In this document: in pieces, positions 1 through 64,000 of the stretch
Layout of the letters: the number at the start of each line of letters is the position of its first letter
Numbering within the stretch: the first letter of the stretch is position 1
NCBI GenBank assembly: GCA_027307235.1
Contig: DAHUXH010000007.1
Span: 1 to 64,000, forward strand
DNA: 64,000 nucleotides
DNA from: Vulcanimicrobiota bacterium
Lineage (GTDB): Bacteria; Vulcanimicrobiota; Vulcanimicrobiia; Vulcanimicrobiales; Vulcanimicrobiaceae
Reading direction: 5' to 3'
Position numbers and translations under genes: made by a program
The notes under the pieces: generated by a model
The model's database searches: none
What the model saw: only the letters and a program-made list of their open reading frames with translations
Told to the model about the DNA's origin: nothing

Positions 1-658
1 GCACGTCGTTCTCGAAAACGGATACCAACTCACCGTCGCACCGTCGGCAACGCCGCAGACGCTCGCGCAGTACACACAAGGCTTTCAGCGATTCGGTCTC
101 GGGAAGGGGCTGGAACTGGATGCGATCGGACCGCTCTTCAATCGTGCTCGCACCGGTGCGAGCGTGACCACCGGCTTCGGCGACTACGGAGTCGGCGCGA
201 AATACGAATTTCGCCAGCGCGGGCGTTTCACGTACGCGCTCGACGGACTCTGGACGCTGCCGAGCGGAAGCAACGGCTTCTCGACCGGCGCACCCGCGCA
301 GACGTTCAATCTCGACATCGCCTATCAGGTGAGTTCCAGTGTTGGCGTGGGAACGACGCTCGCAGCCGTCTCGTCGGCGGGCCCGGCCACAACCGGCGTC
401 ACACGACGATTCGGCGCCTTCGATCCGTCGGTCGTCGTGACCGATCAGCTACCGCATTATTACCAGTTCTATGCGGAATTCGTCGCGAACACGGCAACTG
501 CTCCGGGTTCAGGCGGCCGCGTCTTCACCGATTTCGGCCTGCAAAAACTCATCGGTTCCGGCGTCGAACTCGATCTCGAATATGGCATCGGCTTCGCCCC
601 CACCGGCGGCCCCAACCGCTTCCACTACCTGGGTTTCGGCACCGGCATTCGTCTATAA
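1..658 (+). CDS. Outer-membrane transporter-type beta-barrel protein, 3' part
   Basis: The reading frame is open from the left edge, so the start lies outside the window; about 218 codons are visible. The chain alternates short polar and aromatic stretches typical of beta strands and resembles the family of outer-membrane proteins named after the phenol-degradation meta pathway (PF13557): a DFGLQKLIGSGVELDLEYG segment followed by a final strand ending HYLGFGTGIRL. A GTG inside the frame at 164 is a possible but unlikely start, because coding-like residues continue upstream of it. Members of this family are usually predicted transporters without a proven substrate, so only an outer-membrane location is inferred. 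Confidence 0.6.
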   Translation, partial: HVVLENGYQLTVAPSATPQTLAQYTQGFQRFGLGKGLELDAIGPLFNRARTGASVTTGFGDYGVGAKYEFRQRGRFTYALDGLWTLPSGSNGFSTGAPAQTFNLDIAYQVSSSVGVGTTLAAVSSAGPATTGVTRRFGAFDPSVVVTDQLPHYYQFYAEFVANTATAPGSGGRVFTDFGLQKLIGSGVELDLEYGIGFAPTGGPNRFHYLGFGTGIRL

Positions 659-726
659 GGAAGCCGCCCGCGCCGGCTTGGCGTCGCAAGCGAGGTCTGG
701 AGGTCAACGAGCCGTAACCACGCGGC

Positions 727-1152
727 ATGGTTCACGTTCGAGAAGTTGCCGTTGGTGATGCCGCCGCGGTAGTGAGGCTTGCCGCTGAGCTCGGATATGC
801 GCTCGATGAATCGGCGACGCGCGAGCGGATCGCACGGCCCGCTCCCGGATTCGTCACGCTCGTTGCGCAGGCGGACGACGGAGCGGTCGTCGGCATGATC
901 TCGGCGACGGAGCGCACGAGCTTGGTGGCGGGGCATCGTGTCGATATTGAAAGCCTCGTCGTCACCGACGCGCGGCGGAGCGGCGGGATCGGTGCCGTCT
1001 TATTGGCAGCCGCTGAAGCGTGGGCTCGCGAACGCAATGCGCCGCGTGTGTGTCTGCATTCCAACGTGCTGCGCGAGCGCGCTCACGGCTTCTATCTCGC
1101 GCACGCTTACACGCACGTGAAAGCGCAATACTTCTTCGAAAAGCGTCTATAA
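727..1152 (+). CDS. GNAT family N-acetyltransferase
   Basis: A 141-residue protein of the length expected for a single GNAT domain, which transfers acetyl from acetyl-CoA to an amine. The acetyl-CoA pyrophosphate-binding motif A is visible around residues 78-95 as RRSGGIGAVLLAAAEAWA, matching the R/Q-x-x-G-x-G pattern, followed by a Cys-Leu-His strand and a FYLAHAYTH segment typical of motif B. The substrate cannot be read from sequence. It stands alone between an outer-membrane protein gene and the convergent HD hydrolase, with only 10 bases separating the two 3' ends. Confidence 0.8.
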   Translation: MVHVREVAVGDAAAVVRLAAELGYALDESATRERIARPAPGFVTLVAQADDGAVVGMISATERTSLVAGHRVDIESLVVTDARRSGGIGAVLLAAAEAWARERNAPRVCLHSNVLRERAHGFYLAHAYTHVKAQYFFEKRL

Positions 1153-1162
1153 GCGACGCGCG

Positions 1163-1849
1163 CTACATCGCGCGGCCGTCAAACGTTTCGGCATCGATGC
1201 GGTCGATGAAGGCTTGAAGCTCGGCGGCGCGCTGCCCGCCGATACGCTTGGCGGCGCGGGTCACGAGATGCGGCGGAATGTCTTTGATGAAGCCGCGCAG
1301 TTGTTGAATCGCGGGCGCGAACGATGATGCCTGTTCGCCGGTCAGCGCTATCATGCGGGCTTGCGCAATCGCACCGAGAAAATCCAACGAGTCGGCGTCG
1401 TGCAGCACGATGGCCTCGGGCCGCGTTCCCGGATCGCGGTAGTACATGTGCGCGCGCTCGGCTGCTTGCACGGCCGCGAGCTTGCTCATCGGAAAGCCGG
1501 CCTTTCGCAGAACCGCTCCGCTTTCGAGTGCCGCACAATCACCGTGCTCCATCTTCGCATCGGCGCACGGGCGAAAGGCCGCCATGTCATGCAGGAACGA
1601 CGCGGCGAAGAGCACGTCGGTGTCAATGGCGAGATGGTCCGCGCTAGCAAGTTCGAGTGCGACGCGATAGTTGCGTTCGGAGTGTTGCCATCCCCACGCG
1701 GGATGTTTGAATGTGGAGCGAGCCAGCGAATAGAGTGCGGTCTTCCACGCTGAATCGAGCGGGATTCCCGTGACCGTCGTTGGTTGGGCGCTCCCCGCTG
1801 CCTGCATCGAAGCGAAAGCGAGGAGCACCAGGGCCGTCAAGCGTCTCAT
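1163..1849 (-). CDS. Secreted HD-domain phosphohydrolase-like protein
   Basis: A 228-residue protein with a short signal peptide (MRRL followed by a hydrophobic run ending near SAQ). An HD metal-dependent phosphohydrolase core is visible: a first histidine in WQHSERNY, the paired His-Asp in SFLHDMA and a later Asp in LHDADSLDFLG. HD domains hydrolyse phosphoester or nucleotide substrates; a signal peptide on one is less common and suggests a periplasmic substrate, which cannot be named. It is the last gene of a minus-strand unit after the CuA-type cupredoxin and the Cyc2-like cytochrome; the gap to the latter is 36 bases, so co-transcription is likely, but a shared function is only inferred. 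Confidence 0.7.
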   Translation of the reverse strand: MRRLTALVLLAFASMQAAGSAQPTTVTGIPLDSAWKTALYSLARSTFKHPAWGWQHSERNYRVALELASADHLAIDTDVLFAASFLHDMAAFRPCADAKMEHGDCAALESGAVLRKAGFPMSKLAAVQAAERAHMYYRDPGTRPEAIVLHDADSLDFLGAIAQARMIALTGEQASSFAPAIQQLRGFIKDIPPHLVTRAAKRIGGQRAAELQAFIDRIDAETFDGRAM

Positions 1850-1885
1850 CGACGCCTTCTTCGCAGGCGAGTGCGAGTGTGCCCG

Positions 1886-3070
1886 CTATGGACCGAGCGG
1901 TGTCGTCCACCAGAGCGTCCAGCGATAATCCGGACCGCCGCTCGGATTGCTGGAGTGACCGCTCAAGCCGGCTTCGACGTACGCGTGGAAGTGCGGCAGG
2001 TGCGGAAGTTGGAAGGCGAGATCGATGTTGCCGAAGTGCGTTGTCGTTCCCAATCCGTCGTCGGTGAGGTCGGAACGTACGCCGAGCACGGCGCCGTTGT
2101 TGAACAGCGGTTCGTATATCTCGGCGCTGTACGCATGGCTGTTTGCGCGTCCGAGTTGATTGCCGAGCACATCGAGGCCGGGATTGGAGTCGTTGCCCAC
2201 TTGATAGGTGAGGAGCACGCCGGGTAGACCGCTTGCCGACGGGTCTTCTTGAACGTATCCTGCGAATGTGGTGTAGTGATCCGCCGCGCCGGTGGAAACA
2301 ATGAAGCTCCCAAGCGTGCCGTAGGCGCCGTACTCGAGCGGCTGATCGCCGCGCGCACGTGCGAGTTTCCATTGGAACGTCTTGTCGGTGCCGGGTGCCG
2401 GGCTGAAGTCGCTGGCACCGATGATGTTTGCGCTTCCCAGCAGCCATCCGGCTTCGGCGTCGAGTGGGCCGCGAACGTAGGTGACCTTCGTTCCCCAACG
2501 ATTGCCGTCGGTTTGATACTGATGTTCGCCGACGAGAATTTCCGGCGTCTGCAACGGTGAAAGGTCGAACCATTGGCTAAACGGCGACGGTCCGGGTGAT
2601 TCGAGCTTTCCAAGAAACAGATGGCCGTCGCGGTGGAACAGGTTGTTGTAGGTGAACCATAACGTGTCGAGCGATCCGCCGGTTTGATCGTTTTGCAGCA
2701 GCCATTGCTGCACGTGATAGGTCACGTCCGGAGCGACGTAGCCCGCTGCGTGGATCGCCGCATTGCCGAACGACGTCGTGAACGTCGGCGAATTGGCGCT
2801 CACGCCGCCGGTCGAATCGCCGTTGAATTGCTCGCCCAGCCAAACCGGCGAGGTCGTGTCGAGCACGTCGCGCCGCAGCGACGCGTAGCCGGTGCGTTGG
2901 ACGTAGCGGCCGTAGGCGTTGAGCGCAGGCACCATCGTGTGGCACGCGCTGCATTTGAGGCCATACGCCTTGGCGAACATCGGCATGGCGCTCGCGCTTG
3001 CGGTCAGGGCGACGCTGAATGCGGCTATTCCGATCGCCGTGACGGCGAAACGGACGCGTGCCGCGTTCAC
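1886..3070 (-). CDS. Cyc2-like fused monoheme cytochrome c / outer-membrane barrel (paralogue 1)
   Basis: From the chosen GTG the protein has 394 residues: a signal peptide, one heme-binding CSACH (Cys40, Cys43, His44) inside the pattern MFAKAYGLKCSACH...P.LNAYG...TGY, then about 330 residues rich in alternating aromatic and polar residues that look like beta strands. This layout matches Cyc2-type fused cytochrome-porins, known from Fe(II) oxidisers, where one heme sits in a barrel and passes electrons across the outer membrane. The GTG start at 3070 overlaps the stop of the upstream cupredoxin gene as GTGA; an ATG at 3133 would lie inside that gene and leave an unlikely N-terminus. A second copy lies at 50776-51897. 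Iron oxidation is an inference; the heme motif is seen directly. Confidence 0.6.
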   Translation of the reverse strand: MNAARVRFAVTAIGIAAFSVALTASASAMPMFAKAYGLKCSACHTMVPALNAYGRYVQRTGYASLRRDVLDTTSPVWLGEQFNGDSTGGVSANSPTFTTSFGNAAIHAAGYVAPDVTYHVQQWLLQNDQTGGSLDTLWFTYNNLFHRDGHLFLGKLESPGPSPFSQWFDLSPLQTPEILVGEHQYQTDGNRWGTKVTYVRGPLDAEAGWLLGSANIIGASDFSPAPGTDKTFQWKLARARGDQPLEYGAYGTLGSFIVSTGAADHYTTFAGYVQEDPSASGLPGVLLTYQVGNDSNPGLDVLGNQLGRANSHAYSAEIYEPLFNNGAVLGVRSDLTDDGLGTTTHFGNIDLAFQLPHLPHFHAYVEAGLSGHSSNPSGGPDYRWTLWWTTPLGP

Positions 3071-3426
3071 GGTGCGACCACGTGAATGACGAGCTTCATG
3101 TTGGGATGACCCGCTCCGCAGACGACCGAGCATGGGACGGTAAACGTTCCCGCTTTCTTGGGCGTGAAGGTCACAGTCACGAACTTGCCCGGGAGAATCA
3201 TGGTGTCGGGGATGCCGAGTTCATCGGACTTCAAGCCATGGACGCCCTCGCTCGAGGTCAGTCGAAGCGTGGTCGGTTCGTTGACGTTGACGGTGATCTC
3301 GGCGGGCGTGAACTTCCAGTTCGAAGCGACGATGTCGATGGTCGGATGGGCCGAGGCTCTCGGAGGTCCCTGGAAGGCCAGCAGCGCCAAGACGCAGAGA
3401 ATGACGGGCACGATGAGGCGTTTCAT
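3067..3426 (-). CDS. Secreted CuA-type cupredoxin (cytochrome oxidase subunit II-like)
   Basis: A 119-residue protein with a signal peptide (cleavage probably after ASA) and a single cupredoxin domain. The C-terminal loop CSVVCGAGHPNM gives Cys99, Cys103, His107 and Met110, and an upstream His63 completes the ligand set of a binuclear CuA centre as in cytochrome c oxidase subunit II and nitrous oxide reductase. The usual Glu between the cysteines is Val. There is no membrane anchor beyond the signal peptide and no oxidase subunit I nearby, so it is probably a soluble periplasmic electron carrier. It is translationally coupled (GTGA overlap) to the Cyc2-like cytochrome gene, which suggests the two exchange electrons. 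Confidence 0.75.
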   Translation of the reverse strand: MKRLIVPVILCVLALLAFQGPPRASAHPTIDIVASNWKFTPAEITVNVNEPTTLRLTSSEGVHGLKSDELGIPDTMILPGKFVTVTFTPKKAGTFTVPCSVVCGAGHPNMKLVIHVVAP

Positions 3427-3492
3427 GCCACGAGCCTAGCGTCTGACTGAGAACCGGCAAAGAAAAAGTTGGGAAGCCGGCGCCTCGTGCCG

Positions 3493-4791
3493 ATGCAGAA
3501 AAAGATGGAGGCCCCGTATCTGCTCCGATGTGCCGCCTGCGGCACCGCCTACCCCGACGACGGGATGAGAGCTGTGTGCGACAACGAGCACGGACCTGCG
3601 CTGCTGCGCACGCAGTACGCCCAGGTGAAGTTCGAGGTGGACGACGGGGCTTTGGGGATCTGGCGCTACGCGTCGTGGTTGCCGGTGCGCCGAAACGCGG
3701 TTCGCTCGCGCGCGCAAACCGGTGTCTTTCGCAGCATGAGGCTGGCGCGCGCGCTCGGCCTGGACGATCTCTGGATTGCGTTCAACGGCTATTGGCCCGA
3801 GCGAGGCGCGCATCTGCGCACCGGCACGTTCAAGGACCTCGAGTCGTGCGCCGTAGTCGCGCGCTATGCAGGCGAGAATCGGATGCTGGTTGCGGCATCG
3901 GCGGGTAACACTGCGGCCGCGCTCGCGAGTGCCTGTGCGGAAAACGGTATTCCGGTGACGATTGTCGTCCCGGAGTTTGCGTTGAGTAGCATCATGATCG
4001 ATGGTGAAGCCGACTGTGTGCAATTCGTGTCACTGACCGGCGATGCAACCTACGACGATGCGATCGCCTGTGCACGCGCCTTGTGCGAACACGAAGATTT
4101 TCTCTACGAAGGCGGCGTCTTCAATGTTGCGCGTCGCGACGGCATCGGCACGACGGTCTACGCGGCGCTTGAAGCCATCGGCGCTCTGCCGGAGTATTTC
4201 GTGCAAGCGATCGGAAGCGGTGCCGGTGCGATCGCCGCACACGAAGCTGCAACACGGTTGATCGCCGACGGACGCTTTGGCAGCACATATCCCCGGTTGG
4301 TGCTCGTGCAAAACCATCCGGCGACGCTGGTCGTCGATGCGTGGCGCGCGCAGAGTACCACGATTCCGGCCGCTTCGTTGGCCGGTCACCGCGATCGTGC
4401 GCGCACGATCGCGGCACCGGTCCTCAGCACCGGTAACCCGCCGTACGCGGTTGCGGGCGGCTTGCGCGACGTGCTCACGGAAAGCAGCGGCGACGTCGTC
4501 AGCGTGGACAACGCCGCCGTGCGCGCCGCGCAACAGCTCTTCTTGGAATGCGAAGGCGCGGAGATCGAGTCTGCTGCGGGCGCCGCGCTCGCGGGATTGA
4601 AGCGCGCTGTCGATGAGAGGGCAATCGACCGCGATGCATCGATTCTCTTGCACGTCACCGGCGGCGGAAGGGGGCGCATGCGCCGCGATGAGCCGGCGGT
4701 GACGCCGTCGCGCGTACTGCGCGTGCAGGCAAGCATCGAACGGGGCGCCATCGAAGACCTGCGCATGCAGGTGAAGAGCGCCGTATGCTGA
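3493..4791 (+). CDS. Cysteate synthase-like PLP enzyme (threonine synthase superfamily)
   Basis: About 432 residues. The N-terminus carries a Cys-rich segment (LRCAACG, then CDNEHG), followed by a fold-type II PLP enzyme. The stretch FNGYWPERGAHLRTGTFKDL is characteristic of cysteate synthase, which makes L-cysteate from O-phosphoserine and sulfite; the Lys in TGTFKDL is the probable PLP lysine, and SAGNTAAALA binds the PLP phosphate. NVARRDGIGT and VQAIGSGAGAIAAHEA also fit that family better than true threonine synthase. Possible starts are TTG 3469, ATG 3493 and ATG 3505; none has a clear ribosome site, and 3493 is a compromise. It overlaps the following SemiSWEET gene by 7 bases. Cysteate can feed coenzyme M or sulfonolipid synthesis; which applies here is unknown. 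Confidence 0.65.
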   Translation: MQKKMEAPYLLRCAACGTAYPDDGMRAVCDNEHGPALLRTQYAQVKFEVDDGALGIWRYASWLPVRRNAVRSRAQTGVFRSMRLARALGLDDLWIAFNGYWPERGAHLRTGTFKDLESCAVVARYAGENRMLVAASAGNTAAALASACAENGIPVTIVVPEFALSSIMIDGEADCVQFVSLTGDATYDDAIACARALCEHEDFLYEGGVFNVARRDGIGTTVYAALEAIGALPEYFVQAIGSGAGAIAAHEAATRLIADGRFGSTYPRLVLVQNHPATLVVDAWRAQSTTIPAASLAGHRDRARTIAAPVLSTGNPPYAVAGGLRDVLTESSGDVVSVDNAAVRAAQQLFLECEGAEIESAAGAALAGLKRAVDERAIDRDASILLHVTGGGRGRMRRDEPAVTPSRVLRVQASIERGAIEDLRMQVKSAVC

Positions 4792-5048
4792 CCACGACGG
4801 CATACACGACGGTGGGTTTGCTCGCCGGAACACTGACGACAATCTCGTTTCTGCCGCAAGTGATTCGCATTTGGCGGCGCCGCTCTGCCGCCGATCTCTC
4901 GCTCCTCGCGACGGTCACGTTCACCGTCGGAATCACGCTGTGGTTACTCTATGGCGTCGCGCTCCACTCATTGCCCTTGATTCTCGCGAACGCCGTCACC
5001 CTCGTCCTCAATCTTTCGATCCTCACGCTCAAACTACGCCATCGCTAG
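4785..5048 (+). CDS. SemiSWEET-type small transporter
   Basis: An 87-residue, three-helix membrane protein, the length of a bacterial SemiSWEET half-transporter that dimerises to move small sugars. A PQ-loop motif FLPQV lies in the first helix, with SAADLS after it, as in the family. The start codon lies inside the last codons of the cysteate-synthase-like gene (7-base overlap), so the two are probably translated together. The substrate is unproven; co-transcription with a sulfonate-forming enzyme makes a non-sugar solute conceivable. Its 3' end overlaps that of the convergent msrB by 4 bases. Confidence 0.8.
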   Translation: MLTTTAYTTVGLLAGTLTTISFLPQVIRIWRRRSAADLSLLATVTFTVGITLWLLYGVALHSLPLILANAVTLVLNLSILTLKLRHR

Positions 5049-5512
5049 GCGGGGACGAAACGTAGGGCGAGGCCGTCGATGCAGTAGCGTAGGCCGGTCG
5101 GTTGGGGGCCGTCGTCGAAGCGGTGGCCGAGGTGACCGCCGCATTGGCGGCAGTGCAGTTCGGTGCGTTCTTCGACCAATTCGTAGTCGGCTTTCATGAG
5201 GACGGCGTTGGGCAGCACGTCCCAAAATGACGGCCAGCCTTCGCCCGGATCGTATTTCGTCTTCGACGAGAACAGCGCGAGATCGCAACCGAAACAGCGG
5301 TAGATGCCGGGGCGCTTCTCCGCGTTGAGCGGACTCGAAAACGGCGGTTCCGTTCCGCCTTGGCGCAAGATGTAGTAGCGGTCGCCGCCGAGGATGCGCC
5401 GCCACTGTTCATCGGTGTGCGTGACGCGATAGCGGACGCTCTCCGCGAAACCGGGCGCGGCCGCCGCGGCGACGAGGGCACTCACGCTCGCGAGAAAAAC
5501 GGTACGTTTCAA
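5045..5512 (-). CDS. msrB: Periplasmic peptide-methionine (R)-S-oxide reductase
   Basis: Reduces methionine-R-sulfoxide in proteins. From the TTG start the protein has 155 residues: a signal peptide (KRTVFLASVSALVAAAAA...FAE), then an MsrB domain with zinc cysteines in CFGC and CRQCGGHLGHRF and the catalytic Cys in RYCIDGLALRF. The TTG at 5512-5510 overlaps the stop of msrA as TTGA and opens directly into a good signal peptide; upstream residues in this frame belong to the msrA region read out of frame. MsrB is therefore exported while the upstream MsrA has no obvious signal peptide. Confidence 0.88.
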   Translation of the reverse strand: MKRTVFLASVSALVAAAAAPGFAESVRYRVTHTDEQWRRILGGDRYYILRQGGTEPPFSSPLNAEKRPGIYRCFGCDLALFSSKTKYDPGEGWPSFWDVLPNAVLMKADYELVEERTELHCRQCGGHLGHRFDDGPQPTGLRYCIDGLALRFVPA

Positions 5513-5988
5513 CGCGGCACCACGTGACACGCGATCTCGTGCCGTTCGAAGTAGCGCTGATGATAAGCTTCGGCGGGATAGAACGTGGGCGCGGCGACGA
5601 TCTCGGTGGCGATCGGTTCGCTGAACTGCGCTTGCGCGCGCTCGCGCGACGCGATCGCGATGCGTTGCTGCTCGGGCGTGTGGTAGAAGATCGCCGAGCG
5701 ATACTGAGTGCCGACGTCGGGACCTTGCCGGTTCACTTGCGTCGGGTCGTGCATCTTCCAAAAGAAATCGACCAGCTCGTCATACGAGATTCGCTTCGGG
5801 TCGAAGACGACGCGCAGCGCTTCCGCGTGTCCGGTCTTGTCGGTGCAGACGTCTTCGTACGTCGGGTTGGCGGTCCGCCCGCCGGTGTAGCCGGCCGCGG
5901 CATCGATGACGCCGGGCAGTTGGCGGTACATCGCCTCCACGCCCCAGAAACACCCGGCTGCAAATGTCGCAATGTTCTCCGTGCTCAT
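5509..5988 (-). CDS. msrA: Peptide-methionine (S)-S-oxide reductase
   Basis: Reduces methionine-S-sulfoxide. From the ATG at 5988 the protein has 159 residues with the catalytic Cys13 in the family motif AAGCFWGVEA and the conserved GYTGG, DPTQVNRQGPDVGTQYRSAI and HQRYFER-type segments. The chosen start has a good ribosome site (AGAGGTGA) just upstream; an ATG ten codons earlier lacks one. It follows dacB by 39 bases on the same strand and is translationally coupled to msrB, so an operon pabBC-manA, dacB, msrA, msrB is likely. Confidence 0.93.
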   Translation of the reverse strand: MSTENIATFAAGCFWGVEAMYRQLPGVIDAAAGYTGGRTANPTYEDVCTDKTGHAEALRVVFDPKRISYDELVDFFWKMHDPTQVNRQGPDVGTQYRSAIFYHTPEQQRIAIASRERAQAQFSEPIATEIVAAPTFYPAEAYHQRYFERHEIACHVVPR

Positions 5989-6027
5989 GATCACCTCTGT
6001 AACGCTTGGGACGTCCAAATGGATGCG

Positions 6028-7446
6028 TCAGCCGTCGATGAACGCACTCGCGACCGCCGTGCGCACGCGGTCGAGGGCCCGCGCCGCATCCGGCTGGGCG
6101 TCGTTCCAGTCGTCGAGCAGCAACACGAGGGTCACGGCGCCGTGGCGTTGCGTCTGCGCGAATCCGGCAAGGGCGCGCGCATGCGAGACCGTTCCGGTCT
6201 TGGCGAAGACGCGACCCACGGTGTCGGCGGCCTGCAACGAAGGCGCGAGCGTCCCGCGCACGCCCGCGACGGGAAGTGCGTCGAGGATGGTGGCACGATT
6301 GGCGCCGGCCCAGTCGCGATCGAGAATGGCGACCAGCGCGCGCGGCGTGATGCGGTCGTATGCCGAGAGTCCGGAACCGTCGGCAAGTTCCATGGCAGCG
6401 GTATCGACGCCGATAGACTGTAACCACGCGCGTTCAGCCGTGACGCCGCGCTCGATGCTTCCGGGGCCGGTAGCGCCCATGCCGAGCTCGCGCAGCAGCA
6501 ATTCCGCCATGAGATTGTCGCTCGGCAGCCACATCTGCGCGAGCATCCGCGCGAGCGGCGCGGAATGATGCGACCAGATCACACGTGCATCGGGTGCGGT
6601 GTTCGCGCTGCGAATGCCGCCGCCGATCTGCACGCCGCGCGCCGCGAGGCGCTGTGCGAACACGTCGCCGGCGAGCGTCTCCGGGTCGGGAGCGGAGGGT
6701 TCGAAGTCGTCCGATTCACCGGCATCCGCCGGATAAGTTCCCGTGATGCGAATCGCCGCCGGATCGTTCCAGATGCGCGCAATGTCGGTCGTGTCGGTGG
6801 AGTGTTGCGGTCCGGTCGTCGCGTCGTTGACGATCCGGATGTTCGGGTCGTGCGGCGACACGTCGAGCGTAACGGTATCGCCGAGCTTCGCGCCGGGGCG
6901 CATGCGCACGTGTACGAGATCGTCGTCGAGACAGAGCGCACTGACCGGCGCGCCGTACCCGTTCGGCAGATCGTCCCACGCCCAACCCGGGGCGATGCGA
7001 TCGGTGAAGCGCGACGCATCGAGCACCAGCGCACCGGCTCGGGTTCTGCCGCTCGCCGCGACCGCAGCCGCTGCGGCATCGAGGTCTGAGGACGTGAGGT
7101 GCGCGTCACCGCCGCCGCGCAGCACGAGGTCGCCGCTGGCGGTCGCGAGTACGTCGGTCTCAAACGTGAACGCCGGTCCGAGTGTTTCGAGTGCGACCGA
7201 GCCCACCACCAGCTTGAGCGTCGATCCCGGCGCGAACAAATCGTCGGCGTTGCGCGCGTAGAGCAGCGTGCCGCGGTTCGTGTCGACGGCCAGCACGCCG
7301 ATGTGCGCGCCGCGCGCGGCCGGATCGGTCAACGCCGCGTCGACGCGCGTGGTGACGCGCGCCAGATCATCGGCGGTCCATGCGACGCCGCTTGCGTCGG
7401 GGAGGTGCAGCGCCAGCGTTGCGGCCGCGAGAAGTCCGGCGATCAC
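6028..7446 (-). CDS. dacB: D-alanyl-D-alanine carboxypeptidase/endopeptidase, PBP4 family
   Basis: A 472-residue periplasmic penicillin-binding protein of class C that trims or cleaves peptidoglycan cross-links. A signal peptide is followed by the three catalytic motifs: Ser75-x-x-Lys78 in APGSTLK, Ser-Asp-Asn near residue 309 (LPSDNLMAELLL) and Lys-Thr-Gly near 415 (FAKTGTVSHA). The wide spacing between the first two motifs, holding inserted domains, is typical of the DacB family. The GTG start overlaps the stop of the upstream fusion gene as GTGA, so translation is coupled. Confidence 0.9.
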   Translation of the reverse strand: MIAGLLAAATLALHLPDASGVAWTADDLARVTTRVDAALTDPAARGAHIGVLAVDTNRGTLLYARNADDLFAPGSTLKLVVGSVALETLGPAFTFETDVLATASGDLVLRGGGDAHLTSSDLDAAAAAVAASGRTRAGALVLDASRFTDRIAPGWAWDDLPNGYGAPVSALCLDDDLVHVRMRPGAKLGDTVTLDVSPHDPNIRIVNDATTGPQHSTDTTDIARIWNDPAAIRITGTYPADAGESDDFEPSAPDPETLAGDVFAQRLAARGVQIGGGIRSANTAPDARVIWSHHSAPLARMLAQMWLPSDNLMAELLLRELGMGATGPGSIERGVTAERAWLQSIGVDTAAMELADGSGLSAYDRITPRALVAILDRDWAGANRATILDALPVAGVRGTLAPSLQAADTVGRVFAKTGTVSHARALAGFAQTQRHGAVTLVLLLDDWNDAQPDAARALDRVRTAVASAFIDG

Positions 7447-10247
7447 GGCTGAAACTGTGTGAGAAACCGGTCGATGCGCGCTTGATCGACACCGGCGGCG
7501 AGCAATCGAATGGCGGCGTCGTCAACGGTGCGCGGGAGCGTGACGAGCAAGAACGGTGCCGGAGCGTTGCCCGCGCGCACGCGCGCCCATTCGCATGCAG
7601 CCGGAACCAGCGCCGTGTTGTACGGTGCGAGCGTCACCGTGTTCCCGTTGCAGTGCAGGGTGAGCGGACGTTCCAGCGCCGAAATGATCGCCGGGCGTTC
7701 GTGCAAAAACATCGAGGCGTCCTCTTGCGTCGCGTTGATGCGCTCAACGATGAAGCGTGGATCGGCGATCAACATCGTGCGGTCGAGGTTTCCGAAATGA
7801 TACGCAATCGGCTCGACGGCGCCGCGCTTTCCGGCGTGATAATCGAGCACGTCGGAGGCTTTCTTCACATGCAGTTCGCGTGGTGTGCCGTCGGCGCCGG
7901 CGCGATTCCAGTCGAAGATGCGATAGGTGAGGTCGCTGGCCTGTTGCGTTTCATAGACAATGATGCCCTTGCCGATGGCATGCAGCGTGCCGGCGGGTAA
8001 GTAAAATGCGTCTCCGGCCTTCACCGGCACGCGGCGTAAAATCTCGCCGAGCGTTCCGTCGGCGACGCGGCGCTCGTACTCCGCGCGATCGGTGTCGCGC
8101 GTCCACCCGAGCACCAGTTCCGCGCCCGCGTCGGCATGCAGCACGTACCAGCATTCGGTCTTGCCGTTGGCTTGATGTTCAACGCGTTGCGCGTAGGCGT
8201 CATCGGGATGAACCTGCACCGAGAGCCAGTCGCGCGCATCGATGAATTTGGTCAAGACGGGAAAGGCCTGCGTCGCGTCGATCGTCCCAAGCAATGCCGC
8301 GCCCAGGCGCTCGCGCAACTGCGCGATGCTCGATCCGGCGAGCGGACCGTTCGCGATCAGGTTGGTGTCCCAGCACTCCCACGATTCGCCGATGGTCGCA
8401 TCCGGGTCGCCGGCTTTTCCGAAACGGCGCACGAGCGCGTGTCCGCCCCAGATCGCGGTCGTCAGCTTGGGTTCGATGACGTACGGGTAGATCAGCGTCG
8501 GGTCGACCACCTCGCAGCACTCCTCGCGCAGGCGGGCGCGCAGCAATCCGCGCGCCGAGTTGCCGACGAAGATCTCCTCGGCACGACGCAGATCGTCGCG
8601 CGTCATCGGAATCTCGTCGGCGCCCTGCTCGGTTACGATGCGCGAGCGCAGAATCCCCGGAAGCGCACCCGCGCGCAGGGGCGGGGTCACGAGCCGTCCG
8701 CCGATGCGCGCGAAGACGTTGGTCCGCGCGCCTTCGACGACCTCTCCGCGCTCGTTGAGGAGAATTGCGTCAAAACACGCAGTGGCGCTTGCCTGGAGCG
8801 CGGCCGAAGCATGGGCGGGTCGCCACGAGGACTTGAACGCGAGCATGGGATCGCCGCTGTTCAGCCGTGCATCAGCGATGCAGACGTCGACCGGTTCGGG
8901 TGTCGGCGCGAGCGGTTCGCTTGCGGTGCGCAGCGTGCCGTCGAGCCCGAGCCGCAGGCGCAGCAATGCCGGCGCAATGCCGTCCGCTTGTGTCGAGCCG
9001 AGCGCAGCGCGCGCCGCTTGCATCGAAAACGGAATCGAGAAGGTGCGTGCAGTCGCCGCCAGACGTTCCAGATGGCGCTCCATCGTTGACGCGTCGCGGT
9101 TCGCGAAGGTCTCCCAGAACGAGAACGGTTCGATGGCCGCATCCAAGAAACGCGACTTCAACACCACTTCATGCCACTCGTCGTCGGCGAGCGAGTCGGC
9201 AACGATCCCGCCGCCGGCGTCGAAGCGCGCGCAAGCGTTGCGGCGATCGAGCTGCATCGTGCGGATCGCCACGTTCCACCACCCGCGACGCTGCGGCGTG
9301 AGAAACCCGACGCTGCCGCAGTAGACGCCGCGCGGATGCGATTCGGCGCGCGTGATGGCCGCCATGGCCGCGCGCTTGGGCGCGCCCGTCACGCTGCCGC
9401 ACGGAAACGTCGCAGCGATCACGTCGGCGAAACCGGCGTTCCCGCGCAGACGCCCGCGAACCGTCGAGGTCATCGTCGCGAAGGTCGGATACCGCTCGAC
9501 GGTGAGCAATGCGGTGACGTCGACCTCGTCACAGACTTTCGAGAAGTCATTGCGGAGCAAGTCGACGATCATCACGTGCTCGGCACGATTCTTCTCATTC
9601 TGTAAGTCGTCGCTGCATTCGAGCGATGCGCTGCCCTTCATCGGGCGTGTCTCGATGCGCTCGCCGTCGAAGGCAAGAAACAATTCGGGCGACCACGAAA
9701 GAACGGCGCGATCGCCGTCGAGGACGCACGCGCAGTAGGGCGCTTGCGCCCGTGCGGCGATGCGCGTGTAGAGCGACAGTACATCACCGCTCCAAGCGAC
9801 ATCGAACGGAACCGTGTAATTGACTTGATAGACCTCGCCGTCGTAGATCGCGCGGGCGATGCGCGCGACCTCGTGGTCGTAGATCGTTCGGTCGATGCGG
9901 GGGCGCGGCGGCGCGATCGACGCACCCTCATATGCGTGCGGCGCGAAGGGCTCGGGCGCTTCAAAGACGCCGAGCGCGACCAGCGAACCGGTGGACGCCG
10001 CTTGCGGCAAACCGGCGAAATGCGCGCCGAGTTCGTAGGCGACATACCCCGCGACGTGAAAGCCGTCGGCAAGCGCACGGTCAACCTGCGCCAGCGCCGC
10101 GAGCGCGCTCGCCACGTCATTGCCGCGCAAGACGGCGCGCGGACGGCGGTAGAGCTGCGCGGTCGTCCCACTGCCGATGACGACGGAAAAAGACGACGCG
10201 GCGGCGGGGTTCCCGGCGTTCACGGGGTAGAAGAGGCCTTCGTGCAC
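7443..10247 (-). CDS. PabB-PabC-ManA fusion: aminodeoxychorismate synthase I, aminodeoxychorismate lyase, mannose-6-phosphate isomerase
   Basis: One 934-codon frame joining three enzymes. Residues about 1-375 are chorismate-binding PabB (VYQVNYTVPFD, LLRNDFSKVC, CGSVTGAPKRAAM). Residues about 380-580 are a fold-type IV PLP lyase like PabC (FDAILLNERGEVVEGARTNV); PabB-PabC fusions are known and make p-aminobenzoate. Residues about 590-934 are a class I mannose-6-phosphate isomerase: AIWGG near the start, zinc histidines in SVQVHPDD (about 679) and LPAGTLHAIGKG. No stop separates PabC from ManA, but a GTG at 8510 preceded by GAGGAG with 9-base spacing could start a separate ManA of 355 residues. 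The GTG start at 10247 lies in a GTGCAC palindrome shared with the divergent folK start; a GTG about 7 codons downstream is an alternative. Confidence 0.85.
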   Translation of the reverse strand: MHEGLFYPVNAGNPAAASSFSVVIGSGTTAQLYRRPRAVLRGNDVASALAALAQVDRALADGFHVAGYVAYELGAHFAGLPQAASTGSLVALGVFEAPEPFAPHAYEGASIAPPRPRIDRTIYDHEVARIARAIYDGEVYQVNYTVPFDVAWSGDVLSLYTRIAARAQAPYCACVLDGDRAVLSWSPELFLAFDGERIETRPMKGSASLECSDDLQNEKNRAEHVMIVDLLRNDFSKVCDEVDVTALLTVERYPTFATMTSTVRGRLRGNAGFADVIAATFPCGSVTGAPKRAAMAAITRAESHPRGVYCGSVGFLTPQRRGWWNVAIRTMQLDRRNACARFDAGGGIVADSLADDEWHEVVLKSRFLDAAIEPFSFWETFANRDASTMERHLERLAATARTFSIPFSMQAARAALGSTQADGIAPALLRLRLGLDGTLRTASEPLAPTPEPVDVCIADARLNSGDPMLAFKSSWRPAHASAALQASATACFDAILLNERGEVVEGARTNVFARIGGRLVTPPLRAGALPGILRSRIVTEQGADEIPMTRDDLRRAEEIFVGNSARGLLRARLREECCEVVDPTLIYPYVIEPKLTTAIWGGHALVRRFGKAGDPDATIGESWECWDTNLIANGPLAGSSIAQLRERLGAALLGTIDATQAFPVLTKFIDARDWLSVQVHPDDAYAQRVEHQANGKTECWYVLHADAGAELVLGWTRDTDRAEYERRVADGTLGEILRRVPVKAGDAFYLPAGTLHAIGKGIIVYETQQASDLTYRIFDWNRAGADGTPRELHVKKASDVLDYHAGKRGAVEPIAYHFGNLDRTMLIADPRFIVERINATQEDASMFLHERPAIISALERPLTLHCNGNTVTLAPYNTALVPAACEWARVRAGNAPAPFLLVTLPRTVDDAAIRLLAAGVDQARIDRFLTQFQP

Positions 10248-11687
10248 CGTATCTGTATCGGCATCGGCTCGAATCTGGGCGATCGGCAGGCAAATATCCT
10301 GGCCGCGCTGCAGCGATTGCGCACGCGCGCGCGCATCGGTGCGGTCTCAGCCTTCTACGAATCCGCGCCCGCCGAAGGGGCGCAAGGTCCTGCCTATCTG
10401 AACATCGCGGCATCGCTCGAATGCGACCTCGATCGCGGCGCCTTCGAGCGGTTTCTGCACGCGGTCGAGACCGCCGTCGGCCGCGCGCACACGACGCGCC
10501 TGGCCGCGCGACCGATCGACATCGATCTGCTGGTCTTCGACGATGACGTGCATCCGCGGCTCGCACAGCGTGCCTACAACGTTGTGCCGCTGGCGGAGAT
10601 CGCGCCGGCGTTCGTCGAGCCCGCGACAGCGGTGACGCTCGCGGACCTGGCCGCGCGCGCGAACGGCGTGCGCCGCCGCGACCGTGCTTTGCATTTCGCG
10701 ACCGATCGCCAGAGCGAGTCGCCGGACGTGCGCATCTCGCTCAATCGCGTCGGCGTGGCGGCGGTCAGGCGTGTCGTGCGACTGAACGTCGACGGCAAAG
10801 AGCGCGTGTTCAACGGCGAGTTCTCGATGGTCGCCGATCTCGCCCCCGACAAAGCCGGTGTGCACATGTCGCGCTTTGCCGAGATTCTCGAAGAAGCGAC
10901 GCTCGACGTGCTGGCGCGACCCGAGGCACCCGCGCGCATCGAGCGCCTGGTGGAGGCGATCGCCTGCGAGATCGTGCGCACGCAACGCGCGGTGCGCGCC
11001 GACGTGCGGTTGCGCGCCGAGTTCGGGCTCGAACGCTGGACGCCGGTCAGCGGCAAGCGCGGCGAGGAGATGTACACGCTGGTTGGGATCGCGCATGCGG
11101 AGGAGGGCAAGACGCGGCGCGTCATCGGCGTCGAAGCCGAGGGGATGACCGCGTGTCCGTGCGCGCAGTTAATGGTACGCGAGCATTCGTTGCACGATTT
11201 GATCGATGCCGGGTTCACGAGCGAAGATGCGGAACGGGCGCTCGACGCGCTCCCGGTTGCGACGCACAATCAACGTGGGCGCGGGTCGGTACTCATCGGT
11301 ATCGACGATGCGCATGCCGATGCGGTTCACGCAGAAGACCTCGTCGAGATCGTCGAAAGCTCGATGTCGAGCGAAACCTACGACTTGCTCAAGCGCCCCG
11401 ACGAATTCTTCATCGTCAACAAGGCGCATCACAACCCGAAGTTCGTCGAAGACGTCGTGCGCGGCATTCTCTCGCGCGCGCTCGACGTCTACGCCGATCT
11501 ACCCGACGACACGTTCGTGTTCGCAAGCCAAGTCAACTACGAATCGATTCACAAGCACGATGCGTTCGCCGAAGGCTTCGGCACCTTCGGCGAGTTTCGT
11601 GAAGAACTGCGCTCGGATCAGTACGTGACGCGCAAGACCGACCTCGCCGCGTGGCTCGGCGCCCGCGCATCCGACCTGGTCAAATGA
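10242..11687 (+). CDS. FolK-FolE2 fusion: HPPK and GTP cyclohydrolase IB
   Basis: A 481-residue two-domain folate enzyme. Residues 1 to about 150 are 6-hydroxymethyl-7,8-dihydropterin pyrophosphokinase (GIGSNLGDR, RPIDIDLLVFDD). From about 165 to the end is a type IB GTP cyclohydrolase (FolE2): NRVGVAAVRR, FNGEFSMVADL, the metal-site Cys region MTACPCAQ and the closing VNYESIHKHDAFAEGFG. FolE2 makes the pterin precursor that, after further steps, FolK activates, so the fusion joins an early and a later step of one pathway. GTG 10242 is preceded by AAGAGG at suitable spacing; the frame is open further upstream but that part is antisense to pabB. The 3' end overlaps the convergent mrp by 8 bases. 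Confidence 0.88.
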   Translation: MHRICIGIGSNLGDRQANILAALQRLRTRARIGAVSAFYESAPAEGAQGPAYLNIAASLECDLDRGAFERFLHAVETAVGRAHTTRLAARPIDIDLLVFDDDVHPRLAQRAYNVVPLAEIAPAFVEPATAVTLADLAARANGVRRRDRALHFATDRQSESPDVRISLNRVGVAAVRRVVRLNVDGKERVFNGEFSMVADLAPDKAGVHMSRFAEILEEATLDVLARPEAPARIERLVEAIACEIVRTQRAVRADVRLRAEFGLERWTPVSGKRGEEMYTLVGIAHAEEGKTRRVIGVEAEGMTACPCAQLMVREHSLHDLIDAGFTSEDAERALDALPVATHNQRGRGSVLIGIDDAHADAVHAEDLVEIVESSMSSETYDLLKRPDEFFIVNKAHHNPKFVEDVVRGILSRALDVYADLPDDTFVFASQVNYESIHKHDAFAEGFGTFGEFREELRSDQYVTRKTDLAAWLGARASDLVK

Positions 11688-12774
11688 GCGAAATCGTTTC
11701 CTTCGCCTTGGGCTGCGCTGCGAGCGCACGAAGCAGCGCGGTCGCCAACTGATCACAGACCGGATCGTCGATCTCTTCGATGCGTCCTTCATCGGCCAGG
11801 CGCGCCTTCTCCGGATCGATCGGTAGACGAGCGAACACCGGCGCTTGTGCGAGTTCGGCGACGCGGTCGGCATAGGACGGTCCGAAGACGTCGTAACGGT
11901 GACCCGTATCCGGTGCGACGAAGTAGGACATGTTCTCGACGACGCCGAGAATCGGCTTCTTGAGCTGATGCACGAGATTGGCGGCCTTGCGAACGATCAT
12001 CGTCGCAAGCGCTTGCGGCATCGTCACCAGCACAACTCCGTCGATGTTGAGCGACTGCAGCACGGTGAGCGGCGCATCCGAGGTTCCCGGCGGCAGGTCG
12101 ATGAGCAGCACATCCAGATCGCTCCAGAGCACTTGCTCGAAGAACTGACGGATGACGCCGGAGACGATCGGCCCGCGCCAGATCATCGCGGTGTCTTCTT
12201 TGTCGGTCAGCAGGTTCGCGCTAACGACTTCGATCGCGCTGCGTGTGATCGCCGGTGCGAGCAGCGGTTGTGGGTTGCCCTGCTTGGTCGGCGGAGCGTC
12301 GGGGTCGGCTTCGATCGCGAGCGGCGTGCGTAAGCCGAAGAGTTTCGGAATCGACGGACCGGTGATGTCACCGTCGAGAATGCCGACGCGCAAATGCTTG
12401 CGCCGCAGGCCGATCGCCGTGAGTGCGGTGACCAGCGACTTGCCGACGCCACCCTTGCCCGACATGATCGGCACGATGTGCGCGATCCTCGCGCGACCAT
12501 GCAAGCTGCCGGGCGCGCGCCGCTGCGGCATGCGATCGTCTTTGGCAATCTGCGGAACGAATCCCGAGAGACGCGCCTGCGTGAGCGCGGCCACGATCGG
12601 TTCGACGCGCAACCCGTGCGCCGCCGCGCCCTGCTCGATCGTTTCGGACTTGCTCACGCCGCAGCCGGCGCATTGCAAGCCGAACCGTTCGAGCACCTCG
12701 CGCGCGATGGGCAGCGCAGTGACGAGCTCGTCGATCCGTGTCGCCGGTGTGATGGTGATTTCGACGTGTGGCAT
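11680..12774 (-). CDS. Mrp/NBP35-type P-loop ATPase with N-terminal DUF1858 domain
   Basis: A 364-residue ATPase of the Mrp/ApbC family of iron-sulfur cluster carriers. The deviant Walker A is MSGKGGVGKS (about 104-113), with LLIDLPPGTSDAPLTV and VENMSYF following as in the family. Two features are unusual. The CPxC cysteine pair after ENMSYF, which bridges a cluster at the dimer interface in normal Mrp, is absent (YFVAPDTG). Instead of the usual DUF59-like N-terminus there is a DUF1858-like helical domain with Cys35 and Cys38 (LQCAGCG), found also in cluster-repair proteins of the ScdA/RIC group. Cluster binding may therefore have moved to the N-terminus; this is inference. It is divergent to hemL across 35 bases. 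Confidence 0.8.
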   Translation of the reverse strand: MPHVEITITPATRIDELVTALPIAREVLERFGLQCAGCGVSKSETIEQGAAAHGLRVEPIVAALTQARLSGFVPQIAKDDRMPQRRAPGSLHGRARIAHIVPIMSGKGGVGKSLVTALTAIGLRRKHLRVGILDGDITGPSIPKLFGLRTPLAIEADPDAPPTKQGNPQPLLAPAITRSAIEVVSANLLTDKEDTAMIWRGPIVSGVIRQFFEQVLWSDLDVLLIDLPPGTSDAPLTVLQSLNIDGVVLVTMPQALATMIVRKAANLVHQLKKPILGVVENMSYFVAPDTGHRYDVFGPSYADRVAELAQAPVFARLPIDPEKARLADEGRIEEIDDPVCDQLATALLRALAAQPKAKETISLI

Positions 12775-12809
12775 GGCCTCTCCGATGAATTCGCGAATCG
12801 TGTGTCTCT

Positions 12810-14078
12810 ATGCTTTTCGGGAACCAAGACGTACTCGCCGGCGGATGTGACTCGCCGGTTCGTTCCGGTTGGGCCGTCGGCGGCGCGCCGTTCGTGCAGA
12901 CGCGCGGGGAGGGCCCGTACGCATACGACGAATCGGGCACCCGTTACATCGATTATATCATGGCCTACGGCCCGCTCCTTTTCGGGCACACGCATCCGGC
13001 GCTGCTCGGCAACCTCGACGAGCTTGCGGTGGGAGGCGTCGTCTGGGGATCGACGCACCCCGAGGAGGTGCGCCTCGCGCAGCGCGTTCGCACGCACCTT
13101 CCGTCAATGGAGCGGCTGCGTTTCGTCACCAGCGGAACCGAAGCGGTGATGAGCGCGATTCGCGTCGCGCGCGCGTACACGCAGCGCCCGCTGATTTTGA
13201 AGTTCGCCGGCAACTATCACGGGCACTTCGATCTCGCGCTGCTCGACGCGGGTGCATCGGCGCACACCGCCGATGCTGCGCGTTCGGGCATTCCGGCGGG
13301 CGTGACCGCCGACGTCGCGGTCGCCCGATACAACGATCTCGCGAGCGTCGACGAACTGCTGCACGGCCGCGAGCGCGACCTCGCCGCGATCATCGTCGAG
13401 CCGATCGTCGGCAACATGGGGTATGTCACGCCGGTTGCGCACTTTCTCGAAGGTCTGCGCGAGCGCGCCGATACGCATGGCGCGCTCTTGATCTTCGATG
13501 AAGTGATCACGTGGCTGCGCTTCGGACTGCGCGGCGCGCAAGGGCGCGCCGGCGTCACGCCCGATCTGACGGCGATCGGAAAGATCATGGGCGGCGGCTT
13601 CCCGATTGCGGCGTTCGGCGGCCGCGCCGACGTGATGCGCGTGCTCGCGCCCGAGGGCGGAACGTTCACCGGCGGAACGCACGCCGGCAATCCGTTCTGC
13701 GTGGCGATGGCGCATCGCGTGCTCGATCTCGTCGAGGCGCACCCCGAGTACTACCCGTACATGGAGATGCTCGGCACCCGCCTCGCGGACGGGATTGCCT
13801 CGATCTTCGCGCGGCGCGATCTGCCCTACGCGGTCGTCGCGCACGAGTCGATCGTCGACTTCAAATTCCGCCCGGGGCCGCCGGCGCGCAACTACGACGA
13901 CGCGCGCGCCGCCGACCGGCAGAAGTACGCCGCGTACTACCACGCGATGCGATCGCACAAGATCCTGTTGCCGCCCTCGCAGAACGAAGTGATGTTCGTC
14001 TCCACCGCGCACACCGTCGACGACATCGACGACACGCTCGAAGCGATGGAGCGTTCGCTCGACGTTATCGGGGACTAG
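12810..14078 (+). CDS. hemL: Glutamate-1-semialdehyde 2,1-aminomutase
   Basis: A 422-residue class III PLP aminotransferase that converts glutamate-1-semialdehyde to 5-aminolevulinate in the C5 route to heme and cobalamin. Visible are the N-terminal GWAVGGAPFVQTRGEGPY, the cofactor region VTSGTEAVMSAIRVAR, NYHGHFD, the Asp of IFDEVITW and the PLP lysine in IGKIMGGGFPIAAFGG. Length and motif order fit HemL, although related aminotransferases share much of this; the catalytic-site Gly-rich stretch favours HemL. It is divergent from mrp, and its 3' end overlaps the convergent anti-sigma-type gene by 14 bases. Its product would supply the heme for the cytochromes encoded elsewhere in the window. 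Confidence 0.8.
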   Translation: MLFGNQDVLAGGCDSPVRSGWAVGGAPFVQTRGEGPYAYDESGTRYIDYIMAYGPLLFGHTHPALLGNLDELAVGGVVWGSTHPEEVRLAQRVRTHLPSMERLRFVTSGTEAVMSAIRVARAYTQRPLILKFAGNYHGHFDLALLDAGASAHTADAARSGIPAGVTADVAVARYNDLASVDELLHGRERDLAAIIVEPIVGNMGYVTPVAHFLEGLRERADTHGALLIFDEVITWLRFGLRGAQGRAGVTPDLTAIGKIMGGGFPIAAFGGRADVMRVLAPEGGTFTGGTHAGNPFCVAMAHRVLDLVEAHPEYYPYMEMLGTRLADGIASIFARRDLPYAVVAHESIVDFKFRPGPPARNYDDARAADRQKYAAYYHAMRSHKILLPPSQNEVMFVSTAHTVDDIDDTLEAMERSLDVIGD

Positions 14079-14502
14079 CCGCGGCTGCGCGCCGGCGCGA
14101 CTGTGCGCGGCGATAGCGACCGAGCACGACCACCGTGCCGCGCCCGGGGACGCTGTGCACCGCGAAGATGTCGGTGCACAGTTGCATGATCGGAATGCCG
14201 CGTCCGCGTTCGGCGAGGAGGTCGGGGAGCGGCACGCTCTCGCCGACCGGGCGGGCGAAGCCGGGGCCGGCGTCGAGGATGGTGGCGATGATCTTGTCGT
14301 CGTCGATGGCGCAACGCACGTCGATGACGTGCCCCCGGCCGGCATATTCGATCGCGTTGGCGAGCGCCTCGCCGACGGCAAAGAGCAGTTCGCTCAACTG
14401 CTCGCCTTCCACGCGGTGCGCTTGGGCATGTGCTGAAATCGCGTCCCGGACCTTTTTCGCGAGGCGTGGGTTCGGCGGAATCCGCAGGCGCAGATCGTTC
14501 AT
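14065..14502 (-). CDS. RsbW-like ATP-binding protein (anti-sigma factor/serine kinase type)
   Basis: A 145-residue single HATPase_c domain of the GHKL fold. The N box is visible as FAVGEALANAIEYAG, followed by ILDAGPGF and the glycine-rich lid ERGRGIPIMQLCTD, the usual form in RsbW/SpoIIAB-type anti-sigma kinases. Such proteins bind a sigma factor or phosphorylate an anti-anti-sigma partner. No sigma factor or STAS partner lies beside it, but a SpoIIE-type phosphatase gene occurs at 61245, which could act in the same switch. The ATG at 14502 is preceded by AGGTGG; the frame upstream contains no family-like sequence. Confidence 0.8.
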   Translation of the reverse strand: MNDLRLRIPPNPRLAKKVRDAISAHAQAHRVEGEQLSELLFAVGEALANAIEYAGRGHVIDVRCAIDDDKIIATILDAGPGFARPVGESVPLPDLLAERGRGIPIMQLCTDIFAVHSVPGRGTVVVLGRYRRAQSRRRAAAASPR

Positions 14503-14658
14503 CACAATGTCCCACCTACGGTATTCCCACGGCCGGTCAGGGCCACACGTCCCGTATCCGAGGGGCCGCCCGGCCCTCCTACTGGGACGAGGCATTTTGA
14601 TGGCGCGTCCGCAACCTCCGTGCTTCGAAGAACGATGCTTTGAAAGGAACACACGACC

Positions 14659-15150
14659 ATGGCTTCCCGCACCGCGCCTGAAGGCGACGAACTCGATCGA
14701 CTGGTGGAGGCAGCGCGCTCGTCGCAACTGCGCATCGCGACGCCGAAGGGGGATATGCTCTTCGATTTCTTTCCCGATGACGCGCCCGGTCATGTGGCCG
14801 CGTTCATGAAGCTCGCGGCCGACGGATTTTACGACGGCCTGACGTTCCACCGTGTCGAGCCCGGGTTTGTGATTCAAGGCGGCGATCCGGAAGGCACCGG
14901 CATGGGCGGTCCCGGGTACAGGTTGAAGGCCGAGTTCAATGCGCGCCCGCACCTGCGCGGCGCGTTGGCGATGGCGCGCTCGTCGCAGCCCGACTCAGCC
15001 GGGTCGCAGTTCTACGTGTGCCTCGACGATGTGCGCTCCCTCGACGGACAATACACGGTGTTCGGTCAGATGACGCACGGCGATGCGACGCTCGATGCGA
15101 TCCGCGTCGGCGACACGATGGATCATGTCACCGTGGAGCCCAAAGCTTAG
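14659..15150 (+). CDS. ppiB: Cyclophilin-type peptidyl-prolyl cis-trans isomerase
   Basis: A 163-residue cytoplasmic cyclophilin with no signal peptide. Active-site and structural motifs are FHRVEPGFVIQGGDP, GTGMGGPGY, GALAMARSSQPDSAGSQFY and a closing FGQMTHGDATLD, all in the family order. About 25 residues precede the domain. The ATG is supported by GAAAGGA about 10 bases upstream. Its stop overlaps the stop of the convergent serine hydrolase by 4 bases. Confidence 0.92.
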   Translation: MASRTAPEGDELDRLVEAARSSQLRIATPKGDMLFDFFPDDAPGHVAAFMKLAADGFYDGLTFHRVEPGFVIQGGDPEGTGMGGPGYRLKAEFNARPHLRGALAMARSSQPDSAGSQFYVCLDDVRSLDGQYTVFGQMTHGDATLDAIRVGDTMDHVTVEPKA

Positions 15151-15983
15151 GCTAAGCTGCCTGCCACGTGATGCCAACTGTCGCGCGCGATGCGGTGGAT
15201 GGCGCGGTACACGCGGGCATAATCGTCGACGCCGCGGCTCATGACGACCAAGATATACGGTGAATCACCGTCGGGGTCGATGATCGCGGCGTCGTTGCGG
15301 GTTCCGGTGATCTCTCCGGTCTTATTCGCGACGCGGATGCTCGGTGGGATGCCTTCGGGAATGCCGTCGCGATCGGTCTGTCCGAGCAGCAAACGCACCA
15401 TCGCGCGGCAATGCTCCGGCGAGGCGACGGTACGAATGCCTTCTCGCATGCCGCGTTCGATCTGAAAGAGCAGTTCGCCCAGATCGGCGGGTGTGGTGAG
15501 GTTGTCGGAATGATGCACGATCGCCGCGAAGTCGAGGAACTTGCGGCCGAGTCGCGTGCGCGTCATCCCGGCTTCCTGCGCTACCGCGTTGATCGTCGCA
15601 GCGCCGAAGTGATCGATCAGCATGTTCGAGGCGGTGTTGTCGCTCAGGGTGATCATCGGGCGCAGCAGTGTGCGCACCGAGAAGCGCGCACCGCCGGATT
15701 GCCGCGCCATGAACTCCGATCCGGAGATCAGCTCGCTACTTGCGAAGGTGATGCGTTCGTCGAGCGCACCGGGCCGCGCTTCTTCTTGGAGAAACGCGGT
15801 GAGCATGATCGCGAGCTTAATGGTGGAAGCTGCCGGAAACTGCTCGTCCGCGCGCTGCGCGATGAACGGCGGTGCGCCGGACATCGTGCGCGCGAAGATG
15901 CCGATCGTCCCGTCGGCCGCTTGCGCCAAAATCGGCGCCAGAGCGAAGCCGAGCGTGCTCGTCACGAAATGCGAGCGCTTCAC
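15147..15983 (-). CDS. Class A beta-lactamase-fold serine hydrolase, exported
   Basis: A 278-residue protein with a signal peptide (cleavage near AQA-A) and the three motifs of class A enzymes: Ser53-x-x-Lys56 (AASTIK), Ser114-Asp-Asn116 (LSDNTASN) and Lys221-Thr-Gly223 (NKTGEITGTRND). The omega-loop segment that should carry the deacylating Glu166 reads LDFAAIVHHSDNLTTP, with Ala where relatives have Glu. It may therefore be a peptidase, esterase or slow acyl-enzyme former rather than an antibiotic-hydrolysing enzyme. It is coupled by an ATGA overlap to the ABC-2 permease upstream, so it may belong to an envelope-maintenance operon. Confidence 0.75.
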   Translation of the reverse strand: MKRSHFVTSTLGFALAPILAQAADGTIGIFARTMSGAPPFIAQRADEQFPAASTIKLAIMLTAFLQEEARPGALDERITFASSELISGSEFMARQSGGARFSVRTLLRPMITLSDNTASNMLIDHFGAATINAVAQEAGMTRTRLGRKFLDFAAIVHHSDNLTTPADLGELLFQIERGMREGIRTVASPEHCRAMVRLLLGQTDRDGIPEGIPPSIRVANKTGEITGTRNDAAIIDPDGDSPYILVVMSRGVDDYARVYRAIHRIARDSWHHVAGSLA

Positions 15984-16774
15984 GAGCCGGTTCCCTGATA
16001 ATGCTGCAACCCGATGCGCCAGACGACGTAAGCGACGCCGAACCAGAGCAGACCGATCGCCGGGGTGAGGACGCCGACCCAGGGGGCGAGGTTCAGCGCG
16101 GTTTCAGACTTATGCAGAAGAAACGTGGCCGGAAAGTAGTTGGTGAACGCGAACGGCAGCACGAATGCCAGGATGATGCGCACCCCGCGCTGGTAGATGC
16201 TGATCGGGTAGCGTGTGAACTCCTGTTCGAGCGACATCACTACCCAACGAATCGTGTCGACGCGAATGAACCAGAACGAAGCCGCTGCGACCAGGAGGGA
16301 GATGCCGAAGTCGATCAGCGCGCCGCCGATCGCGACCAACGGCACGAGTACGAAGAACAACGCATCGACCGTGACGTGCGTGACCATCGTGGCGAAGGCG
16401 AAGGTGATCGTTGCGAGGATCAGGCCGTCGGGGAAGAGCTGCTGTGGAACGGTGAGGACTTGAAAGAGCGTGTCGAACGGCCGAACCAAGAAGCGGTCGA
16501 AGCGCCCTTCGCGCACGAAGTCGGGAACGTTGACCACGTTGAAGAAGACCGCGTTGTGAAATTCCTGTCCAAGCATCCACAGCGAGTACAAGAAGAACAC
16601 CTCGCGCACGTTCCAGCCGTTCATCGACGGGAAGTTCTGCATGGTCACGACGAGCGCGAGCAATGCCGTCCCGTGATACACGACCGTGAAGAGCGCCCAC
16701 ATGACAAAATTCGCTCGATACTCGAGGAACGTCAGCAGGTTGATGCGCCAGTACTGCAGATAGGCTGCGAGCAT
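15980..16774 (-). CDS. ABC-2 family exporter permease (DUF990 type), subunit 1
   Basis: A 264-residue integral membrane protein with about six hydrophobic segments. The N-terminal amphipathic YLQYWRINLLTFLEYR, the pattern REGRFDRFLVRPFDTLFQ and the overall length match DUF990-type permeases, which normally occur as a pair with one ATPase. The second permease (18433-19236) and the ATPase (19898-20899) lie on the same strand but are separated from this gene by alkA and pirin on the other strand. The start codon abuts the divergent alkA start: the two share base 16774. Confidence 0.78.
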   Translation of the reverse strand: MLAAYLQYWRINLLTFLEYRANFVMWALFTVVYHGTALLALVVTMQNFPSMNGWNVREVFFLYSLWMLGQEFHNAVFFNVVNVPDFVREGRFDRFLVRPFDTLFQVLTVPQQLFPDGLILATITFAFATMVTHVTVDALFFVLVPLVAIGGALIDFGISLLVAAASFWFIRVDTIRWVVMSLEQEFTRYPISIYQRGVRIILAFVLPFAFTNYFPATFLLHKSETALNLAPWVGVLTPAIGLLWFGVAYVVWRIGLQHYQGTGS

Positions 16775-17688
16775 TGAGCCTGCGCTTCAACGTGGAGGCG
16801 TCGCTCCCCGTTCGCCGGCCCTTTCGCCTCGACCTCACCGTCGACGCGCTGCGCCGTCTCTCGACCAACGTGGTCGATCGTGTCACGGAAGACGGCGCGT
16901 ATGTCCGGGTGCTGCGCGACGAACGGGGTGAGAGCGCGATCGTCGCCCGCGAGCACGCCGAAGGGTTGCTCGTTCGCATTTCCGGGCGCAACGGCGAGCG
17001 CTGGCTTCCGGCCATCGAGCGCATGCTCGGCACCCGCGCAGACCTGACCGAGTGGTACCAGCGTGTCGGGCAACTCCCGTGGCTCGCGCGCCTCGCGACC
17101 GAGCTGCGCGGTCTCAAGCCGCCGCGCTATCCCTCGCTGTGGGAAGCGGCGTGTCACGCGATCGTCTTTCAGCAGATCAGCATTCACGCGGCGTCGGCGA
17201 TCATGCGCCGCACCGTCGAGCTTCTTTGCTCACCGCGCGATGTCGCTGGACTATCTTGTCTGCCGTTTCCTCGTGCAAGCGAACTCCTGGATGCGGACGT
17301 GGACGCGCTGCGCGCGGCCGGTCTCTCGGCAAACAAAGTCGCGCATCTGCGCTCCGTCGCCGATGCGATTCACAGCCGCGCATTGACCGATCAAGAGATC
17401 GAGGCGCTCGCGACGCCTGCCGCCATCGAACGCCTGATGCGCGTGCGCGGCATCGGACGCTGGACCGCGAGTGTGATCCTCCTGCGCGGCTTCGCGCGGC
17501 TCGACGTCTTTCCGCCGGGAGATTCGGGCGCGGCGCGTAGCCTGCGTGCGCTTTCAGGAGACGACGCGATCGCAGCCGAGGACGTGGTTCGTGTGCTGGC
17601 TCCGGTGCAGGGAATGCTCTACTACCATCTCTTGCTCGGCCGCTTACGCAACCTTCTCCCGGGCCGCGACGATTGTGAGAAACCATGA
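16774..17688 (+). CDS. alkA: DNA-3-methyladenine glycosylase II-like (AlkA/HhH-GPD)
   Basis: A 304-residue base-excision repair glycosylase that removes alkylated purines. An AlkA-type N-terminal domain (about 1-120) precedes the helix-hairpin-helix region LMRVRGIGRWTASVILLRG and the catalytic Asp in FPPGDSGAARSL, the GPD loop. WEAACHAIVFQQIS is the conserved first helix of the HhH fold. The TTG at 16774 is the most upstream start; a GTG six codons later is possible, since both lie very close to the divergent permease start. It is translationally coupled (ATGA) to the pirin gene. Confidence 0.85.
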   Translation: MSLRFNVEASLPVRRPFRLDLTVDALRRLSTNVVDRVTEDGAYVRVLRDERGESAIVAREHAEGLLVRISGRNGERWLPAIERMLGTRADLTEWYQRVGQLPWLARLATELRGLKPPRYPSLWEAACHAIVFQQISIHAASAIMRRTVELLCSPRDVAGLSCLPFPRASELLDADVDALRAAGLSANKVAHLRSVADAIHSRALTDQEIEALATPAAIERLMRVRGIGRWTASVILLRGFARLDVFPPGDSGAARSLRALSGDDAIAAEDVVRVLAPVQGMLYYHLLLGRLRNLLPGRDDCEKP

Positions 17689-18428
17689 CGACCGTTCCAT
17701 CGCACACCCCGACATTCACCGTGCAGCGCGCGAGCGAGCGCGCATTCTTCGATCACGGCTGGCTGCAGACGTATCATTCGTTCAGCTTCGCGGAATACTT
17801 CGATCCGAAGAATCTTCATTGGGGAGCGTTGCGCGTCTTCAACGACGACACGATTGCGGGCGGTGCCGGTTTCCCGACGCATCCGCATCGCGACATGGAG
17901 ATCATCACCTACGTATTTTCAGGCGCGCTCGAACATCGTGACAGCATGGGAAATCATGGCGTGGTGAGCAGCGGCGGCGTGCAGTTCATGAGCGCCGGCA
18001 CCGGCGTTCGGCACAGCGAATACAACGCGTCAACGACGCAATCGCTCCACCTCGTGCAGATGTGGGTGCTGCCCGGCAAACTCAATCAGCCGCCGCTCTA
18101 CGGACAAAAAGACTTTACGATCGACGATCGGCGCAATCGCTGGCTGACCGTGGCGAGCGGCCCGAACGGTCTCGACGCCCCGATCCGATTGACTCAAGAC
18201 GCGACGTTCCGCGTCGCGCGCCTCGAAGACGAGCAGCTCGTACACGACTTCGGGCCACAGCGCTATGGCTTTCTTTTCGTGGGTGACGGTGCGCTCGACG
18301 TCAACGGCGAGACGCTGCGTGCGGGCGATGCCGCGCGCGTCTTCGGCATCTCGCGTTTGGCGATCAAGGGCTTCGGTGACATCGTATTGTGGGACACGTG
18401 CGCCATCGACGAAGAGACGGGCGCGTAG
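17685..18428 (+). CDS. Pirin family bicupin
   Basis: A 247-residue bicupin. The pirin signature is clear in the N-terminal cupin: HPHRDMEIITYVFSGALEHRD, with metal ligands His-x-His followed by Glu and His, and SAGTGVRHSEYN near the end of that cupin. The segment HSFSFAEYFDP at residues 27-40 is also typical. Some relatives have quercetin 2,3-dioxygenase activity, but the in vivo role is mostly unknown. It starts inside the alkA stop (ATGA) and ends 4 bases before the convergent permease gene. The alkA-pirin pair sits between two genes of one ABC exporter, on the opposite strand. Confidence 0.9.
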   Translation: MTTVPSHTPTFTVQRASERAFFDHGWLQTYHSFSFAEYFDPKNLHWGALRVFNDDTIAGGAGFPTHPHRDMEIITYVFSGALEHRDSMGNHGVVSSGGVQFMSAGTGVRHSEYNASTTQSLHLVQMWVLPGKLNQPPLYGQKDFTIDDRRNRWLTVASGPNGLDAPIRLTQDATFRVARLEDEQLVHDFGPQRYGFLFVGDGALDVNGETLRAGDAARVFGISRLAIKGFGDIVLWDTCAIDEETGA

Positions 18429-18432
18429 ACTG

Positions 18433-19236
18433 TCAGCCGCCTTGGACGACGATGCGCCGCTCGGCTGCCCGCCACGTCGCGTACGAGATGACGCCGAAGA
18501 GTGCCAGCCAAGCGAGTTGCACGCCGACCATGCGCGTATAGTCGGCCGGTGAAGCCACGCCGACATAGATGAGCAGCGGCGTCGAATAGATCGCGGCGAA
18601 CGGGAGCGCGAAGACGAGCCGGCCCAAGAACGAGGGGAAGAAGGTGAGCGGAATGATCGATCCGCTCAGCAGATCGCTCGTCCAACGTACGATCAGTTGC
18701 GCCGCGAACGACTCGATCGTCCAAAAAGCGACCGCGTTCATCAAGAAATTCAAGAGGAAGTTGACGCAGTACCCGATCGCAAACGAGAGCGAGAACCACA
18801 ACAGCACCGGTACCGGCGGAACGTCGATGCGCACCAGCAACAGAGCGAGCAGCAACGACGGGATGATGGTGAATGCGTGCAGCGCGGTGCGGCCGAAGCC
18901 GTCGCTGAAGAGATAGAAGGGCACGCTGATCGGTTTCATCAGGTCGGTGGCGATCGATCCGTCGCGAATCTTGTCGCGGATCAGCCGCGTGCCGTCGACT
19001 TCCAAGATCAGCGACATCAGCAACGCGACGGTGGCGTAGGTGATCATGGCGTGCAGCGGAAGGTTGATCGGCGCGGCGTTCTGCAGGTAGAGCGCGGTCC
19101 ACAACGAGCGCACCAAGTAGACGCGCAGCACCAGCGAGCCGATCTCGCTGAAGACCTCGATGCGATAGGTGGCTTCGCGCGCGAACGCCTTCTTGGCGAA
19201 CTCCAGGTACGGCGCGAACGCGCGGGAAAAATTCAC
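18433..19236 (-). CDS. ABC-2 family exporter permease, subunit 2
   Basis: A 267-residue membrane protein with about six hydrophobic segments and the pair-mate features of ABC-2 permeases: LRVYLVRSLWTALY near the N-terminus and DGTRLIRDKIRDGSIATDLMKP, the counterpart of REGRFDRFLVRPFD in subunit 1. The GTG start overlaps the stop of the upstream hexapeptide-repeat gene (GTGA), which itself overlaps the ATPase gene, so ATPase, hexapeptide protein and permease are coupled. The exported substrate is unknown. Confidence 0.78.
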   Translation of the reverse strand: MNFSRAFAPYLEFAKKAFAREATYRIEVFSEIGSLVLRVYLVRSLWTALYLQNAAPINLPLHAMITYATVALLMSLILEVDGTRLIRDKIRDGSIATDLMKPISVPFYLFSDGFGRTALHAFTIIPSLLLALLLVRIDVPPVPVLLWFSLSFAIGYCVNFLLNFLMNAVAFWTIESFAAQLIVRWTSDLLSGSIIPLTFFPSFLGRLVFALPFAAIYSTPLLIYVGVASPADYTRMVGVQLAWLALFGVISYATWRAAERRIVVQGG

Positions 19237-19901
19237 CGTTTCTTCTGTTGTTTGCGCAGGGCGTCTTGCCGGCGCTGCTCCATCTCCCGGAGTTCCAGCA
19301 TCATCGCATCAACGACGCCTTCGACATCGGCGCTCTGTTGCGGCGGCGGCTCCTCCGTTCGGCGCGCGACGGGTTTGGTGACGCGCTTGGCTTCTTCGAG
19401 CACCGGCGTGTCCGCGCTGTGCGACGTGCGCAGGAACTTCGCGTACGTCCGTGCTGCTTGCGCTCGAACGTCGTGAGTCTGCGGAATGTTGAAGACGGTC
19501 TCGAAGAACTGCGATTTTGAGCCTTCTTGCAACACGGTGTTGTGTTCGATGGTAGTGCCGTCGAGCACGGTGACGCCGTTGTAAATTTTGGCTCCGCTGG
19601 AAATGAAACAGCCGGTGCCGATGGTTGCGCCGGCGACGTAGGCATGCGGACCGACGATGCACCCATCGCGAATGGTTGCCGGGAATTGCAGCGCGCTGCC
19701 GCCGCTGGCTTTGACGACAGCGTTTTCCATGATCACGCAGTCCTTGCCGATGACCAGCGGCGCGCCTTCCGCGGTGAGGATCGCTCCATGCAGCACGGCG
19801 CTGTTCTCGCCGATGGTGACGTCACCGGAGATCGTCGCGGTCGGCGCAACGTAGGCGCTCGGGTGAATGACCGGTGCTTTTCCCTGGTTTGCGTACTTCA
19901 T
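19233..19901 (-). CDS. Gamma-carbonic-anhydrase-like hexapeptide-repeat protein with C-terminal extension
   Basis: A 222-residue protein. Residues about 10-150 form left-handed beta-helix repeats (APTATISGDVTIGENSAVLH, DGCIVGPHAYVAGATIGTGC) like the YrdA/gamma carbonic anhydrase group. Whether all three zinc histidines are kept cannot be decided by eye, so enzymatic activity is open. The last 60 residues are a charged, Gln/Arg-rich tail (LREMEQRRQDALRKQQKKR) that may form a coiled coil or bind nucleic acid or membrane. It is nested between the exporter ATPase and permease with 4-base overlaps on both sides, an unusual partner for an ABC transporter. Confidence 0.72.
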   Translation of the reverse strand: MKYANQGKAPVIHPSAYVAPTATISGDVTIGENSAVLHGAILTAEGAPLVIGKDCVIMENAVVKASGGSALQFPATIRDGCIVGPHAYVAGATIGTGCFISSGAKIYNGVTVLDGTTIEHNTVLQEGSKSQFFETVFNIPQTHDVRAQAARTYAKFLRTSHSADTPVLEEAKRVTKPVARRTEEPPPQQSADVEGVVDAMMLELREMEQRRQDALRKQQKKR

Positions 19902-20899
19902 GCCTCGCTTCGCACTCCATCGTAGCCTTCAAGATAGATCGTTCGGATGATCGATTCCAGATCGGGTTCTTCGAGCGCGATGTCGGTGATGTCGTAGCGC
20001 TCGCTCGCCTGGCGGATCAGCGCATCGGCACGCACGCGGTCACGCTCGAAGTGAAATCGTGCGATCTGCCCTTCCACGCCGTCGAGGTGCGCTCCGTCCA
20101 AGGCCGGCGCGGCGACCGGATGTGTGAAGACGACTTTGAGCGTGCGGGTGCGTCCGTACTGCGACTTGATCCGGCTGACGTCTCCGTCGTACACGATCGT
20201 GCCTTCATCGATGAGGACGATACGCGAGCACAGGCGCTCGACGTCGGCGAGGTCGTGCGTCGTCAGGATGACCGTCGTTCCACGTTCGAGGTTGACGCCG
20301 CGGATGAACTCACGGATGTTCTCTTTGGCGACGACGTCTAGTCCGATGGTCGGCTCGTCGAGAAAGACAATCCTCGGATCGTGCAGCATCGCGGCGGCGA
20401 AATCACCGCGCATCCGCTGGCCGAGCGACAACTGGCGCACCGGTGTGTGCAAGAAGTCGTTCATCGCGAGCAGATCGACGAACGCATCGAGATTGCGCCG
20501 GTAGCGGTCGCGGGGAATCGAATAGATGGCGCGCAGCAGCTCAAAGGACTCGATCAGCGGAAGATCCCAGTAGAGCTGACTGCGCTGGCCGAAGACGACG
20601 CCGATGTTGCGCGCGTTCTCGGTGCGGCGCCGGTAGGGAACGACGCCGGCGACGCTGACTTCGCCCGACGTCGGAACGAGGATGCCGGTCAGCATCTTGA
20701 TGGTCGTCGACTTGCCCGCGCCGTTGGGGCCGATATAGCCGATCAGTTCACCCGCGTCGACCGACATCGTGACGCCGCCGACCGCGACCTTTTCGTCATA
20801 CTCGCGCGAGAAGAGCGTTCGCAGCGCGCCGAGCGGTCCGGTGGAACGCCGAACGGTGCGAAACACTTTGCGGAGATTGCGGGTCTCAATGATGGACAT
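19898..20899 (-). CDS. ABC transporter ATP-binding protein (exporter type)
   Basis: A 333-residue ATPase from the chosen ATG. Walker A is GPNGAGKSTT, the signature is LSLGQRMRGD, Walker B is IVFLDEPTIGLD and the switch is LTTHDLADVE. The C-terminal hundred residues are a regulatory domain. It resembles the ATPase that partners DUF990-type permeases, and both permeases occur on the same strand downstream. An ATG 13 codons further upstream (20938) lies inside the divergent MFS coding region and is less likely. The chosen start shares bases with the MFS start on the other strand. Confidence 0.88.
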   Translation of the reverse strand: MSIIETRNLRKVFRTVRRSTGPLGALRTLFSREYDEKVAVGGVTMSVDAGELIGYIGPNGAGKSTTIKMLTGILVPTSGEVSVAGVVPYRRRTENARNIGVVFGQRSQLYWDLPLIESFELLRAIYSIPRDRYRRNLDAFVDLLAMNDFLHTPVRQLSLGQRMRGDFAAAMLHDPRIVFLDEPTIGLDVVAKENIREFIRGVNLERGTTVILTTHDLADVERLCSRIVLIDEGTIVYDGDVSRIKSQYGRTRTLKVVFTHPVAAPALDGAHLDGVEGQIARFHFERDRVRADALIRQASERYDITDIALEEPDLESIIRTIYLEGYDGVRSEA

Positions 20900-22139
20900 G
20901 GCGCGCCCAGACGCTTCGACACGCCGCAGCCACAGCATTTTCGCCGCACTGCGCTATCGTGACTATCGCTTGCTCTGGCTCGGATTGCTCGTCTCCAATC
21001 TCGGCTCGTGGATGACGTTCACGGCGATGGGCTTCGCGGTCTCCACGATCGCGCGTTCGACCGTGGATGCGGCGCTTTATCTCGGGTACATCGGCATCGC
21101 TCGTGCGGCGGCGGTGATCGGGCTCTCCTTTGTGGCCGGGTATGTCGCCGACGCAGTTCCCCGGCGTCGCACGCTCGCGATCGCGAATCTGGTGATGGCA
21201 GCAATGTCGCTGCTGCTGGCGGTGCTCGCGAGCGCGCATGTCTTGACGATCGCGTGGCTGGTCGCGATCTCGGCCGTGAACGGTGTCGCGCAGACCTTCG
21301 ATTCGCCGGTGCGTCAAAGCTGGTTTCCCCTCTTGGTCGACCGTCATCTCATCGGCAATGCGATCGGTCTCAACTCGGTTGCGTTCAACGCGCCCGCGGT
21401 CATCGGTCCCGCGGCTGCGGGGCTATTGATCGGAGCCTTCGGCGTGCAATGGGCGTTTTTCATCGATGCGCTCGCGACATTGGCCGTGGTCGGCGCCGTC
21501 GCGATGATGAAGCACGCTCCCGCCGCCTCGCGCAGGACGCGCTCCATCGGCGCCGAGATCCTCTTCGGCTTTCGCTATGTCGTTCGTCACCGGGTGCTGC
21601 GCGTGGTCATGTTTGTGACGTTCGTGTTCTCGCTTTTGGTGCGCCCGTACGCGCAGTTGCTCCCGGCGTATGCGATCAAAGCGCTGCACGCCGATGCCGT
21701 CCAGTTCGGCGGCGCGCTCGCCGCGGTCGGCGTGGGCGCGCTATTCGGGGCGGTGATCACGGCGGCGTACGGCGGCCGCCGTCGCGGCTGGCTCTGGGCA
21801 GCGTGCGCGCTGGTCGCGTCGCTGTCGGTCGCCTCGCTCGCCGCGATCTGGAGCATCGGCGCCGCGATTCCGGTGCTCTTCGTCACCGGCTTGGTCGTGA
21901 TGCTCTATCAGGGGACGTCGAACACGCTGGTGCAGACGTTGACGCCCGATGCCTTGCGGGGGCGCGCTGTCGCGTTCTACACGATGATCGTGCTGGGCGT
22001 CGTTCCCGCAGGCGCGCTCGTGGTCGGCGCGCTCGCATCGATCGTGACGCTGCACGTGGCGTTCGCCGCCATCGGTGCGCTCGGCGCCGCGCTCGCGCTC
22101 TGGGTCTGGTTCACGCAAAGCGCGATTCGCGCGGTATAA
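20898..22139 (+). CDS. MFS transporter (MFS_3/EntS-like exporter)
   Basis: A 413-residue major facilitator with twelve predicted helices. The N-terminal FAALRYRDYRLLWLG and the following LGSWMTFTAMGFAV are characteristic of the MFS_3 group, which contains siderophore and drug exporters; GYVADAVPRRR is the loop 2-3 motif and DSPVRQSWFPLLVD is typical of the group. The start is ATG 20898 or ATG 20892; both overlap the divergent ABC ATPase start. No siderophore genes lie nearby, so the substrate is not inferred. Confidence 0.88.
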   Translation: MARPDASTRRSHSIFAALRYRDYRLLWLGLLVSNLGSWMTFTAMGFAVSTIARSTVDAALYLGYIGIARAAAVIGLSFVAGYVADAVPRRRTLAIANLVMAAMSLLLAVLASAHVLTIAWLVAISAVNGVAQTFDSPVRQSWFPLLVDRHLIGNAIGLNSVAFNAPAVIGPAAAGLLIGAFGVQWAFFIDALATLAVVGAVAMMKHAPAASRRTRSIGAEILFGFRYVVRHRVLRVVMFVTFVFSLLVRPYAQLLPAYAIKALHADAVQFGGALAAVGVGALFGAVITAAYGGRRRGWLWAACALVASLSVASLAAIWSIGAAIPVLFVTGLVVMLYQGTSNTLVQTLTPDALRGRAVAFYTMIVLGVVPAGALVVGALASIVTLHVAFAAIGALGAALALWVWFTQSAIRAV

Positions 22140-22140
22140 G

Positions 22141-22172
22141 AAAAGCGAGTCGCGCTTGTGAGCACGACTCGC
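22141..22172 (-). terminator. Hairpin followed by T-run, terminator of the histone-like gene
   Basis: GCGAGTCG at 22145-22152 pairs with CGACTCGC at 22165-22172; after one mismatch, GCT/AGC extends the stem to a TGTG loop. Read on the minus strand the hairpin is followed by TTTTC, the order of an intrinsic terminator for the histone-like gene. On the plus strand no T-run follows, so it is weaker for the MFS gene. Confidence 0.7.
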
Positions 22173-22195
22173 GGGGCAGAAAAAACGCCGGGAGA

Positions 22196-22525
22196 CTAGG
22201 CGGTGGCCTTCTTCCGGCGTGTCGTGCGCGCTTTCCGCCGCGGTGCGGCTTTTCGCGTCGCTTTGCGGGTGGCTTTTCTGCGAGTGGTCTTGCGGGCGGC
22301 CTTCTTGCGAGTGGCTTTCTTGCGAGTGGCCTTCTTTCGTCCGGTGGCCTTCTTGCGCGAAGCTTTCTTTCGCGTGGCTTTCTTCCGGGTGGTCTTGCGC
22401 GTCGTCTTGCGCGTTGCTTTGCGGGTGGTCTTGCGGGTCGCTTTCTTGCGCGTCTTCCGCTTGGGTGCAGCGGCGCTGGGGGCCGCTTTCTTCTTGCGTC
22501 TAACTGCCATGTTGAATGCAGTCAT
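22196..22525 (-). CDS. Lysine/arginine-rich histone H1-like nucleoid protein
   Basis: A 109-residue, extremely basic protein. After a short MTAFNMAVRRKKK start and a small Ala/Pro-rich stretch, nearly the whole chain is degenerate repeats of the type RKKATRKKA, giving the Lys/Arg/Ala/Thr composition of eukaryotic H1 tails and of bacterial H1-like proteins such as the chlamydial Hc proteins and AlgP. It probably binds and compacts DNA. The start at 22525 has GGAG five bases upstream; an ATG five codons later is the alternative. A promoter-like element lies upstream and a hairpin terminator follows, so it is a single-gene unit. Repeat DNA like this is prone to length change between strains. Confidence 0.8.
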   Translation of the reverse strand: MTAFNMAVRRKKKAAPSAAAPKRKTRKKATRKTTRKATRKTTRKTTRKKATRKKASRKKATGRKKATRKKATRKKAARKTTRRKATRKATRKAAPRRKARTTRRKKATA

Positions 22526-22564
22526 CCTTTCTCCGATCGAAAATCGACCGGGGTCATTGCCTTC

Positions 22565-22593
22565 CTTATACAACAATGCGACAATTCACGCAA
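22565..22593 (-). promoter_or_regulatory. Sigma70-like promoter of the histone-like gene
   Basis: On the minus strand TTGCGT, a 17-base spacer and TATAAG occur in an AT-rich patch, about 40 bases upstream of the start codon at 22525. Spacing is exact for a sigma70-type promoter. Not experimentally supported. Confidence 0.5.
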
Positions 22594-22626
22594 CTTTTTG
22601 CCGATGTCGTAGGAGCGAATGAACAG

Positions 22627-23415
22627 ATGATCGTCCCGGTTGATGACGCGCGCATCGATGTCGATGTCACGGGTTCCGGCGATGCGGTCGTGTTGCTGCA
22701 CGGGTTTCCGCTCACGCGCGCGATCTGGGATCGGCACGTCCCTGAACTTGCGCAAGCGCACCGCGTCGTGCGCCTCGACCTGCGCGGCATGGGCGCGTCG
22801 AGCGTTTCCGACGGGCCGTACTTGATGGAGTCGCTCGCGGGCGACGTCGCCGCGGTGCTCGATGCGCTGCATGTCGATCGGGCGACGCTGGTCGGTCATT
22901 CGCTGGGCGGATACGTCGCGCTCGCGTTCGCGCGCATGTACGTTGAGCGGCTGCGCGGACTTGCGCTCGTGTGCAGCCGTCTCACGGCGGATACGCCGCA
23001 ACAGGCTGCCGATCGCGAAGCGTTGGCCGATCGTTTGGAGCGCGACGGATCGATCGATGCTGCAGTCGATGCGTTCATGCCGCGTCTATTCGCGGCGCAG
23101 ACGATCGCGCAGCGTTCCGACATCATCGACGCGATGACGTCGATCGCGCGCGCCAATTCACCCAAGGGATTGGCGGCGATGCTGCGCGGGATGGCGCAAC
23201 GCTCCGCATCGGATGACATCGCGCCGGAAATCGACGTGCCGGTGCTGGTGGTGGCCGGTGAGCTCGACGCGGCCCTCCCGCTGGACGAGGCGCGGACTAT
23301 CGCCCGGACCTTCGCTCATGGACGCCTAGAAACGATCGCGGGCAGCGGTCACACGCCGATGCTGGAAGCTCCGGCTGAGTTCGCCCGGGTCCTGCGGGGG
23401 TGCTGGCTTCCCTAG
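22627..23415 (+). CDS. Alpha/beta hydrolase
   Basis: A 262-residue alpha/beta hydrolase. VLLHGFPLTRAIWD holds the oxyanion region, GHSLGGYVALAFA is the nucleophile elbow with the catalytic Ser, VVAGELDAALPLDEA carries the acid and GSGHTPMLEAP the catalytic His. This is the arrangement of esterases and carboxylester-lactonase-like enzymes; the substrate is unknown. ATG 22627 is preceded by TAGGAG with 11-base spacing; an earlier ATG at 22576 gives an N-terminus outside the domain. The stop shares the four bases CTAG with the stop of the convergent small membrane protein. Confidence 0.82.
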   Translation: MIVPVDDARIDVDVTGSGDAVVLLHGFPLTRAIWDRHVPELAQAHRVVRLDLRGMGASSVSDGPYLMESLAGDVAAVLDALHVDRATLVGHSLGGYVALAFARMYVERLRGLALVCSRLTADTPQQAADREALADRLERDGSIDAAVDAFMPRLFAAQTIAQRSDIIDAMTSIARANSPKGLAAMLRGMAQRSASDDIAPEIDVPVLVVAGELDAALPLDEARTIARTFAHGRLETIAGSGHTPMLEAPAEFARVLRGCWLP

Positions 23416-23603
23416 CGTGAGCGCCGGAAGCGGCTATAGAGGAAGAAGCCGCCGAGGACGACGGCCGCCGCGACGGCGGCGACCAGCACGACCTTCAGGA
23501 GGATCCCCAAGAGGAGGAACCCGACGATGGTGGCGGCGATGATCGCGGTCAGCCGCAGGAAGGTCGCCATGACGGGGTGGAGGCGGATGTTCCGGATTTG
23601 CAT
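23412..23603 (-). CDS. Small membrane protein, unknown function
   Basis: A 63-residue protein with one long or two short hydrophobic helices between residues 13 and 57 and a basic end (YSRFRRSR). No family is recognised. The ORF is bounded convincingly: its stop shares CTAG with the convergent hydrolase stop, and its start codon at 23603 lies within the -35 region of the divergent small-peptide promoter. The Arg-rich tail after the helices suggests a cytoplasmic C-terminus. Confidence 0.6.
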   Translation of the reverse strand: MQIRNIRLHPVMATFLRLTAIIAATIVGFLLLGILLKVVLVAAVAAAVVLGGFFLYSRFRRSR

Positions 23604-23629
23604 TTTCAGAAGTATTTACTTATAGTAAA
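23598..23629 (+). promoter_or_regulatory. Promoter with inverted repeat upstream of the 50-aa peptide gene
   Basis: TTGCAT at 23598-23603, a 17-base spacer and TATAGT at 23621-23626 form a sigma70-like promoter. The -10 region lies inside a perfect inverted repeat, TTTACT-tat-AGTAAA (23615-23629), a plausible operator. The predicted transcript would begin near 23633, about 30 bases before the start codon. Confidence 0.55.
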
Positions 23630-23661
23630 GCTGCAAGGTTTCATCGTCGAAGGGATTCGCT

Positions 23662-23814
23662 ATGGATATCGGTTCTATAGGTAGCTCCACGACAGCGGTT
23701 GGCAGCCAGGTGGCTACCAGCATTCTCTCCGCTCTCCAGGGTCTCGAAAAGGATGTCGCATCTCGCCTGTTCGCCTCAATCGGTGTGGGCACCATGATCG
23801 ACACCTTCGCCTAG
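23662..23814 (+). CDS. 50-residue small protein, YjfB-like motility protein candidate
   Basis: An ATG with a strong ribosome site (GAAGGGA, 6-base spacing) opens a 50-residue frame: MDIGSIGSSTTAVGSQVATS, then an amphipathic middle (LSALQGLEKDVASRLFAS) and the end IGVGTMIDTFA. The MDI start, the short Ser/Ala-rich helix and the length recall the YjfB-like putative motility proteins (PF14070), but the match is weak and the function is not claimed. It is flanked by a good promoter with an internal inverted repeat and by a textbook terminator, so it is probably a strongly expressed independent unit. No signal peptide is seen. Confidence 0.6.
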   Translation: MDIGSIGSSTTAVGSQVATSILSALQGLEKDVASRLFASIGVGTMIDTFA

Positions 23815-23834
23815 CTGTCAGAGCTGAAAACAAC

Positions 23835-23866
23835 AAAAAGAGCGGGCATCACACCCGCTCTTTTTT
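23835..23866 (+). terminator. Rho-independent terminator
   Basis: AGAGCGGG (23839-23846), a seven-base loop and CCCGCTCT (23854-23861) followed by five T and preceded by five A. It is a strong intrinsic terminator for the 50-aa peptide gene and could also work in the other direction. Confidence 0.9.
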
Positions 23867-24134
23867 CATTGCGCACGCCGATCGCACCGCGAACGTGCGT
23901 TCGACAATAGATTTCGGATCAACAAGGTTCTTCATGACCCGTGATGCCCGAGGTGACCGTTTTGTACTAGCCTGTATGAGTTAGAATTTGGAGGAAGGCC
24001 GAGGCGATGAAAGAACGTTAGCTCGCAGTCGTACTCCTTTCTGCGCTATCATGAGAGCAGTTTGGCCTTTGCGCTCGGCATGCGGCGTGGCAGCGGGTAA
24101 CGCAATTATTGCTTGAGAACTGAAAGGACCAACT
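23867..24134 (+). other. Intergenic stretch with a five-codon mini-ORF
   Basis: No real gene was found here. The one noteworthy element is ATG-AAA-GAA-CGT-TAG (24007-24021, peptide MKER) placed eight bases after a near-perfect ribosome site GGAGGAAGG (23990-23998). It could be a leader peptide acting on the downstream secreted-peptide gene, or the remnant of a gene lost by a stop mutation. The stretch is less GC-rich than its surroundings. No convincing promoter was identified. Confidence 0.35.
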
Positions 24135-24320
24135 ATGAAACGGGTGTTTGCTTCAGGTTTTGCGGTAATGGCTTTGGCGGTTGCCCTTGTCGCTTTCGCC
24201 GGAAAACCGGCCGACGCGATTCATTGCCCCTTTGTGCTGAACGGTTGCGCCCTGAATTGGGAAACCGACACGTACTTCAACGGTCACTACACAGGCAGCA
24301 CCTGCGGGTATGTCTGCTAA
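24135..24320 (+). CDS. Secreted 61-residue, four-cysteine peptide precursor
   Basis: The ATG has a good ribosome site (GAAAGGA, 6-base spacing). Residues 1-28 are a signal peptide with basic start, hydrophobic core and an A-D-A cleavage site (GKPADA). The predicted mature peptide of about 33 residues starts IHC and contains four cysteines (IHCPFVLNGC near the start, STCGYVC at the end), enough for two disulfides, and several aromatic residues. No family is recognised. Possible roles are a bacteriocin-like or signalling peptide or a small metal binder; none is shown. A perfect 16-bp hairpin follows the stop by 10 bases. Downstream on the same strand are a secreted 184-aa protein and a large receptor-like protein. 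Confidence 0.65.
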   Translation: MKRVFASGFAVMALAVALVAFAGKPADAIHCPFVLNGCALNWETDTYFNGHYTGSTCGYVC

Positions 24321-24330
24321 CAGGCAGGGC

Positions 24331-24366
24331 GACCGTTGGGCACATCCCAAGATGTGCCCAACGGTC
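24331..24366 (+). terminator. Perfect 16-bp hairpin with CCAA loop
   Basis: GACCGTTGGGCACATC (24331-24346) and its exact complement (24351-24366) enclose a CCAA loop. The stem is unusually long and perfect. There is no clear T-run after it (GTGTTGATG), so it may be a transcript-protecting 3' hairpin or partial terminator between the peptide gene and the next gene rather than a classic intrinsic terminator. Confidence 0.6.
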
Positions 24367-24423
24367 GTGTTGATGTCACGTGCCGTACACTGATCCAAAC
24401 TGAATAGAGGAGAATTTTTTTCC

Positions 24424-24978
24424 ATGGGTGTGCTAGAACTTGGTAACATAATGCGCCGTTTGGCTGCTGTGGCTATCTGTGCTCTAATACTCGTCCCCGT
24501 GATAGGGTACGCACAGGACGTTCCCCACCGACGAGTAGACTTAGTGGGAACACCATTTCCTTCGCAGATTTCTTTGACCGGACCGGCGGTGTCACCATCG
24601 CGTTCGCTCCGAACCTGCTCGGACGCGGATCTTCGGGTAGCGCAACCTGTGATCGATTTGGTGAATCGGGTCGTACAGGCTGAAGGCAATCGCAGGACGT
24701 GGTCTTCCTTGCGCACACCAAGCTCGGTTACAAACGATCAAAAACTGGTGGCGACCCTCGTGCGTACGCCCAACGGTTCTTATGTCGTCCAGTTGGATGA
24801 TTCGCATATCCGCGATATCGGCTTTTTGCCCGCTGTGTACAACTGTTTGAATCTTCGTTTTGGTCCGGATGGTCAGGCCGCTGCCTTGGGCCTCTTGCCA
24901 GCGCCGGTGACGGATCCAGCCATGCCGCAATATTCTCCGACGCTTGGCTTTTATCGCATCATCAACATCGGTGCCTAA
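24424..24978 (+). CDS. Secreted hypothetical protein, 184 residues
   Basis: No family is recognised. An ATG at 24424 has GAGGAG upstream with rather long spacing; a second ATG at 24451 (MRRLAAVAICALILVPVIGY) opens straight into a clean signal peptide and may be the true start. The mature part is about 150 residues with two cysteines (RTCSDADL, YNCLNL), a central LVATLVRTPNGSYVVQLDD strand pair and the ending LGFYRIINIG. The stop is one base before the start of the large receptor-like gene, so the two are co-transcribed. Its pattern of a Cys, a helical stretch and a final GFY segment faintly resembles the C-terminal extension of that receptor-like protein. Confidence 0.6.
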   Translation: MGVLELGNIMRRLAAVAICALILVPVIGYAQDVPHRRVDLVGTPFPSQISLTGPAVSPSRSLRTCSDADLRVAQPVIDLVNRVVQAEGNRRTWSSLRTPSSVTNDQKLVATLVRTPNGSYVVQLDDSHIRDIGFLPAVYNCLNLRFGPDGQAAALGLLPAPVTDPAMPQYSPTLGFYRIINIGA

Positions 24979-24979
24979 G

Positions 24980-27900
24980 ATGTGGCCACGGGTGCGGGCT
25001 GCATTCCGTGCATCACTTGTCCTTCTGGTAGTGATTGTTCTTGCCTGGGCGCGGGCGCTTGCGAGTGCGGGGGAGGGTGTTGCGGAGATTTCGATTGTCG
25101 ATGCGGCGTCGGGACGCGCGGTTGCGGTGGCCCGTGTGGCGCTGTCCGGCACCGATCCCGGCGACGGGCAGATAGCGTACTCCGATACGAACGGCAGAAT
25201 CGTCATCGAGAATCTCGCGGCCGGCACCTACAAGTTGAGTGTCTATGCCGCGGGCTTCGCGATCGAACGCGCGACGATCAGCATCTCGCCGGGCGACACG
25301 ACGAGCACGGTCGTGAAATTATCGCCGGTGGGTCAGCCGAAGATCATCGCGGTCGTCACCTCGGTCACTCGTCCATCAGCGCGAGTCGATCGAGCGGCGG
25401 CCTCGTCCACGCTCACCGCGGTGGATGGCGGGCTGTCGCAGGCGCTCTTGCAACTTCCGGGCGTCCACGACGTCAGCGGCGGCGTGGCGGTCGACGGCTT
25501 TTCGCCCAATGCAACTCCGGCAACCATCGATGGCTTTCGCATCGGCGGAGCGGGGACAGGCGCAGCGCTCTCCCCCGTCGGCCTCGATCTCTTTCAGTCG
25601 GTTGCGGTGCGCCCCGCCGGTGCTGCCGGTGGTCCTGGAATCGACCTGACGACGACCGATCCAACCATTGCCTTTAACGCCCAAGGGGTCGGCGGAGGCG
25701 ATTCGCGCAGCGGAACCAACGATGCGTTCACCATGCGCGGCACCGCCGGTTACGCAGGGTACGTGTTTCGGAGCGTGCAGCGCACGCAGGTCGGCCCACT
25801 GGACGGCGGGCGCTATCTGGACGCGAGCGGTCTCTCGTACGATCACCAGGATTTCACGAGTGGAAACGGCTGGCTCACCAAAGCTCGACTGCCGTTTGGA
25901 AGAACGCAAAGCCTCCTCGTTGAGTCATCGGCGATTGATGCAGCCGGGTCGCCCGTCTGCAACGTTGCGTCGGGCGGCATTCCCTGCGGTTACGGTCCCG
26001 GCAATACGGTGTCGAGTTCATTTCGTGACAGCGCCGTGCGGTACACGGCCATTCCAGGTCGCACGACGCTCTCGCTCGGCCTCGGCAGTTCGATCAGCCA
26101 GGACACACAAGACTTTCGCGCACGCCTCGTCAACACGATTTCCGATCCGTTGTTCTCCTCGGGGTTGGTGCATGCACGCAGTGTGGATTTCCACGCTGAC
26201 GGACCGCTCACGCCGAGCAACGATCTTTCGCTCGATGTCTCCGCGTTCGATCAGCGCTTCGCGCCGGCGGTCCCCGGCCTGCCGGCGACCAGCGTGAGCA
26301 GCCGTTTTTCGTCGATCGTCGTGGCGGATCAGATCGCGTCGACGTCGGCGTTCCAAAGCAATGCGTCGCTCGCGTTGACCGATGCCGCCGCAACGCATCT
26401 CTCCGCTCGCCTGGGGACCTCGGTGCAATTGCGCGGCCGCGATTCGTTCGGTGCGCAGGTGACGCTCGGTGCGTCGAATCAACCCGCATTGCCGGTATTC
26501 CCGGCGCTCGGGTCCATCGCCGATCCGCCGTCCGCCGTCTACGACTGCCTGCACGGGCGCATCTTCGCCGCCGGAAACAGCGATCAGCCGGGCGACCCGA
26601 CGGATTCCGGCGTTGCGCTAAACTATCGTCATTCCTCGAACACCGCCGCATTTCAGGTCTCGGCGACGAGTGACGTCGTTTCAAACGCATTTGTTTCCAC
26701 GCTATTGCCGGGATCGTCGTCCGGGAGCAACGCGATCTCCGCGAGCGCGCTGCAAGCGCTGAATGCGTTTTACACAACGTCTGGAGGATGCGGCGTGCCG
26801 ATCGTGCTGACGCCCGACCACGTGATTCTCAACGTCGATCGAAACGCTCTGCTCAAGACCGATCGCATCACGACGTCCGTCGCGCGAAGCATCGGTCCCG
26901 GATTGCTGGTTGCGCCGTACGTGCAACTGACGGACAGTCGTTACCGTCTTGACGGCACGTGGCACCAGACGTCGTATGTCCCGTATCTTCGCGCGGGACT
27001 GCTCAGCGATTACCGCTTCGATCATGGGCTCTCCGAAGTGCTGACCTACGTCGATTTTTCCGGTCGCAATAATGCAAACGGAACGCCCCCGTACGCGCTC
27101 GTGAACGTCGGCCTGTCACGTGCCTTGCGTCATGGAACCGCCACGCTCAGTCTTACCAACACGACGGCAGCCTATGGCGCTTCATTCGCGTCGTCGTCGT
27201 TTGCCGCGCCGCTGCCCAGCGGCATCGTGCCTATCGCGCAACCGTTCGGCCGACCCAGCCTGCGATTTTCGTACGCATTCAATGCCGGCAGTTCGAGCCC
27301 GCCGCAGCGAATCAGCGCGCTCGATGCGCTCGCATCATTCGCGCAACCATCGAGCGATATGATGACGGTGAGCTACTCCATCGTGCCGACACACCCGTTG
27401 CCTCATCCGTTCGATCCCGAGACCACCCTGGATTCGTGCACGCCGGAGCTGGTCGATCGGGCGCGGGCCGTGCTTGACGTCCTGCGTAACGCCGATCAGG
27501 CCGATCGAGGACGCTCGGGCATGGTGGATCGACCGCTGTCGATCGATTCATCCGTCGGAGTCTCCATCGATGAACACCTGCGGGAAGGCTCGGTGGCCTT
27601 CACCGTAACGCCGAAAAACAACGTGACCGCGCGCGCGCTGTTGTCGTGTACGACGCAGCATATTGACTCGATCTCGGATGCGAAGGTACGCGGGCTGTAC
27701 GTTCCGCAAACACTACCAAAGCCGGGAAGTGCGTTCCTCTTCGATGGGCGTGTCGGCGTGTATACGCTCGATCAAGACCTCTCGCAGCCGGTCGCTGATG
27801 ACAAGAGTACGTCGACGATCAATCTCGAGGCGCCGCCGGCGGTCGCACCCAAGGATCCCTTTGTGGTCCGAGATTCTTGCCCGTCGCTGTTGCGGCCGTT

Positions 27901-28186
27901 CGCTACGGCGGTCACCGGCGGCTTGCGGCGCGACATCCCCGCGCTTTTCAAAGGGCGCAGCATCGCCGCCTCGCAGTATTACCGGCTGCAAAAGCATGCC
28001 GGAAGCAGAGGGGCATGGATATCCGTTCGGTTTCTTGATGCCCTCGGCCGCAGCAGTCTCGAAGAATGTCTGCATGTTGCGGGCGTGTCGCAGGCCCAGT
28101 TGCAAGAGAACGGCGTGGACGGAGTCGTCAACCAACTCGATTTCGCAACCCGTTTCGGCTTCTACGAAACATACAACGCACCGTGA
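24980..28186 (+). CDS. TonB-receptor-like outer-membrane protein with carboxypeptidase-regulatory domain and a C-terminal extension
   Basis: About 1068 residues. A signal peptide leads to a carboxypeptidase-regulatory-like beta-sandwich (about 35-118: DAASGRAVAVARVALSG, DTNGRIVIENLAAGTYKLSV) and a plug-like region (QALLQLPGVHDVSGGVAVDG). Residues about 220-770 look like a 22-strand-type barrel ending PSLRFSYAFN. Unlike ordinary receptors the chain does not end there: about 290 further residues follow, with cysteines (DSCTPEL, LLSCTTQH, RDSCPSLL, EECLHV), ending FGFYETYN. The extension could be periplasmic or form a bound accessory domain. The gene starts two bases after the stop of the 184-aa gene. 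Substrate unknown; the neighbouring secreted small peptide is a candidate ligand or partner, which is speculation. Confidence 0.7.
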   Translation: MWPRVRAAFRASLVLLVVIVLAWARALASAGEGVAEISIVDAASGRAVAVARVALSGTDPGDGQIAYSDTNGRIVIENLAAGTYKLSVYAAGFAIERATISISPGDTTSTVVKLSPVGQPKIIAVVTSVTRPSARVDRAAASSTLTAVDGGLSQALLQLPGVHDVSGGVAVDGFSPNATPATIDGFRIGGAGTGAALSPVGLDLFQSVAVRPAGAAGGPGIDLTTTDPTIAFNAQGVGGGDSRSGTNDAFTMRGTAGYAGYVFRSVQRTQVGPLDGGRYLDASGLSYDHQDFTSGNGWLTKARLPFGRTQSLLVESSAIDAAGSPVCNVASGGIPCGYGPGNTVSSSFRDSAVRYTAIPGRTTLSLGLGSSISQDTQDFRARLVNTISDPLFSSGLVHARSVDFHADGPLTPSNDLSLDVSAFDQRFAPAVPGLPATSVSSRFSSIVVADQIASTSAFQSNASLALTDAAATHLSARLGTSVQLRGRDSFGAQVTLGASNQPALPVFPALGSIADPPSAVYDCLHGRIFAAGNSDQPGDPTDSGVALNYRHSSNTAAFQVSATSDVVSNAFVSTLLPGSSSGSNAISASALQALNAFYTTSGGCGVPIVLTPDHVILNVDRNALLKTDRITTSVARSIGPGLLVAPYVQLTDSRYRLDGTWHQTSYVPYLRAGLLSDYRFDHGLSEVLTYVDFSGRNNANGTPPYALVNVGLSRALRHGTATLSLTNTTAAYGASFASSSFAAPLPSGIVPIAQPFGRPSLRFSYAFNAGSSSPPQRISALDALASFAQPSSDMMTVSYSIVPTHPLPHPFDPETTLDSCTPELVDRARAVLDVLRNADQADRGRSGMVDRPLSIDSSVGVSIDEHLREGSVAFTVTPKNNVTARALLSCTTQHIDSISDAKVRGLYVPQTLPKPGSAFLFDGRVGVYTLDQDLSQPVADDKSTSTINLEAPPAVAPKDPFVVRDSCPSLLRPFATAVTGGLRRDIPALFKGRSIAASQYYRLQKHAGSRGAWISVRFLDALGRSSLEECLHVAGVSQAQLQENGVDGVVNQLDFATRFGFYETYNAP

Positions 28187-28195
28187 GACGCCGCG

Positions 28196-28747
28196 TCAGG
28201 TGAGTTCACCGAGATGGTCGAGTGCGAGGTAGGCGGCGCCAAGCGAGGCACCTGAGTGGAGATGGCCGTCGCGCAGCATCGCGCGAACCTCTGCGAGCGG
28301 AATCTCTTCGACGGCGATGTGCTCGGTATCGTCGAGTGATTGTTCCATTACTTTGCGCGCGCCGTGCGCGATGAATAGATGCGCGCGCGCGTTGGAGCGC
28401 ACCGGCTCGGCGTACCAGGAACGCGCGTGCTCGATGCGCTCGGCGATGTAGCCGGTCTCCTCGGCGAGTTCGCGCGTGGCACAGTCGAGCGGGTTCTCGC
28501 CGTTCTCGATCGAGCCGGCCGGGAGTTCGAGTTCGATCGTGTCGGCGCCGTAGCGATACTGGCGGACGAGTACCACGTTGCGCTCCGGCGTGAGCGCGAA
28601 GATCAGCACGAAACCGTCCGACTCGCGCACGTAGTAGTCGCGAATCACGGTTCCGTTGGGAAGCTCGATCGTGTCCTTGCGAATGCGCAGGTGGGGTGAG
28701 TCGACCAGGTAGTCGCTCTCGAGCACGCGCCAGAGGGGCTTATCCAT
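28196..28747 (-). CDS. NUDIX hydrolase, ADP-ribose pyrophosphatase type
   Basis: A 183-residue NUDIX enzyme. The Nudix box is complete: GSIENGENPLDCATRELAEE followed by TGY, matching G-x5-E-x7-R-E-U-x-E-E-x-G-U, and sits about residues 79-101. The preceding VVLVRQYRYGADTIELELPAG is the pattern of ADP-ribose pyrophosphatases, which cleave ADP-ribose and related nucleoside diphosphate sugars. Divergent from the 3-hydroxyacyl-CoA dehydrogenase across 53 bases; it ends 9 bases after the convergent receptor-like gene. Confidence 0.88.
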   Translation of the reverse strand: MDKPLWRVLESDYLVDSPHLRIRKDTIELPNGTVIRDYYVRESDGFVLIFALTPERNVVLVRQYRYGADTIELELPAGSIENGENPLDCATRELAEETGYIAERIEHARSWYAEPVRSNARAHLFIAHGARKVMEQSLDDTEHIAVEEIPLAEVRAMLRDGHLHSGASLGAAYLALDHLGELT

Positions 28748-28800
28748 CGGGGGCTGGTTAGACAGCCGGGCTTTTCGCGCCCCCGCGCGAAGAGCGCGGC

Positions 28801-30435
28801 GTGGAAGATACGATCGTGGTCGTCGGTGCCGGTACCATGGGTGCCGGCATCGCATTCGTCGCGGCGCGTGCTGGATTCGGCGTGGCGCTGGTCGATCCGG
28901 ATGGGGCGACGCGCGCGGCAGCGAGCGCGCGCATCGCCGAACGCGCTCGCAAGGCTGACTCGCCCGAGATCGCGATGCGCGTCGCGTTCTACGAAACGAT
29001 TCCCGAACCGATCGTCGCATCGCTCGCGATCGAAGCGGTGCCCGAACGCCTTCCCCTCAAGCGCGACGTCTTCGCGCGCTTGGAGCGTGCGCTGCCCGCC
29101 GACGCGGTGCTCGCGACCAACACGTCGTCGCTCTCCGTCGCCCACATCGCGCAAGCGGTGCAGCACCCCGAGCGCGTGATCGGGCTGCACTTCTTTAATC
29201 CGCCTGAAGTGATGAAATTGGTGGAAATCGTCGTCACCGACGAGACCGCCGATGCGACCGTCGAGCGCGCGCGCGCATTCGTGGAGCGCATTGAACGCTT
29301 CGGCGTGGAGGTTGCCGACACACCGGGATTCATCGTCAATCGGGTCGCGCGGCCGTACTATCTGCAGTCGATGCGTGCCGTCGAACGCAACATCGCCGCG
29401 CTCGACGAACTCGACGCGCTCGCGCGCGGCATCGGCTTTCGCATGGGGCCGTTCGAGCTGATGGACGTGATCGGACTCGACGTCAATCTGGCAACTACCG
29501 AATCGGTTTACGAGCGCACCGGCTCGCAGCGCCTTGCGCCGGTCGAGATGCAACGGCATCTCGTGGCATCGGGACGGCTGGGGAAGAAGACGCAGTGGGG
29601 ATTTTACGATTACCGCACCGCTGCGCCCGCCCCGCTGTTCGCGAAGGAGCCGGACGGGCGTGAGGCTTCACTGGAAGGCGAGCGCATCTGCGTGGTCGGC
29701 CTGGCGGCGGTCGGCGATGAGTTCGCCGAACTGTTCGAACAACTCGGCGCAGACGTGCGGCGCGCTCTCAACGACGACGAGCTGTACGAAGCATCCGAAC
29801 TCGATGCGACCATCGTGCTCGACTGCGGTGACGGGACGAGCGATCGCGCCGACATGGTCAAACATCTCGACTCACTGCTTGCGCCTGAATGCGCGCTCTT
29901 CGTCGATGCCTACACGACCGACACCGCCGCGCTCGCGCGCTCCATTCGTCATCCGGAACGCTTGATCGGATTCGGCGTGCTCGGCTCGTTCGAGCGCCAG
30001 CAGGTGGTCGAGATCGTCGACACCGACGACGCCGGTGACGACATGCTGGAGTTGGCGCAAGAACTCTTCGAAGCGCTCGGCCGCCACGTCGTGCTCGTCG
30101 AGCCGGCGCCGGCGCTCTTTCTCGGGCGCGTGGTGGCTTCGATCGTCAACGAAGCGGTGATCGCGGTCGCCGAGAACGTCGCGTCGGCCGACGACGTCGA
30201 TCTCGCGATGCGCCACGGCACGAACTACCCCATCGGTCCGATCGCGTGGGGCCGCGAGATCGGCGGCGCGCGCGTCGCGCGCATTCTCAGCTCGCTCGCC
30301 GCCGCAGAAGGTGCGGCGTTCGCCCCGCATCGCTCGCTCTGGGTGCTCGACGTCGACGACGACGAGGAGACCGACGTGCTTCCCGCGACCGGCGGCTCCG
30401 GCTCGAATCCGATCGTCGGGGGAAGCTGGGCGTGA
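28801..30435 (+). CDS. 3-hydroxyacyl-CoA dehydrogenase with duplicated domains (PaaH-like)
   Basis: A 544-residue NAD-dependent enzyme oxidising 3-hydroxyacyl-CoA to 3-oxoacyl-CoA. The first half carries the dinucleotide fold VVGAGTMGAGIAFVAARAG, the catalytic region NTSSLSVAHIAQAV, HFFNPPEVMKLVEIV and DTPGFIVNRVARPYY. The second half repeats the pattern in weaker form (ICVVGLAAVGDEFAELFEQL, SIRHPERLIGFGVLGSFERQ), as in the long PaaH-type enzymes of the phenylacetate route. GTG start with AAGAG upstream. The thiolase gene begins inside its stop codon. In context it probably oxidises a 3-hydroxyadipyl-CoA-like intermediate of the aromatic-CoA pathway encoded around it. Confidence 0.88.
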   Translation: MEDTIVVVGAGTMGAGIAFVAARAGFGVALVDPDGATRAAASARIAERARKADSPEIAMRVAFYETIPEPIVASLAIEAVPERLPLKRDVFARLERALPADAVLATNTSSLSVAHIAQAVQHPERVIGLHFFNPPEVMKLVEIVVTDETADATVERARAFVERIERFGVEVADTPGFIVNRVARPYYLQSMRAVERNIAALDELDALARGIGFRMGPFELMDVIGLDVNLATTESVYERTGSQRLAPVEMQRHLVASGRLGKKTQWGFYDYRTAAPAPLFAKEPDGREASLEGERICVVGLAAVGDEFAELFEQLGADVRRALNDDELYEASELDATIVLDCGDGTSDRADMVKHLDSLLAPECALFVDAYTTDTAALARSIRHPERLIGFGVLGSFERQQVVEIVDTDDAGDDMLELAQELFEALGRHVVLVEPAPALFLGRVVASIVNEAVIAVAENVASADDVDLAMRHGTNYPIGPIAWGREIGGARVARILSSLAAAEGAAFAPHRSLWVLDVDDDEETDVLPATGGSGSNPIVGGSWA

Positions 30436-31634
30436 GCGCGGTGCGTGACGTGTTCGTGGTCGATGCGGTGCGTACGCCGATCGGCCGTCATGGCGGAGCG
30501 CTCGCCGACGTGCGCCCCGACGATCTGGCGGCATGCGTGATTCGCGCGCTGCTCGAACGGACGCCGATCGATCCGGAGGCAATCGACGACGTGATCTTCG
30601 GCGCCGCCAATCAAAGCGGTGAAGACAATCGCAACGTCGCGCGGATGGCGGCGTTGCTCGCCGGACTGCCCACGAGCGTGCCCGGCGCCACCGTCAATCG
30701 CTTGTGCGGTTCGAGTTTGCAGGCGATCAACGACGCCGCTCGCCAGATCGCGTGCGGCGACGCCGACGTCGCGATCGCCGGCGGCGTCGAATCGATGACG
30801 CGCGCGCCGCTGGTGCTGCCCAAGAGCGACAAGCCGTTCTCGCGCTTCGCGGAGATCTTCGACACGACGCTCGGCTGGCGCATGATCAATCCGGCGATGC
30901 CCGCGCACTGGACGATCTCGCTCGGCGAAACGGCCGAACTCGTCGCGCAGCGCTATGCGATCGCGCGCGAGGAACAAGACCGCTTCGCCGTCGCGTCGCA
31001 AACGAAGTGCGGCGCCGCGCAGTCGCGCGGCGCGTTCGACGACGAGATCGTTCCCGTGACGGTGACCGCCGGCAAGGAGACACGCGAGGTCCGCGCCGAC
31101 GAACATCCGCGCCCGCACACAACCCTGGACGACTTGGCGAAACTCAAGCCCGCGTTCGCGAAAGACGGCACGGTGACGGCCGGCAATTCATCCGGCATCA
31201 ACGATGGCGCATCGGCGCTGCTGTTGTGCAGCGGCGATGCGCTCGCGCACGCCGGCCTGCGTCCGATGGCGCGCGTGGTTGCAAACGGCGTGGCCGGCGT
31301 CGATCCCGACGTCATGGGGTTGGGCCCGATTCCCGCGGTACGCCGCGCGCTCGACCGGGCCGGTCTGCGCGTGCGCGATCTCGATTTGGTCGAGATCAAC
31401 GAAGCCTTTGCATCGCAGTCGATCGCATGCATGCGTGATCTGGAGCTTTCACCGCAGAACACCAACGTCAACGGCGGAGCGATCGCGCTTGGTCATCCGC
31501 TCGGAGCGAGCGGCGCGCGGCTGGCGACGACGCTGCTGCACGAGCTGCGGCGGCGCTCGGGCCGGTACGGCCTTGCAACCATGTGCATCGGCGTCGGTCA
31601 AGGAATCGCAACCATTTTTGAACGTATGGAGTAA
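30432..31634 (+). CDS. Acetyl-CoA acyltransferase / 3-oxoadipyl-CoA thiolase-like
   Basis: A 400-residue thiolase that cleaves a 3-oxoacyl-CoA with CoA. Catalytic Cys92 lies in NRLCGSSLQAIN, NEAFASQS holds the Asn-Glu-Ala-Phe motif, His is in GGAIALGHPLGASGARL and the second Cys in MCIGVGQG. The N-terminal VDAVRTPIGRHGGALADVRP and the phrase GAANQSGEDNRNVARMA are close to beta-ketoadipyl-CoA thiolases of the PaaJ/PcaF group. The GTG start overlaps the dehydrogenase stop (GTGA). It would release acetyl-CoA and succinyl-CoA at the end of ring degradation. Confidence 0.9.
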   Translation: MSAVRDVFVVDAVRTPIGRHGGALADVRPDDLAACVIRALLERTPIDPEAIDDVIFGAANQSGEDNRNVARMAALLAGLPTSVPGATVNRLCGSSLQAINDAARQIACGDADVAIAGGVESMTRAPLVLPKSDKPFSRFAEIFDTTLGWRMINPAMPAHWTISLGETAELVAQRYAIAREEQDRFAVASQTKCGAAQSRGAFDDEIVPVTVTAGKETREVRADEHPRPHTTLDDLAKLKPAFAKDGTVTAGNSSGINDGASALLLCSGDALAHAGLRPMARVVANGVAGVDPDVMGLGPIPAVRRALDRAGLRVRDLDLVEINEAFASQSIACMRDLELSPQNTNVNGGAIALGHPLGASGARLATTLLHELRRRSGRYGLATMCIGVGQGIATIFERME

Positions 31635-31642
31635 ACGAGCAC

Positions 31643-33133
31643 ATGACGATCGCAACCGTACCGACCGCGCACCAGCTCATCGGCGGCGCATGGGTCGAGG
31701 CCGCCTCGGGCGCAACCTATATCGACGAAAATCCGGCGACCGGCGCAGCGCTTGCCGCCGTGCCGGAGTCGTCGGCGCACGACGTCGCGCTCGCCGTCGG
31801 AGCGGCGCGTACGGCATTCGAGCACGGAAAATGGGCGACGATGCCGGCATCGCGCCGCGCGAAGATCCTTTACAAGATCGCGCAGCGCATCGGCGAGCGC
31901 GCCGACGAACTGGCCCTGCTCGAAGTCCGCGACAACGGCAAGACGATCGCGACTGCCAAAGGCGAACTCGGCGCGATCGTCGAGACCTTCGAGTTCTACG
32001 CTGGAGCCGCGACCAAGAACTACGGCGAGACGCTGCCCGGCCCGATGCCGACGTATGTCGCGTACACGACGCGCGAACCGGTCGGTGTCGTCGGCGCCAT
32101 CGTTCCCTGGAATTTTCCGCTGCTGCTCGCGAGCTGGAAAGTCGCACCGGCACTCGCGGCCGGATGCACGATCGTGCTCAAGCCCGCGCCCACGACACCG
32201 CTGACCGCACTCGAACTCGGCAAGATCGCGCTCGAATGCGGCTTGCCCGAAGGCGTGCTGAACATTGTCACCGGCAGCACGCGCGAACTCGGCCAAGCCA
32301 TCGTCGATCATCCCGGCATCGACAAGATCGCGTTCACCGGCAGTACCGTCACCGGGAAACTCGTCGCCGCGTCGGCAGCGAAGACGGTCAAGCGCGTGAC
32401 GCTCGAGTTGGGCGGCAAGTCGCCGTCGATTGTCTTCGATGACGCAGACGTCGAAGCGGCGGTCGCGGGCGCCCTCTACGGTATCTACTACAACGCCGGA
32501 CAGACGTGTGAGGCGCGTTCGCGGGTGCTGCTGCACGAGAAGATCGCCGATGCGTTCATCGCCGCGTTCGTCGAGCGTGCGAAGAAACTCGTCGTCGGCA
32601 ACCCGGAAGATCCCAAGACGCACATCGGCGCGATCTCCGTGCGCGAACAATTCGAGAAGATCACGTCGTATTGCGCGATCGGCGCCGGCGAAGGCGCGAC
32701 GCGCCTGCTGGGCGGCGAACCGGCGCCGGTTGCCGCCGGCCTCGCCGGCGGTATGTTCTGGTCGGCGACCGCGTTCGAGGCAAGACCCGACCACCGCATC
32801 GCGCGCGAAGAGATATTCGGCCCGGTTGCGAGCTTCATGCGCTTTCGCGACGAAGCCGACGCGGTCGCGCTCGCCAACGATTCGGAGTACGGCCTTTCCG
32901 CTAGTGTGTGGACGCAGAACCTCGGCCGCGCGCACCGCGTCGCCAAGGCGCTGCGCAGCGGCACGGTCGCGATCAACACGCCCTACGCGGTCTTCCCAGG
33001 CGTGCCGTTCGGTGGATACAAGCAGTCCGGGTATGGGCGCGAGCAGGCATCTGAGACGATGCGCCTCTACTCGGAGACCAAAAGCGTTTTGATCTACACG
33101 GGCGAAAAACCGATCAACCCCTACGGAGTGTAA
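31643..33133 (+). CDS. NAD(P)-dependent aldehyde dehydrogenase
   Basis: A 496-residue aldehyde dehydrogenase of full family length. Catalytic Cys near residue 289 in NAGQTCEARSR, general base Glu near 255 in TLELGGKSPS, and GSTVTGK cofactor loop; PWNFPLL and FGPVASFMRF are conserved. It is most similar in style to betaine/4-aminobutyraldehyde-type enzymes. In the box pathway for benzoyl-CoA an aldehyde dehydrogenase (BoxD) oxidises 3,4-dehydroadipyl-CoA semialdehyde; the position next to a BoxB-like gene makes an equivalent role plausible but unproven. It follows the thiolase by 8 bases. Confidence 0.9.
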   Translation: MTIATVPTAHQLIGGAWVEAASGATYIDENPATGAALAAVPESSAHDVALAVGAARTAFEHGKWATMPASRRAKILYKIAQRIGERADELALLEVRDNGKTIATAKGELGAIVETFEFYAGAATKNYGETLPGPMPTYVAYTTREPVGVVGAIVPWNFPLLLASWKVAPALAAGCTIVLKPAPTTPLTALELGKIALECGLPEGVLNIVTGSTRELGQAIVDHPGIDKIAFTGSTVTGKLVAASAAKTVKRVTLELGGKSPSIVFDDADVEAAVAGALYGIYYNAGQTCEARSRVLLHEKIADAFIAAFVERAKKLVVGNPEDPKTHIGAISVREQFEKITSYCAIGAGEGATRLLGGEPAPVAAGLAGGMFWSATAFEARPDHRIAREEIFGPVASFMRFRDEADAVALANDSEYGLSASVWTQNLGRAHRVAKALRSGTVAINTPYAVFPGVPFGGYKQSGYGREQASETMRLYSETKSVLIYTGEKPINPYGV

Positions 33134-33229
33134 CGACCGATCGAACCGCTACGCATAGGAACCAACTACTGCACGACCACCGGCACGCTGTGGAAAGACG
33201 GCACGTACTTTCCGCGCGGCACGCGGGTC

Positions 33230-33454
33230 ATGGTCGTCGGCATGCATCTGGATCAAGGCTTCTGCGTTCGCTTTCCGGCCGAAGTCGACGGCGAACCGCT
33301 CGAGACATGGGAAGACTGGAGCGAAAACGAGTTTCTCGCGGTGGACGGTTCGATCGAACCGGCGCGCCATATCGACAAACACGTGCTCGACGAAGCGCGT
33401 GAAGTGCTCAGCGACGCCGAGGACGGCTGTCACCTGCACCTTCACGAAGAGTGA
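33230..33454 (+). CDS. Small acidic hypothetical protein
   Basis: From the first ATG 74 residues are encoded, acidic, ending in a His-rich CHLHLHEE. No family is recognised. The frame is open without stop for 32 codons upstream, directly after the aldehyde dehydrogenase stop, and that part looks coding (GTNYCTTTGTLWKDGTYFPR), yet it holds no ATG, GTG or TTG. The true start may be a rare codon (CTG 33188, or ATC 33140 with GGAG upstream), or the gene has lost its start. Its 3' end overlaps the convergent paaX-like gene by 47 bases, longer than other overlaps here. Confidence 0.5.
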   Translation: MVVGMHLDQGFCVRFPAEVDGEPLETWEDWSENEFLAVDGSIEPARHIDKHVLDEAREVLSDAEDGCHLHLHEE

Positions 33455-34289
33455 CGCTCGTGAAGAAGCGCGACGATTTCTCTTCGATCGCCGCGTAGTA
33501 GTCACGAAAGACGCGCGCGGCGATCGTTCCCTGCCAATGCGCCGGAAGCAGCGTGCTCGGCAAACCCGGATCGACATACGCGAATTTTCGAAAATCGTGG
33601 ACGAGCCACAACCGCTCGATGAACGCGTCTTCGTCCGACAGCGATCCGCCCCGGCGTTCGCGCTCGAGCCGCGGCTCGTAGGTCGCGATGAACTCCGCAT
33701 ACGCGCGTGCGATCGCATCGATGTCCCAGCAGCGCTCGAGCAGCTCTCGATCCGAGAGCGGACCGCGATAGATGCCTTCAAAGAAGTGCAGCGCGCCGGC
33801 GACGCCGGATGATTCGGCGGCTTCACGCACGGCGTCGAATCCGTCTCGTGGTGAAAGCCACGTCGAGGGTGCGAGCGGCGCCCAGCCGAGCACGGCGAGG
33901 TCCTTGCGCAGGCGGTCGCGCTTCTCGCGGGTCGACTCGGCGATCGAGTAGGTCAGCATGCGCCAGCGGCCGTCCCACTCGACGACCGGTCCGTAGATGC
34001 GCGGCGAGAGGCCCTCGATGCGCGCGATGCCGCGGGCGCTTGCGGCGTAGCGGGCGCGCTCGGCCACCAGCCATCCCTGGCGTGACATGCGCGAAACGGC
34101 CTGCCGGACGGCGGCTTCGGAGAGGCCGAAGCAGCCCATCAGCCGGATCAGGCTGCCGATCCGGAGGCTCGGCGTCGCGCCCGGACCCGGCCGCAGGCGG
34201 TGGACCAGGTCGCCGTAGAGGGTATAGATCATCGAGTTCGGCCGCGCAACCGGCCGCCGCTCGCTCCTTGACACCTGTTCGATCGACAT
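33408..34289 (-). CDS. PaaX family transcriptional repressor
   Basis: A 293-residue regulator. The N-terminal winged helix reads MIYTLYGDLVHRLRPGP...SLIRLMGCFGLSEAAVRQAV, followed by SRMSRQGWLVAERAR, and the middle domain WRMLTYSIAESTREKRDRLR; this is the PaaX layout. PaaX represses phenylacetate genes and is released by phenylacetyl-CoA, and paralogues respond to other aryl-CoAs. It is divergent from the BoxB-like gene, and that gene's likely promoter lies over the first codons of paaX, so it probably controls both. Effector unknown. Confidence 0.88.
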   Translation of the reverse strand: MSIEQVSRSERRPVARPNSMIYTLYGDLVHRLRPGPGATPSLRIGSLIRLMGCFGLSEAAVRQAVSRMSRQGWLVAERARYAASARGIARIEGLSPRIYGPVVEWDGRWRMLTYSIAESTREKRDRLRKDLAVLGWAPLAPSTWLSPRDGFDAVREAAESSGVAGALHFFEGIYRGPLSDRELLERCWDIDAIARAYAEFIATYEPRLERERRGGSLSDEDAFIERLWLVHDFRKFAYVDPGLPSTLLPAHWQGTIAARVFRDYYAAIEEKSSRFFTSVTLREGAGDSRPRRR

Positions 34290-34305
34290 TTAATATAACG
34301 ATATT
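34268..34305 (+). promoter_or_regulatory. Sigma70 promoter with overlapping inverted repeat, boxB-like gene
   Basis: TTGACA (34268-34273), exactly 17 bases, TAATAT (34291-34296): a near-consensus promoter in an otherwise GC-rich segment, predicting a start near 34303 and a leader of about 60 bases. AATAT-aacg-ATATT (34292-34305) is an inverted repeat over the -10 and start site, a likely operator for the adjacent PaaX-type repressor. The promoter overlaps the beginning of the repressor gene. Confidence 0.65.
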
Positions 34306-34365
34306 CTCACGGGTTGCTGAAAATCCGTCACATTCTTTGCGGAATCGCTGACGGCGGGAGCATTC

Positions 34366-35490
34366 ATGGCGCGCATTTCCACGTTCGACGACTGGCTCGA
34401 TCTTCTCAAACAGTGGCAGAAAGACATTGGTCTCGATCACGATTTGATCGAGCGCTTCATGCCGGGATACACCTTCGAGGCGAAGTACGGCGAACTGCCG
34501 ACGCCGGAGATCTACTTCGGCAACTTCAAGGGTGAGCGCCGCTGGGAGAAGGTGATGGAGATTCCCGACCAGCGCATGCGCGACGCGGTGCTCAACATGG
34601 TCGTCTTTCAAGGCGACACGGAGTTTGCTTCCAACGAGCAGCAGCGCTTTCTCGTGAACAACGCGCCGAGCGAGTACGATCTGGCGTCGCTCGTGCGCAT
34701 CATGGTTGAAGAGACCCGCCACGGCTATCAAATGTGCCATCTGCTCGTGTCGCATTTCGGAAGCGAAGGCAAGATCGAAGCGCAAAAGATGCTCGAACGC
34801 CGTGCATTCGACAAGAAGAATCGCCTGCTCAACGCCTTCAACGAAGACGTGACGCATTGGATGGACTTCTTCGCGTACACCAACTTCATGGATCGCGACG
34901 GAAAATTCCAACTGACGATGCTCTCGCACTCCGGCTTCGCGCCGCTCGCGCAGTCGATGGGACCGATGCTGCGCGAAGAGTCGTTTCACATGGGCACCGG
35001 CATCACCGGGTTGCGCCGCATCGCCAAGGCCGGCGTCATTCCGGTCGGCATTCAGCAGAAGTATTACAACAAATGGATTTCCGGTTCGCTCGACCTCTTC
35101 GGAACCGACCACTCGGGATCTGCGCAATGGGCCTACACGTGGGGCATCAAAGGCCGCGTCGATGAGGACAAGACCGAAGAGCAGGCCGATCGCGAACATC
35201 TCAACGAGCGTGCGCGCGGCCAGTTCTACGACGAAGTCGCCAAGACGGTCGAGCGCGTGAACGAAGTCAACGTCTCGCCGACCGCATTCTACGTGCCGGA
35301 TATGCGCTTCAACCGCAAGATCGGGCAGTTCGCGGGCGAATACTGGACCGTGGACGGACGCAAGCTGACCGCGGACGAGTGGAAGACCTACGCGCCGACC
35401 GTGCTTCCCACCGCACACGACGAAACGATGCTCGCCGACTATTTCAAAAATCCCGACTGGATCGCGCCGAAAGGAACCTCCGCAGCATGA
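34366..35490 (+). CDS. BoxB-like diiron aromatic-CoA epoxidase
   Basis: A 374-residue ferritin-like diiron protein. All six ligands expected from BoxB (benzoyl-CoA 2,3-epoxidase) seem present: Glu86 (GDTEFASN), Glu115 and His118 (EETRHGYQM), the Asp in FMDRDGKFQL, Glu204 and His207 (REESFHMGTG). The segments LERRAFDKKNRLLNAFNEDV and HWMDFFAYTNF also parallel BoxB. It is about 100 residues shorter than typical BoxB (around 470). No BoxA reductase or BoxC dihydrolase is near, so the electron donor must be elsewhere and the substrate may differ from benzoyl-CoA. Coupled by ATGA to the hydratase downstream and controlled by the PaaX-type repressor next door. Confidence 0.75.
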   Translation: MARISTFDDWLDLLKQWQKDIGLDHDLIERFMPGYTFEAKYGELPTPEIYFGNFKGERRWEKVMEIPDQRMRDAVLNMVVFQGDTEFASNEQQRFLVNNAPSEYDLASLVRIMVEETRHGYQMCHLLVSHFGSEGKIEAQKMLERRAFDKKNRLLNAFNEDVTHWMDFFAYTNFMDRDGKFQLTMLSHSGFAPLAQSMGPMLREESFHMGTGITGLRRIAKAGVIPVGIQQKYYNKWISGSLDLFGTDHSGSAQWAYTWGIKGRVDEDKTEEQADREHLNERARGQFYDEVAKTVERVNEVNVSPTAFYVPDMRFNRKIGQFAGEYWTVDGRKLTADEWKTYAPTVLPTAHDETMLADYFKNPDWIAPKGTSAA

Positions 35491-36347
35491 GCACTACGAC
35501 GAACGGTACCGCCACCGTGACAACACCCTTTGGCCGCGAAACGCGCGCCTTTGACGGAAAGCGCGTCATCAATTTCTGGAAAGACGGTCACGTCGCGTTC
35601 GTCGAGATGGACGATCCGCCGGCCAACACGTACACGCACGAGATGATGCGCCAGCTCGACGAAGCGATTCTCGACGCGCGCTTCGATGCCGACGTGGAAG
35701 TGATCGTGCTTACCGGCAAAGGTGAGAAGTTCTTCTCGGCCGGCGCGAACATCGCGATGCTCAACGCGGTGACGCCGGAGTTCAAATACATGTTCTGCCT
35801 GCACGCCAACGAGACGTTGAGCCGTCTCGAACAGACGCCCAAGCTCGTGATCGCGGCGATCAACGGGCATTGCGTCGGCGGCGGGCTTGAGATCGCGATG
35901 GCATGCGACATTCGCATCGCGCGCAAGGACGCCGGCAAGATCGGGCTCCCGGAGGTCGCGCTCGGCGTGCTTCCCGGAACCGGCGGCACGCAGCGCTTGG
36001 CGCGCCTGGTCGGGAAGTCGCGCGCCATCGAACTGATGGCGACCGGCAAGACGTTCAGCTTCGAACAAGCCGCCGATTGGGGCATCGTCAACGAGATCCT
36101 GGAAGGCGACGGCGCGTCCTTCCGCGAGCAGATCGCAACCTACGCCAAGCAGTTCTGCTCGCCGAACAAGGCGCCGATGGCGGTCGGCCACATCAAGCGC
36201 AGCGTCCAAACCGGCATGGAGCTGCCGCTCCAGGATGCCCTGGCCCTCGAACGCGAGCTGCAGTCGCTGCTCTTCAAGAGCGAAGACGCCAAAGAAGGCA
36301 TTGCCTCGTATAACGAAAAGCGCATGCCCCACTTCAAAAACAAATAG
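35487..36347 (+). CDS. Enoyl-CoA hydratase/isomerase (crotonase) family enzyme
   Basis: A 286-residue crotonase. The oxyanion-hole segments are KFFSAGANIAML and AINGHCVGGGLEIAMACDI; one catalytic Glu is in GLPEVALGVLPGTGGTQRL. About 30 extra residues precede the fold (TATVTTPFGRETR). It begins inside the BoxB-like stop codon. In the box pathway ring opening is done by BoxC, a double-length crotonase; this single-length enzyme may take a hydrolase or hydratase step on the epoxide product, or simply hydrate a later enoyl-CoA. The exact reaction is not determined. Confidence 0.85.
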   Translation: MSTTTNGTATVTTPFGRETRAFDGKRVINFWKDGHVAFVEMDDPPANTYTHEMMRQLDEAILDARFDADVEVIVLTGKGEKFFSAGANIAMLNAVTPEFKYMFCLHANETLSRLEQTPKLVIAAINGHCVGGGLEIAMACDIRIARKDAGKIGLPEVALGVLPGTGGTQRLARLVGKSRAIELMATGKTFSFEQAADWGIVNEILEGDGASFREQIATYAKQFCSPNKAPMAVGHIKRSVQTGMELPLQDALALERELQSLLFKSEDAKEGIASYNEKRMPHFKNK

Positions 36348-36363
36348 CTGATTTCCGCCAGGC

Positions 36364-36490
36364 CTTCGTTGCGGAGAGGCTCGTGTACCGTAGTACACGT
36401 CGCCTCTCCGCGCCTCGGCCTGACGAAAATCAACGTTTGCGCTAGGCTTCGTTGCGGAGAGGCTCGGCCTGACGAAAATCAGCGCTTGCG
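36364..36490. repeat. Hairpin-bearing tandem repeat (REP-like element)
   Basis: A 45-base unit beginning TTCGTTGCGGAGAGGCTCG and continuing GGCCTGACGAAAATCA is present twice: complete at about 36448-36492, and split near 36365-36440 by an insert. Around the insert GCGGAGAGGC (36371-36380) pairs with GCCTCTCCGC (36402-36411), and CGTGTAC/GTACACG pairs inside, making a hairpin of about 17 bp with a CGTA loop. It lies between the hydratase and the DUF885 gene and may stop transcription or stabilise the mRNA. No T-run follows. Confidence 0.65.
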
Positions 36491-36531
36491 CTGGGTAGGT
36501 GGCGAAAACTGGGGGACGAAGTTTGGGCGTT

Positions 36532-38256
36532 ATGCTTAAGCTTCGTCTTTTGGCGGGCGCGCTTTGCGCCGCACTGATGGCGCAGATGCCTGCGCCGACC
36601 TCCGGACCCTCCGATGCCGCGTACGCGGCGCTGGCCAAGTCCTATTTCGACTGGCAATTCCAGGCGTATCCGCTCAATGCCACCACCGCCGGCATCCACA
36701 CCTACGACGGACAGCTCGGCGACTACTCGGCACGCGCCTATCAAGCCGACCTGCGGACCGATCGCGACTATCTCGCGAAGCTGGCCCAGGTCGACCCGGC
36801 GCGCCTCTCGCCGGAGGTGGCGCTGGATCGAACGCTGCTGCAAAACGCGATCAACGACGATCTGCTGCTCAACGGTACGCTCGCGCAGTGGCGGCACAAT
36901 CCCGACAGCTACGTCCAACTCGCCAGCGGCGCGATCTTCAGCGTGATGAGCCGCAACTATGCGCCCGCCGCGACGCGCTTGCGCTACGCGATCGCTCGCG
37001 AACGAGCCATTCCGGGTATGCTCGCGCAAGCCGAGGCGAATCTGACGACGGTCGACGCGATCACCAAGAAGATCTCGGCTGACGATGCGGCGGGTTCGGT
37101 CGACTTCTTCACGTCGACGGTGCCGCAAGCGTTCGCGGGCGTGAGCGACGCTTCGTTGCAGACGCAGTTCAAAGCAGCCAACGCGGCCGCGGCCTCGGCG
37201 ATGAAATCGTACGCGAGCTGGGTTGCGAAGATCAAACCGAGCGGCACGTTCGCGATCGGCGCCGATGCGTACCGGAAGCGTCTGCTGTACGAAGAAGGCT
37301 TGAACATCTCGGTTCCCGACTATCTCGCGGTCGGTGAAAAAGCGCTCGCGCAGACGCGCGCGCAGTTCATCGCCGTCGCCAAGCAAGTCAATCCCAACGT
37401 GTCGCCGCGCGATGCGTTTCTCGCGCTCACCCACGTGCATCCGGCTCCCGACGCGCTCTTGGCCAAAGCGACCAGCGATCTCAAGAAGCTGCGCGCGTTC
37501 GTCATCGCCAAGCACATCGTCACGCTGCCGTCCAATGCGAACATCACCGTGGTCGAGACGCCGTCATTCGAGCGTGAAACCATCACGGCCGCCGAGGATT
37601 CGGCCGGACCGCTCGAAACGTCGTCGACGCAGGCCTACTACTACGTGACCCCGGTCAACCCGCAATGGTCGGCCAAACAAAAAGAAGACTTCCTCGCGCA
37701 ATTCAACGACTACGAGTTCCCGATCATCTCGGCGCACGAAGTCTATCCAGGACACTTCACCAATTTTACGATCAACCCGACGCACAACCTGAGTCTGACG
37801 CGCAAACTGCTCTCAAGCTCCGTGTTCGCGGAAGGCTGGGCGCATTACGGCGAGCAGATGATGATCGAGCAAGGTTGGGGGAACGGCGATCCGCGCGTGC
37901 ATCTGGCGCAACTCGACGAAGCCCTGTTGCGGAACTGCCGCTACGTCATTGGCGTGAAGCTGCACACGATGGGCATGACGCTCGCGCAAGCCGAGAAGAT
38001 GTTCACCGACGACTGCTTCCAAACGCCGCAGGTCGGCGTCGAGGAATCACTGCGCGGCACGCAGGATCCGATGTACGGCTACTACACGCTCGGAAAGCTG
38101 ATGAACCTCAAGCTTCGTGAGGACTTCAAGAAGATGCTCGGAAGCGGCTTCACGATGCAGAAGTTCCACGACGCCTTGCTGGCGCACGGCGATCCGCCGC
38201 AACCGTTGCTGCGGCCGATTCTGCTCGGCAAATTCGACGACGGAAAGCCCCTCTGA
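36532..38256 (+). CDS. DUF885 family exported zinc metallopeptidase-like protein
   Basis: A 574-residue protein with a short N-terminal signal-like helix (MLKLRLLAGALCAALMAQ). The DUF885 zinc motif is HEVYPGHF (His-Glu-x3-Gly-His), inside IISAHEVYPGHFT, with a downstream Glu in VFAEGWAHYGEQMM, both as in this gluzincin-like family. The repeated N-terminal helices and the final DPMYGYYTLGKLMNL region are also typical. These proteins are thought to be dipeptidases or oligopeptidases; no substrate is known here. The ATG at 36532 opens directly into the signal; earlier in-frame codons lie in the repeat region. Confidence 0.85.
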   Translation: MLKLRLLAGALCAALMAQMPAPTSGPSDAAYAALAKSYFDWQFQAYPLNATTAGIHTYDGQLGDYSARAYQADLRTDRDYLAKLAQVDPARLSPEVALDRTLLQNAINDDLLLNGTLAQWRHNPDSYVQLASGAIFSVMSRNYAPAATRLRYAIARERAIPGMLAQAEANLTTVDAITKKISADDAAGSVDFFTSTVPQAFAGVSDASLQTQFKAANAAAASAMKSYASWVAKIKPSGTFAIGADAYRKRLLYEEGLNISVPDYLAVGEKALAQTRAQFIAVAKQVNPNVSPRDAFLALTHVHPAPDALLAKATSDLKKLRAFVIAKHIVTLPSNANITVVETPSFERETITAAEDSAGPLETSSTQAYYYVTPVNPQWSAKQKEDFLAQFNDYEFPIISAHEVYPGHFTNFTINPTHNLSLTRKLLSSSVFAEGWAHYGEQMMIEQGWGNGDPRVHLAQLDEALLRNCRYVIGVKLHTMGMTLAQAEKMFTDDCFQTPQVGVEESLRGTQDPMYGYYTLGKLMNLKLREDFKKMLGSGFTMQKFHDALLAHGDPPQPLLRPILLGKFDDGKPL

Positions 38257-38486
38257 AGCGTTGGGAGACGCTGACGGCGTTGGCCGCCGTCATCATGGCG
38301 AGCGTGTCCGTGGTGCAATTCCGCGGACACGTGCTCGTCGCGCTGATCGCGGTCGTGCTCATCGCCGCCGTCGGTGTCTCCCGCGTGCGCGGCGGCGTCC
38401 GCTGGAAACGGACCTCCACCGGATTGGATGCTCGCGAGCGCGCCGCGCGCATTCGTCAAGCACGCCGCGACCGATACACGCGCTAG
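38253..38486 (+). CDS. Small inner-membrane protein, unknown function
   Basis: A 77-residue protein if it starts at the CTG overlapping the DUF885 stop (CTGA): KRWETLTALAAVIMASVSVV, then a second hydrophobic segment HVLVALIAVVLIAAVGVS and a basic tail (RERAARIRQARRDRYTR). The overlap mirrors ATGA, GTGA and TTGA junctions elsewhere in the window and restores a complete first helix. The canonical alternative is TTG 38280, with GGGAG about 12 bases upstream, giving 68 residues. No family is recognised; two helices with an Arg-rich cytoplasmic end are all that can be said. Confidence 0.55.
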   Translation: MKRWETLTALAAVIMASVSVVQFRGHVLVALIAVVLIAAVGVSRVRGGVRWKRTSTGLDARERAARIRQARRDRYTR

Positions 38487-38547
38487 GCATCCCTTAGGAG
38501 CCTCACGCCCAGCCGGGCTTTTCACCGCTGCTCGCGAAGCCCGCGTC

Positions 38548-38826
38548 ATGGTGACGGCATTCATTCTCATGAACGTGGAGCGGCCTCGGCTGACGTCGAT
38601 CGCCGAGGATCTGCTCAAGATCGACGGCATCGCCGAGGTTTATTCGGTGGCCGGTCCGTTCGACATCGTCGCGATCGCGCGCGTCAAGGAACACGAGCAG
38701 TTGAGCGATCTGGTCACGCGCCATGTGGCCGCGCTCGAGGGAATCGTTGACACCGAGACGCTCATCGCGTTTCGCGCCTTCTCCAAGAAAGATCTCGGTT
38801 TGCTCTGGGAGATCGGGGTCGACTAG
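38548..38826 (+). CDS. Stand-alone Lrp/AsnC ligand-binding (RAM) domain protein
   Basis: A 92-residue protein consisting only of the ligand-binding domain of Lrp/AsnC regulators: TAFILMNVERPRLTSIAEDL, then GIAEVYSVAGPFDIVAIARV, then a short helix and strand (TETLIAFRAFSKKD). There is no helix-turn-helix part. Such single-domain proteins bind amino acids and may regulate by oligomerising with full-length Lrp or by contacting enzymes. The gene lies just upstream of the cysteine, asparagine and methionine genes, so an amino-acid-sensing role would fit but is not shown. Confidence 0.82.
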   Translation: MVTAFILMNVERPRLTSIAEDLLKIDGIAEVYSVAGPFDIVAIARVKEHEQLSDLVTRHVAALEGIVDTETLIAFRAFSKKDLGLLWEIGVD

Positions 38827-38934
38827 TCCATCGCGATAGGGTATTTTCGGCTGGGAACGCGCGTTTGGGCGCCGGAAACGCAACATTGGTGCTACCGTCG
38901 AGGTTGAAGAACTCACTCGCGGAGGTTTTCCAGT

Positions 38935-39894
<960 letters not shown>

Positions 39895-39910
39895 AAAGAT
39901 AGACGAAAGA

Positions 39911-40942
39911 TTGAATCAACCTAGCGGTGTTCCAGTAGTTGAGGTCTTACGCGGGGACCTCGTTGAATCGCTCCATCATGTCGCCGCTTGCGCCGTGCGC
40001 GCGAGCGGCGACGTCGTGCTTGCGGCCGGCGACGTTGAGACGCCGATCTTTTGGCGTTCCGCGGCCAAACCGTTCATCGCGGCGGCCGCGATCGAAGCCG
40101 GCGCGCGTGAAGCCTTTGGCTTGGAGATGCACGAGGTCGCCGTGATGGCGGCTTCGCATTTCGGCGAGCCGTTTCACGTCGAAGCGGTACTGTCGGTGCT
40201 GCGCAAGATCGGACTCGACGAAAGCGCGCTGCAATGCGGCGCTCATGCTCCGTATGACGAGGCCTCCGCGCAGGCGTTGGCGGCACGCGGCGAACAGCCG
40301 AGTGCGTTGCACAACAACTGCTCGGGAAAACACGCCGGTATTCTGGCGCTCGCGAGGCTGCTCGGCGCCGACACCGCGACGTATCTGCGTCTCGACCATC
40401 CGGCGCAGCAGGCGATCCTGGCGTTTTGCGGGCGCGTCTGCGGCGAAGACCCGGCGGCGTGGCCCCTCGGCGTGGACGGTTGCGGCATCCCGGTCTTCGC
40501 GACCTCACTGCGCACCGCGGCCTTCGCCTTCGCACGCTTCGCCGCGCTCTCCGGTCTGAACGCACGTGACGCGGCGGCGCTGCTCGTGGTGCGCGACGCA
40601 ATGGTGTCGTTTCCGCACTACGTCGCGGGTACCGCGCAATTTGATTCCGAGTTGATGCGCGTCTGCGGCGGTGAGATCGCGTGCAAGGTCGGAGCCGAAG
40701 GCGTCCACGGCGTCGCCGCGATGACCGGCCAAATCGGCTTTGCCTCCAAAGTGATCGACGGCTCCAATCGCGGACGCGCTCCGGTGACGGTCGCCGCCCT
40801 CGAATCGCTCGGCGTGCTCTCGCGCGACCAAGCGATCAAACTGGCTTCGTTCGCGGCTCCGCTGGTGTACAATCGCGCGGGAAAGGCCGTGGGCGAAGTT
40901 CGTGCAAGGCGCGATCTGCTGTCCGTCCGTGTAGGTGCGTAG
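39911..40942 (+). CDS. L-asparaginase II family protein
   Basis: A 343-residue protein of the asparaginase II type (PF06089), distinct from the classic bacterial enzymes. Characteristic segments are SAAKPFIAAAAIEAGA, MAASHFGEPFH, HNNCSGKHAGILA and DGCGIPVFATSL, in the family order. The TTG start at 39911 is chosen because it follows cysK by 16 bases and leads into VVEVLRGDLVESLH; the frame continues upstream but over the end of cysK. It would hydrolyse asparagine to aspartate and ammonia. Four bases separate it from metH. Confidence 0.8.
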   Translation: MNQPSGVPVVEVLRGDLVESLHHVAACAVRASGDVVLAAGDVETPIFWRSAAKPFIAAAAIEAGAREAFGLEMHEVAVMAASHFGEPFHVEAVLSVLRKIGLDESALQCGAHAPYDEASAQALAARGEQPSALHNNCSGKHAGILALARLLGADTATYLRLDHPAQQAILAFCGRVCGEDPAAWPLGVDGCGIPVFATSLRTAAFAFARFAALSGLNARDAAALLVVRDAMVSFPHYVAGTAQFDSELMRVCGGEIACKVGAEGVHGVAAMTGQIGFASKVIDGSNRGRAPVTVAALESLGVLSRDQAIKLASFAAPLVYNRAGKAVGEVRARRDLLSVRVGA

Positions 40943-40945
40943 ACC

Positions 40946-43900
40946 ATGCTAAGCGATTCCTTGTATCTGCGCGAACTCGAGCACCGCGTGCTCGTGTACG
41001 ACGGCGCCATGGGCACGCAACTCATGGCGCTCGAACTGAGCGCGGCCGATTTCGGCGGCGAGCGGTACCTCGGATGCAACGAAGCGCTGATCCTCGCCCG
41101 TCCCGACGTCATCGCTTCCATTCACGAAGCGTATTTGCGCGCCAGCGCGGACGTCGTCGAAACCGATTCGTTCATGGCGTCGCGCCTGAAGCTGGCGGAA
41201 TACGGCCTCGACGAGAAGACCTACGAGATCAATCGCCGCTCGGCCGAGATCGCGCGCGCGGCGTGCGATGCGTTCGCGACCCCCGAGCGTCCGCGTTTCG
41301 TCGCGGGGTCGATGGGGCCGACCGGCATGCTGCCGTCGTCGAGCGATCCGGCGCTCTCGAAGATCACTTACGAAGAACTCGCTGCCATCTACGGTGAACA
41401 GGCGCGCGCGCTGGTCGAGGGGGGCGTTGACGTGCTCTTGCTCGAGACGCAGCAAGACTTGCTCGAACTCAAAGCGGCGATCGCGGGCATCAAGCGCGAG
41501 TTCGCCAAGGGCCTGCGCCGCGTGCCGATTCAGGCACAACCGACGCTGATCACCGAAGGGCGCATGCTGCTCGGCACCGATGTTCGCGCGATCTGCGCCG
41601 TGCTGGAATCGCTCGAGGTCGAGATCGTCGGCTTGAATTGCTCGACCGGACCCGCGCAGATGCGCGACTCGCTGCGCTATCTGTGCGAGACGTCGGGTTC
41701 GTACGTCAGTGTGATCCCGAATGCCGGGCTGCCGCTGATGGGGCCCAAGGGCGAGACGATCTATCCCGAAACCCCGGACGAACTCGCGAGTGAACTCGGC
41801 GCGTTCGTGCGCGACTTCGGCGCGAACATCGTCGGCGGTTGCTGCGGCTCGACACCGGCGCATATCACCGCCATCGCCGCGGCGGTGGCCGGTCTGAAGG
41901 GCCGAACGCCGCGACGTGCGCCGGTGCAGTTCGTCGCCTCGGCGATGACGGCGGTGTCGCTCGAACAAGAGCCGCGGCCGCTGCTGGTCGGCGAGCGCAT
42001 CAACAGTCAGGGCTCGCGCAAGATCAAGAACTTGCTCTTGGAAGAGAACTACGACGAGATCGCGCATCTTGCACGCAGTCAAGTCGAAGGCGGTGCGCAC
42101 GTACTCGACATCTGCTGCGCGCTCACCGAGCGCACCGACGAAGATCAGCAGATGCGCGGGCTCGTGCGATTGCTCGCGCAATCGGTCGAAGCGCCGTTGA
42201 TGATCGATTCGACCGAGCCCCGTGTCATCACGACCGCATTGCAGAACTACGCCGGACGCGCAATCGTCAACTCGGTGCATCTCGAAAATGGCCGCGCTAA
42301 GATCGATTCCATCTTACCCGCGGCAAAAGAGAACGGCGCCGCGATCGTCGCGCTCACCATCGACGAGCAGGGCATGGCGAAGACCGCCGAGCGCAAGCTG
42401 GAGGTCGCTCGGCGTATTCACGAGATCGTCGTCGGTGAGTATGGACTCGCGCCCGGCGCACTGATCTTCGACGACCTCACGTTCACGCTCGCGACCGGAG
42501 ACGCGGAATACCTCGATTCGGCGACGGCGACGATCGAGGGCATCCGCGCGATCAAGCGTGCGTTGCCGGGCGTCCTCACCTCGCTCGGCGTGTCGAATGT
42601 GTCGTTCGGTTTGAAACCGCCGGCGCGTGCTGCGCTCAATTCCGTTTTTCTGCACCACTGCGTCGAGGCCGGGCTCGACCTCGCGCTCGTGCATCCCAAA
42701 GAGATTACGCCGTATTCCGAACTCGATGCGGAGGTGCGCGCGCTCTGCGACGACCTCGTCTTCAACCGGCGTACCGACGCGCTCGCGCGTCTGATCGAGC
42801 ACTTTGAATCTTCCGACGGCGCGGCGACGGCAAACGCGCAAGCCAACGCTCGCGACGATGCGGGCGATCCGCCCGAGGTGCGCATTCACAACGCGATTCT
42901 GCGCCGCCGCAAAGAGGGCATAGAAGCGAAAATCGACGCGGCGCTCGCGACGCGCACGCCGGTCGGCGTGCTCAACGACGTCCTGCTGCCCGCGATGAAA
43001 GAAGTCGGCGACAAGTTCGGCTCGGGCGAGCTGATCTTGCCGTTCGTGCTGCAGTCGGCTGAAGTCATGAAGAAAGCGGTCGCGCATCTCGAGCAGTTCC
43101 TCGAGCGCAAGGAAGGCGTCACCAAAGGCACAGTGGTGCTGGCAACCGTCTTCGGCGACGTGCACGACATCGGAAAAAATCTGGTCAACACCATTCTGAC
43201 CAACAACGGCTACACGGTGGTCGATCTCGGCAAGCAGGTGCCGATGAACACCATCCTGGAGAAGGCCGTCGAAGTCGACGCCGACGCGATCGGCCTCTCC
43301 GCTTTGCTGGTCTCGACCTCAAAGCAGATGCCCATTTGCGTCGATGAGCAGGACAAGCGCGGCTTGCAGGTTCCGGTGATCATCGGCGGCGCGGCGATCA
43401 ACCGCGATTTCGGCCGGCGCATCACGTTGCTCGACGACGGCGAACGATTCTTCGCTCCGGGATTGTTCTACGCAAAAGATGCCTTCGAAGGTCTCGAGAT
43501 CATGGACGTCCTCACCGGCGATCCGAACGCGCGCGAGACTTTCGTTGAGAAAGCCAAGAGCGAAGCGTTCGCCCTGCGCGAGAAGCAGCGCGCAATGACC
43601 GCCGCTGTTCCGCGCAACGGCCAGGTGTCCGACGTCAAACGCGACGTTGTCAGCGTGCCGAAGGCGCCGTTTCTCGGCGCGCGGACGATGGAGGGCATCG
43701 ATCTGAACGAGGTGTGGCCGTGTTTCGATCTGCGCAGCCTCTATCGTCTCTCGTGGGGTGCGGCCAACGCCAAGGGTGCGGAGTTCGATCGCCTGGTGCG
43801 TGAGGAATTCGAGCCGCGTCTGCAGCGCTACCGCGATGAGGCGCTGCGCGGCGGATTGCTCGATCCGCGCGTCGCGTACGGATACTTTCCGGCGGCCGGA

Positions 43901-44440
43901 ATCGCCGACGACGTCGTCATCTACGCTAGCGACGATCCCTCGCGCGAGGTCGCGCGTCTGCACTTCGCTCGCCAGCCCGGCGGCGATCATCTCTGTCTTG
44001 CCGACTACGTCCGCGAACCGGAGAACGGCCGGGCGGTCGACCTGGTCGCGCTCCAGATCGTCACCGTCGGCAGTCTTGCATCACCGCGCACCGAACAACT
44101 GCAACAGGCCGGCGACTACAGTGAGGCCTACTTCCTGCACGGCTTTTCGGTGCAATCGGCCGAGGCGCTGGCCGAGTTCACGCACCGTTACGTGCGGCGC
44201 GAGCTGGGCTTGGACTCCGAGCGCGGCAAGCGCTATTCGTGGGGCTACGGTGCGTGCCCGGATCTCTCTCAACACGAGATCGCGTTTCGTCTGCTCGATG
44301 CGACCCGGGCGATCGGTGTGACGCTCACCGACGCACATCAGATCGTGCCCGAGCAGTCGACGGCGGCGATCGTCATCCATCACCCGAAGGCCTCGTACTT
44401 CAACGCGGCCGCCGTGCGCGAGTACGCCGCCGCGCCCTGA
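40946..44440 (+). CDS. metH: Cobalamin-dependent methionine synthase
   Basis: A 1164-residue four-module enzyme transferring methyl from methyltetrahydrofolate to homocysteine through cobalamin. Module 1 (about 1-325) binds homocysteine and zinc via GLNCSTGP (Cys near 231) and GGCCGS (near 299-300). Module 2 (about 345-625) is the pterin-binding barrel (GERINSQGSRKIK). Module 3 is cobalamin-binding with DVHDIGKNL, its His the lower axial ligand near residue 740. Module 4 (about 890-1164) is the activation domain, ending with SWGYGACPDLSQHEIAF, which departs from the usual RPAPGYPACPDH. It is slightly shorter than the E. coli enzyme but complete. Confidence 0.95.
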   Translation: MLSDSLYLRELEHRVLVYDGAMGTQLMALELSAADFGGERYLGCNEALILARPDVIASIHEAYLRASADVVETDSFMASRLKLAEYGLDEKTYEINRRSAEIARAACDAFATPERPRFVAGSMGPTGMLPSSSDPALSKITYEELAAIYGEQARALVEGGVDVLLLETQQDLLELKAAIAGIKREFAKGLRRVPIQAQPTLITEGRMLLGTDVRAICAVLESLEVEIVGLNCSTGPAQMRDSLRYLCETSGSYVSVIPNAGLPLMGPKGETIYPETPDELASELGAFVRDFGANIVGGCCGSTPAHITAIAAAVAGLKGRTPRRAPVQFVASAMTAVSLEQEPRPLLVGERINSQGSRKIKNLLLEENYDEIAHLARSQVEGGAHVLDICCALTERTDEDQQMRGLVRLLAQSVEAPLMIDSTEPRVITTALQNYAGRAIVNSVHLENGRAKIDSILPAAKENGAAIVALTIDEQGMAKTAERKLEVARRIHEIVVGEYGLAPGALIFDDLTFTLATGDAEYLDSATATIEGIRAIKRALPGVLTSLGVSNVSFGLKPPARAALNSVFLHHCVEAGLDLALVHPKEITPYSELDAEVRALCDDLVFNRRTDALARLIEHFESSDGAATANAQANARDDAGDPPEVRIHNAILRRRKEGIEAKIDAALATRTPVGVLNDVLLPAMKEVGDKFGSGELILPFVLQSAEVMKKAVAHLEQFLERKEGVTKGTVVLATVFGDVHDIGKNLVNTILTNNGYTVVDLGKQVPMNTILEKAVEVDADAIGLSALLVSTSKQMPICVDEQDKRGLQVPVIIGGAAINRDFGRRITLLDDGERFFAPGLFYAKDAFEGLEIMDVLTGDPNARETFVEKAKSEAFALREKQRAMTAAVPRNGQVSDVKRDVVSVPKAPFLGARTMEGIDLNEVWPCFDLRSLYRLSWGAANAKGAEFDRLVREEFEPRLQRYRDEALRGGLLDPRVAYGYFPAAGIADDVVIYASDDPSREVARLHFARQPGGDHLCLADYVREPENGRAVDLVALQIVTVGSLASPRTEQLQQAGDYSEAYFLHGFSVQSAEALAEFTHRYVRRELGLDSERGKRYSWGYGACPDLSQHEIAFRLLDATRAIGVTLTDAHQIVPEQSTAAIVIHHPKASYFNAAAVREYAAAP

Positions 44441-44491
44441 CACCGGCCCCCCAGGTAGGGAAGCGTCGCGGAGCGGATAACCCGGTGGACT

Positions 44492-45712
44492 ATGCATCTT
44501 CGTAGGCTCGCCGCGTCCTGCGCGGCTCTCTTCTTGTGCGCCTCGGTCATGGCCGGGTGTTCGTCATCGAACACCACGAGCGCCAAGACGATCACCATCG
44601 GTATCGACTTGGCGCTCTCCGGCGGCGACGCTTCGGTTGGGCAGAGCACGCTCAACGGCATGCTGCTCGCGATCGAGGAGGCCAACGCCAAGGGACTGCC
44701 CGGCGGGTGGAAACTTGTGCCGCAGCAACTCGACGACGCGGTGCAGGGCGTCCACAACCCCGAACAGGGTGTTGCCAACGCTCGCACGTTCATCTCCGAT
44801 CCGTCGGTGCTTGCCATGCTCGGACCGTACAATTCGAACGTTGCGGCGGCGCAAATTCCGGTCACCAACGCGGCCGGTCTCGCGCAGGTAAGCCAATCGA
44901 CGGTAAGCGACGAGTTGACGATCGGTGATGCCGCCAAGAGCCTGCGCCGTCAAAACCCGACAGCAAATAACTTCTTCCGCGTCTGCACGACGGTGTCGCG
45001 CCAGGGAACGGCTCTCGCCCAATTCGCGACCCGTCAATTGCATCTGCGCACCGCCTACATCGTCGACGACAACGAAACCTATGGGCTCGATCTCGCCAAT
45101 GCCTTCGAACGTGACTTCGGCGCGGACGGCGGCACCGTGCTCGGCCACGATCACCTCGCCAAGAACACGCAAGATTTCAAGGCGCTGCTCACCAAGATCG
45201 CGGCTGCCAAGCCGGCGCTGGTGTTCTACGGCGGCGTGACCAGCACGGGCGGCGGTTTGATCCGCAAGCAGATGTTCGACACCGGGCTCGGATCGACGCC
45301 GTTCTTGGGCGGCGACGGAATTCCCGACATCGCGACCGTCGCCGGAAAGGACGCGGATGGCTCGTACTACACGATCGCCGCACCCGACGCCGCACACGCC
45401 GCGTCCGCGCGTACCTTCATCGCATCCTATGAAGCGCGCTTCAAAAGCCCGGTCGGAGCCTACAGCGCGAACGCCTACGCGGCGGCGCAAGTCGTGATCG
45501 CCGCCATCGAAAAAGCATTGGCGACCGATGCAAGCACGATGCCGACGCGCGCGCAGGTGCTTGCCAACGTGGCCGCAACCGACGGTCTCCAAACGCCCAT
45601 CGGTTCGATCGGATTCGACGCCAATGGGGACGTGAAGGAGCCGGTGCTCTCGCTCTACGGTTTCAAGAACGGTCAGCCGGTCTTCATTTCGCAACTGAAT
45701 CTCACGAAGTAA
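44492..45712 (+). CDS. livK: Branched-chain amino-acid ABC transporter substrate-binding lipoprotein
   Basis: A 406-residue periplasmic-binding protein with a lipoprotein signal (lipobox VMAGC) so it is anchored to a membrane. The type I fold of Leu/Ile/Val-binding proteins is recognisable: ITIGIDLALSGGDASVGQ, AMLGPYNSNVAAAQIPVTNA, TAYIVDDNETYGLDLANAF and the C-terminal GSIGFDANGDVKEPVLSLYG. It leads a complete five-gene importer operon. Whether the substrate is branched-chain amino acids or another amino acid or amide cannot be decided; the upstream methionine and asparagine genes make other ligands conceivable. Confidence 0.9.
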   Translation: MHLRRLAASCAALFLCASVMAGCSSSNTTSAKTITIGIDLALSGGDASVGQSTLNGMLLAIEEANAKGLPGGWKLVPQQLDDAVQGVHNPEQGVANARTFISDPSVLAMLGPYNSNVAAAQIPVTNAAGLAQVSQSTVSDELTIGDAAKSLRRQNPTANNFFRVCTTVSRQGTALAQFATRQLHLRTAYIVDDNETYGLDLANAFERDFGADGGTVLGHDHLAKNTQDFKALLTKIAAAKPALVFYGGVTSTGGGLIRKQMFDTGLGSTPFLGGDGIPDIATVAGKDADGSYYTIAAPDAAHAASARTFIASYEARFKSPVGAYSANAYAAAQVVIAAIEKALATDASTMPTRAQVLANVAATDGLQTPIGSIGFDANGDVKEPVLSLYGFKNGQPVFISQLNLTK

Positions 45713-45715
45713 CGC

Positions 45716-46627
45716 GTGCACGAGTTTCTCGCGCAACTCGTCAACGGTATCTCCGTCGGTGCGATCTATGCGTTGATCGCGCTCGGCTATACGATGGTCT
45801 ACGGCATCGTCGAGTTGATCAACTTTGCTCACGGTGATGTCTACACGTTCGGCTCATTCGTCGCGCTGACGGTATTGACGGCGCTCGGCGTCTCGGGTGA
45901 AGTGCATGGGATCGCGCTCGTGATCGACGTTTGCCTCGCGATCCTCGCAGCGGCCGTCGTGTGCGGCGTGCTCGGCATCGCCATCGAGCGCTTCGCGTAC
46001 CGGCGTCTTCGCAATGCGCCGAGGCTTGCGCCGCTGATCACCGCGATCGGCGTTTCATTCATCCTCGAAAATGTCATGCAGCTGTGGCAAGGTCCGGCGC
46101 AGGTCTCATTTCCGGCGGTCTTCGCCAACCCGAGCCTCGCGCTCGGTCCGATCGCCGTGACCGTCAAACAACTCGTGGTCGTCCTGCTCGCGGTCGGAGC
46201 GATGCTCGCGCTGCAGTATATCGTGCACAACACGCGGCTGGGCATGGCGATGCGCGCGACGGCGCAAGACCGCGACGCGGCATCGCTGGTTGGCATCGAC
46301 GTCAATCGTGCGATCGCGCTGGCCTTTCTGTTGGGCGGAGCGCTGGCGGGGCTGGCCGGCTTTGTGTCGGGCGTCTACTATCAGAGCGCGTGGTTCTTCA
46401 ACGGCTTCTCGGCCGGATTGAAAGCGTTTACGGCCGCGGTGCTCGGCGGCATCGGCAACATCGCCGGCGCGATGCTCGGCGGCTTTCTGATCGGCATCAT
46501 CGAGTCGTTCGCGACGTGGAAGCTCGGCGGTCAATGGAGTAACGTCACCGTCTTCGCCATTTTGGTGATCGTGCTCGTCGTTCGGCCGAGCGGCCTGCTT
46601 GGGACCAAGCCGATCGTCAAAGTATGA
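45716..46627 (+). CDS. livH: Branched-chain amino-acid ABC transporter permease LivH
   Basis: A 303-residue inner-membrane permease with about eight helices. The N-terminus FLAQLVNGISVGAIYALIAL and the segments GYTMVYGIVELINFAHGDVY and MAMRATAQDRDAASLVGIDV are diagnostic of LivH. GTG start 3 bases after the livK stop; livM begins inside its stop codon (ATGA). Confidence 0.93.
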   Translation: MHEFLAQLVNGISVGAIYALIALGYTMVYGIVELINFAHGDVYTFGSFVALTVLTALGVSGEVHGIALVIDVCLAILAAAVVCGVLGIAIERFAYRRLRNAPRLAPLITAIGVSFILENVMQLWQGPAQVSFPAVFANPSLALGPIAVTVKQLVVVLLAVGAMLALQYIVHNTRLGMAMRATAQDRDAASLVGIDVNRAIALAFLLGGALAGLAGFVSGVYYQSAWFFNGFSAGLKAFTAAVLGGIGNIAGAMLGGFLIGIIESFATWKLGGQWSNVTVFAILVIVLVVRPSGLLGTKPIVKV

Positions 46628-47697
46628 TCTACGTCTACGTCCTGGCGACGATCGCCGCAGTCGTCATCGTCGAGCGCACCCGTAGCCGTCGCGTGAAGCT
46701 CGCGATTCTCGCCGCGCTCGCGTTGACTCTTGCGATCGTGCCGTTCGTGGATCGCACCGACGCCACGTTCAACGTACTTGCCGATGCGGGCGTCTTCGTC
46801 ATGCTTGCGCTGGGGCTCAACATCGTCGTGGGGTACGCGGGTTTGCTCGACCTCGGATACGCGGCGTTTTTCGCGATCGGCGCGTATGCATACGGCATTT
46901 TGGCGAGCCCGCAGTTCGGCGTGCATCTGCCGTTCTGGGCCATCCTTTTCATCGCAGCCGCGTGCGCCGGGCTCGCGGGAATCGTGCTCGGGGCGCCGAC
47001 GCTGCGGCTGCACGGCGACTACCTTGCAATCGTCACGCTCGGCTTCGGTGAGATCGTTCCACAGGTCTTTCAGAATACGCAAGCCGTCGGTGGACCCAAC
47101 GGCATCGCGGCGCTCGACGTTCCGTCGGCGCTCGGCCATTCATTCGGCACGGCGGCGGTTCCCTATTATTTCGTGACGCTCGGCGGTATCGCGCTGGTCG
47201 CGTGGGTTGCGCGCAATCTGGGACGCAGCCGCCTCGGGCGCGCGTGGATGGCGATTCGCGAAGACGAACTGGCTGCCAAGCACATGGGCATCGACACGAC
47301 GCGCACCAAACTTGCGGCGTTCGCGATCGGCGCGTCGTTCTCGGGCCTCGGCGGGGTGATCTTCGCGGCGAAATTGGGCTTGGTCTCGCCGGATCTCTTT
47401 CAGTTTCAGGTGAGCGTCCTGATTCTCTCGATGCTCGTGCTCGGCGGCATGGGGAGCCTGATCGGTGTCGTGGTCGGCAGCCTCGTGCTCTCGTTGCTCA
47501 ACAGCGCGTTGCTGCCCAACATCAACGCCGTGATCGCATCGACGCTGCACGTCAACGTCGATCTCACCAACTACCATTTTCTCATCTACGGCGTGATCTT
47601 GGTTGCGATCATGCTCTTTCGCCCGGAAGGCTTCTTGCCCAATCGCGAACGCCGCGCGGAACTGCACGCGGCCGCAATCACCGAGACCTCGTCATGA
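46624..47697 (+). CDS. livM: Branched-chain amino-acid ABC transporter permease LivM
   Basis: A 357-residue inner-membrane permease, the second LivH/M-type subunit. Conserved segments are LGLNIVVGYAGLLDLGYAAF, LRLHGDYLAIVTLGFGEI and RSRLGRAWMAIREDELAAKH, all typical of LivM. It starts in the livH stop and ends in the livG start (ATGA on both sides), so translation of the operon is tightly coupled. Confidence 0.93.
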   Translation: MIYVYVLATIAAVVIVERTRSRRVKLAILAALALTLAIVPFVDRTDATFNVLADAGVFVMLALGLNIVVGYAGLLDLGYAAFFAIGAYAYGILASPQFGVHLPFWAILFIAAACAGLAGIVLGAPTLRLHGDYLAIVTLGFGEIVPQVFQNTQAVGGPNGIAALDVPSALGHSFGTAAVPYYFVTLGGIALVAWVARNLGRSRLGRAWMAIREDELAAKHMGIDTTRTKLAAFAIGASFSGLGGVIFAAKLGLVSPDLFQFQVSVLILSMLVLGGMGSLIGVVVGSLVLSLLNSALLPNINAVIASTLHVNVDLTNYHFLIYGVILVAIMLFRPEGFLPNRERRAELHAAAITETSS

Positions 47698-48458
47698 CGG
47701 CACTGCTTTCGATCGATGGCGTCTCCAAGAGTTTCGGCGCGGTCTGCGCGCTCAGCGGTGTCGATCTGTCCGTAGACGCGGGATCAATCTTCGCGATCAT
47801 CGGCCCCAACGGTGCGGGAAAATCAACGCTGTTCAACGCCATTACCGGCATCTACACGCTCGACTCTGGAACGATCGCTTTCGACGGCCGCCGCATCGAC
47901 GGCTTGCCGACGTTTGTGATCGCACGGCGCGGCATCGCGCGCACGTTTCAAAACCTGCGGTTGTTCGGCTTCCTGAGCGCGATCGACAACGTGCTCATCG
48001 GCGAGCACGCGCGCATGCGCGGCACGCTCGTTGATTCACTGTTGGGGACGCCGCGCGCCCGGGCGCAGGAACGCGCCGCCCGGGAGCGCGCCCGCGCCTG
48101 GCTCGACTTCGTCGGGTTGAACGACGTCGGCGAACAGTTTGCACGCAACCTTTCCTACGGCGCGCAGCGCCGGCTTGAAATCGCGCGTGCGCTCGCGAGT
48201 CAACCGCGCCTGCTCTTGCTCGACGAACCGGCGGCAGGCTTGAATCCCACCGAGAAGCGTGAACTCGCCGATCTGGTGCGAGCCATTCGCGACCGGGGCG
48301 TGACGGTCGTGCTGATCGAGCACGACATGGGGCTCGTGATGTCGTTGTGCGAGCGTATCGCCGTCTTGGATCACGGCGAGAAGATCGCGCAGGGCGCGCC
48401 GGCGGAGATTCGCGCAAATCCGGCGGTCATCGAGGCATATTTGGGAGCCCCAGCATGA
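47694..48458 (+). CDS. livG: Branched-chain amino-acid ABC transporter ATPase LivG
   Basis: A 254-residue ATPase. Walker A GPNGAGKSTLFNAITG, the LivG-specific ARTFQNLRLFGFLSAIDNV, signature NLSYGAQRRLEIARAL and Walker B LLLLDEPAAGLNPTE are all present, with the EHDM switch region. The start is inside the livM stop codon. Confidence 0.94.
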   Translation: MTALLSIDGVSKSFGAVCALSGVDLSVDAGSIFAIIGPNGAGKSTLFNAITGIYTLDSGTIAFDGRRIDGLPTFVIARRGIARTFQNLRLFGFLSAIDNVLIGEHARMRGTLVDSLLGTPRARAQERAARERARAWLDFVGLNDVGEQFARNLSYGAQRRLEIARALASQPRLLLLDEPAAGLNPTEKRELADLVRAIRDRGVTVVLIEHDMGLVMSLCERIAVLDHGEKIAQGAPAEIRANPAVIEAYLGAPA

Positions 48459-49168
48459 GCGTGCTCGACATCGCCGGCCTCGAGGTGCGCTACGGCGGGA
48501 TTCGCGCGCTGCACGGGATCACGCTGCACGTCGAGCGCGGCGAGATCGTGACGCTGCTCGGCGCCAACGGAGCCGGCAAGACGACGACGCTGCGCGCGAT
48601 CAGCGGTTTGATCCGTCCATCGGCGGGCGACATTCGCTTCGAAGGAGAGTCGCTGCTGGCGCTCGCGCCGCACAAGATCGCGCAGCGTGGCATCGCGCAC
48701 GTGCCCGAAGGGCGTCGTGTCTTCACCGGGATGTCGGTGCGCGAGAACCTCGAGCTTGGCGCCTACGCGCAACCCAAAGCGAGCGCGCTCTCCGAACGCC
48801 TCGCGGGCGTCCTCGAAACCTTTCCGCGCTTGCGCGAGCGTTTTGACAAACCGGCGGGCACGCTCTCCGGTGGCGAGCAGCAGATGCTGGCGATCGGTCG
48901 CGCGCTGATGTCCGCGCCGCGGCTGCTCTTGCTCGACGAACCCTCGCTTGGGCTCGCACCGATCGTCGTGCAGACCATCTTCAGCGTGATGAAAGCGCTG
49001 CACGCGGGCGGAGTCACCATGCTGCTGGTCGAGCAGAACGCGCGCGCGGCGCTCGCGCTCGCACAACGCGGCTATGTGCTTGAGAATGGCGCCGTGCGGT
49101 TAGCGGACGCCGCCGCGAATCTGGCGGAAAATCCGGCGGTGGTCGCGGCTTACTTGGGCGGCGCGTGA
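48455..49168 (+). CDS. livF: Branched-chain amino-acid ABC transporter ATPase LivF
   Basis: A 237-residue ATPase. Walker A GANGAGKTTTLRAISG, the LivF-type GIAHVPEGRRVFTGMSVREN, signature TLSGGEQQMLAIGRAL and Walker B LLLLDEPSLGLAP are clear. It completes the five-gene operon. Its 3' end overlaps the convergent histidine kinase gene by 19 bases. Confidence 0.94.
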   Translation: MSVLDIAGLEVRYGGIRALHGITLHVERGEIVTLLGANGAGKTTTLRAISGLIRPSAGDIRFEGESLLALAPHKIAQRGIAHVPEGRRVFTGMSVRENLELGAYAQPKASALSERLAGVLETFPRLRERFDKPAGTLSGGEQQMLAIGRALMSAPRLLLLDEPSLGLAPIVVQTIFSVMKALHAGGVTMLLVEQNARAALALAQRGYVLENGAVRLADAAANLAENPAVVAAYLGGA

Positions 49169-50103
49169 ACGTGCGAGGCGTCCGGTAACAGCGGGAGCCG
49201 CACGACGAAGCGCGCGCCGGTCGTGCCGTGCGTAGATTCGAGTGCAACCGTCCCGCCGTGCGCCTGCGCGACCCAGCGCACGATCGAGAGCCCGAGTCCG
49301 CTTCCCGTTGCCGTCGTCGGATCGACACGAAAAAATCGTTTGAAGATCTCGGCGCGCGCCGGCTCCGGCACGCCCGGGCCGTCGTCATTCACCACAAGCT
49401 CGGCGACCGTACGTCGGGAAGCGACCTCGATCGTGATCCTGCTCCTCGCATAGCGCAGCGCGTTGTCGATCAGATTGCGCGCCGCTTCGCGCAGGCGGCG
49501 TTCGTCGCCGTTGACGATGGCGCTCGACACATCGAGATCGAGGGTGATCCGTTGCGAGGATGCGCGCTGCGTGAATTCGCGCGCGACGCTGCGCGCGACG
49601 GCAGCGAGATCGACGGGCTCGCGCTGGAGCAACTCGGGCCGTGGATCGCGCGCGAGCGTCAACAGTTCGGCAACAACCGTCGAGGCGTCAAGCGCAGAAG
49701 CTGCGATCAGATCGAAGGCGTCTTTCGCCTCGCCGTCGACCGAACTCGCGTGCGCCTGAGCGACGGCGGCGATGGTTGCGAGCGGCGAGCGCAGTTCGTG
49801 CGCGGCGTCGGCGGCAAAGCGCCGCTCGGCCTCGCGCGCCTCGATCAGCGGGGAGAGTGACGCGCGCGCGAGCAGAAGGGCCGCGGTGCCGACGACGATC
49901 AGCAACGGCAGGTCGATGGCGAGCAGCATGAGCGCGACGCGCTGCAGCGCGGCGACGTAGGCGGCCTGGCCTTGCGGCGTCTGCAGAACCGGCGCGAGCT
50001 GATCGTGATACTGCAGGGCGATCAACGCGAACGCGGCGCCGCTCAAAGCGGCGAGCACGACGGCGAAGACGGCGAGATACCGAGCGGTGAGCCGCGCGAT
50101 CAC
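49150..50103 (-). CDS. Sensor histidine kinase of the cytochrome/cupredoxin operon
   Basis: A 317-residue membrane kinase. Two helices (about 9-30 and 55-78) enclose a short periplasmic loop of about 25 residues. The phosphoacceptor is His102 in AADAAHELRSPL; the catalytic domain has the N box ARNLIDNALRYA, DDGPGVP and GSGLGLSIVRW. The GTG start overlaps the response-regulator stop as GTGA. The tiny sensor loop suggests sensing within the membrane or through a partner protein. Position at the end of an operon with cytochrome, cupredoxin and Sco genes makes redox or copper/iron sensing a reasonable inference. Confidence 0.9.
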   Translation of the reverse strand: MIARLTARYLAVFAVVLAALSGAAFALIALQYHDQLAPVLQTPQGQAAYVAALQRVALMLLAIDLPLLIVVGTAALLLARASLSPLIEAREAERRFAADAAHELRSPLATIAAVAQAHASSVDGEAKDAFDLIAASALDASTVVAELLTLARDPRPELLQREPVDLAAVARSVAREFTQRASSQRITLDLDVSSAIVNGDERRLREAARNLIDNALRYARSRITIEVASRRTVAELVVNDDGPGVPEPARAEIFKRFFRVDPTTATGSGLGLSIVRWVAQAHGGTVALESTHGTTGARFVVRLPLLPDASHVHAPPK

Positions 50104-50768
50104 GTCACGAGCTTGTAGCCGACGCCCCAGACGGTCTCGATGATGCGTTCGCCGCCCAGTGCTTTGAGTTTCTTGCGCAGCTGACTGACGTAGACGTCGA
50201 CGATGTTGCTCGAGCCGTCGAAGTCGTAGTCCCACACTTTTTCGAGCAGCTGCGTTCGCGAGAACGCGATGTTCGCGTTGCGTGCAAGGAATTCGAGCAG
50301 GCGAAACTCGGTCGTTCCCAGATCGAGTTCCCGCTGATCGAAGATCGCGATGCGCGCACCGAGGTCGATGCGCAAGCGCCCCGCTTCCAGATTGCGTGTG
50401 AACGGGCGATCGCCGCGGCGTAGCATCGCATTGAGGCGTGCGATCAACTCCTCGGGGACGAACGGTTTGACCAGATAGTCGTCGGCCCCGTCGTCGAGGC
50501 CGGCAATACGATCTTCGACCGCATCGCGCGCGGTGAGCATGAGGATCGGTGTGGCGATGCCGTCGGCCCGCGCTCGACGCGCAACCGCGAAGCCGTCCGC
50601 TTTGGGCAGGACGACGTCGACGATTGCCGCGTCATAGGTTTCGCGCAGGAGCAGATCGAGGCCGGCTTCGCCGTCGGCGGCGATGTCGACCGCGAACTTG
50701 CGCAGTTCGAGCAGCGTGCGCACGGAGTTCGCGATCGCCGGATTATCCTCGATCACGAGGATCCGCAT
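50100..50768 (-). CDS. OmpR/PhoB family response regulator
   Basis: A 222-residue regulator. The receiver domain has acidic Glu-Asp in VIEDN, phosphoacceptor Asp51 (AAIVDVVLPK), Thr in LMLTARD and Lys101 in YLVKPF. The C-terminal winged helix ends with VDVYVSQLRKKLKALGG and IIETVWGVGYKLVT, typical of OmpR-type DNA-binding domains. It follows the Cyc2-like gene by 7 bases and is coupled to the kinase gene, so the operon encodes its own regulatory pair. Confidence 0.93.
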   Translation of the reverse strand: MRILVIEDNPAIANSVRTLLELRKFAVDIAADGEAGLDLLLRETYDAAIVDVVLPKADGFAVARRARADGIATPILMLTARDAVEDRIAGLDDGADDYLVKPFVPEELIARLNAMLRRGDRPFTRNLEAGRLRIDLGARIAIFDQRELDLGTTEFRLLEFLARNANIAFSRTQLLEKVWDYDFDGSSNIVDVYVSQLRKKLKALGGERIIETVWGVGYKLVT

Positions 50769-50775
50769 CTGCGAA

Positions 50776-51897
50776 TTATAGACCCTTCGGCCAGGGCACC
50801 GCCAGGGTCAGGGCTCCGCCGAGGTGACTGATGCCTCCGCCGATCGGCTGCACGTTTTGGATCAGCAGCCGCGCATGCGGCGTCACGTGGAACGCGGCAT
50901 AGTACACGAGGTCCCGCTGGATGAAGGGCACCGCTTGCGCATCGTAGCGGGCGGCGAGGTAGGCGTGATCGGTGACATAGTATTTCAGGCGGAAGTAGCC
51001 GCCGCTCGAGCCGACGATGGAGCCGAAGCCGTCGGCGTTCGTATCGCGGCCCCACCATTGCTCGGCTTGCAGGTCGAGCCGATTGATGCGGCTGTGCGCG
51101 AACAGCCCTTCGCGACGGTAGCCGTCGACATAGGTCGCGCCGAAGTCGGGCTCGTTCTTGCGCGCGCCGATTAGCCCGGCGGCGCCGACATCCACGTTCT
51201 TCGTCAGCGGCGTGTGCGCGAACAGACCGATTTCGGGCTGGTCGGGGTGGGTCGTCTCGCCCGTATCGACGGGTTTTCCGCCGTATGCCGCGCCTTTGAA
51301 TTCACCGACCGAGACCGTCGCATCGAAGATCGTGCTGCCGACCGTGCGTTCCATCTGCATGCCCCAGCGCGGCGAGGAGAGCGGAAGATCGTTCTGCTCG
51401 ACGTGCGCCGCGTAGTAACCGTAGGGAGCTAGGTCGTCCAGGCGCTGACCCGGCGATTGCTGCAACGGCAATTCGAAGAGACCCAGACGGTACAGCGTCT
51501 TCACGTGCTCGTTGTAGGTTGCGAGGTAGCCCAAGTAGAGGCCGCTCGGACCGCCGCCCGCGCCGAGATTGTAGTGGACGAATGCGCTCACTTTTCCGAT
51601 GTCAGCGTTGGAGAGCAGAATGCCGCCCGGCGTGAAGCGCCGATTGCCGCCGGTGGGATCCTTTTCGTATTCCATCTGGTAGCGGATGGCGACGCCGGAG
51701 GTGCCATGCTTGGGCGCCGATAGTTGGTAGCCGTGTGCGCGAAACGCAACGCCGAATGCATTGAGTTCGGGAAGCACGCTGTGACATGCGCCGCACTGCA
51801 GATGATAGCGTTGCGCGAAGAGCGGAATGGCGAGCGCCGGTCGCGTGCACGCGAGCACGCAGAGCGCGGCCAGGGTGAGCAGGATGCTATTGCGCAA
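50776..51897 (-). CDS. Cyc2-like fused monoheme cytochrome c / outer-membrane barrel (paralogue 2)
   Basis: A 373-residue protein with a signal peptide (to about residue 23), one heme site CGACH (Cys35, Cys38, His39) in IPLFAQRYHLQCGACHSVLP followed by ELNAFG...AHGYQ, then about 320 residues of beta-strand character (GLYLGYLATYNEH, YFRLKYYVTDHAYLAARYD). The heme-region pattern and architecture match paralogue 1 at 1886-3070 and the Cyc2 cytochrome-porins of iron oxidisers. The TTG start is supported by GGAGAGA with good spacing and overlaps the cupredoxin stop by 11 bases. Proposed role: electron transfer across the outer membrane to or from the copper lipoprotein encoded upstream. The direction and donor are unknown. 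Confidence 0.62.
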   Translation of the reverse strand: MRNSILLTLAALCVLACTRPALAIPLFAQRYHLQCGACHSVLPELNAFGVAFRAHGYQLSAPKHGTSGVAIRYQMEYEKDPTGGNRRFTPGGILLSNADIGKVSAFVHYNLGAGGGPSGLYLGYLATYNEHVKTLYRLGLFELPLQQSPGQRLDDLAPYGYYAAHVEQNDLPLSSPRWGMQMERTVGSTIFDATVSVGEFKGAAYGGKPVDTGETTHPDQPEIGLFAHTPLTKNVDVGAAGLIGARKNEPDFGATYVDGYRREGLFAHSRINRLDLQAEQWWGRDTNADGFGSIVGSSGGYFRLKYYVTDHAYLAARYDAQAVPFIQRDLVYYAAFHVTPHARLLIQNVQPIGGGISHLGGALTLAVPWPKGL

Positions 51898-52372
51898 CGA
51901 TCTCTCCTCGCATTTTTCCCAAGTAGTGATAGAAACAGCCGTAGAAATATGTTCCCGGTTGATCGACCCGGATCAATCCCGACGCCGTTCCCGCAGGCAA
52001 AGCGCCGGTGGTCCAAGCTTGCGAAAGCACCTGCGCGCTTTGCGGCACGGTCAGCGACGCTGAACCGATCGGTGACGATCCGTCGGGCAGCGGCGGCGCG
52101 TACGCCGTCTTGCTCACGAAGGTCGCGGTGTGTACCGTGTTGTCGCTGTTGACGAACTGTATGGCATCGCCGACGGCGACACTGGTGACCGGCGGGCTGT
52201 AGCCGAGCACGGGGCCGGCCGGCGTCGAGGTCAATCCGTGCAACGTGAGGTTCACGTCGATGGTGACGACGCCGTTTCCGCCGACGGCGGAAAGCGTGCT
52301 GGCCGGTTGTCCGCCCGGCGTACAGCCGGTTGCGAGCAGGGCCAAGAGGCCGAAGAGAACGACACGTTTCAT
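51887..52372 (-). CDS. Type-1 copper cupredoxin lipoprotein
   Basis: A 161-residue lipoprotein: signal peptide with lipobox LATGC (Cys17), then one cupredoxin domain. The copper ligands follow the plastocyanin pattern: His81 (NTVHTATF), Cys146-x2-His149-x4-Met154 in YGCFYHYLGKM. It is therefore a membrane-tethered mononuclear blue-copper electron carrier, comparable in role to rusticyanin-type carriers. Between H81 and the C-terminal loop there is an insert of about 50 residues. Its start overlaps the Sco stop (ATGA) and its stop overlaps the Cyc2-like gene, so the three are made together. Confidence 0.8.
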   Translation of the reverse strand: MKRVVLFGLLALLATGCTPGGQPASTLSAVGGNGVVTIDVNLTLHGLTSTPAGPVLGYSPPVTSVAVGDAIQFVNSDNTVHTATFVSKTAYAPPLPDGSSPIGSASLTVPQSAQVLSQAWTTGALPAGTASGLIRVDQPGTYFYGCFYHYLGKMRGEIVAQ

Positions 52373-52935
52373 TGAGAGAGAGTACTCCAATCGGTGCGCA
52401 CGGCATTGAGGATTTGCTGGTCGAGATGATTCGACGCGAGCAGGGCGCTGCGAACGCGGCCGTGCGTGTCGAGCAAGTAGACAAACGTGGTATGAACGTC
52501 CGCGAACCCGTTCTTGCCGCGCTGCGCGAGGACGTCGAAGTCGCGCATCACGGCGTGAACGTCGGAACTCGCGCCGCTCGCGACGATCCACGTTCGCGGG
52601 TCGGCTTGAAACTCCGTGGCGATCTTGCGCATGTCGGCGGCGGAATCGTGCTCGGGGTCGAGCGTGATCGTCAAGAAATGCACGGGCCAGCGTTGCGCGC
52701 GCGCCTGCCGCACCGCTTCGCCCATCTGCGCGTTGACGAGCGGGCATGCGTCGGTGCAGTGCGCGGCGACGAAGGTAACGATCAGCGGCTCACCGCGCAG
52801 CGCCGCGAGCGTGAACGAGCGTCCCGTTTGATCGATCAAGTGCGGCGTACGCGCGAACGCGAGTGCCGGAGCCGCCGTCAGCAGCAGCGCGATCAGCGCC
52901 GCCGCGCGCGCCCAAGGTGAGTGCATGCGGGGCAT
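52369..52935 (-). CDS. SCO1/SenC family copper chaperone, exported
   Basis: A 188-residue protein with an N-terminal signal or anchor helix and a thioredoxin-fold Sco domain. Copper ligands are Cys60 and Cys64 (HCTDACP) and His148 (DVHTTFVYLLD). LTITLDPEHDSAADM and the HTTFVYLLDTHGRV ending are typical. Sco proteins load copper into CuA-type or related copper proteins; the adjacent copper lipoprotein is the likely client here. An ATG three codons later (52926) is an equally good start. It lies 51 bases after the TPR gene. Confidence 0.88.
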   Translation of the reverse strand: MPRMHSPWARAAALIALLLTAAPALAFARTPHLIDQTGRSFTLAALRGEPLIVTFVAAHCTDACPLVNAQMGEAVRQARAQRWPVHFLTITLDPEHDSAADMRKIATEFQADPRTWIVASGASSDVHAVMRDFDVLAQRGKNGFADVHTTFVYLLDTHGRVRSALLASNHLDQQILNAVRTDWSTLSQ

Positions 52936-52986
52936 CCTAAGCGCGAGTTCTGAAGAAAGTGTAAAGGGTCGCTCGCAAGCGTTCTC

Positions 52987-53820
52987 CTATTCGTGGGAGA
53001 CCGCGTCGCGCATGGCGACCGCGAGCGTGCGCAGCGTCGGATCGACCGCGTCGACGGCGGCGCGGGCAAATGCGGCGCGCGCATCGTCGCGGCGGCCTTC
53101 ACGCAGGAGCACCGTTCCCAGCGAGAAGCGAGCGCGCGCATAGGCGGGAGCAAGCTGCAGCGCCGACGTGAACTCGCGTTCGGCGGCCGGGTAGTCGCCG
53201 ATCTTCACCTGCGCGAGACCCAAGTCATAGTGGGCGATTGCGTACGACGGGTCGTTCTCCAAGAGCTTCTGGAAATCGGCGCGGGCGGTGGCCGCGTCTC
53301 CGGCCGCGAGCGCGACGATGCCGCGCGAGTAGAGCGCGCGAGCCGCGTCGGGAGCATGCGCCACGAAGCGGTCGGCGGCGGTGCGCGCGGCGGACAGATC
53401 GCCGCGGTCGAGTTCGACGGCGACCAAGTTGGCGTAGGCGGCCAAGAATCCGTCGTCGAGTGCGATCGCGGCACGCAGTTCCTGCGCGGCCTGGGTGTAG
53501 CGCTTCAGATGCGCATCGGCGAGGGCGAGATCGTAATGCGCGGTCGAGCCTTGCGGTTCGGCCGGGTGCAGCGCCACGACGGCTTCGAACTCATCGGCCG
53601 CGGATGACCAGCCGGCGTGCGAGAGCGCATCGAGTCCGAGCGTGAAACGCTCGTGTACGGCACGGCGGATGGCCTGCTGGTGCAGCGTCGCAGCATCGGT
53701 GGCGCGCGGAACCGGCGTCGGGGTGGCGTAGACTTGACCCGCGGCAGGGAGCGCGGTGAAGGCGGCAGGGAGGGCGGCGACGGCAAAGATCGCCGCGGCG
53801 AACCCCGGCAGAACGCGCAT
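52987..53820 (-). CDS. Exported TPR-repeat protein
   Basis: A 277-residue protein with a signal peptide (about residues 1-28) and at least five tetratricopeptide-like repeats, for example AHYDLALADAHLKRYTQAAQ, AYANLVAVELDRGDLSAART, AIAHYDLGLAQVKIGDYPAA and ARARFSLGTVLLREGRRDDA. TPR proteins act as periplasmic assembly scaffolds, for instance in cytochrome and copper-enzyme maturation. Its ATG overlaps the stop of the upstream 87-aa gene (TAATG). In this operon it could help assemble the heme or copper proteins; this is inferred from position. Confidence 0.8.
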   Translation of the reverse strand: MRVLPGFAAAIFAVAALPAAFTALPAAGQVYATPTPVPRATDAATLHQQAIRRAVHERFTLGLDALSHAGWSSAADEFEAVVALHPAEPQGSTAHYDLALADAHLKRYTQAAQELRAAIALDDGFLAAYANLVAVELDRGDLSAARTAADRFVAHAPDAARALYSRGIVALAAGDAATARADFQKLLENDPSYAIAHYDLGLAQVKIGDYPAAEREFTSALQLAPAYARARFSLGTVLLREGRRDDARAAFARAAVDAVDPTLRTLAVAMRDAVSHE

Positions 53821-54083
53821 TACGGAGCGGCGGTGACGGGCAGCTCGCTCTCGCGAACGTGTTTTGCGCCGGCGGCTTGCTCGGGGTGACACGCCCAACC
53901 GAGGCGGCCCGCTTCGCTGATCGGCCCGAGCAGCGCGGGCGGCGACGACGGCACGAGCGCGGCGGCATACGCATCGGCGTCGAGCGACGCGGCATTGGCG
54001 AGAGCGTACCGCGCAGAGAACCCCGCCGTTGCCAGCAGAGCTCCGAGGAGTATGACGCGCATGCGCCTTGACATCACGCTCAT
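53820..54083 (-). CDS. Small exported hypothetical protein, first gene of the cytochrome operon
   Basis: Up to 87 residues: a signal-like N-terminus (MRVILLGALLATAGFSARYA) and a short mature part with one cysteine in GWACHPEQ and a nearby His in AKHV. No family is recognised. Starts are possible at 54083, 54074 or 54062; none has a convincing ribosome site. It opens the minus-strand operon and is one base from the TPR gene. A Cys-His pair in a 60-residue exported protein could bind metal, but there is no full heme motif (CxxCH is absent). Confidence 0.5.
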   Translation of the reverse strand: MSVMSRRMRVILLGALLATAGFSARYALANAASLDADAYAAALVPSSPPALLGPISEAGRLGWACHPEQAAGAKHVRESELPVTAAP

Positions 54084-54107
54084 TATAGCCGAATCTCTGA
54101 AGAATCT

Positions 54108-55919
54108 GTGAACGGCGTCATTCTCGCGCTTCTGGCCCCGGCGTTGCTGGCCGCGGCCCCGGTCCCTCTCGTGGTCGGCGCGGTGCGCGACCAGACCGGT
54201 GTCCCGGTCGCCGGCGCACGCGTGCGCGCCATATCGCATCCCGCCGACGCGACGACCACCCAGCCTGACGGCACCTTCGCGCTCTCGGCCGGCGGCGTCA
54301 CCGCCGTCGAGATCACCTGCCGATTTTGCCGTCCGCAGCGCTTCAGCGTCGGCGCCGACGGCACGGTGGTGGCGGTCGTCCATCGCTACGTCGCCCTGCT
54401 CTCAAACGTTCCGAGCGCCGATGACCTCGCGAGCTTGCCGTACGCGCACGTCGAGTCGGCGCTCGCGCTGACCCCGTTTACGCTCTTCGAAAACAGCTCC
54501 GCTCCGCTTCCCGGACCGGAACTCGCCGACCGTGGAGCGGCGCGCGACGGATTGGTCGTCGACGGCGGCATTCCGAACTACGACGTGGCCGCGTCGATCT
54601 CACCGTTCTACACCGTGCCGCAGCGCTATGTCTCATCGGCGGATCTCGCCGGAGTCGCCGACGGCTGGCGCTACGGCGATCGCGCGAACGGCGGCACCGC
54701 CGCGATCACGCCCTTCGACGGCGCGACGGCGGCCGCGCAAGCATTCGGCGGCAATGACGGCTCGGCACGCTACCTGGTTTCCGACGGTCCCGACGCCGTG
54801 GCCGCCGGTCTCTCGCTCGACGGTGCCGAGTCGCGTCGCCGCGCCGACGCGCAGTGGCAGGTACCGCTCAAGGACGCGCTCTTCTCGTTTGGAGCGCAAG
54901 CGGCATCGAGCGACATCGCGCCTGTGAGCGGAGCGACGGTGAACCTCGGCTACGAGGGAGCGCGCATCGCGTTCGAACGCGCTCGCGATCTCGGCGTGCG
55001 CGTCGATGCATTCGTCAATCGCGGTGAGTACGGCGGCAACAGCTATCCGGCGTCGTTGTACTCCGCATGGAGTGATGCCGGCAGCGACGTCACGATCAGC
55101 GGCCTTGGTGCCGTGCGTCCGTTCGCGACCGTGTCGTTCCGCAACGAGAGCGGTATCTACGACGACGCGGCGGTCGCCCCGCGTCTGGCGGCGACGTCGA
55201 CACAAACACGCGGACTCTTCGGCGCCGATGCGAGCGGTGCGCGTCTGGCCGCGTCGGGTGGCCTTGCGATCGAGAGCGCCGCGTACAGCGGCGGAACGTT
55301 GGGTGTGTCGCACCCGGGCGTCGCGCAGTTCGCCGCGCCGAGCGCGCAGATGTCGTGGCGCGCGAGCGACCGCTTTCGCCTCGATGCCAGTGACGGCGGC
55401 GGATACCGGTTGCCGACGATCTTAGAGCGTTACGCGCTGCCGGTGAGCGGATCGGGCATCGACCTCGATCGCGACGCCACGCGGGAAGCGACGCTGACCT
55501 ATGACGACGGCGCGCGCGTGCGCGCGTCGCTGACCGGACTAAACCGGCGTACCGTCGGATTCGACGACGAACGGATCGCGACGCTCGGCGCATCGCTTGC
55601 ATGGCAGGCGACGCCGGCGCTGTCGCTGCGCTCCTGGTGGATGCGCGCCAACGTCGATGAGCACGCCGAACGCGTCATCGTGCGCTATGGTGCGATGCCG
55701 CAGACGACCAACACCGGCGCGGCGTGGCTGACGTATCAAGCCGAGTCAGGCGTGCGCGTCGATGCCATCGTGCGCACCGACTACATCGATTATCTGTACG
55801 ACACGCACGTCGACGCTTCGATCTCCGGACCGCTGCGCCGGCACGTGCGGTGGTATGCGGGAACCGAACGCTATCAGCGCGTGCGCTACCTCAACGCCGG
55901 CATTCGCTTCGAGCGCTAG
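54108..55919 (+). CDS. Short TonB-receptor-like outer-membrane protein
   Basis: A 603-residue protein with a signal peptide, a carboxypeptidase-regulatory-like domain (about 20-85: VVGAVRDQTGVPVAGARVRA, containing CRFCRP) and a plug-to-barrel region. RDGLVVDGGIPNYDVAASIS resembles the plug loop and the chain ends in aromatic strands (YLNAGIRFER). It is shorter than usual receptors. The GTG start at 54108 lies only 24 bases from the start of the divergent cytochrome operon, so shared regulation is likely. Possible ligands are iron or copper chelates that supply the redox proteins; this is inference. Confidence 0.7.
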   Translation: MNGVILALLAPALLAAAPVPLVVGAVRDQTGVPVAGARVRAISHPADATTTQPDGTFALSAGGVTAVEITCRFCRPQRFSVGADGTVVAVVHRYVALLSNVPSADDLASLPYAHVESALALTPFTLFENSSAPLPGPELADRGAARDGLVVDGGIPNYDVAASISPFYTVPQRYVSSADLAGVADGWRYGDRANGGTAAITPFDGATAAAQAFGGNDGSARYLVSDGPDAVAAGLSLDGAESRRRADAQWQVPLKDALFSFGAQAASSDIAPVSGATVNLGYEGARIAFERARDLGVRVDAFVNRGEYGGNSYPASLYSAWSDAGSDVTISGLGAVRPFATVSFRNESGIYDDAAVAPRLAATSTQTRGLFGADASGARLAASGGLAIESAAYSGGTLGVSHPGVAQFAAPSAQMSWRASDRFRLDASDGGGYRLPTILERYALPVSGSGIDLDRDATREATLTYDDGARVRASLTGLNRRTVGFDDERIATLGASLAWQATPALSLRSWWMRANVDEHAERVIVRYGAMPQTTNTGAAWLTYQAESGVRVDAIVRTDYIDYLYDTHVDASISGPLRRHVRWYAGTERYQRVRYLNAGIRFER

Positions 55920-55932
55920 GCTTTAGGGGGTC

Positions 55933-57057
55933 CTAGGCGGCGGTGGGTTGGCCGAGGATGGTTCCGAAAACGCCTTCGCCGCCGACCATCGTGCCGATGA
56001 TCTGATACGTCTCGTCCCAGAACGACAGGTCGGCGCGCATGCCGGGCGCGATGCGTCCGATGCGTTCGCCCTCTTTGAGCAAACGCGCGGGCGCGTATGT
56101 CGCTGCGACGATGGCTTGCGCGAAGGGCAGCTCGGTGTACGACATGTAGTTGCGCACGGCTTGATCGATGCGTAGCGCACTGCCGGCGATGGTGCCGTGC
56201 TCGTCACGCACGACGCCGCCTTCGATGCGATAGCCGGGATCGACCAGCGGCATGAAGTCGGTCACCAGCACCACGCGATCGCCGAGCGTGCGGTAGAGAA
56301 TGTCGACCATCACCGGCGAGACATGATGGCCGTCGGCGATGACGTGTACGAGCGTGCGGCGATCTTGAATGAATGCCGCGAGAATCGAAGGGTCGCGGTG
56401 ATCGAGCGGCGGCATTCCGTTGAATGCATGCGTGAGCGAACGGTAGCCTAATCCGATCGCCAACATGCCTTCACGATAGCGTGCGCTGGTGTGACCGGCC
56501 GAGCAGACGATACCGTTCTCGAGAAAGACACGCGCCGCTTCGCTCGCGCCGTCGGCTTCGGGTGCGAGCGTGACCATCACGCACGCGCCGCCGCAGGCAT
56601 CGACCATCTCTCGCGCGCGCTCGGCGGAAGCTTGCGCGATCCACTCGTTGCGGTGGATGCGGCGAAATTTGGCGTTGAGAAACGGACCTTCGAAATGCAC
56701 GCCCAGGCAGCGTGCGCCGATCGGCCGTCCGCCTTCGAGTTCATGTGCGGCTTCCGCGACTTCCGACGCAGCGTGCAGCATCGACTCCCAGGGTGCGGTC
56801 ATGATCGACGCGACGAAGCCGGTCGCGCCCATGCGCGCGTACTCCGCGGCGGCGACCGCGACGGCGCCCCCCTGGTCGCGATTGAACGTCAGGTCTGCGA
56901 CTCCGTTGGTGTGGACGTCGATCAATCCGGGTGCGACGATGGTGCCGGGCGGGAGCGGAATATCGCTCGGACCGTCGGCGGGTAAGACCTTCTCGATGCG
57001 CCCGCGGTCGATGCCGATGCGGCCGAACGTCGAGCTTCCGTCGCCGATGGCGAGCAT
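55933..57057 (-). CDS. nagA: N-acetylglucosamine-6-phosphate deacetylase
   Basis: A 374-residue amidohydrolase releasing acetate from GlcNAc-6-P. Metal and substrate motifs are DVHTNGV, GVHFEGPFLN, SAGHTSARY, LTHAFNGMPPLDHRDP, VIADGHHVSP and the catalytic Asp in VLVTDFMP, in the NagA order. The ATG at 57057 lacks a good ribosome site; the frame stays open upstream for 15 codons (ITPSAFTLGPA) without ATG, GTG or TTG. It sits downstream of the dynamin and phosphomannomutase genes on the same strand, so amino-sugar and hexose-phosphate metabolism are grouped. Confidence 0.85.
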   Translation of the reverse strand: MLAIGDGSSTFGRIGIDRGRIEKVLPADGPSDIPLPPGTIVAPGLIDVHTNGVADLTFNRDQGGAVAVAAAEYARMGATGFVASIMTAPWESMLHAASEVAEAAHELEGGRPIGARCLGVHFEGPFLNAKFRRIHRNEWIAQASAERAREMVDACGGACVMVTLAPEADGASEAARVFLENGIVCSAGHTSARYREGMLAIGLGYRSLTHAFNGMPPLDHRDPSILAAFIQDRRTLVHVIADGHHVSPVMVDILYRTLGDRVVLVTDFMPLVDPGYRIEGGVVRDEHGTIAGSALRIDQAVRNYMSYTELPFAQAIVAATYAPARLLKEGERIGRIAPGMRADLSFWDETYQIIGTMVGGEGVFGTILGQPTAA

Positions 57058-57102
57058 CGCCGGGCCGAGCGTGAACGCGCTAGGCGTGATCGTGTTCCTG
57101 TG

Positions 57103-59859
57103 TCACGGTTCCTGGCTTCGCCGAGTGGGCGCCTCGCGCCCCTTGCCGAACAGACGGGCGAACAGACCCTTCTTGGGGTGGTTGCCGCCGCGCGGCTGCT
57201 CGCCGCTTGGGCCGGGCGCCGGCGCGGCCGTGGCGCGTGTCAAACGCGCCATGCGGTCCATGTGCGCCTGGGCGTGGGCTTCCAGAATCGAGACGAGCGC
57301 TCCCAACTCATTCCAAGGCGCGGTCGCGCGTTGCTCGCGAGCCGCGGCGACGAAGTCGTGGGCGGAGACGGTGAACGTTCGTTGCGATGCGATCGAGCGT
57401 TCGCGCAGGTACTGTTCGGCGAGCGCGACCACGTGGCGCCGTTCAGCGGAGGTTTCGTTGTCGGCGATGGTGTGCACGAAGCTCATCGGCTTACCGAGGT
57501 CGGCAACGCGTTCGTAGAGGTCGAGCTCGCGATCGGAAAGCTGGCGGGAGAAGAGGCAGAGCACTTCGCTCGCCTCGGCGGCGGCGACCAAGCTGACGTC
57601 TTCGCCGATCTCGTCGCCCGCATCGAACGGCGGCGCGTGGACGAGCACCAATTCACGCGGCAACTGCCACGGCACGAGCAGCAGCACCGGTCCTTGCGCC
57701 GCTTCGTCGATCGCGCGTTCGACCGCGATCTCGCGCCACGCGCCGTCGCTCGCGAGCGCATAGGCCGCGTCACGCTCGCCGTACCGGACGTGAATCGGAA
57801 AGCGCGCGCTGCCCGCGGCATCGTCGCGCAACACGTCGCGGCCGGCGATGGCGTTGATGAGGCCAGATTTTCCGCGACGCAGCGCCCCGAGCACGGCGAC
57901 GCGCCAGCGCGTCGCAACCAGCCCGCGTTCGTACGATGCGCGATCGAACGCGTCGCCGACGTGAGCGGTGCGCACTTCAACACGCCCCGCATCCGGAGGT
58001 GCGATTTCGTCTTCGTGGCCGAGGAAGTCGGACGCAACGCCGTCGATCGAGACCAGCGCCGCGCGCATAGCCTCGATGCGTGTCCGCATCGCCGAAGCGG
58101 TCTCGTGCGCGGTGCCGGACGCGCGCGCGGACAGCGCGCGATCGACGCTTCCCAGGCGCCCATCGCGCAGTGCGATCGTCGCTTGCGCGAGCGCTGTCCC
58201 GATTGCGTCGTCGATGCGAGCCAGTCGAGCGGTGACGTCGTGCGCGAAAGCATCGAGCGCAATGCGCAGGCGCGGAAAAATTTCGGCGCGCAAGTCGGCG
58301 ATCAACTCGCGTTTCATGTACGTGCCCGGTGGACGCGACGCGAAGCGGGACGCGATGTCGGCGACGAGGTCGACCGCGATCGTGCCGATCGCTTCGAGCA
58401 CGATCGTCGAACGGATCGCGTCCTGAAGATCGCCGCTCCACAGCGACGTGCCCGGCTCGGCGTCGAACGCGCGCGCCGCCGCGTCGGCTAAAGAGAAGCG
58501 CAACGCCGCGTGAGCGCTCGCGCGGTCGAGCGCGGCGCGCGACTGCCCGGCCCACGGTTCGACGAGCGCGCGCGCGATCTCACCGACGCTCTGCGCGAAG
58601 ACGCGATCGACGATGATGTTCAGCCTGGCGCGGTCGCGCAGCTTGGCGACGTCGGTGGTGTCGAAGGCTTGGGAGAGCGCGTGCTCGACGTTGTCGCGCA
58701 GCGCGGCGGCTTGCCGATCGGCGCCGCCGCGCCGCGCCGCCTGCTCGTCGCGCAGCCGCATGCGCTCTGTCGCGATCGCTTGATCCACGCGTTCGAGTTC
58801 GGGCAAGACCTCAGCGCGCTGCGCGCGCAGTGCATCCTCGTCGAGCGCGAGCATGGCAAGGTCGCTCTCGCAGCGCGCGATCTCGAAGGCGGTCAGTTCA
58901 CGCGCGGTCTCGGCGGCGCGTCGCAGCCGCGCGCGGCCGGTCTTGGCGATGAGCGAGGCGTCGAGTGCGCTCAAGAAACGAGGAAACAAACTCGACTCGA
59001 CGCGCTGCGTATCGTTGTCGAGTGAGCCCTCGGCGTACTCCCGCGCCGAGACCGCATAGACATAGGTTCCGGGAGCGTGAAGCGCTGCCAGCGACGCGAT
59101 CCGTTCGTGTGCATGTTCCCACGCGGTCCGTCCGTCGCCGTGCGTCTGCGTCCACAGATCAATCTTCGTTTGAACGACGAAGATCGAATCGATGTGCTTG
59201 CGCACGATGCCCAAGAAGGCCGCATCGCCCTCGGTGAACGGCTGCTGCGTGTCGATGAGGTAGAGCACGGCGTCGGCGGTGGGGAGAAACCCGAGTGTTG
59301 CGCGCCGGTGAGCCGGATTGGCCGACGCGAGTCCCGGCGTGTCGGCGACCACGAATCCACGGCGCAAGAACGCGGAGTCGACGTCGACCACCACGCGCGC
59401 CGGTGCGCCGGATCCCTCGCGGGTCGAGTCGTGCAGCGTACCGGCGCCGTCGGAGGCTCCGACGGCGATGAAACGGTTGAGCGCGTCGAGCGGAATCCGC
59501 TCGCGCCGGCCATCTTCGAAGATCGCGGTCGCTTCGTCGCGATCGGCGTAGTGCAACTCGGTGATGGTCGCGGTCGACGGATTGATGTCGGTTGCCAGCA
59601 GCCCCACCAATTGGCGGTGGCCGCCCACGGTCTCATACCGGAAACGTCCGAGCAACGCATTGAGAAGAAACGACTTGCCGCTCGAAAACTCGCCGACGAC
59701 CGCGAGCACGAATTTTCCGCGAATCAAGCGCCCGCGCGCCGCTTGCAGCGCGGCGCGCGCGTCGGGCGCGAGCAGCGGTTCGAGTTCGAGCAGATGCTGC
59801 GCGAGCGCGTCGCGGGTCTGCTCGTAGCGCCGCATCGCGTCGGCGTCGACGCGGCTCAC
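57103..59859 (-). CDS. Tandem dynamin-like GTPase
   Basis: A 918-residue bacterial dynamin-like protein with two GTPase-type units. The first has all motifs: P-loop GEFSSGKS (about 56-63), the conserved Thr in NPSTATITEL, Asp-x-x-Gly in VVADTPGLAS and TKID in FVVQTKIDLW. A long helical stalk follows (about 330-600). The second unit begins with P-loop GALRRGKS (about 660) but its G3 is VLVHAPPFDAG and no TKxD is clear, so it may not hydrolyse GTP. The C-terminus is basic (KKGLFARLFGKGREAPTRRS), suiting membrane contact. Two-unit fusions are known from Bacillus DynA. The GTG start overlaps the phosphomannomutase stop (GTGA). Confidence 0.85.
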   Translation of the reverse strand: MSRVDADAMRRYEQTRDALAQHLLELEPLLAPDARAALQAARGRLIRGKFVLAVVGEFSSGKSFLLNALLGRFRYETVGGHRQLVGLLATDINPSTATITELHYADRDEATAIFEDGRRERIPLDALNRFIAVGASDGAGTLHDSTREGSGAPARVVVDVDSAFLRRGFVVADTPGLASANPAHRRATLGFLPTADAVLYLIDTQQPFTEGDAAFLGIVRKHIDSIFVVQTKIDLWTQTHGDGRTAWEHAHERIASLAALHAPGTYVYAVSAREYAEGSLDNDTQRVESSLFPRFLSALDASLIAKTGRARLRRAAETARELTAFEIARCESDLAMLALDEDALRAQRAEVLPELERVDQAIATERMRLRDEQAARRGGADRQAAALRDNVEHALSQAFDTTDVAKLRDRARLNIIVDRVFAQSVGEIARALVEPWAGQSRAALDRASAHAALRFSLADAAARAFDAEPGTSLWSGDLQDAIRSTIVLEAIGTIAVDLVADIASRFASRPPGTYMKRELIADLRAEIFPRLRIALDAFAHDVTARLARIDDAIGTALAQATIALRDGRLGSVDRALSARASGTAHETASAMRTRIEAMRAALVSIDGVASDFLGHEDEIAPPDAGRVEVRTAHVGDAFDRASYERGLVATRWRVAVLGALRRGKSGLINAIAGRDVLRDDAAGSARFPIHVRYGERDAAYALASDGAWREIAVERAIDEAAQGPVLLLVPWQLPRELVLVHAPPFDAGDEIGEDVSLVAAAEASEVLCLFSRQLSDRELDLYERVADLGKPMSFVHTIADNETSAERRHVVALAEQYLRERSIASQRTFTVSAHDFVAAAREQRATAPWNELGALVSILEAHAQAHMDRMARLTRATAAPAPGPSGEQPRGGNHPKKGLFARLFGKGREAPTRRSQEP

Positions 59860-61208
59860 GGGTGCGTGATGAGGGCGAGCGCCTCGTCGCGCTTGGCTTC
59901 CATCAGGTCGCGCGAGTCCGCCTCGACGTTCAGACGCAGCAGCGGTTCGGTGTTCGAGGGACGGACGTTCATCCACCAGTGCGGATAGGCGACGGTGACG
60001 CCGTCGAGTTCGTCGATCTGCGCGTCGCTATACCGCTCCTTGATCTCCGTTAATTTCGCCGCAGCGTCTTTGACGGTCGAGTTGATCTCGCCGGAACGAA
60101 AGCGCGTGTCGATCGGGGCGATGACCTCGCTGACGGGCAGGCCCGCTTCGCTGAAGACCTCCAGGCATTCCATGAGCGCGATCATGCCGGAGTCGGCGTA
60201 CCAATTGTTCTTGAAGTAGAAATGCCCGCTATGTTCGCCGCCGAACTCGATGTCTTGATCGCGCATCGTCTTCTTGATGATGGAGTGTCCGACTTTCGAG
60301 CGCACCGGTACGCCGCCGGCTTTCTGGATGAGTTCGGGGACACTGCGGCTGCAGATGAGGTTGTAGAGGATGCGCGATCCCGGATAGTGCTTGAGCGTGT
60401 TGAGCGCGACGAGCGCCGTGACGGTGCTGCCGTCGATCAGGTCTCCCTTCTCGTCGACGATGAACATGCGGTCCGCGTCGCCGTCGAAGGCGACGCCGAG
60501 ATCGCATCCGTGTTTACGGACCGCCGCTTGCAAGTCGATCATGTTCTCGGGTTCGATCGGGCTTGCCGGGTGGTTGGGGAAACTGCCGTCGAGTTCGAAG
60601 TAGAGCGGAACGACCTCGCAGGGCAGGTATTTGAAGACGTAGGGAATCGTCTCACCGGCCATGCCGTTGCCTGCGTCGATCGCGATCTTGAACGGTTTGA
60701 TGCGTTTGGGGTCGATGAACGACAAGCAGTGCCTGGCGAAATCGTCGAGGATCTCTTGACGCGAGACCGTACCACGCACGTCGGCCGGCGCGGGCAGATC
60801 GTCGTTCACGATGCGATCGCGGATCGACGAGAGACCGGTGTCCAGCGAGATCGCCTCGGCGAGTTCACGCGTGAACTTCATACCGTTATACTGCGCGGGG
60901 TTGTGCGACGCGGTGATCATGACGCCGCCGTCGAAACCGTATTTTCCGACCGCGAAGTAGAGCGCGTCGGTCGAGACCATCCCGATGTCGACGACGTTCG
61001 CTCCGCTTTCGGTCGCGCCGCGCGCGAAGCTCTCGAAGAGCGCTGCCCCGGACGGGCGCATGTCCCGGCCGACCGCGATGCGTTTGGCCTTGAGGAGGTC
61101 GACGAAGCAGCGTCCGATGCGATACGCGACTTCGTCGTTGAGTTCGGACGGATAAATGCCGCGAACGTCGTACGATTTAAAAATGGCCGGGCTTATCTGC
61201 GCCTGCAT
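59856..61208 (-). CDS. manB: Phosphomannomutase/phosphoglucomutase
   Basis: A 450-residue alpha-D-phosphohexomutase. The four active-site elements are visible: phosphoserine loop TASHNP (Ser near 102), metal loop DGDADR, sugar-ring loop GGEHSGH and the phosphate-binding RPSNTEP. SYDVRGIYPSELN at the N-terminus fits the bacterial PMM/PGM group. It interconverts hexose 6- and 1-phosphates for envelope polysaccharide. Together with the ManA domain at 7443 the window covers fructose-6-P to mannose-1-P. Stop codon overlaps the dynamin start. Confidence 0.92.
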   Translation of the reverse strand: MQAQISPAIFKSYDVRGIYPSELNDEVAYRIGRCFVDLLKAKRIAVGRDMRPSGAALFESFARGATESGANVVDIGMVSTDALYFAVGKYGFDGGVMITASHNPAQYNGMKFTRELAEAISLDTGLSSIRDRIVNDDLPAPADVRGTVSRQEILDDFARHCLSFIDPKRIKPFKIAIDAGNGMAGETIPYVFKYLPCEVVPLYFELDGSFPNHPASPIEPENMIDLQAAVRKHGCDLGVAFDGDADRMFIVDEKGDLIDGSTVTALVALNTLKHYPGSRILYNLICSRSVPELIQKAGGVPVRSKVGHSIIKKTMRDQDIEFGGEHSGHFYFKNNWYADSGMIALMECLEVFSEAGLPVSEVIAPIDTRFRSGEINSTVKDAAAKLTEIKERYSDAQIDELDGVTVAYPHWWMNVRPSNTEPLLRLNVEADSRDLMEAKRDEALALITHP

Positions 61209-61244
61209 GTCCGCGTGAGTTCGCAAGGGCTTGTGGCGGTACCT

Positions 61245-62603
61245 ATGCGCGTGACGACGGTGATCTTCTCGGCGCTGCTCGTGGCCGCGCTGCTCGTCTC
61301 GGTGCAGGGCGCGCTCGCGACGCGTGCGCGGATCGCGGCGACGTTCGATCGCTTGGCGGTGATGCGTGATGCCCAGACGGCGCTCGAGCGCATGTTGCGC
61401 GCCGAGGTCGAAGAGCAGAATGCGGTTCGCGGCTATGCGATCGGACACGATCCGTTCTACCGGCGCGAGTACACGGATGCGACGCGCACCTTCGAGACCG
61501 CGGACGCCCACGTGCTGCTCGCACGGCAGGCCGAGCATCTGGATGCGGGGATCGCGCAGTTGCGTCAGTACGACCGGTCACATGAGGGCTGGCACCGGAC
61601 GGTGGCCGCAGCGTTGTTCGCCTCACCGTCGAGAAATGTCGCAGATCTCGATCGCCTGACCAAGCGCTACTCCGATATCGAGAACGCGCGCGCAGAGACG
61701 CTGCGCGCACTGCTTGCATCGCGCAGCCGTGAACTCGGGGGGAGCACGCAGGCGCAAATCAATCGAACGCTCTACGTGCGTGCCGCGTGGCTGCTGCTCT
61801 TCGGCATCATCGCGATCGTGCTTCATGCCTACGGGATGCGTGTGAACCGCAGGCTCGCCGAGGAACAAACCACGACGCAGACGCTGCAGCGCGCGTTTCG
61901 CAGCGAGTTTGTCTCGCTGCCGAACTGCGAGATCGGCAGCGCCTACAGTTCGGCCAGCAGTCAGGTGGCGATCGGCGGCGACGTCTTCGACGTGTATCGC
62001 CTCTCGCCGACGCTCGCGCTCGTGATGATCGGCGATATCAGCGGCAAGGGGATCGCTGCGGCGGTCTTGACGGCGTTCGTCAAATTTACCATGCGCGGCA
62101 TCGCGCTGCGCCGCCGCGATCCGGGCGCGATGCTCTTCGAATTCAACACCGCGTTCATGGAGGCGGTCGAGAACCCGTCTCTGTTCGTTTCGATGTTCGT
62201 CGGCGTGCTCGACACGGAGCGCATGATCTTGCAATACGCGAGCGCCGGGCACGACTCAGCGTTCATTCGCCGTTCCGACGGCGTCCAGCAACTGTCGGTC
62301 ACGGGGCCGGTGATCGGCGTGATGGTGGAACCGTACGCCACCAACGTCGCCCATCTCATGGACGGCGACACCCTGGTGCTCGCGACCGACGGATTGACCG
62401 ACGCGCGCGACCGGACCGGTGAGCCCTTGGGCGATACGCGCGCGATGGCGCTCATCGATCGCGCAAGCGCCGAACCTCAGTTGCTCGCGGACGAGGTGGT
62501 GGCCTACGTCCGCGCGCTGGGCGCCCGCGCACTGCGCGACGACATCGCCGTGCTCGCCATCACCGTGCACGAGCCCGTATCGGAAGCGCAATCGTTTTCA
62601 TAA
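61245..62603 (+). CDS. CHASE3-domain SpoIIE-type serine phosphatase
   Basis: A 452-residue membrane protein. A first helix (about 3-24) and a second (about 183-203) enclose a helical sensor resembling CHASE3 (RAEVEEQNAVRGYAIG, FETADAHVLL). The cytoplasmic part is a PP2C/SpoIIE phosphatase: metal-binding Asp in GGDVFDVY and IGDISGKG, DGLTDARDRTGEPLG and RDDIAVLAI. Such enzymes dephosphorylate anti-anti-sigma proteins in partner-switching systems. The RsbW-like kinase at 14065 could be the opposing enzyme, but the genes are far apart. GTG 61215 is an alternative start. Divergent from phosphomannomutase. Confidence 0.85.
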   Translation: MRVTTVIFSALLVAALLVSVQGALATRARIAATFDRLAVMRDAQTALERMLRAEVEEQNAVRGYAIGHDPFYRREYTDATRTFETADAHVLLARQAEHLDAGIAQLRQYDRSHEGWHRTVAAALFASPSRNVADLDRLTKRYSDIENARAETLRALLASRSRELGGSTQAQINRTLYVRAAWLLLFGIIAIVLHAYGMRVNRRLAEEQTTTQTLQRAFRSEFVSLPNCEIGSAYSSASSQVAIGGDVFDVYRLSPTLALVMIGDISGKGIAAAVLTAFVKFTMRGIALRRRDPGAMLFEFNTAFMEAVENPSLFVSMFVGVLDTERMILQYASAGHDSAFIRRSDGVQQLSVTGPVIGVMVEPYATNVAHLMDGDTLVLATDGLTDARDRTGEPLGDTRAMALIDRASAEPQLLADEVVAYVRALGARALRDDIAVLAITVHEPVSEAQSFS

Positions 62604-62681
62604 TGTGGGAATAACCGGAGCTTAACGTTCAGATCCTACGCTTGGCGGAGTTCCATTCCCGCACTCGTGAGGAAAGACGAT

Positions 62682-64000
62682 TTGAGAATTCGATTAGCCA
62701 GGACGCTCGCGGTCGCAAGCGTTCTATTCTTTTTTATCTGCGGCGTATTCAGCCAGGCGGCCTTGGCCCAAAGCAGCGATGCTGCAGCCGGCATCGGCAC
62801 CGTCACCGGCATCGTCGCGGACCAGATCAACGGCTTGCCGGTAGCCGGCGCCACGGTCACGTTGTTTGAGGGTGATACTCAGATCAATCAAACGACCACT
62901 GACAACGGCGGCAGCTTCACGTTCACCAGCGTGCGTCCCGGCATCTATCAGTTGGTCATCACCGCAGCCGGCTATGGCCTGGCGCGTACGAGCGACATCG
63001 CGGTCGTTCCCGGCGAGACCGTGAAAGCCAGTACGATCTTGTCGAAAACCAACGCGGCGAATGGTCTCAAGACCATCGCGACGGTGCGCGGAACCGGCAA
63101 CGCGCTCACGCAGACGACGACGATCACCCGTTCCCTCGATCCCGCGATTCTGCAAAACGAAAACTTTCTGCGTGCGGGCGATGCGCTGCGCACGCTCCCG
63201 GGCGTCAATCTCTCAGGGCTCTCGTCGTCGGCTGGCGACGATCTCACGATCGATGTCCGCGGCCTGGGCTCGTCGGAAGTGCAAACGCTGCTGGACGGGC
63301 ACCCGGTCGGACCTCAAGGCGTCTACGGCTTCAACGCCGGCGGCGGCGTCTTCCCAGGCGCGTTCAACTTCGCCGATTCCCCGTTCTTTGCGCTGGACAA
63401 GGTTCAGGTTACGTTCGGCTCGGGTGCGGGCGGGCTGTACGGCGTCGACAAGACCGGCGGTTCGATCGACATGGAAACGCTCAACCCGACTGCCAAACCC
63501 CAATTCGCATTGATGCAAGGCATCGGCAACCAAGGAAAATCGCAGACCGCCGTGCGCTACACCGGCACCACCGGTCGTTTCGGCTTCGTCGCGGTCGGCT
63601 CGGTGCAGGGTGAGTACGGCGAGTTCGCGCCGCAGCAGATCGCCCAGACCGGACGTCCGAACAATAATGCGAATTTGAACAACGGCGGTGCTTGCACGGC
63701 CTCTAACGACCTCACGACCTGCAATCTTCAGCTCAACACCTATCAGGTCAGTCAGAACACCAACATTCGCAGCGCGCTCCTGAAGGCTGAGTACCAGCTA
63801 TCCAGCAACACGACGGCGACCGGAACATGGTTCGGGTCGGGTCAATGGGCTGATTCGACCGGCAACGGCGACAACGACAACATTCCGTTCGATACGCGTC
63901 TCGCCCAGATTCAAAACAACTCGACGCCGAACTGCGCGCTGCCGACCGACCCGGCCGGAACGACCTCGGGCTACACCGTTATCACCGACTCGAATCCCAA
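62682..64000 (+). CDS. TonB-dependent receptor with carboxypeptidase-regulatory domain, 5' part
   Basis: The frame opens with TTG 62682, preceded by GAGGAAA at good spacing, and runs off the right edge after about 439 codons. A signal peptide ends near SQAALAQ. Residues about 38-120 are a carboxypeptidase-regulatory-like sandwich (VTGIVADQINGLPVAGATVT, GYGLARTS). The plug follows: LRAGDALRTLPGVNLSGL, DDLTIDVRGLGSSEVQTLLD and FGSGAGGLYGVDKTGGSID, which is the normal plug pattern; the barrel begins after about 275. Substrate unknown. Its plug is more regular than those of the two other receptor-like proteins in the window. Confidence 0.85.
   Translation, partial: MRIRLARTLAVASVLFFFICGVFSQAALAQSSDAAAGIGTVTGIVADQINGLPVAGATVTLFEGDTQINQTTTDNGGSFTFTSVRPGIYQLVITAAGYGLARTSDIAVVPGETVKASTILSKTNAANGLKTIATVRGTGNALTQTTTITRSLDPAILQNENFLRAGDALRTLPGVNLSGLSSSAGDDLTIDVRGLGSSEVQTLLDGHPVGPQGVYGFNAGGGVFPGAFNFADSPFFALDKVQVTFGSGAGGLYGVDKTGGSIDMETLNPTAKPQFALMQGIGNQGKSQTAVRYTGTTGRFGFVAVGSVQGEYGEFAPQQIAQTGRPNNNANLNNGGACTASNDLTTCNLQLNTYQVSQNTNIRSALLKAEYQLSSNTTATGTWFGSGQWADSTGNGDNDNIPFDTRLAQIQNNSTPNCALPTDPAGTTSGYTVITDSNP

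Follow-up and report, generated by a model that had tools for sequence, protein, structure and literature searches.

CuA centres are built-in sites of oxidases and of N2O reductase. To our knowledge, every well-characterised CuA site is an electron-transfer site, PmoD excepted, and no free CuA protein occurring in nature has been shown to work as an electron carrier; our literature searches found none either. PmoD, from methane and ammonia oxidisers, resembles the protein described here in having a CuA-type centre that belongs to neither an oxidase nor N2O reductase, but its site lies across a dimer and is of the form C-x7-M-x-H, whereas ours has the canonical single-domain set. With the CuA domain of Thermus ba3 subunit II (2cua, PF00116) our protein shares the fold and the complete ligand set, and it differs in being free, secreted, without an anchor and apart from the organisms' own CoxB proteins.

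On the heme-porin side, the system to compare is Cyc2, the fused cytochrome-porin iron oxidase of Acidithiobacillus and Mariprofundus. Keffer et al. 2021 (PMC8406198) define Cyc2 by a signal peptide, a single CXXCH, the motif AXPXFAR[Q/K][T/Y] ahead of this heme site, PXL four residues after CXXCH, a length of at least 365 residues, a 16-stranded outer-membrane porin, Fe(II) oxidation and a match to the FeGenie HMM. In Acidithiobacillus, the rus operon is cyc2-cyc1-cup-coxBACD-rus (PMC10654088), which encodes an outer-membrane heme-porin, a periplasmic copper carrier and a heme-copper oxidase together. A Cyc2-like gene of Eremiobacterota has been reported from acid mine drainage with no partner given (PMC8357290), and our literature searches found no description of a CuA partner for it.

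A CuA-type cupredoxin gene overlapping a heme-barrel gene

The stretch of DNA analysed here (the window, 64,000 nucleotides) belongs to a 2.4-Mb MAG of Candidatus Eremiobacterota, a soil bacterium. On its minus strand, a gene for a secreted CuA-type cupredoxin of 119 residues (3067..3426) runs into one for a Cyc2-like single-heme beta-barrel protein of 394 residues, predicted to lie in the outer membrane (barrel 1; 1886..3070). The barrel 1 gene starts with GTG at 3070 and the CuA gene ends at 3067, giving a four-base overlap, GTGA (...ACC GTGA ACG). The first-pass annotation had placed both genes and their overlap correctly, and had also described the cupredoxin as having a complete CuA ligand set and no membrane anchor, both of which hold.

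All five ligands are present (H63, C99, C103, H107 and M110), and they are invariant in the 44 barrel-linked homologues from re-annotated pairs. The protein scores 30.6 bits against Pfam COX2 (PF00116; gathering cut-off 22) and 43.9 bits against Cupredoxin_1, and the closest solved structures by sequence search are the soluble CuA domains of the Thermus ba3 oxidase. Its AlphaFold model is confident (mean pLDDT 88.8), and Foldseek matches the model to 2cua and 6pty, with an rmsd of 1.4 A over 88 columns for 2cua. By inspection, residues 1 to about 26 form a Sec-type signal peptide (...ASA before HPT), and no second hydrophobic segment or other anchor is found in the 119 residues. Score, the H, C-x3-C, H and M set and fold all agree with a PF00116 CuA domain, and we identify the protein as a CuA cupredoxin. 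It does not have the features of CoxB: it has no anchor, it scores 40.6 bits against TIGR02866 (cut-off 147.7), and the organisms' own CoxB proteins group elsewhere. The predicted mature protein starts with His (ASA, then HPTID), a residue common to the closest relatives though not to all.

Barrel 1 shares several features with Cyc2. A signal peptide, assigned by inspection, ends in ...ASASA and is followed by MPMFAKAYGLKCSACH, with a single N-terminal CXXCH (CSACH, residues 40-44). A-x-P-x-F-A lies upstream, PAL stands four residues past the heme site (CSACH-TMV-PAL), and the 394 residues, above the minimum of 365 for Cyc2, leave a barrel-like remainder. The AlphaFold model, built from the window sequence aligned with homologues from the phylum, has 16 strands after the heme region, which at a mean pLDDT of 35 is only a hint. 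Where Cyc2 has AXPXFAR[Q/K][T/Y], barrel 1 reads AMPMFAKAY (R to K, Q/K to A); it also differs from Cyc2 in its shorter barrel and in belonging to a separate Eremiobacterota clade. HHalign aligns the barrel 1 family with Cyc2-type proteins of proteobacterial plasmids at E = 6e-11, a match driven by the heme region, and the canonical motif is present in the Burkholderiales and Methylocystis plasmid proteins. When the heme region is removed, this match is lost, and the demonstrable shared part is therefore the cytochrome domain. Sequence searches gave no significant match of barrel 1 to a solved structure, nor of either barrel in the window to a Pfam or NCBIfam family. The earlier label of "Cyc2-like" fits barrel 1, which departs from the strict Cyc2 definition in the upstream motif and is not a proven Cyc2.

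Thirty-six bp downstream of barrel 1, on the same strand, lies a gene for a secreted HD-domain protein (1163-1849) with a distant match to the PRK10119 phosphohydrolase. We considered it as an operon partner and found no homologue in 60 re-annotated neighbourhoods of relatives; it is probably outside the barrel-CuA unit.

Conservation of the pair and its linkage to oxidase genes

A search of 149 genomes from the phylum found homologues of the barrel in 116 and of the CuA protein in 123. Among the 86 barrel loci counted for pairing (E < 1e-50, in 69 genomes), 58 have a same-strand CuA gene directly upstream, covering 52 of the 69 genomes; the other 28 do not, some of them at contig ends. The probability of such placement by chance is about 3e-5 per genome. 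Fetching the 60 neighbourhoods and re-calling their genes gave 44 barrel-CuA pairs, in which the overlap is exactly four bases in 23 and the gap or overlap at most four bases in 31. Alignment distances of barrel and CuA protein correlate with r = 0.74 (maximum 0.32 in 2000 permutations), a value to which shared organismal ancestry contributes. The pairing is not peculiar to one genome and recurs across the class Eremiobacteria. In four loci from three genomes (L086, L090, L092 and L095), the barrel continues at its C-terminus, through a linker rich in Pro and Ala, into the CuA domain, and neither the heme motif nor the CuA motif is damaged; this fusion is the strongest evidence from sequence that the two proteins act on each other. 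Plasmid searches returned no barrel-CuA pairing outside the phylum: the Burkholderiales and Methylocystis Cyc2-type proteins were found without a CuA gene, and searches with CuA gave distant CuA-domain matches only.

Two further features of these neighbourhoods deserve mention. Two genomes assigned to different families have almost identical loci for a 470-aa barrel, neighbouring genes included (L102 and L105), which would suggest either cross-contamination of the MAGs or very recent transfer. Separately, barrel-CuA pairs repeatedly have NirJ1/AhbC-like and AhbD-like radical SAM genes close by, of the kind that serves the biosynthesis of heme d1 or the alternative route to heme (L120:3088-5347; also L126, L078, L074, L075 and L080).

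In a tree built from 81 CuA domains, the soluble CuA proteins, whether linked to a barrel, fused to one or neither, fall together (58 rows, SH-aLRT 91), and oxidase subunit II proteins of the ba3/cba kind form a group apart (21 rows, SH-aLRT 87). On this phylogeny, the CuA protein that accompanies the barrel is no oxidase subunit. Its linkage to oxidase genes is nonetheless real. A ba3-type COX1 lies within the same locus in 19 of the 44 pairs, matching the Thermus ba3 protein over its full length (E = 3e-118), and these oxidase loci have a separate CuA subunit II of about 155 aa. The host genome has the same ba3 oxidase island (L188), whose COX1 shows 75% identity; it lies on the contig of the window at ~173-175 kb, where it adjoins response regulators and a kinase. 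The window pair is not beside it, about 170 kb separating the two, and the rus-type set of cyc2-type gene, copper carrier and oxidase together is seen in the 19 relatives' loci and not in the window. The first-pass annotation had reckoned with the possibility that the CuA gene is found mainly with oxidase genes; since there are 44 pairs with the barrel, 19 of them also with COX1, and the CuA group is separate, this is not so. The linkage suggests that the route ends at a ba3 oxidase. A family of about 150 aa, F3, stands repeatedly beside ba3 oxidase and two-component genes (L074, L078, L084, L188 and others); its representative (L078:8050-8517) has no match in Pfam or NCBIfam.

The same linkage could be read differently, with the soluble protein delivering copper to the CuA site of the ba3 oxidase or helping to assemble that site, in the manner of Sco or PCuAC, instead of carrying electrons. 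The 19 pairs near a ba3 oxidase fit such a role, and PmoD offers the precedent of a CuA-forming protein that is not an oxidase and is tied to copper-dependent growth (PMC6189053). We nevertheless consider it unlikely, although it survives better than the other alternatives: in all 44 loci it is the barrel, and not the oxidase, to which the gene is coupled, the majority of pairs lack a neighbouring oxidase gene, and the fusions in the loci read join CuA to the barrel and never to an oxidase subunit. Moreover, the SCO1 gene of the window belongs to its second barrel operon and not to the operon of barrel 1 and CuA.

A candidate electron route through the CuA protein

The reading that we favour, with a probability of about 0.6, is that the Cyc2-like barrel is an outer-membrane conduit from which the soluble CuA protein would pass electrons to a ba3 oxidase, by analogy with the chain of Cyc2, rusticyanin and oxidase in acidophilic iron oxidisers. 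In its favour are the conserved coupling, the invariant ligands, the fusions, the correlated distances, the separate CuA group and the linkage to the oxidase. The barrel would lie in the outer membrane, where its one c-type heme, carried by an N-terminal plug, would take up an electron from an extracellular donor, possibly Fe(II) or another dissolved reductant. Made from one transcript with the barrel by coupled translation, the CuA protein would accept the electron at the heme, carry it across the periplasm and hand it to the subunit II CuA site of the ba3-type oxidase, which would reduce O2. Such a chain would depart from that of the rus operon in its carrier, which is CuA and not type-1 rusticyanin, and in its ba3-type oxidase; there is also no cyc1 in the window locus. 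Weighing against this reading are the low confidence of the barrel model, the departure from the strict Cyc2 motif, a homology to proteobacterial Cyc2-type proteins that is significant through the heme region only, the 28 barrel loci that lack a CuA gene directly upstream, and the distance of the pair from the oxidase in this genome. In addition, Vulcanimicrobium, the isolated member of the phylum, failed to grow lithotrophically on the donors tried, iron not being among those listed (PMC9758169).

Electrons could instead flow outward, with the CuA protein reducing the barrel heme and the heme an extracellular acceptor. The same parts are usable both ways and sequence cannot fix the direction, but the linkage to the oxidase and the Cyc2-type heme region fit inward flow, and no gene for a quinol-to-CuA donor is conserved in the loci; we regard outward flow as slightly less probable than a role in oxidase assembly. 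Least convincing is the view that the barrel is a porin which, with its heme and copper partner, senses or detoxifies O2, NO or metal and has no part in energy metabolism: response regulators, histidine kinases, universal stress proteins and NirJ/AhbD-like radical SAM genes do lie near several pairs, but many relatives have ba3 oxidase genes in the same locus, and CuA transfers electrons in the well-characterised proteins, PmoD excepted.

Returning to the inward route through CuA, we would tentatively extend it to the class, and propose that in Eremiobacteria a free, diffusible CuA protein may serve an outer-membrane heme-porin as its dedicated electron carrier, feeding a ba3 oxidase and tethered to the porin in some lineages. 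With a class-wide gene pair and its fusions in hand, the carrier role of CuA is directly testable. If true, the proposal would provide a candidate electron path for a widespread and barely cultured phylum, and extracellular oxidation would there be wired in a new way, with a CuA protein in the place of rusticyanin or cytochrome c.

A second heme-barrel with its own copper protein

The window holds a second heme-barrel gene on the minus strand (barrel 2; 50776..51897, 373 aa, heme site CGACH). It had been described from the outset as a paralogue of barrel 1 with a common heme-region pattern and a different copper partner, an interpretation that would suffer if the two proved unrelated beyond the heme motif. 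The pattern, an FAxxYxLxCxACH region followed by P-x-LNAxG and GY, is indeed common to both, reading FAKAYGLKCSACH..PALNAYG..GY in barrel 1 and FAQRYHLQCGACH..PELNAFG..GY in barrel 2, where AIPLFAQRY occupies the position of the Cyc2 motif. HHalign relates the two families at E = 2e-21 over 302 columns and, with the N-terminal 68 (P0001) or 64 (P0002) residues cut so as to remove the heme region, at E = 1.8e-4 over 236 columns (reversed control 0.07), a moderate relationship that extends beyond the heme motif. Barrel 2 forms a separate clade (SH-aLRT 99) with relatives at E < 1e-6 in 105 of the 149 genomes, and both subfamilies are present in 41 genomes.

Its copper partner is a plastocyanin-like type-1 copper lipoprotein (51887..52372, minus strand; C-F-Y-H-Y-L-G-K-M) whose gene overlaps that of barrel 2. 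Such a protein precedes barrel 2 in 20 of 20 loci, with C-x2-H-x4-M in 19 of them. The operon also contains a SCO1/SenC copper-assembly protein (52369..52935, minus strand; Pfam 77 bits) and a response regulator (50100..50768, minus strand). In most of the 20 relatives SCO1 keeps its place in the gene order, and it and a response regulator-kinase pair complete the operon, the order being barrel 2, regulator, kinase. The two homologous heme-barrel subfamilies are each tied to a copper protein of their own kind, CuA in 58 of 86 loci and type-1 in 20 of 20, which supports the pairing described in the first-pass annotation. The two routes may run at different potentials, and two parallel barrel-copper modules in one genome provide a natural comparison of a CuA with a type-1 copper route.

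Two smaller observations concern the barrels themselves. In-frame TAG codons in the barrel 2 orthologues of one genus were set aside: in the one that was read, L182, the codon is the natural stop, which the aligner had passed over. A third single-heme barrel (AVPLFAHRYGVSCQTCH) is encoded in the host genome on contig C17 (L191:5645-6727), where, with no copper-protein gene beside it, it comes after a predicted flavin-dependent monooxygenase-like gene.
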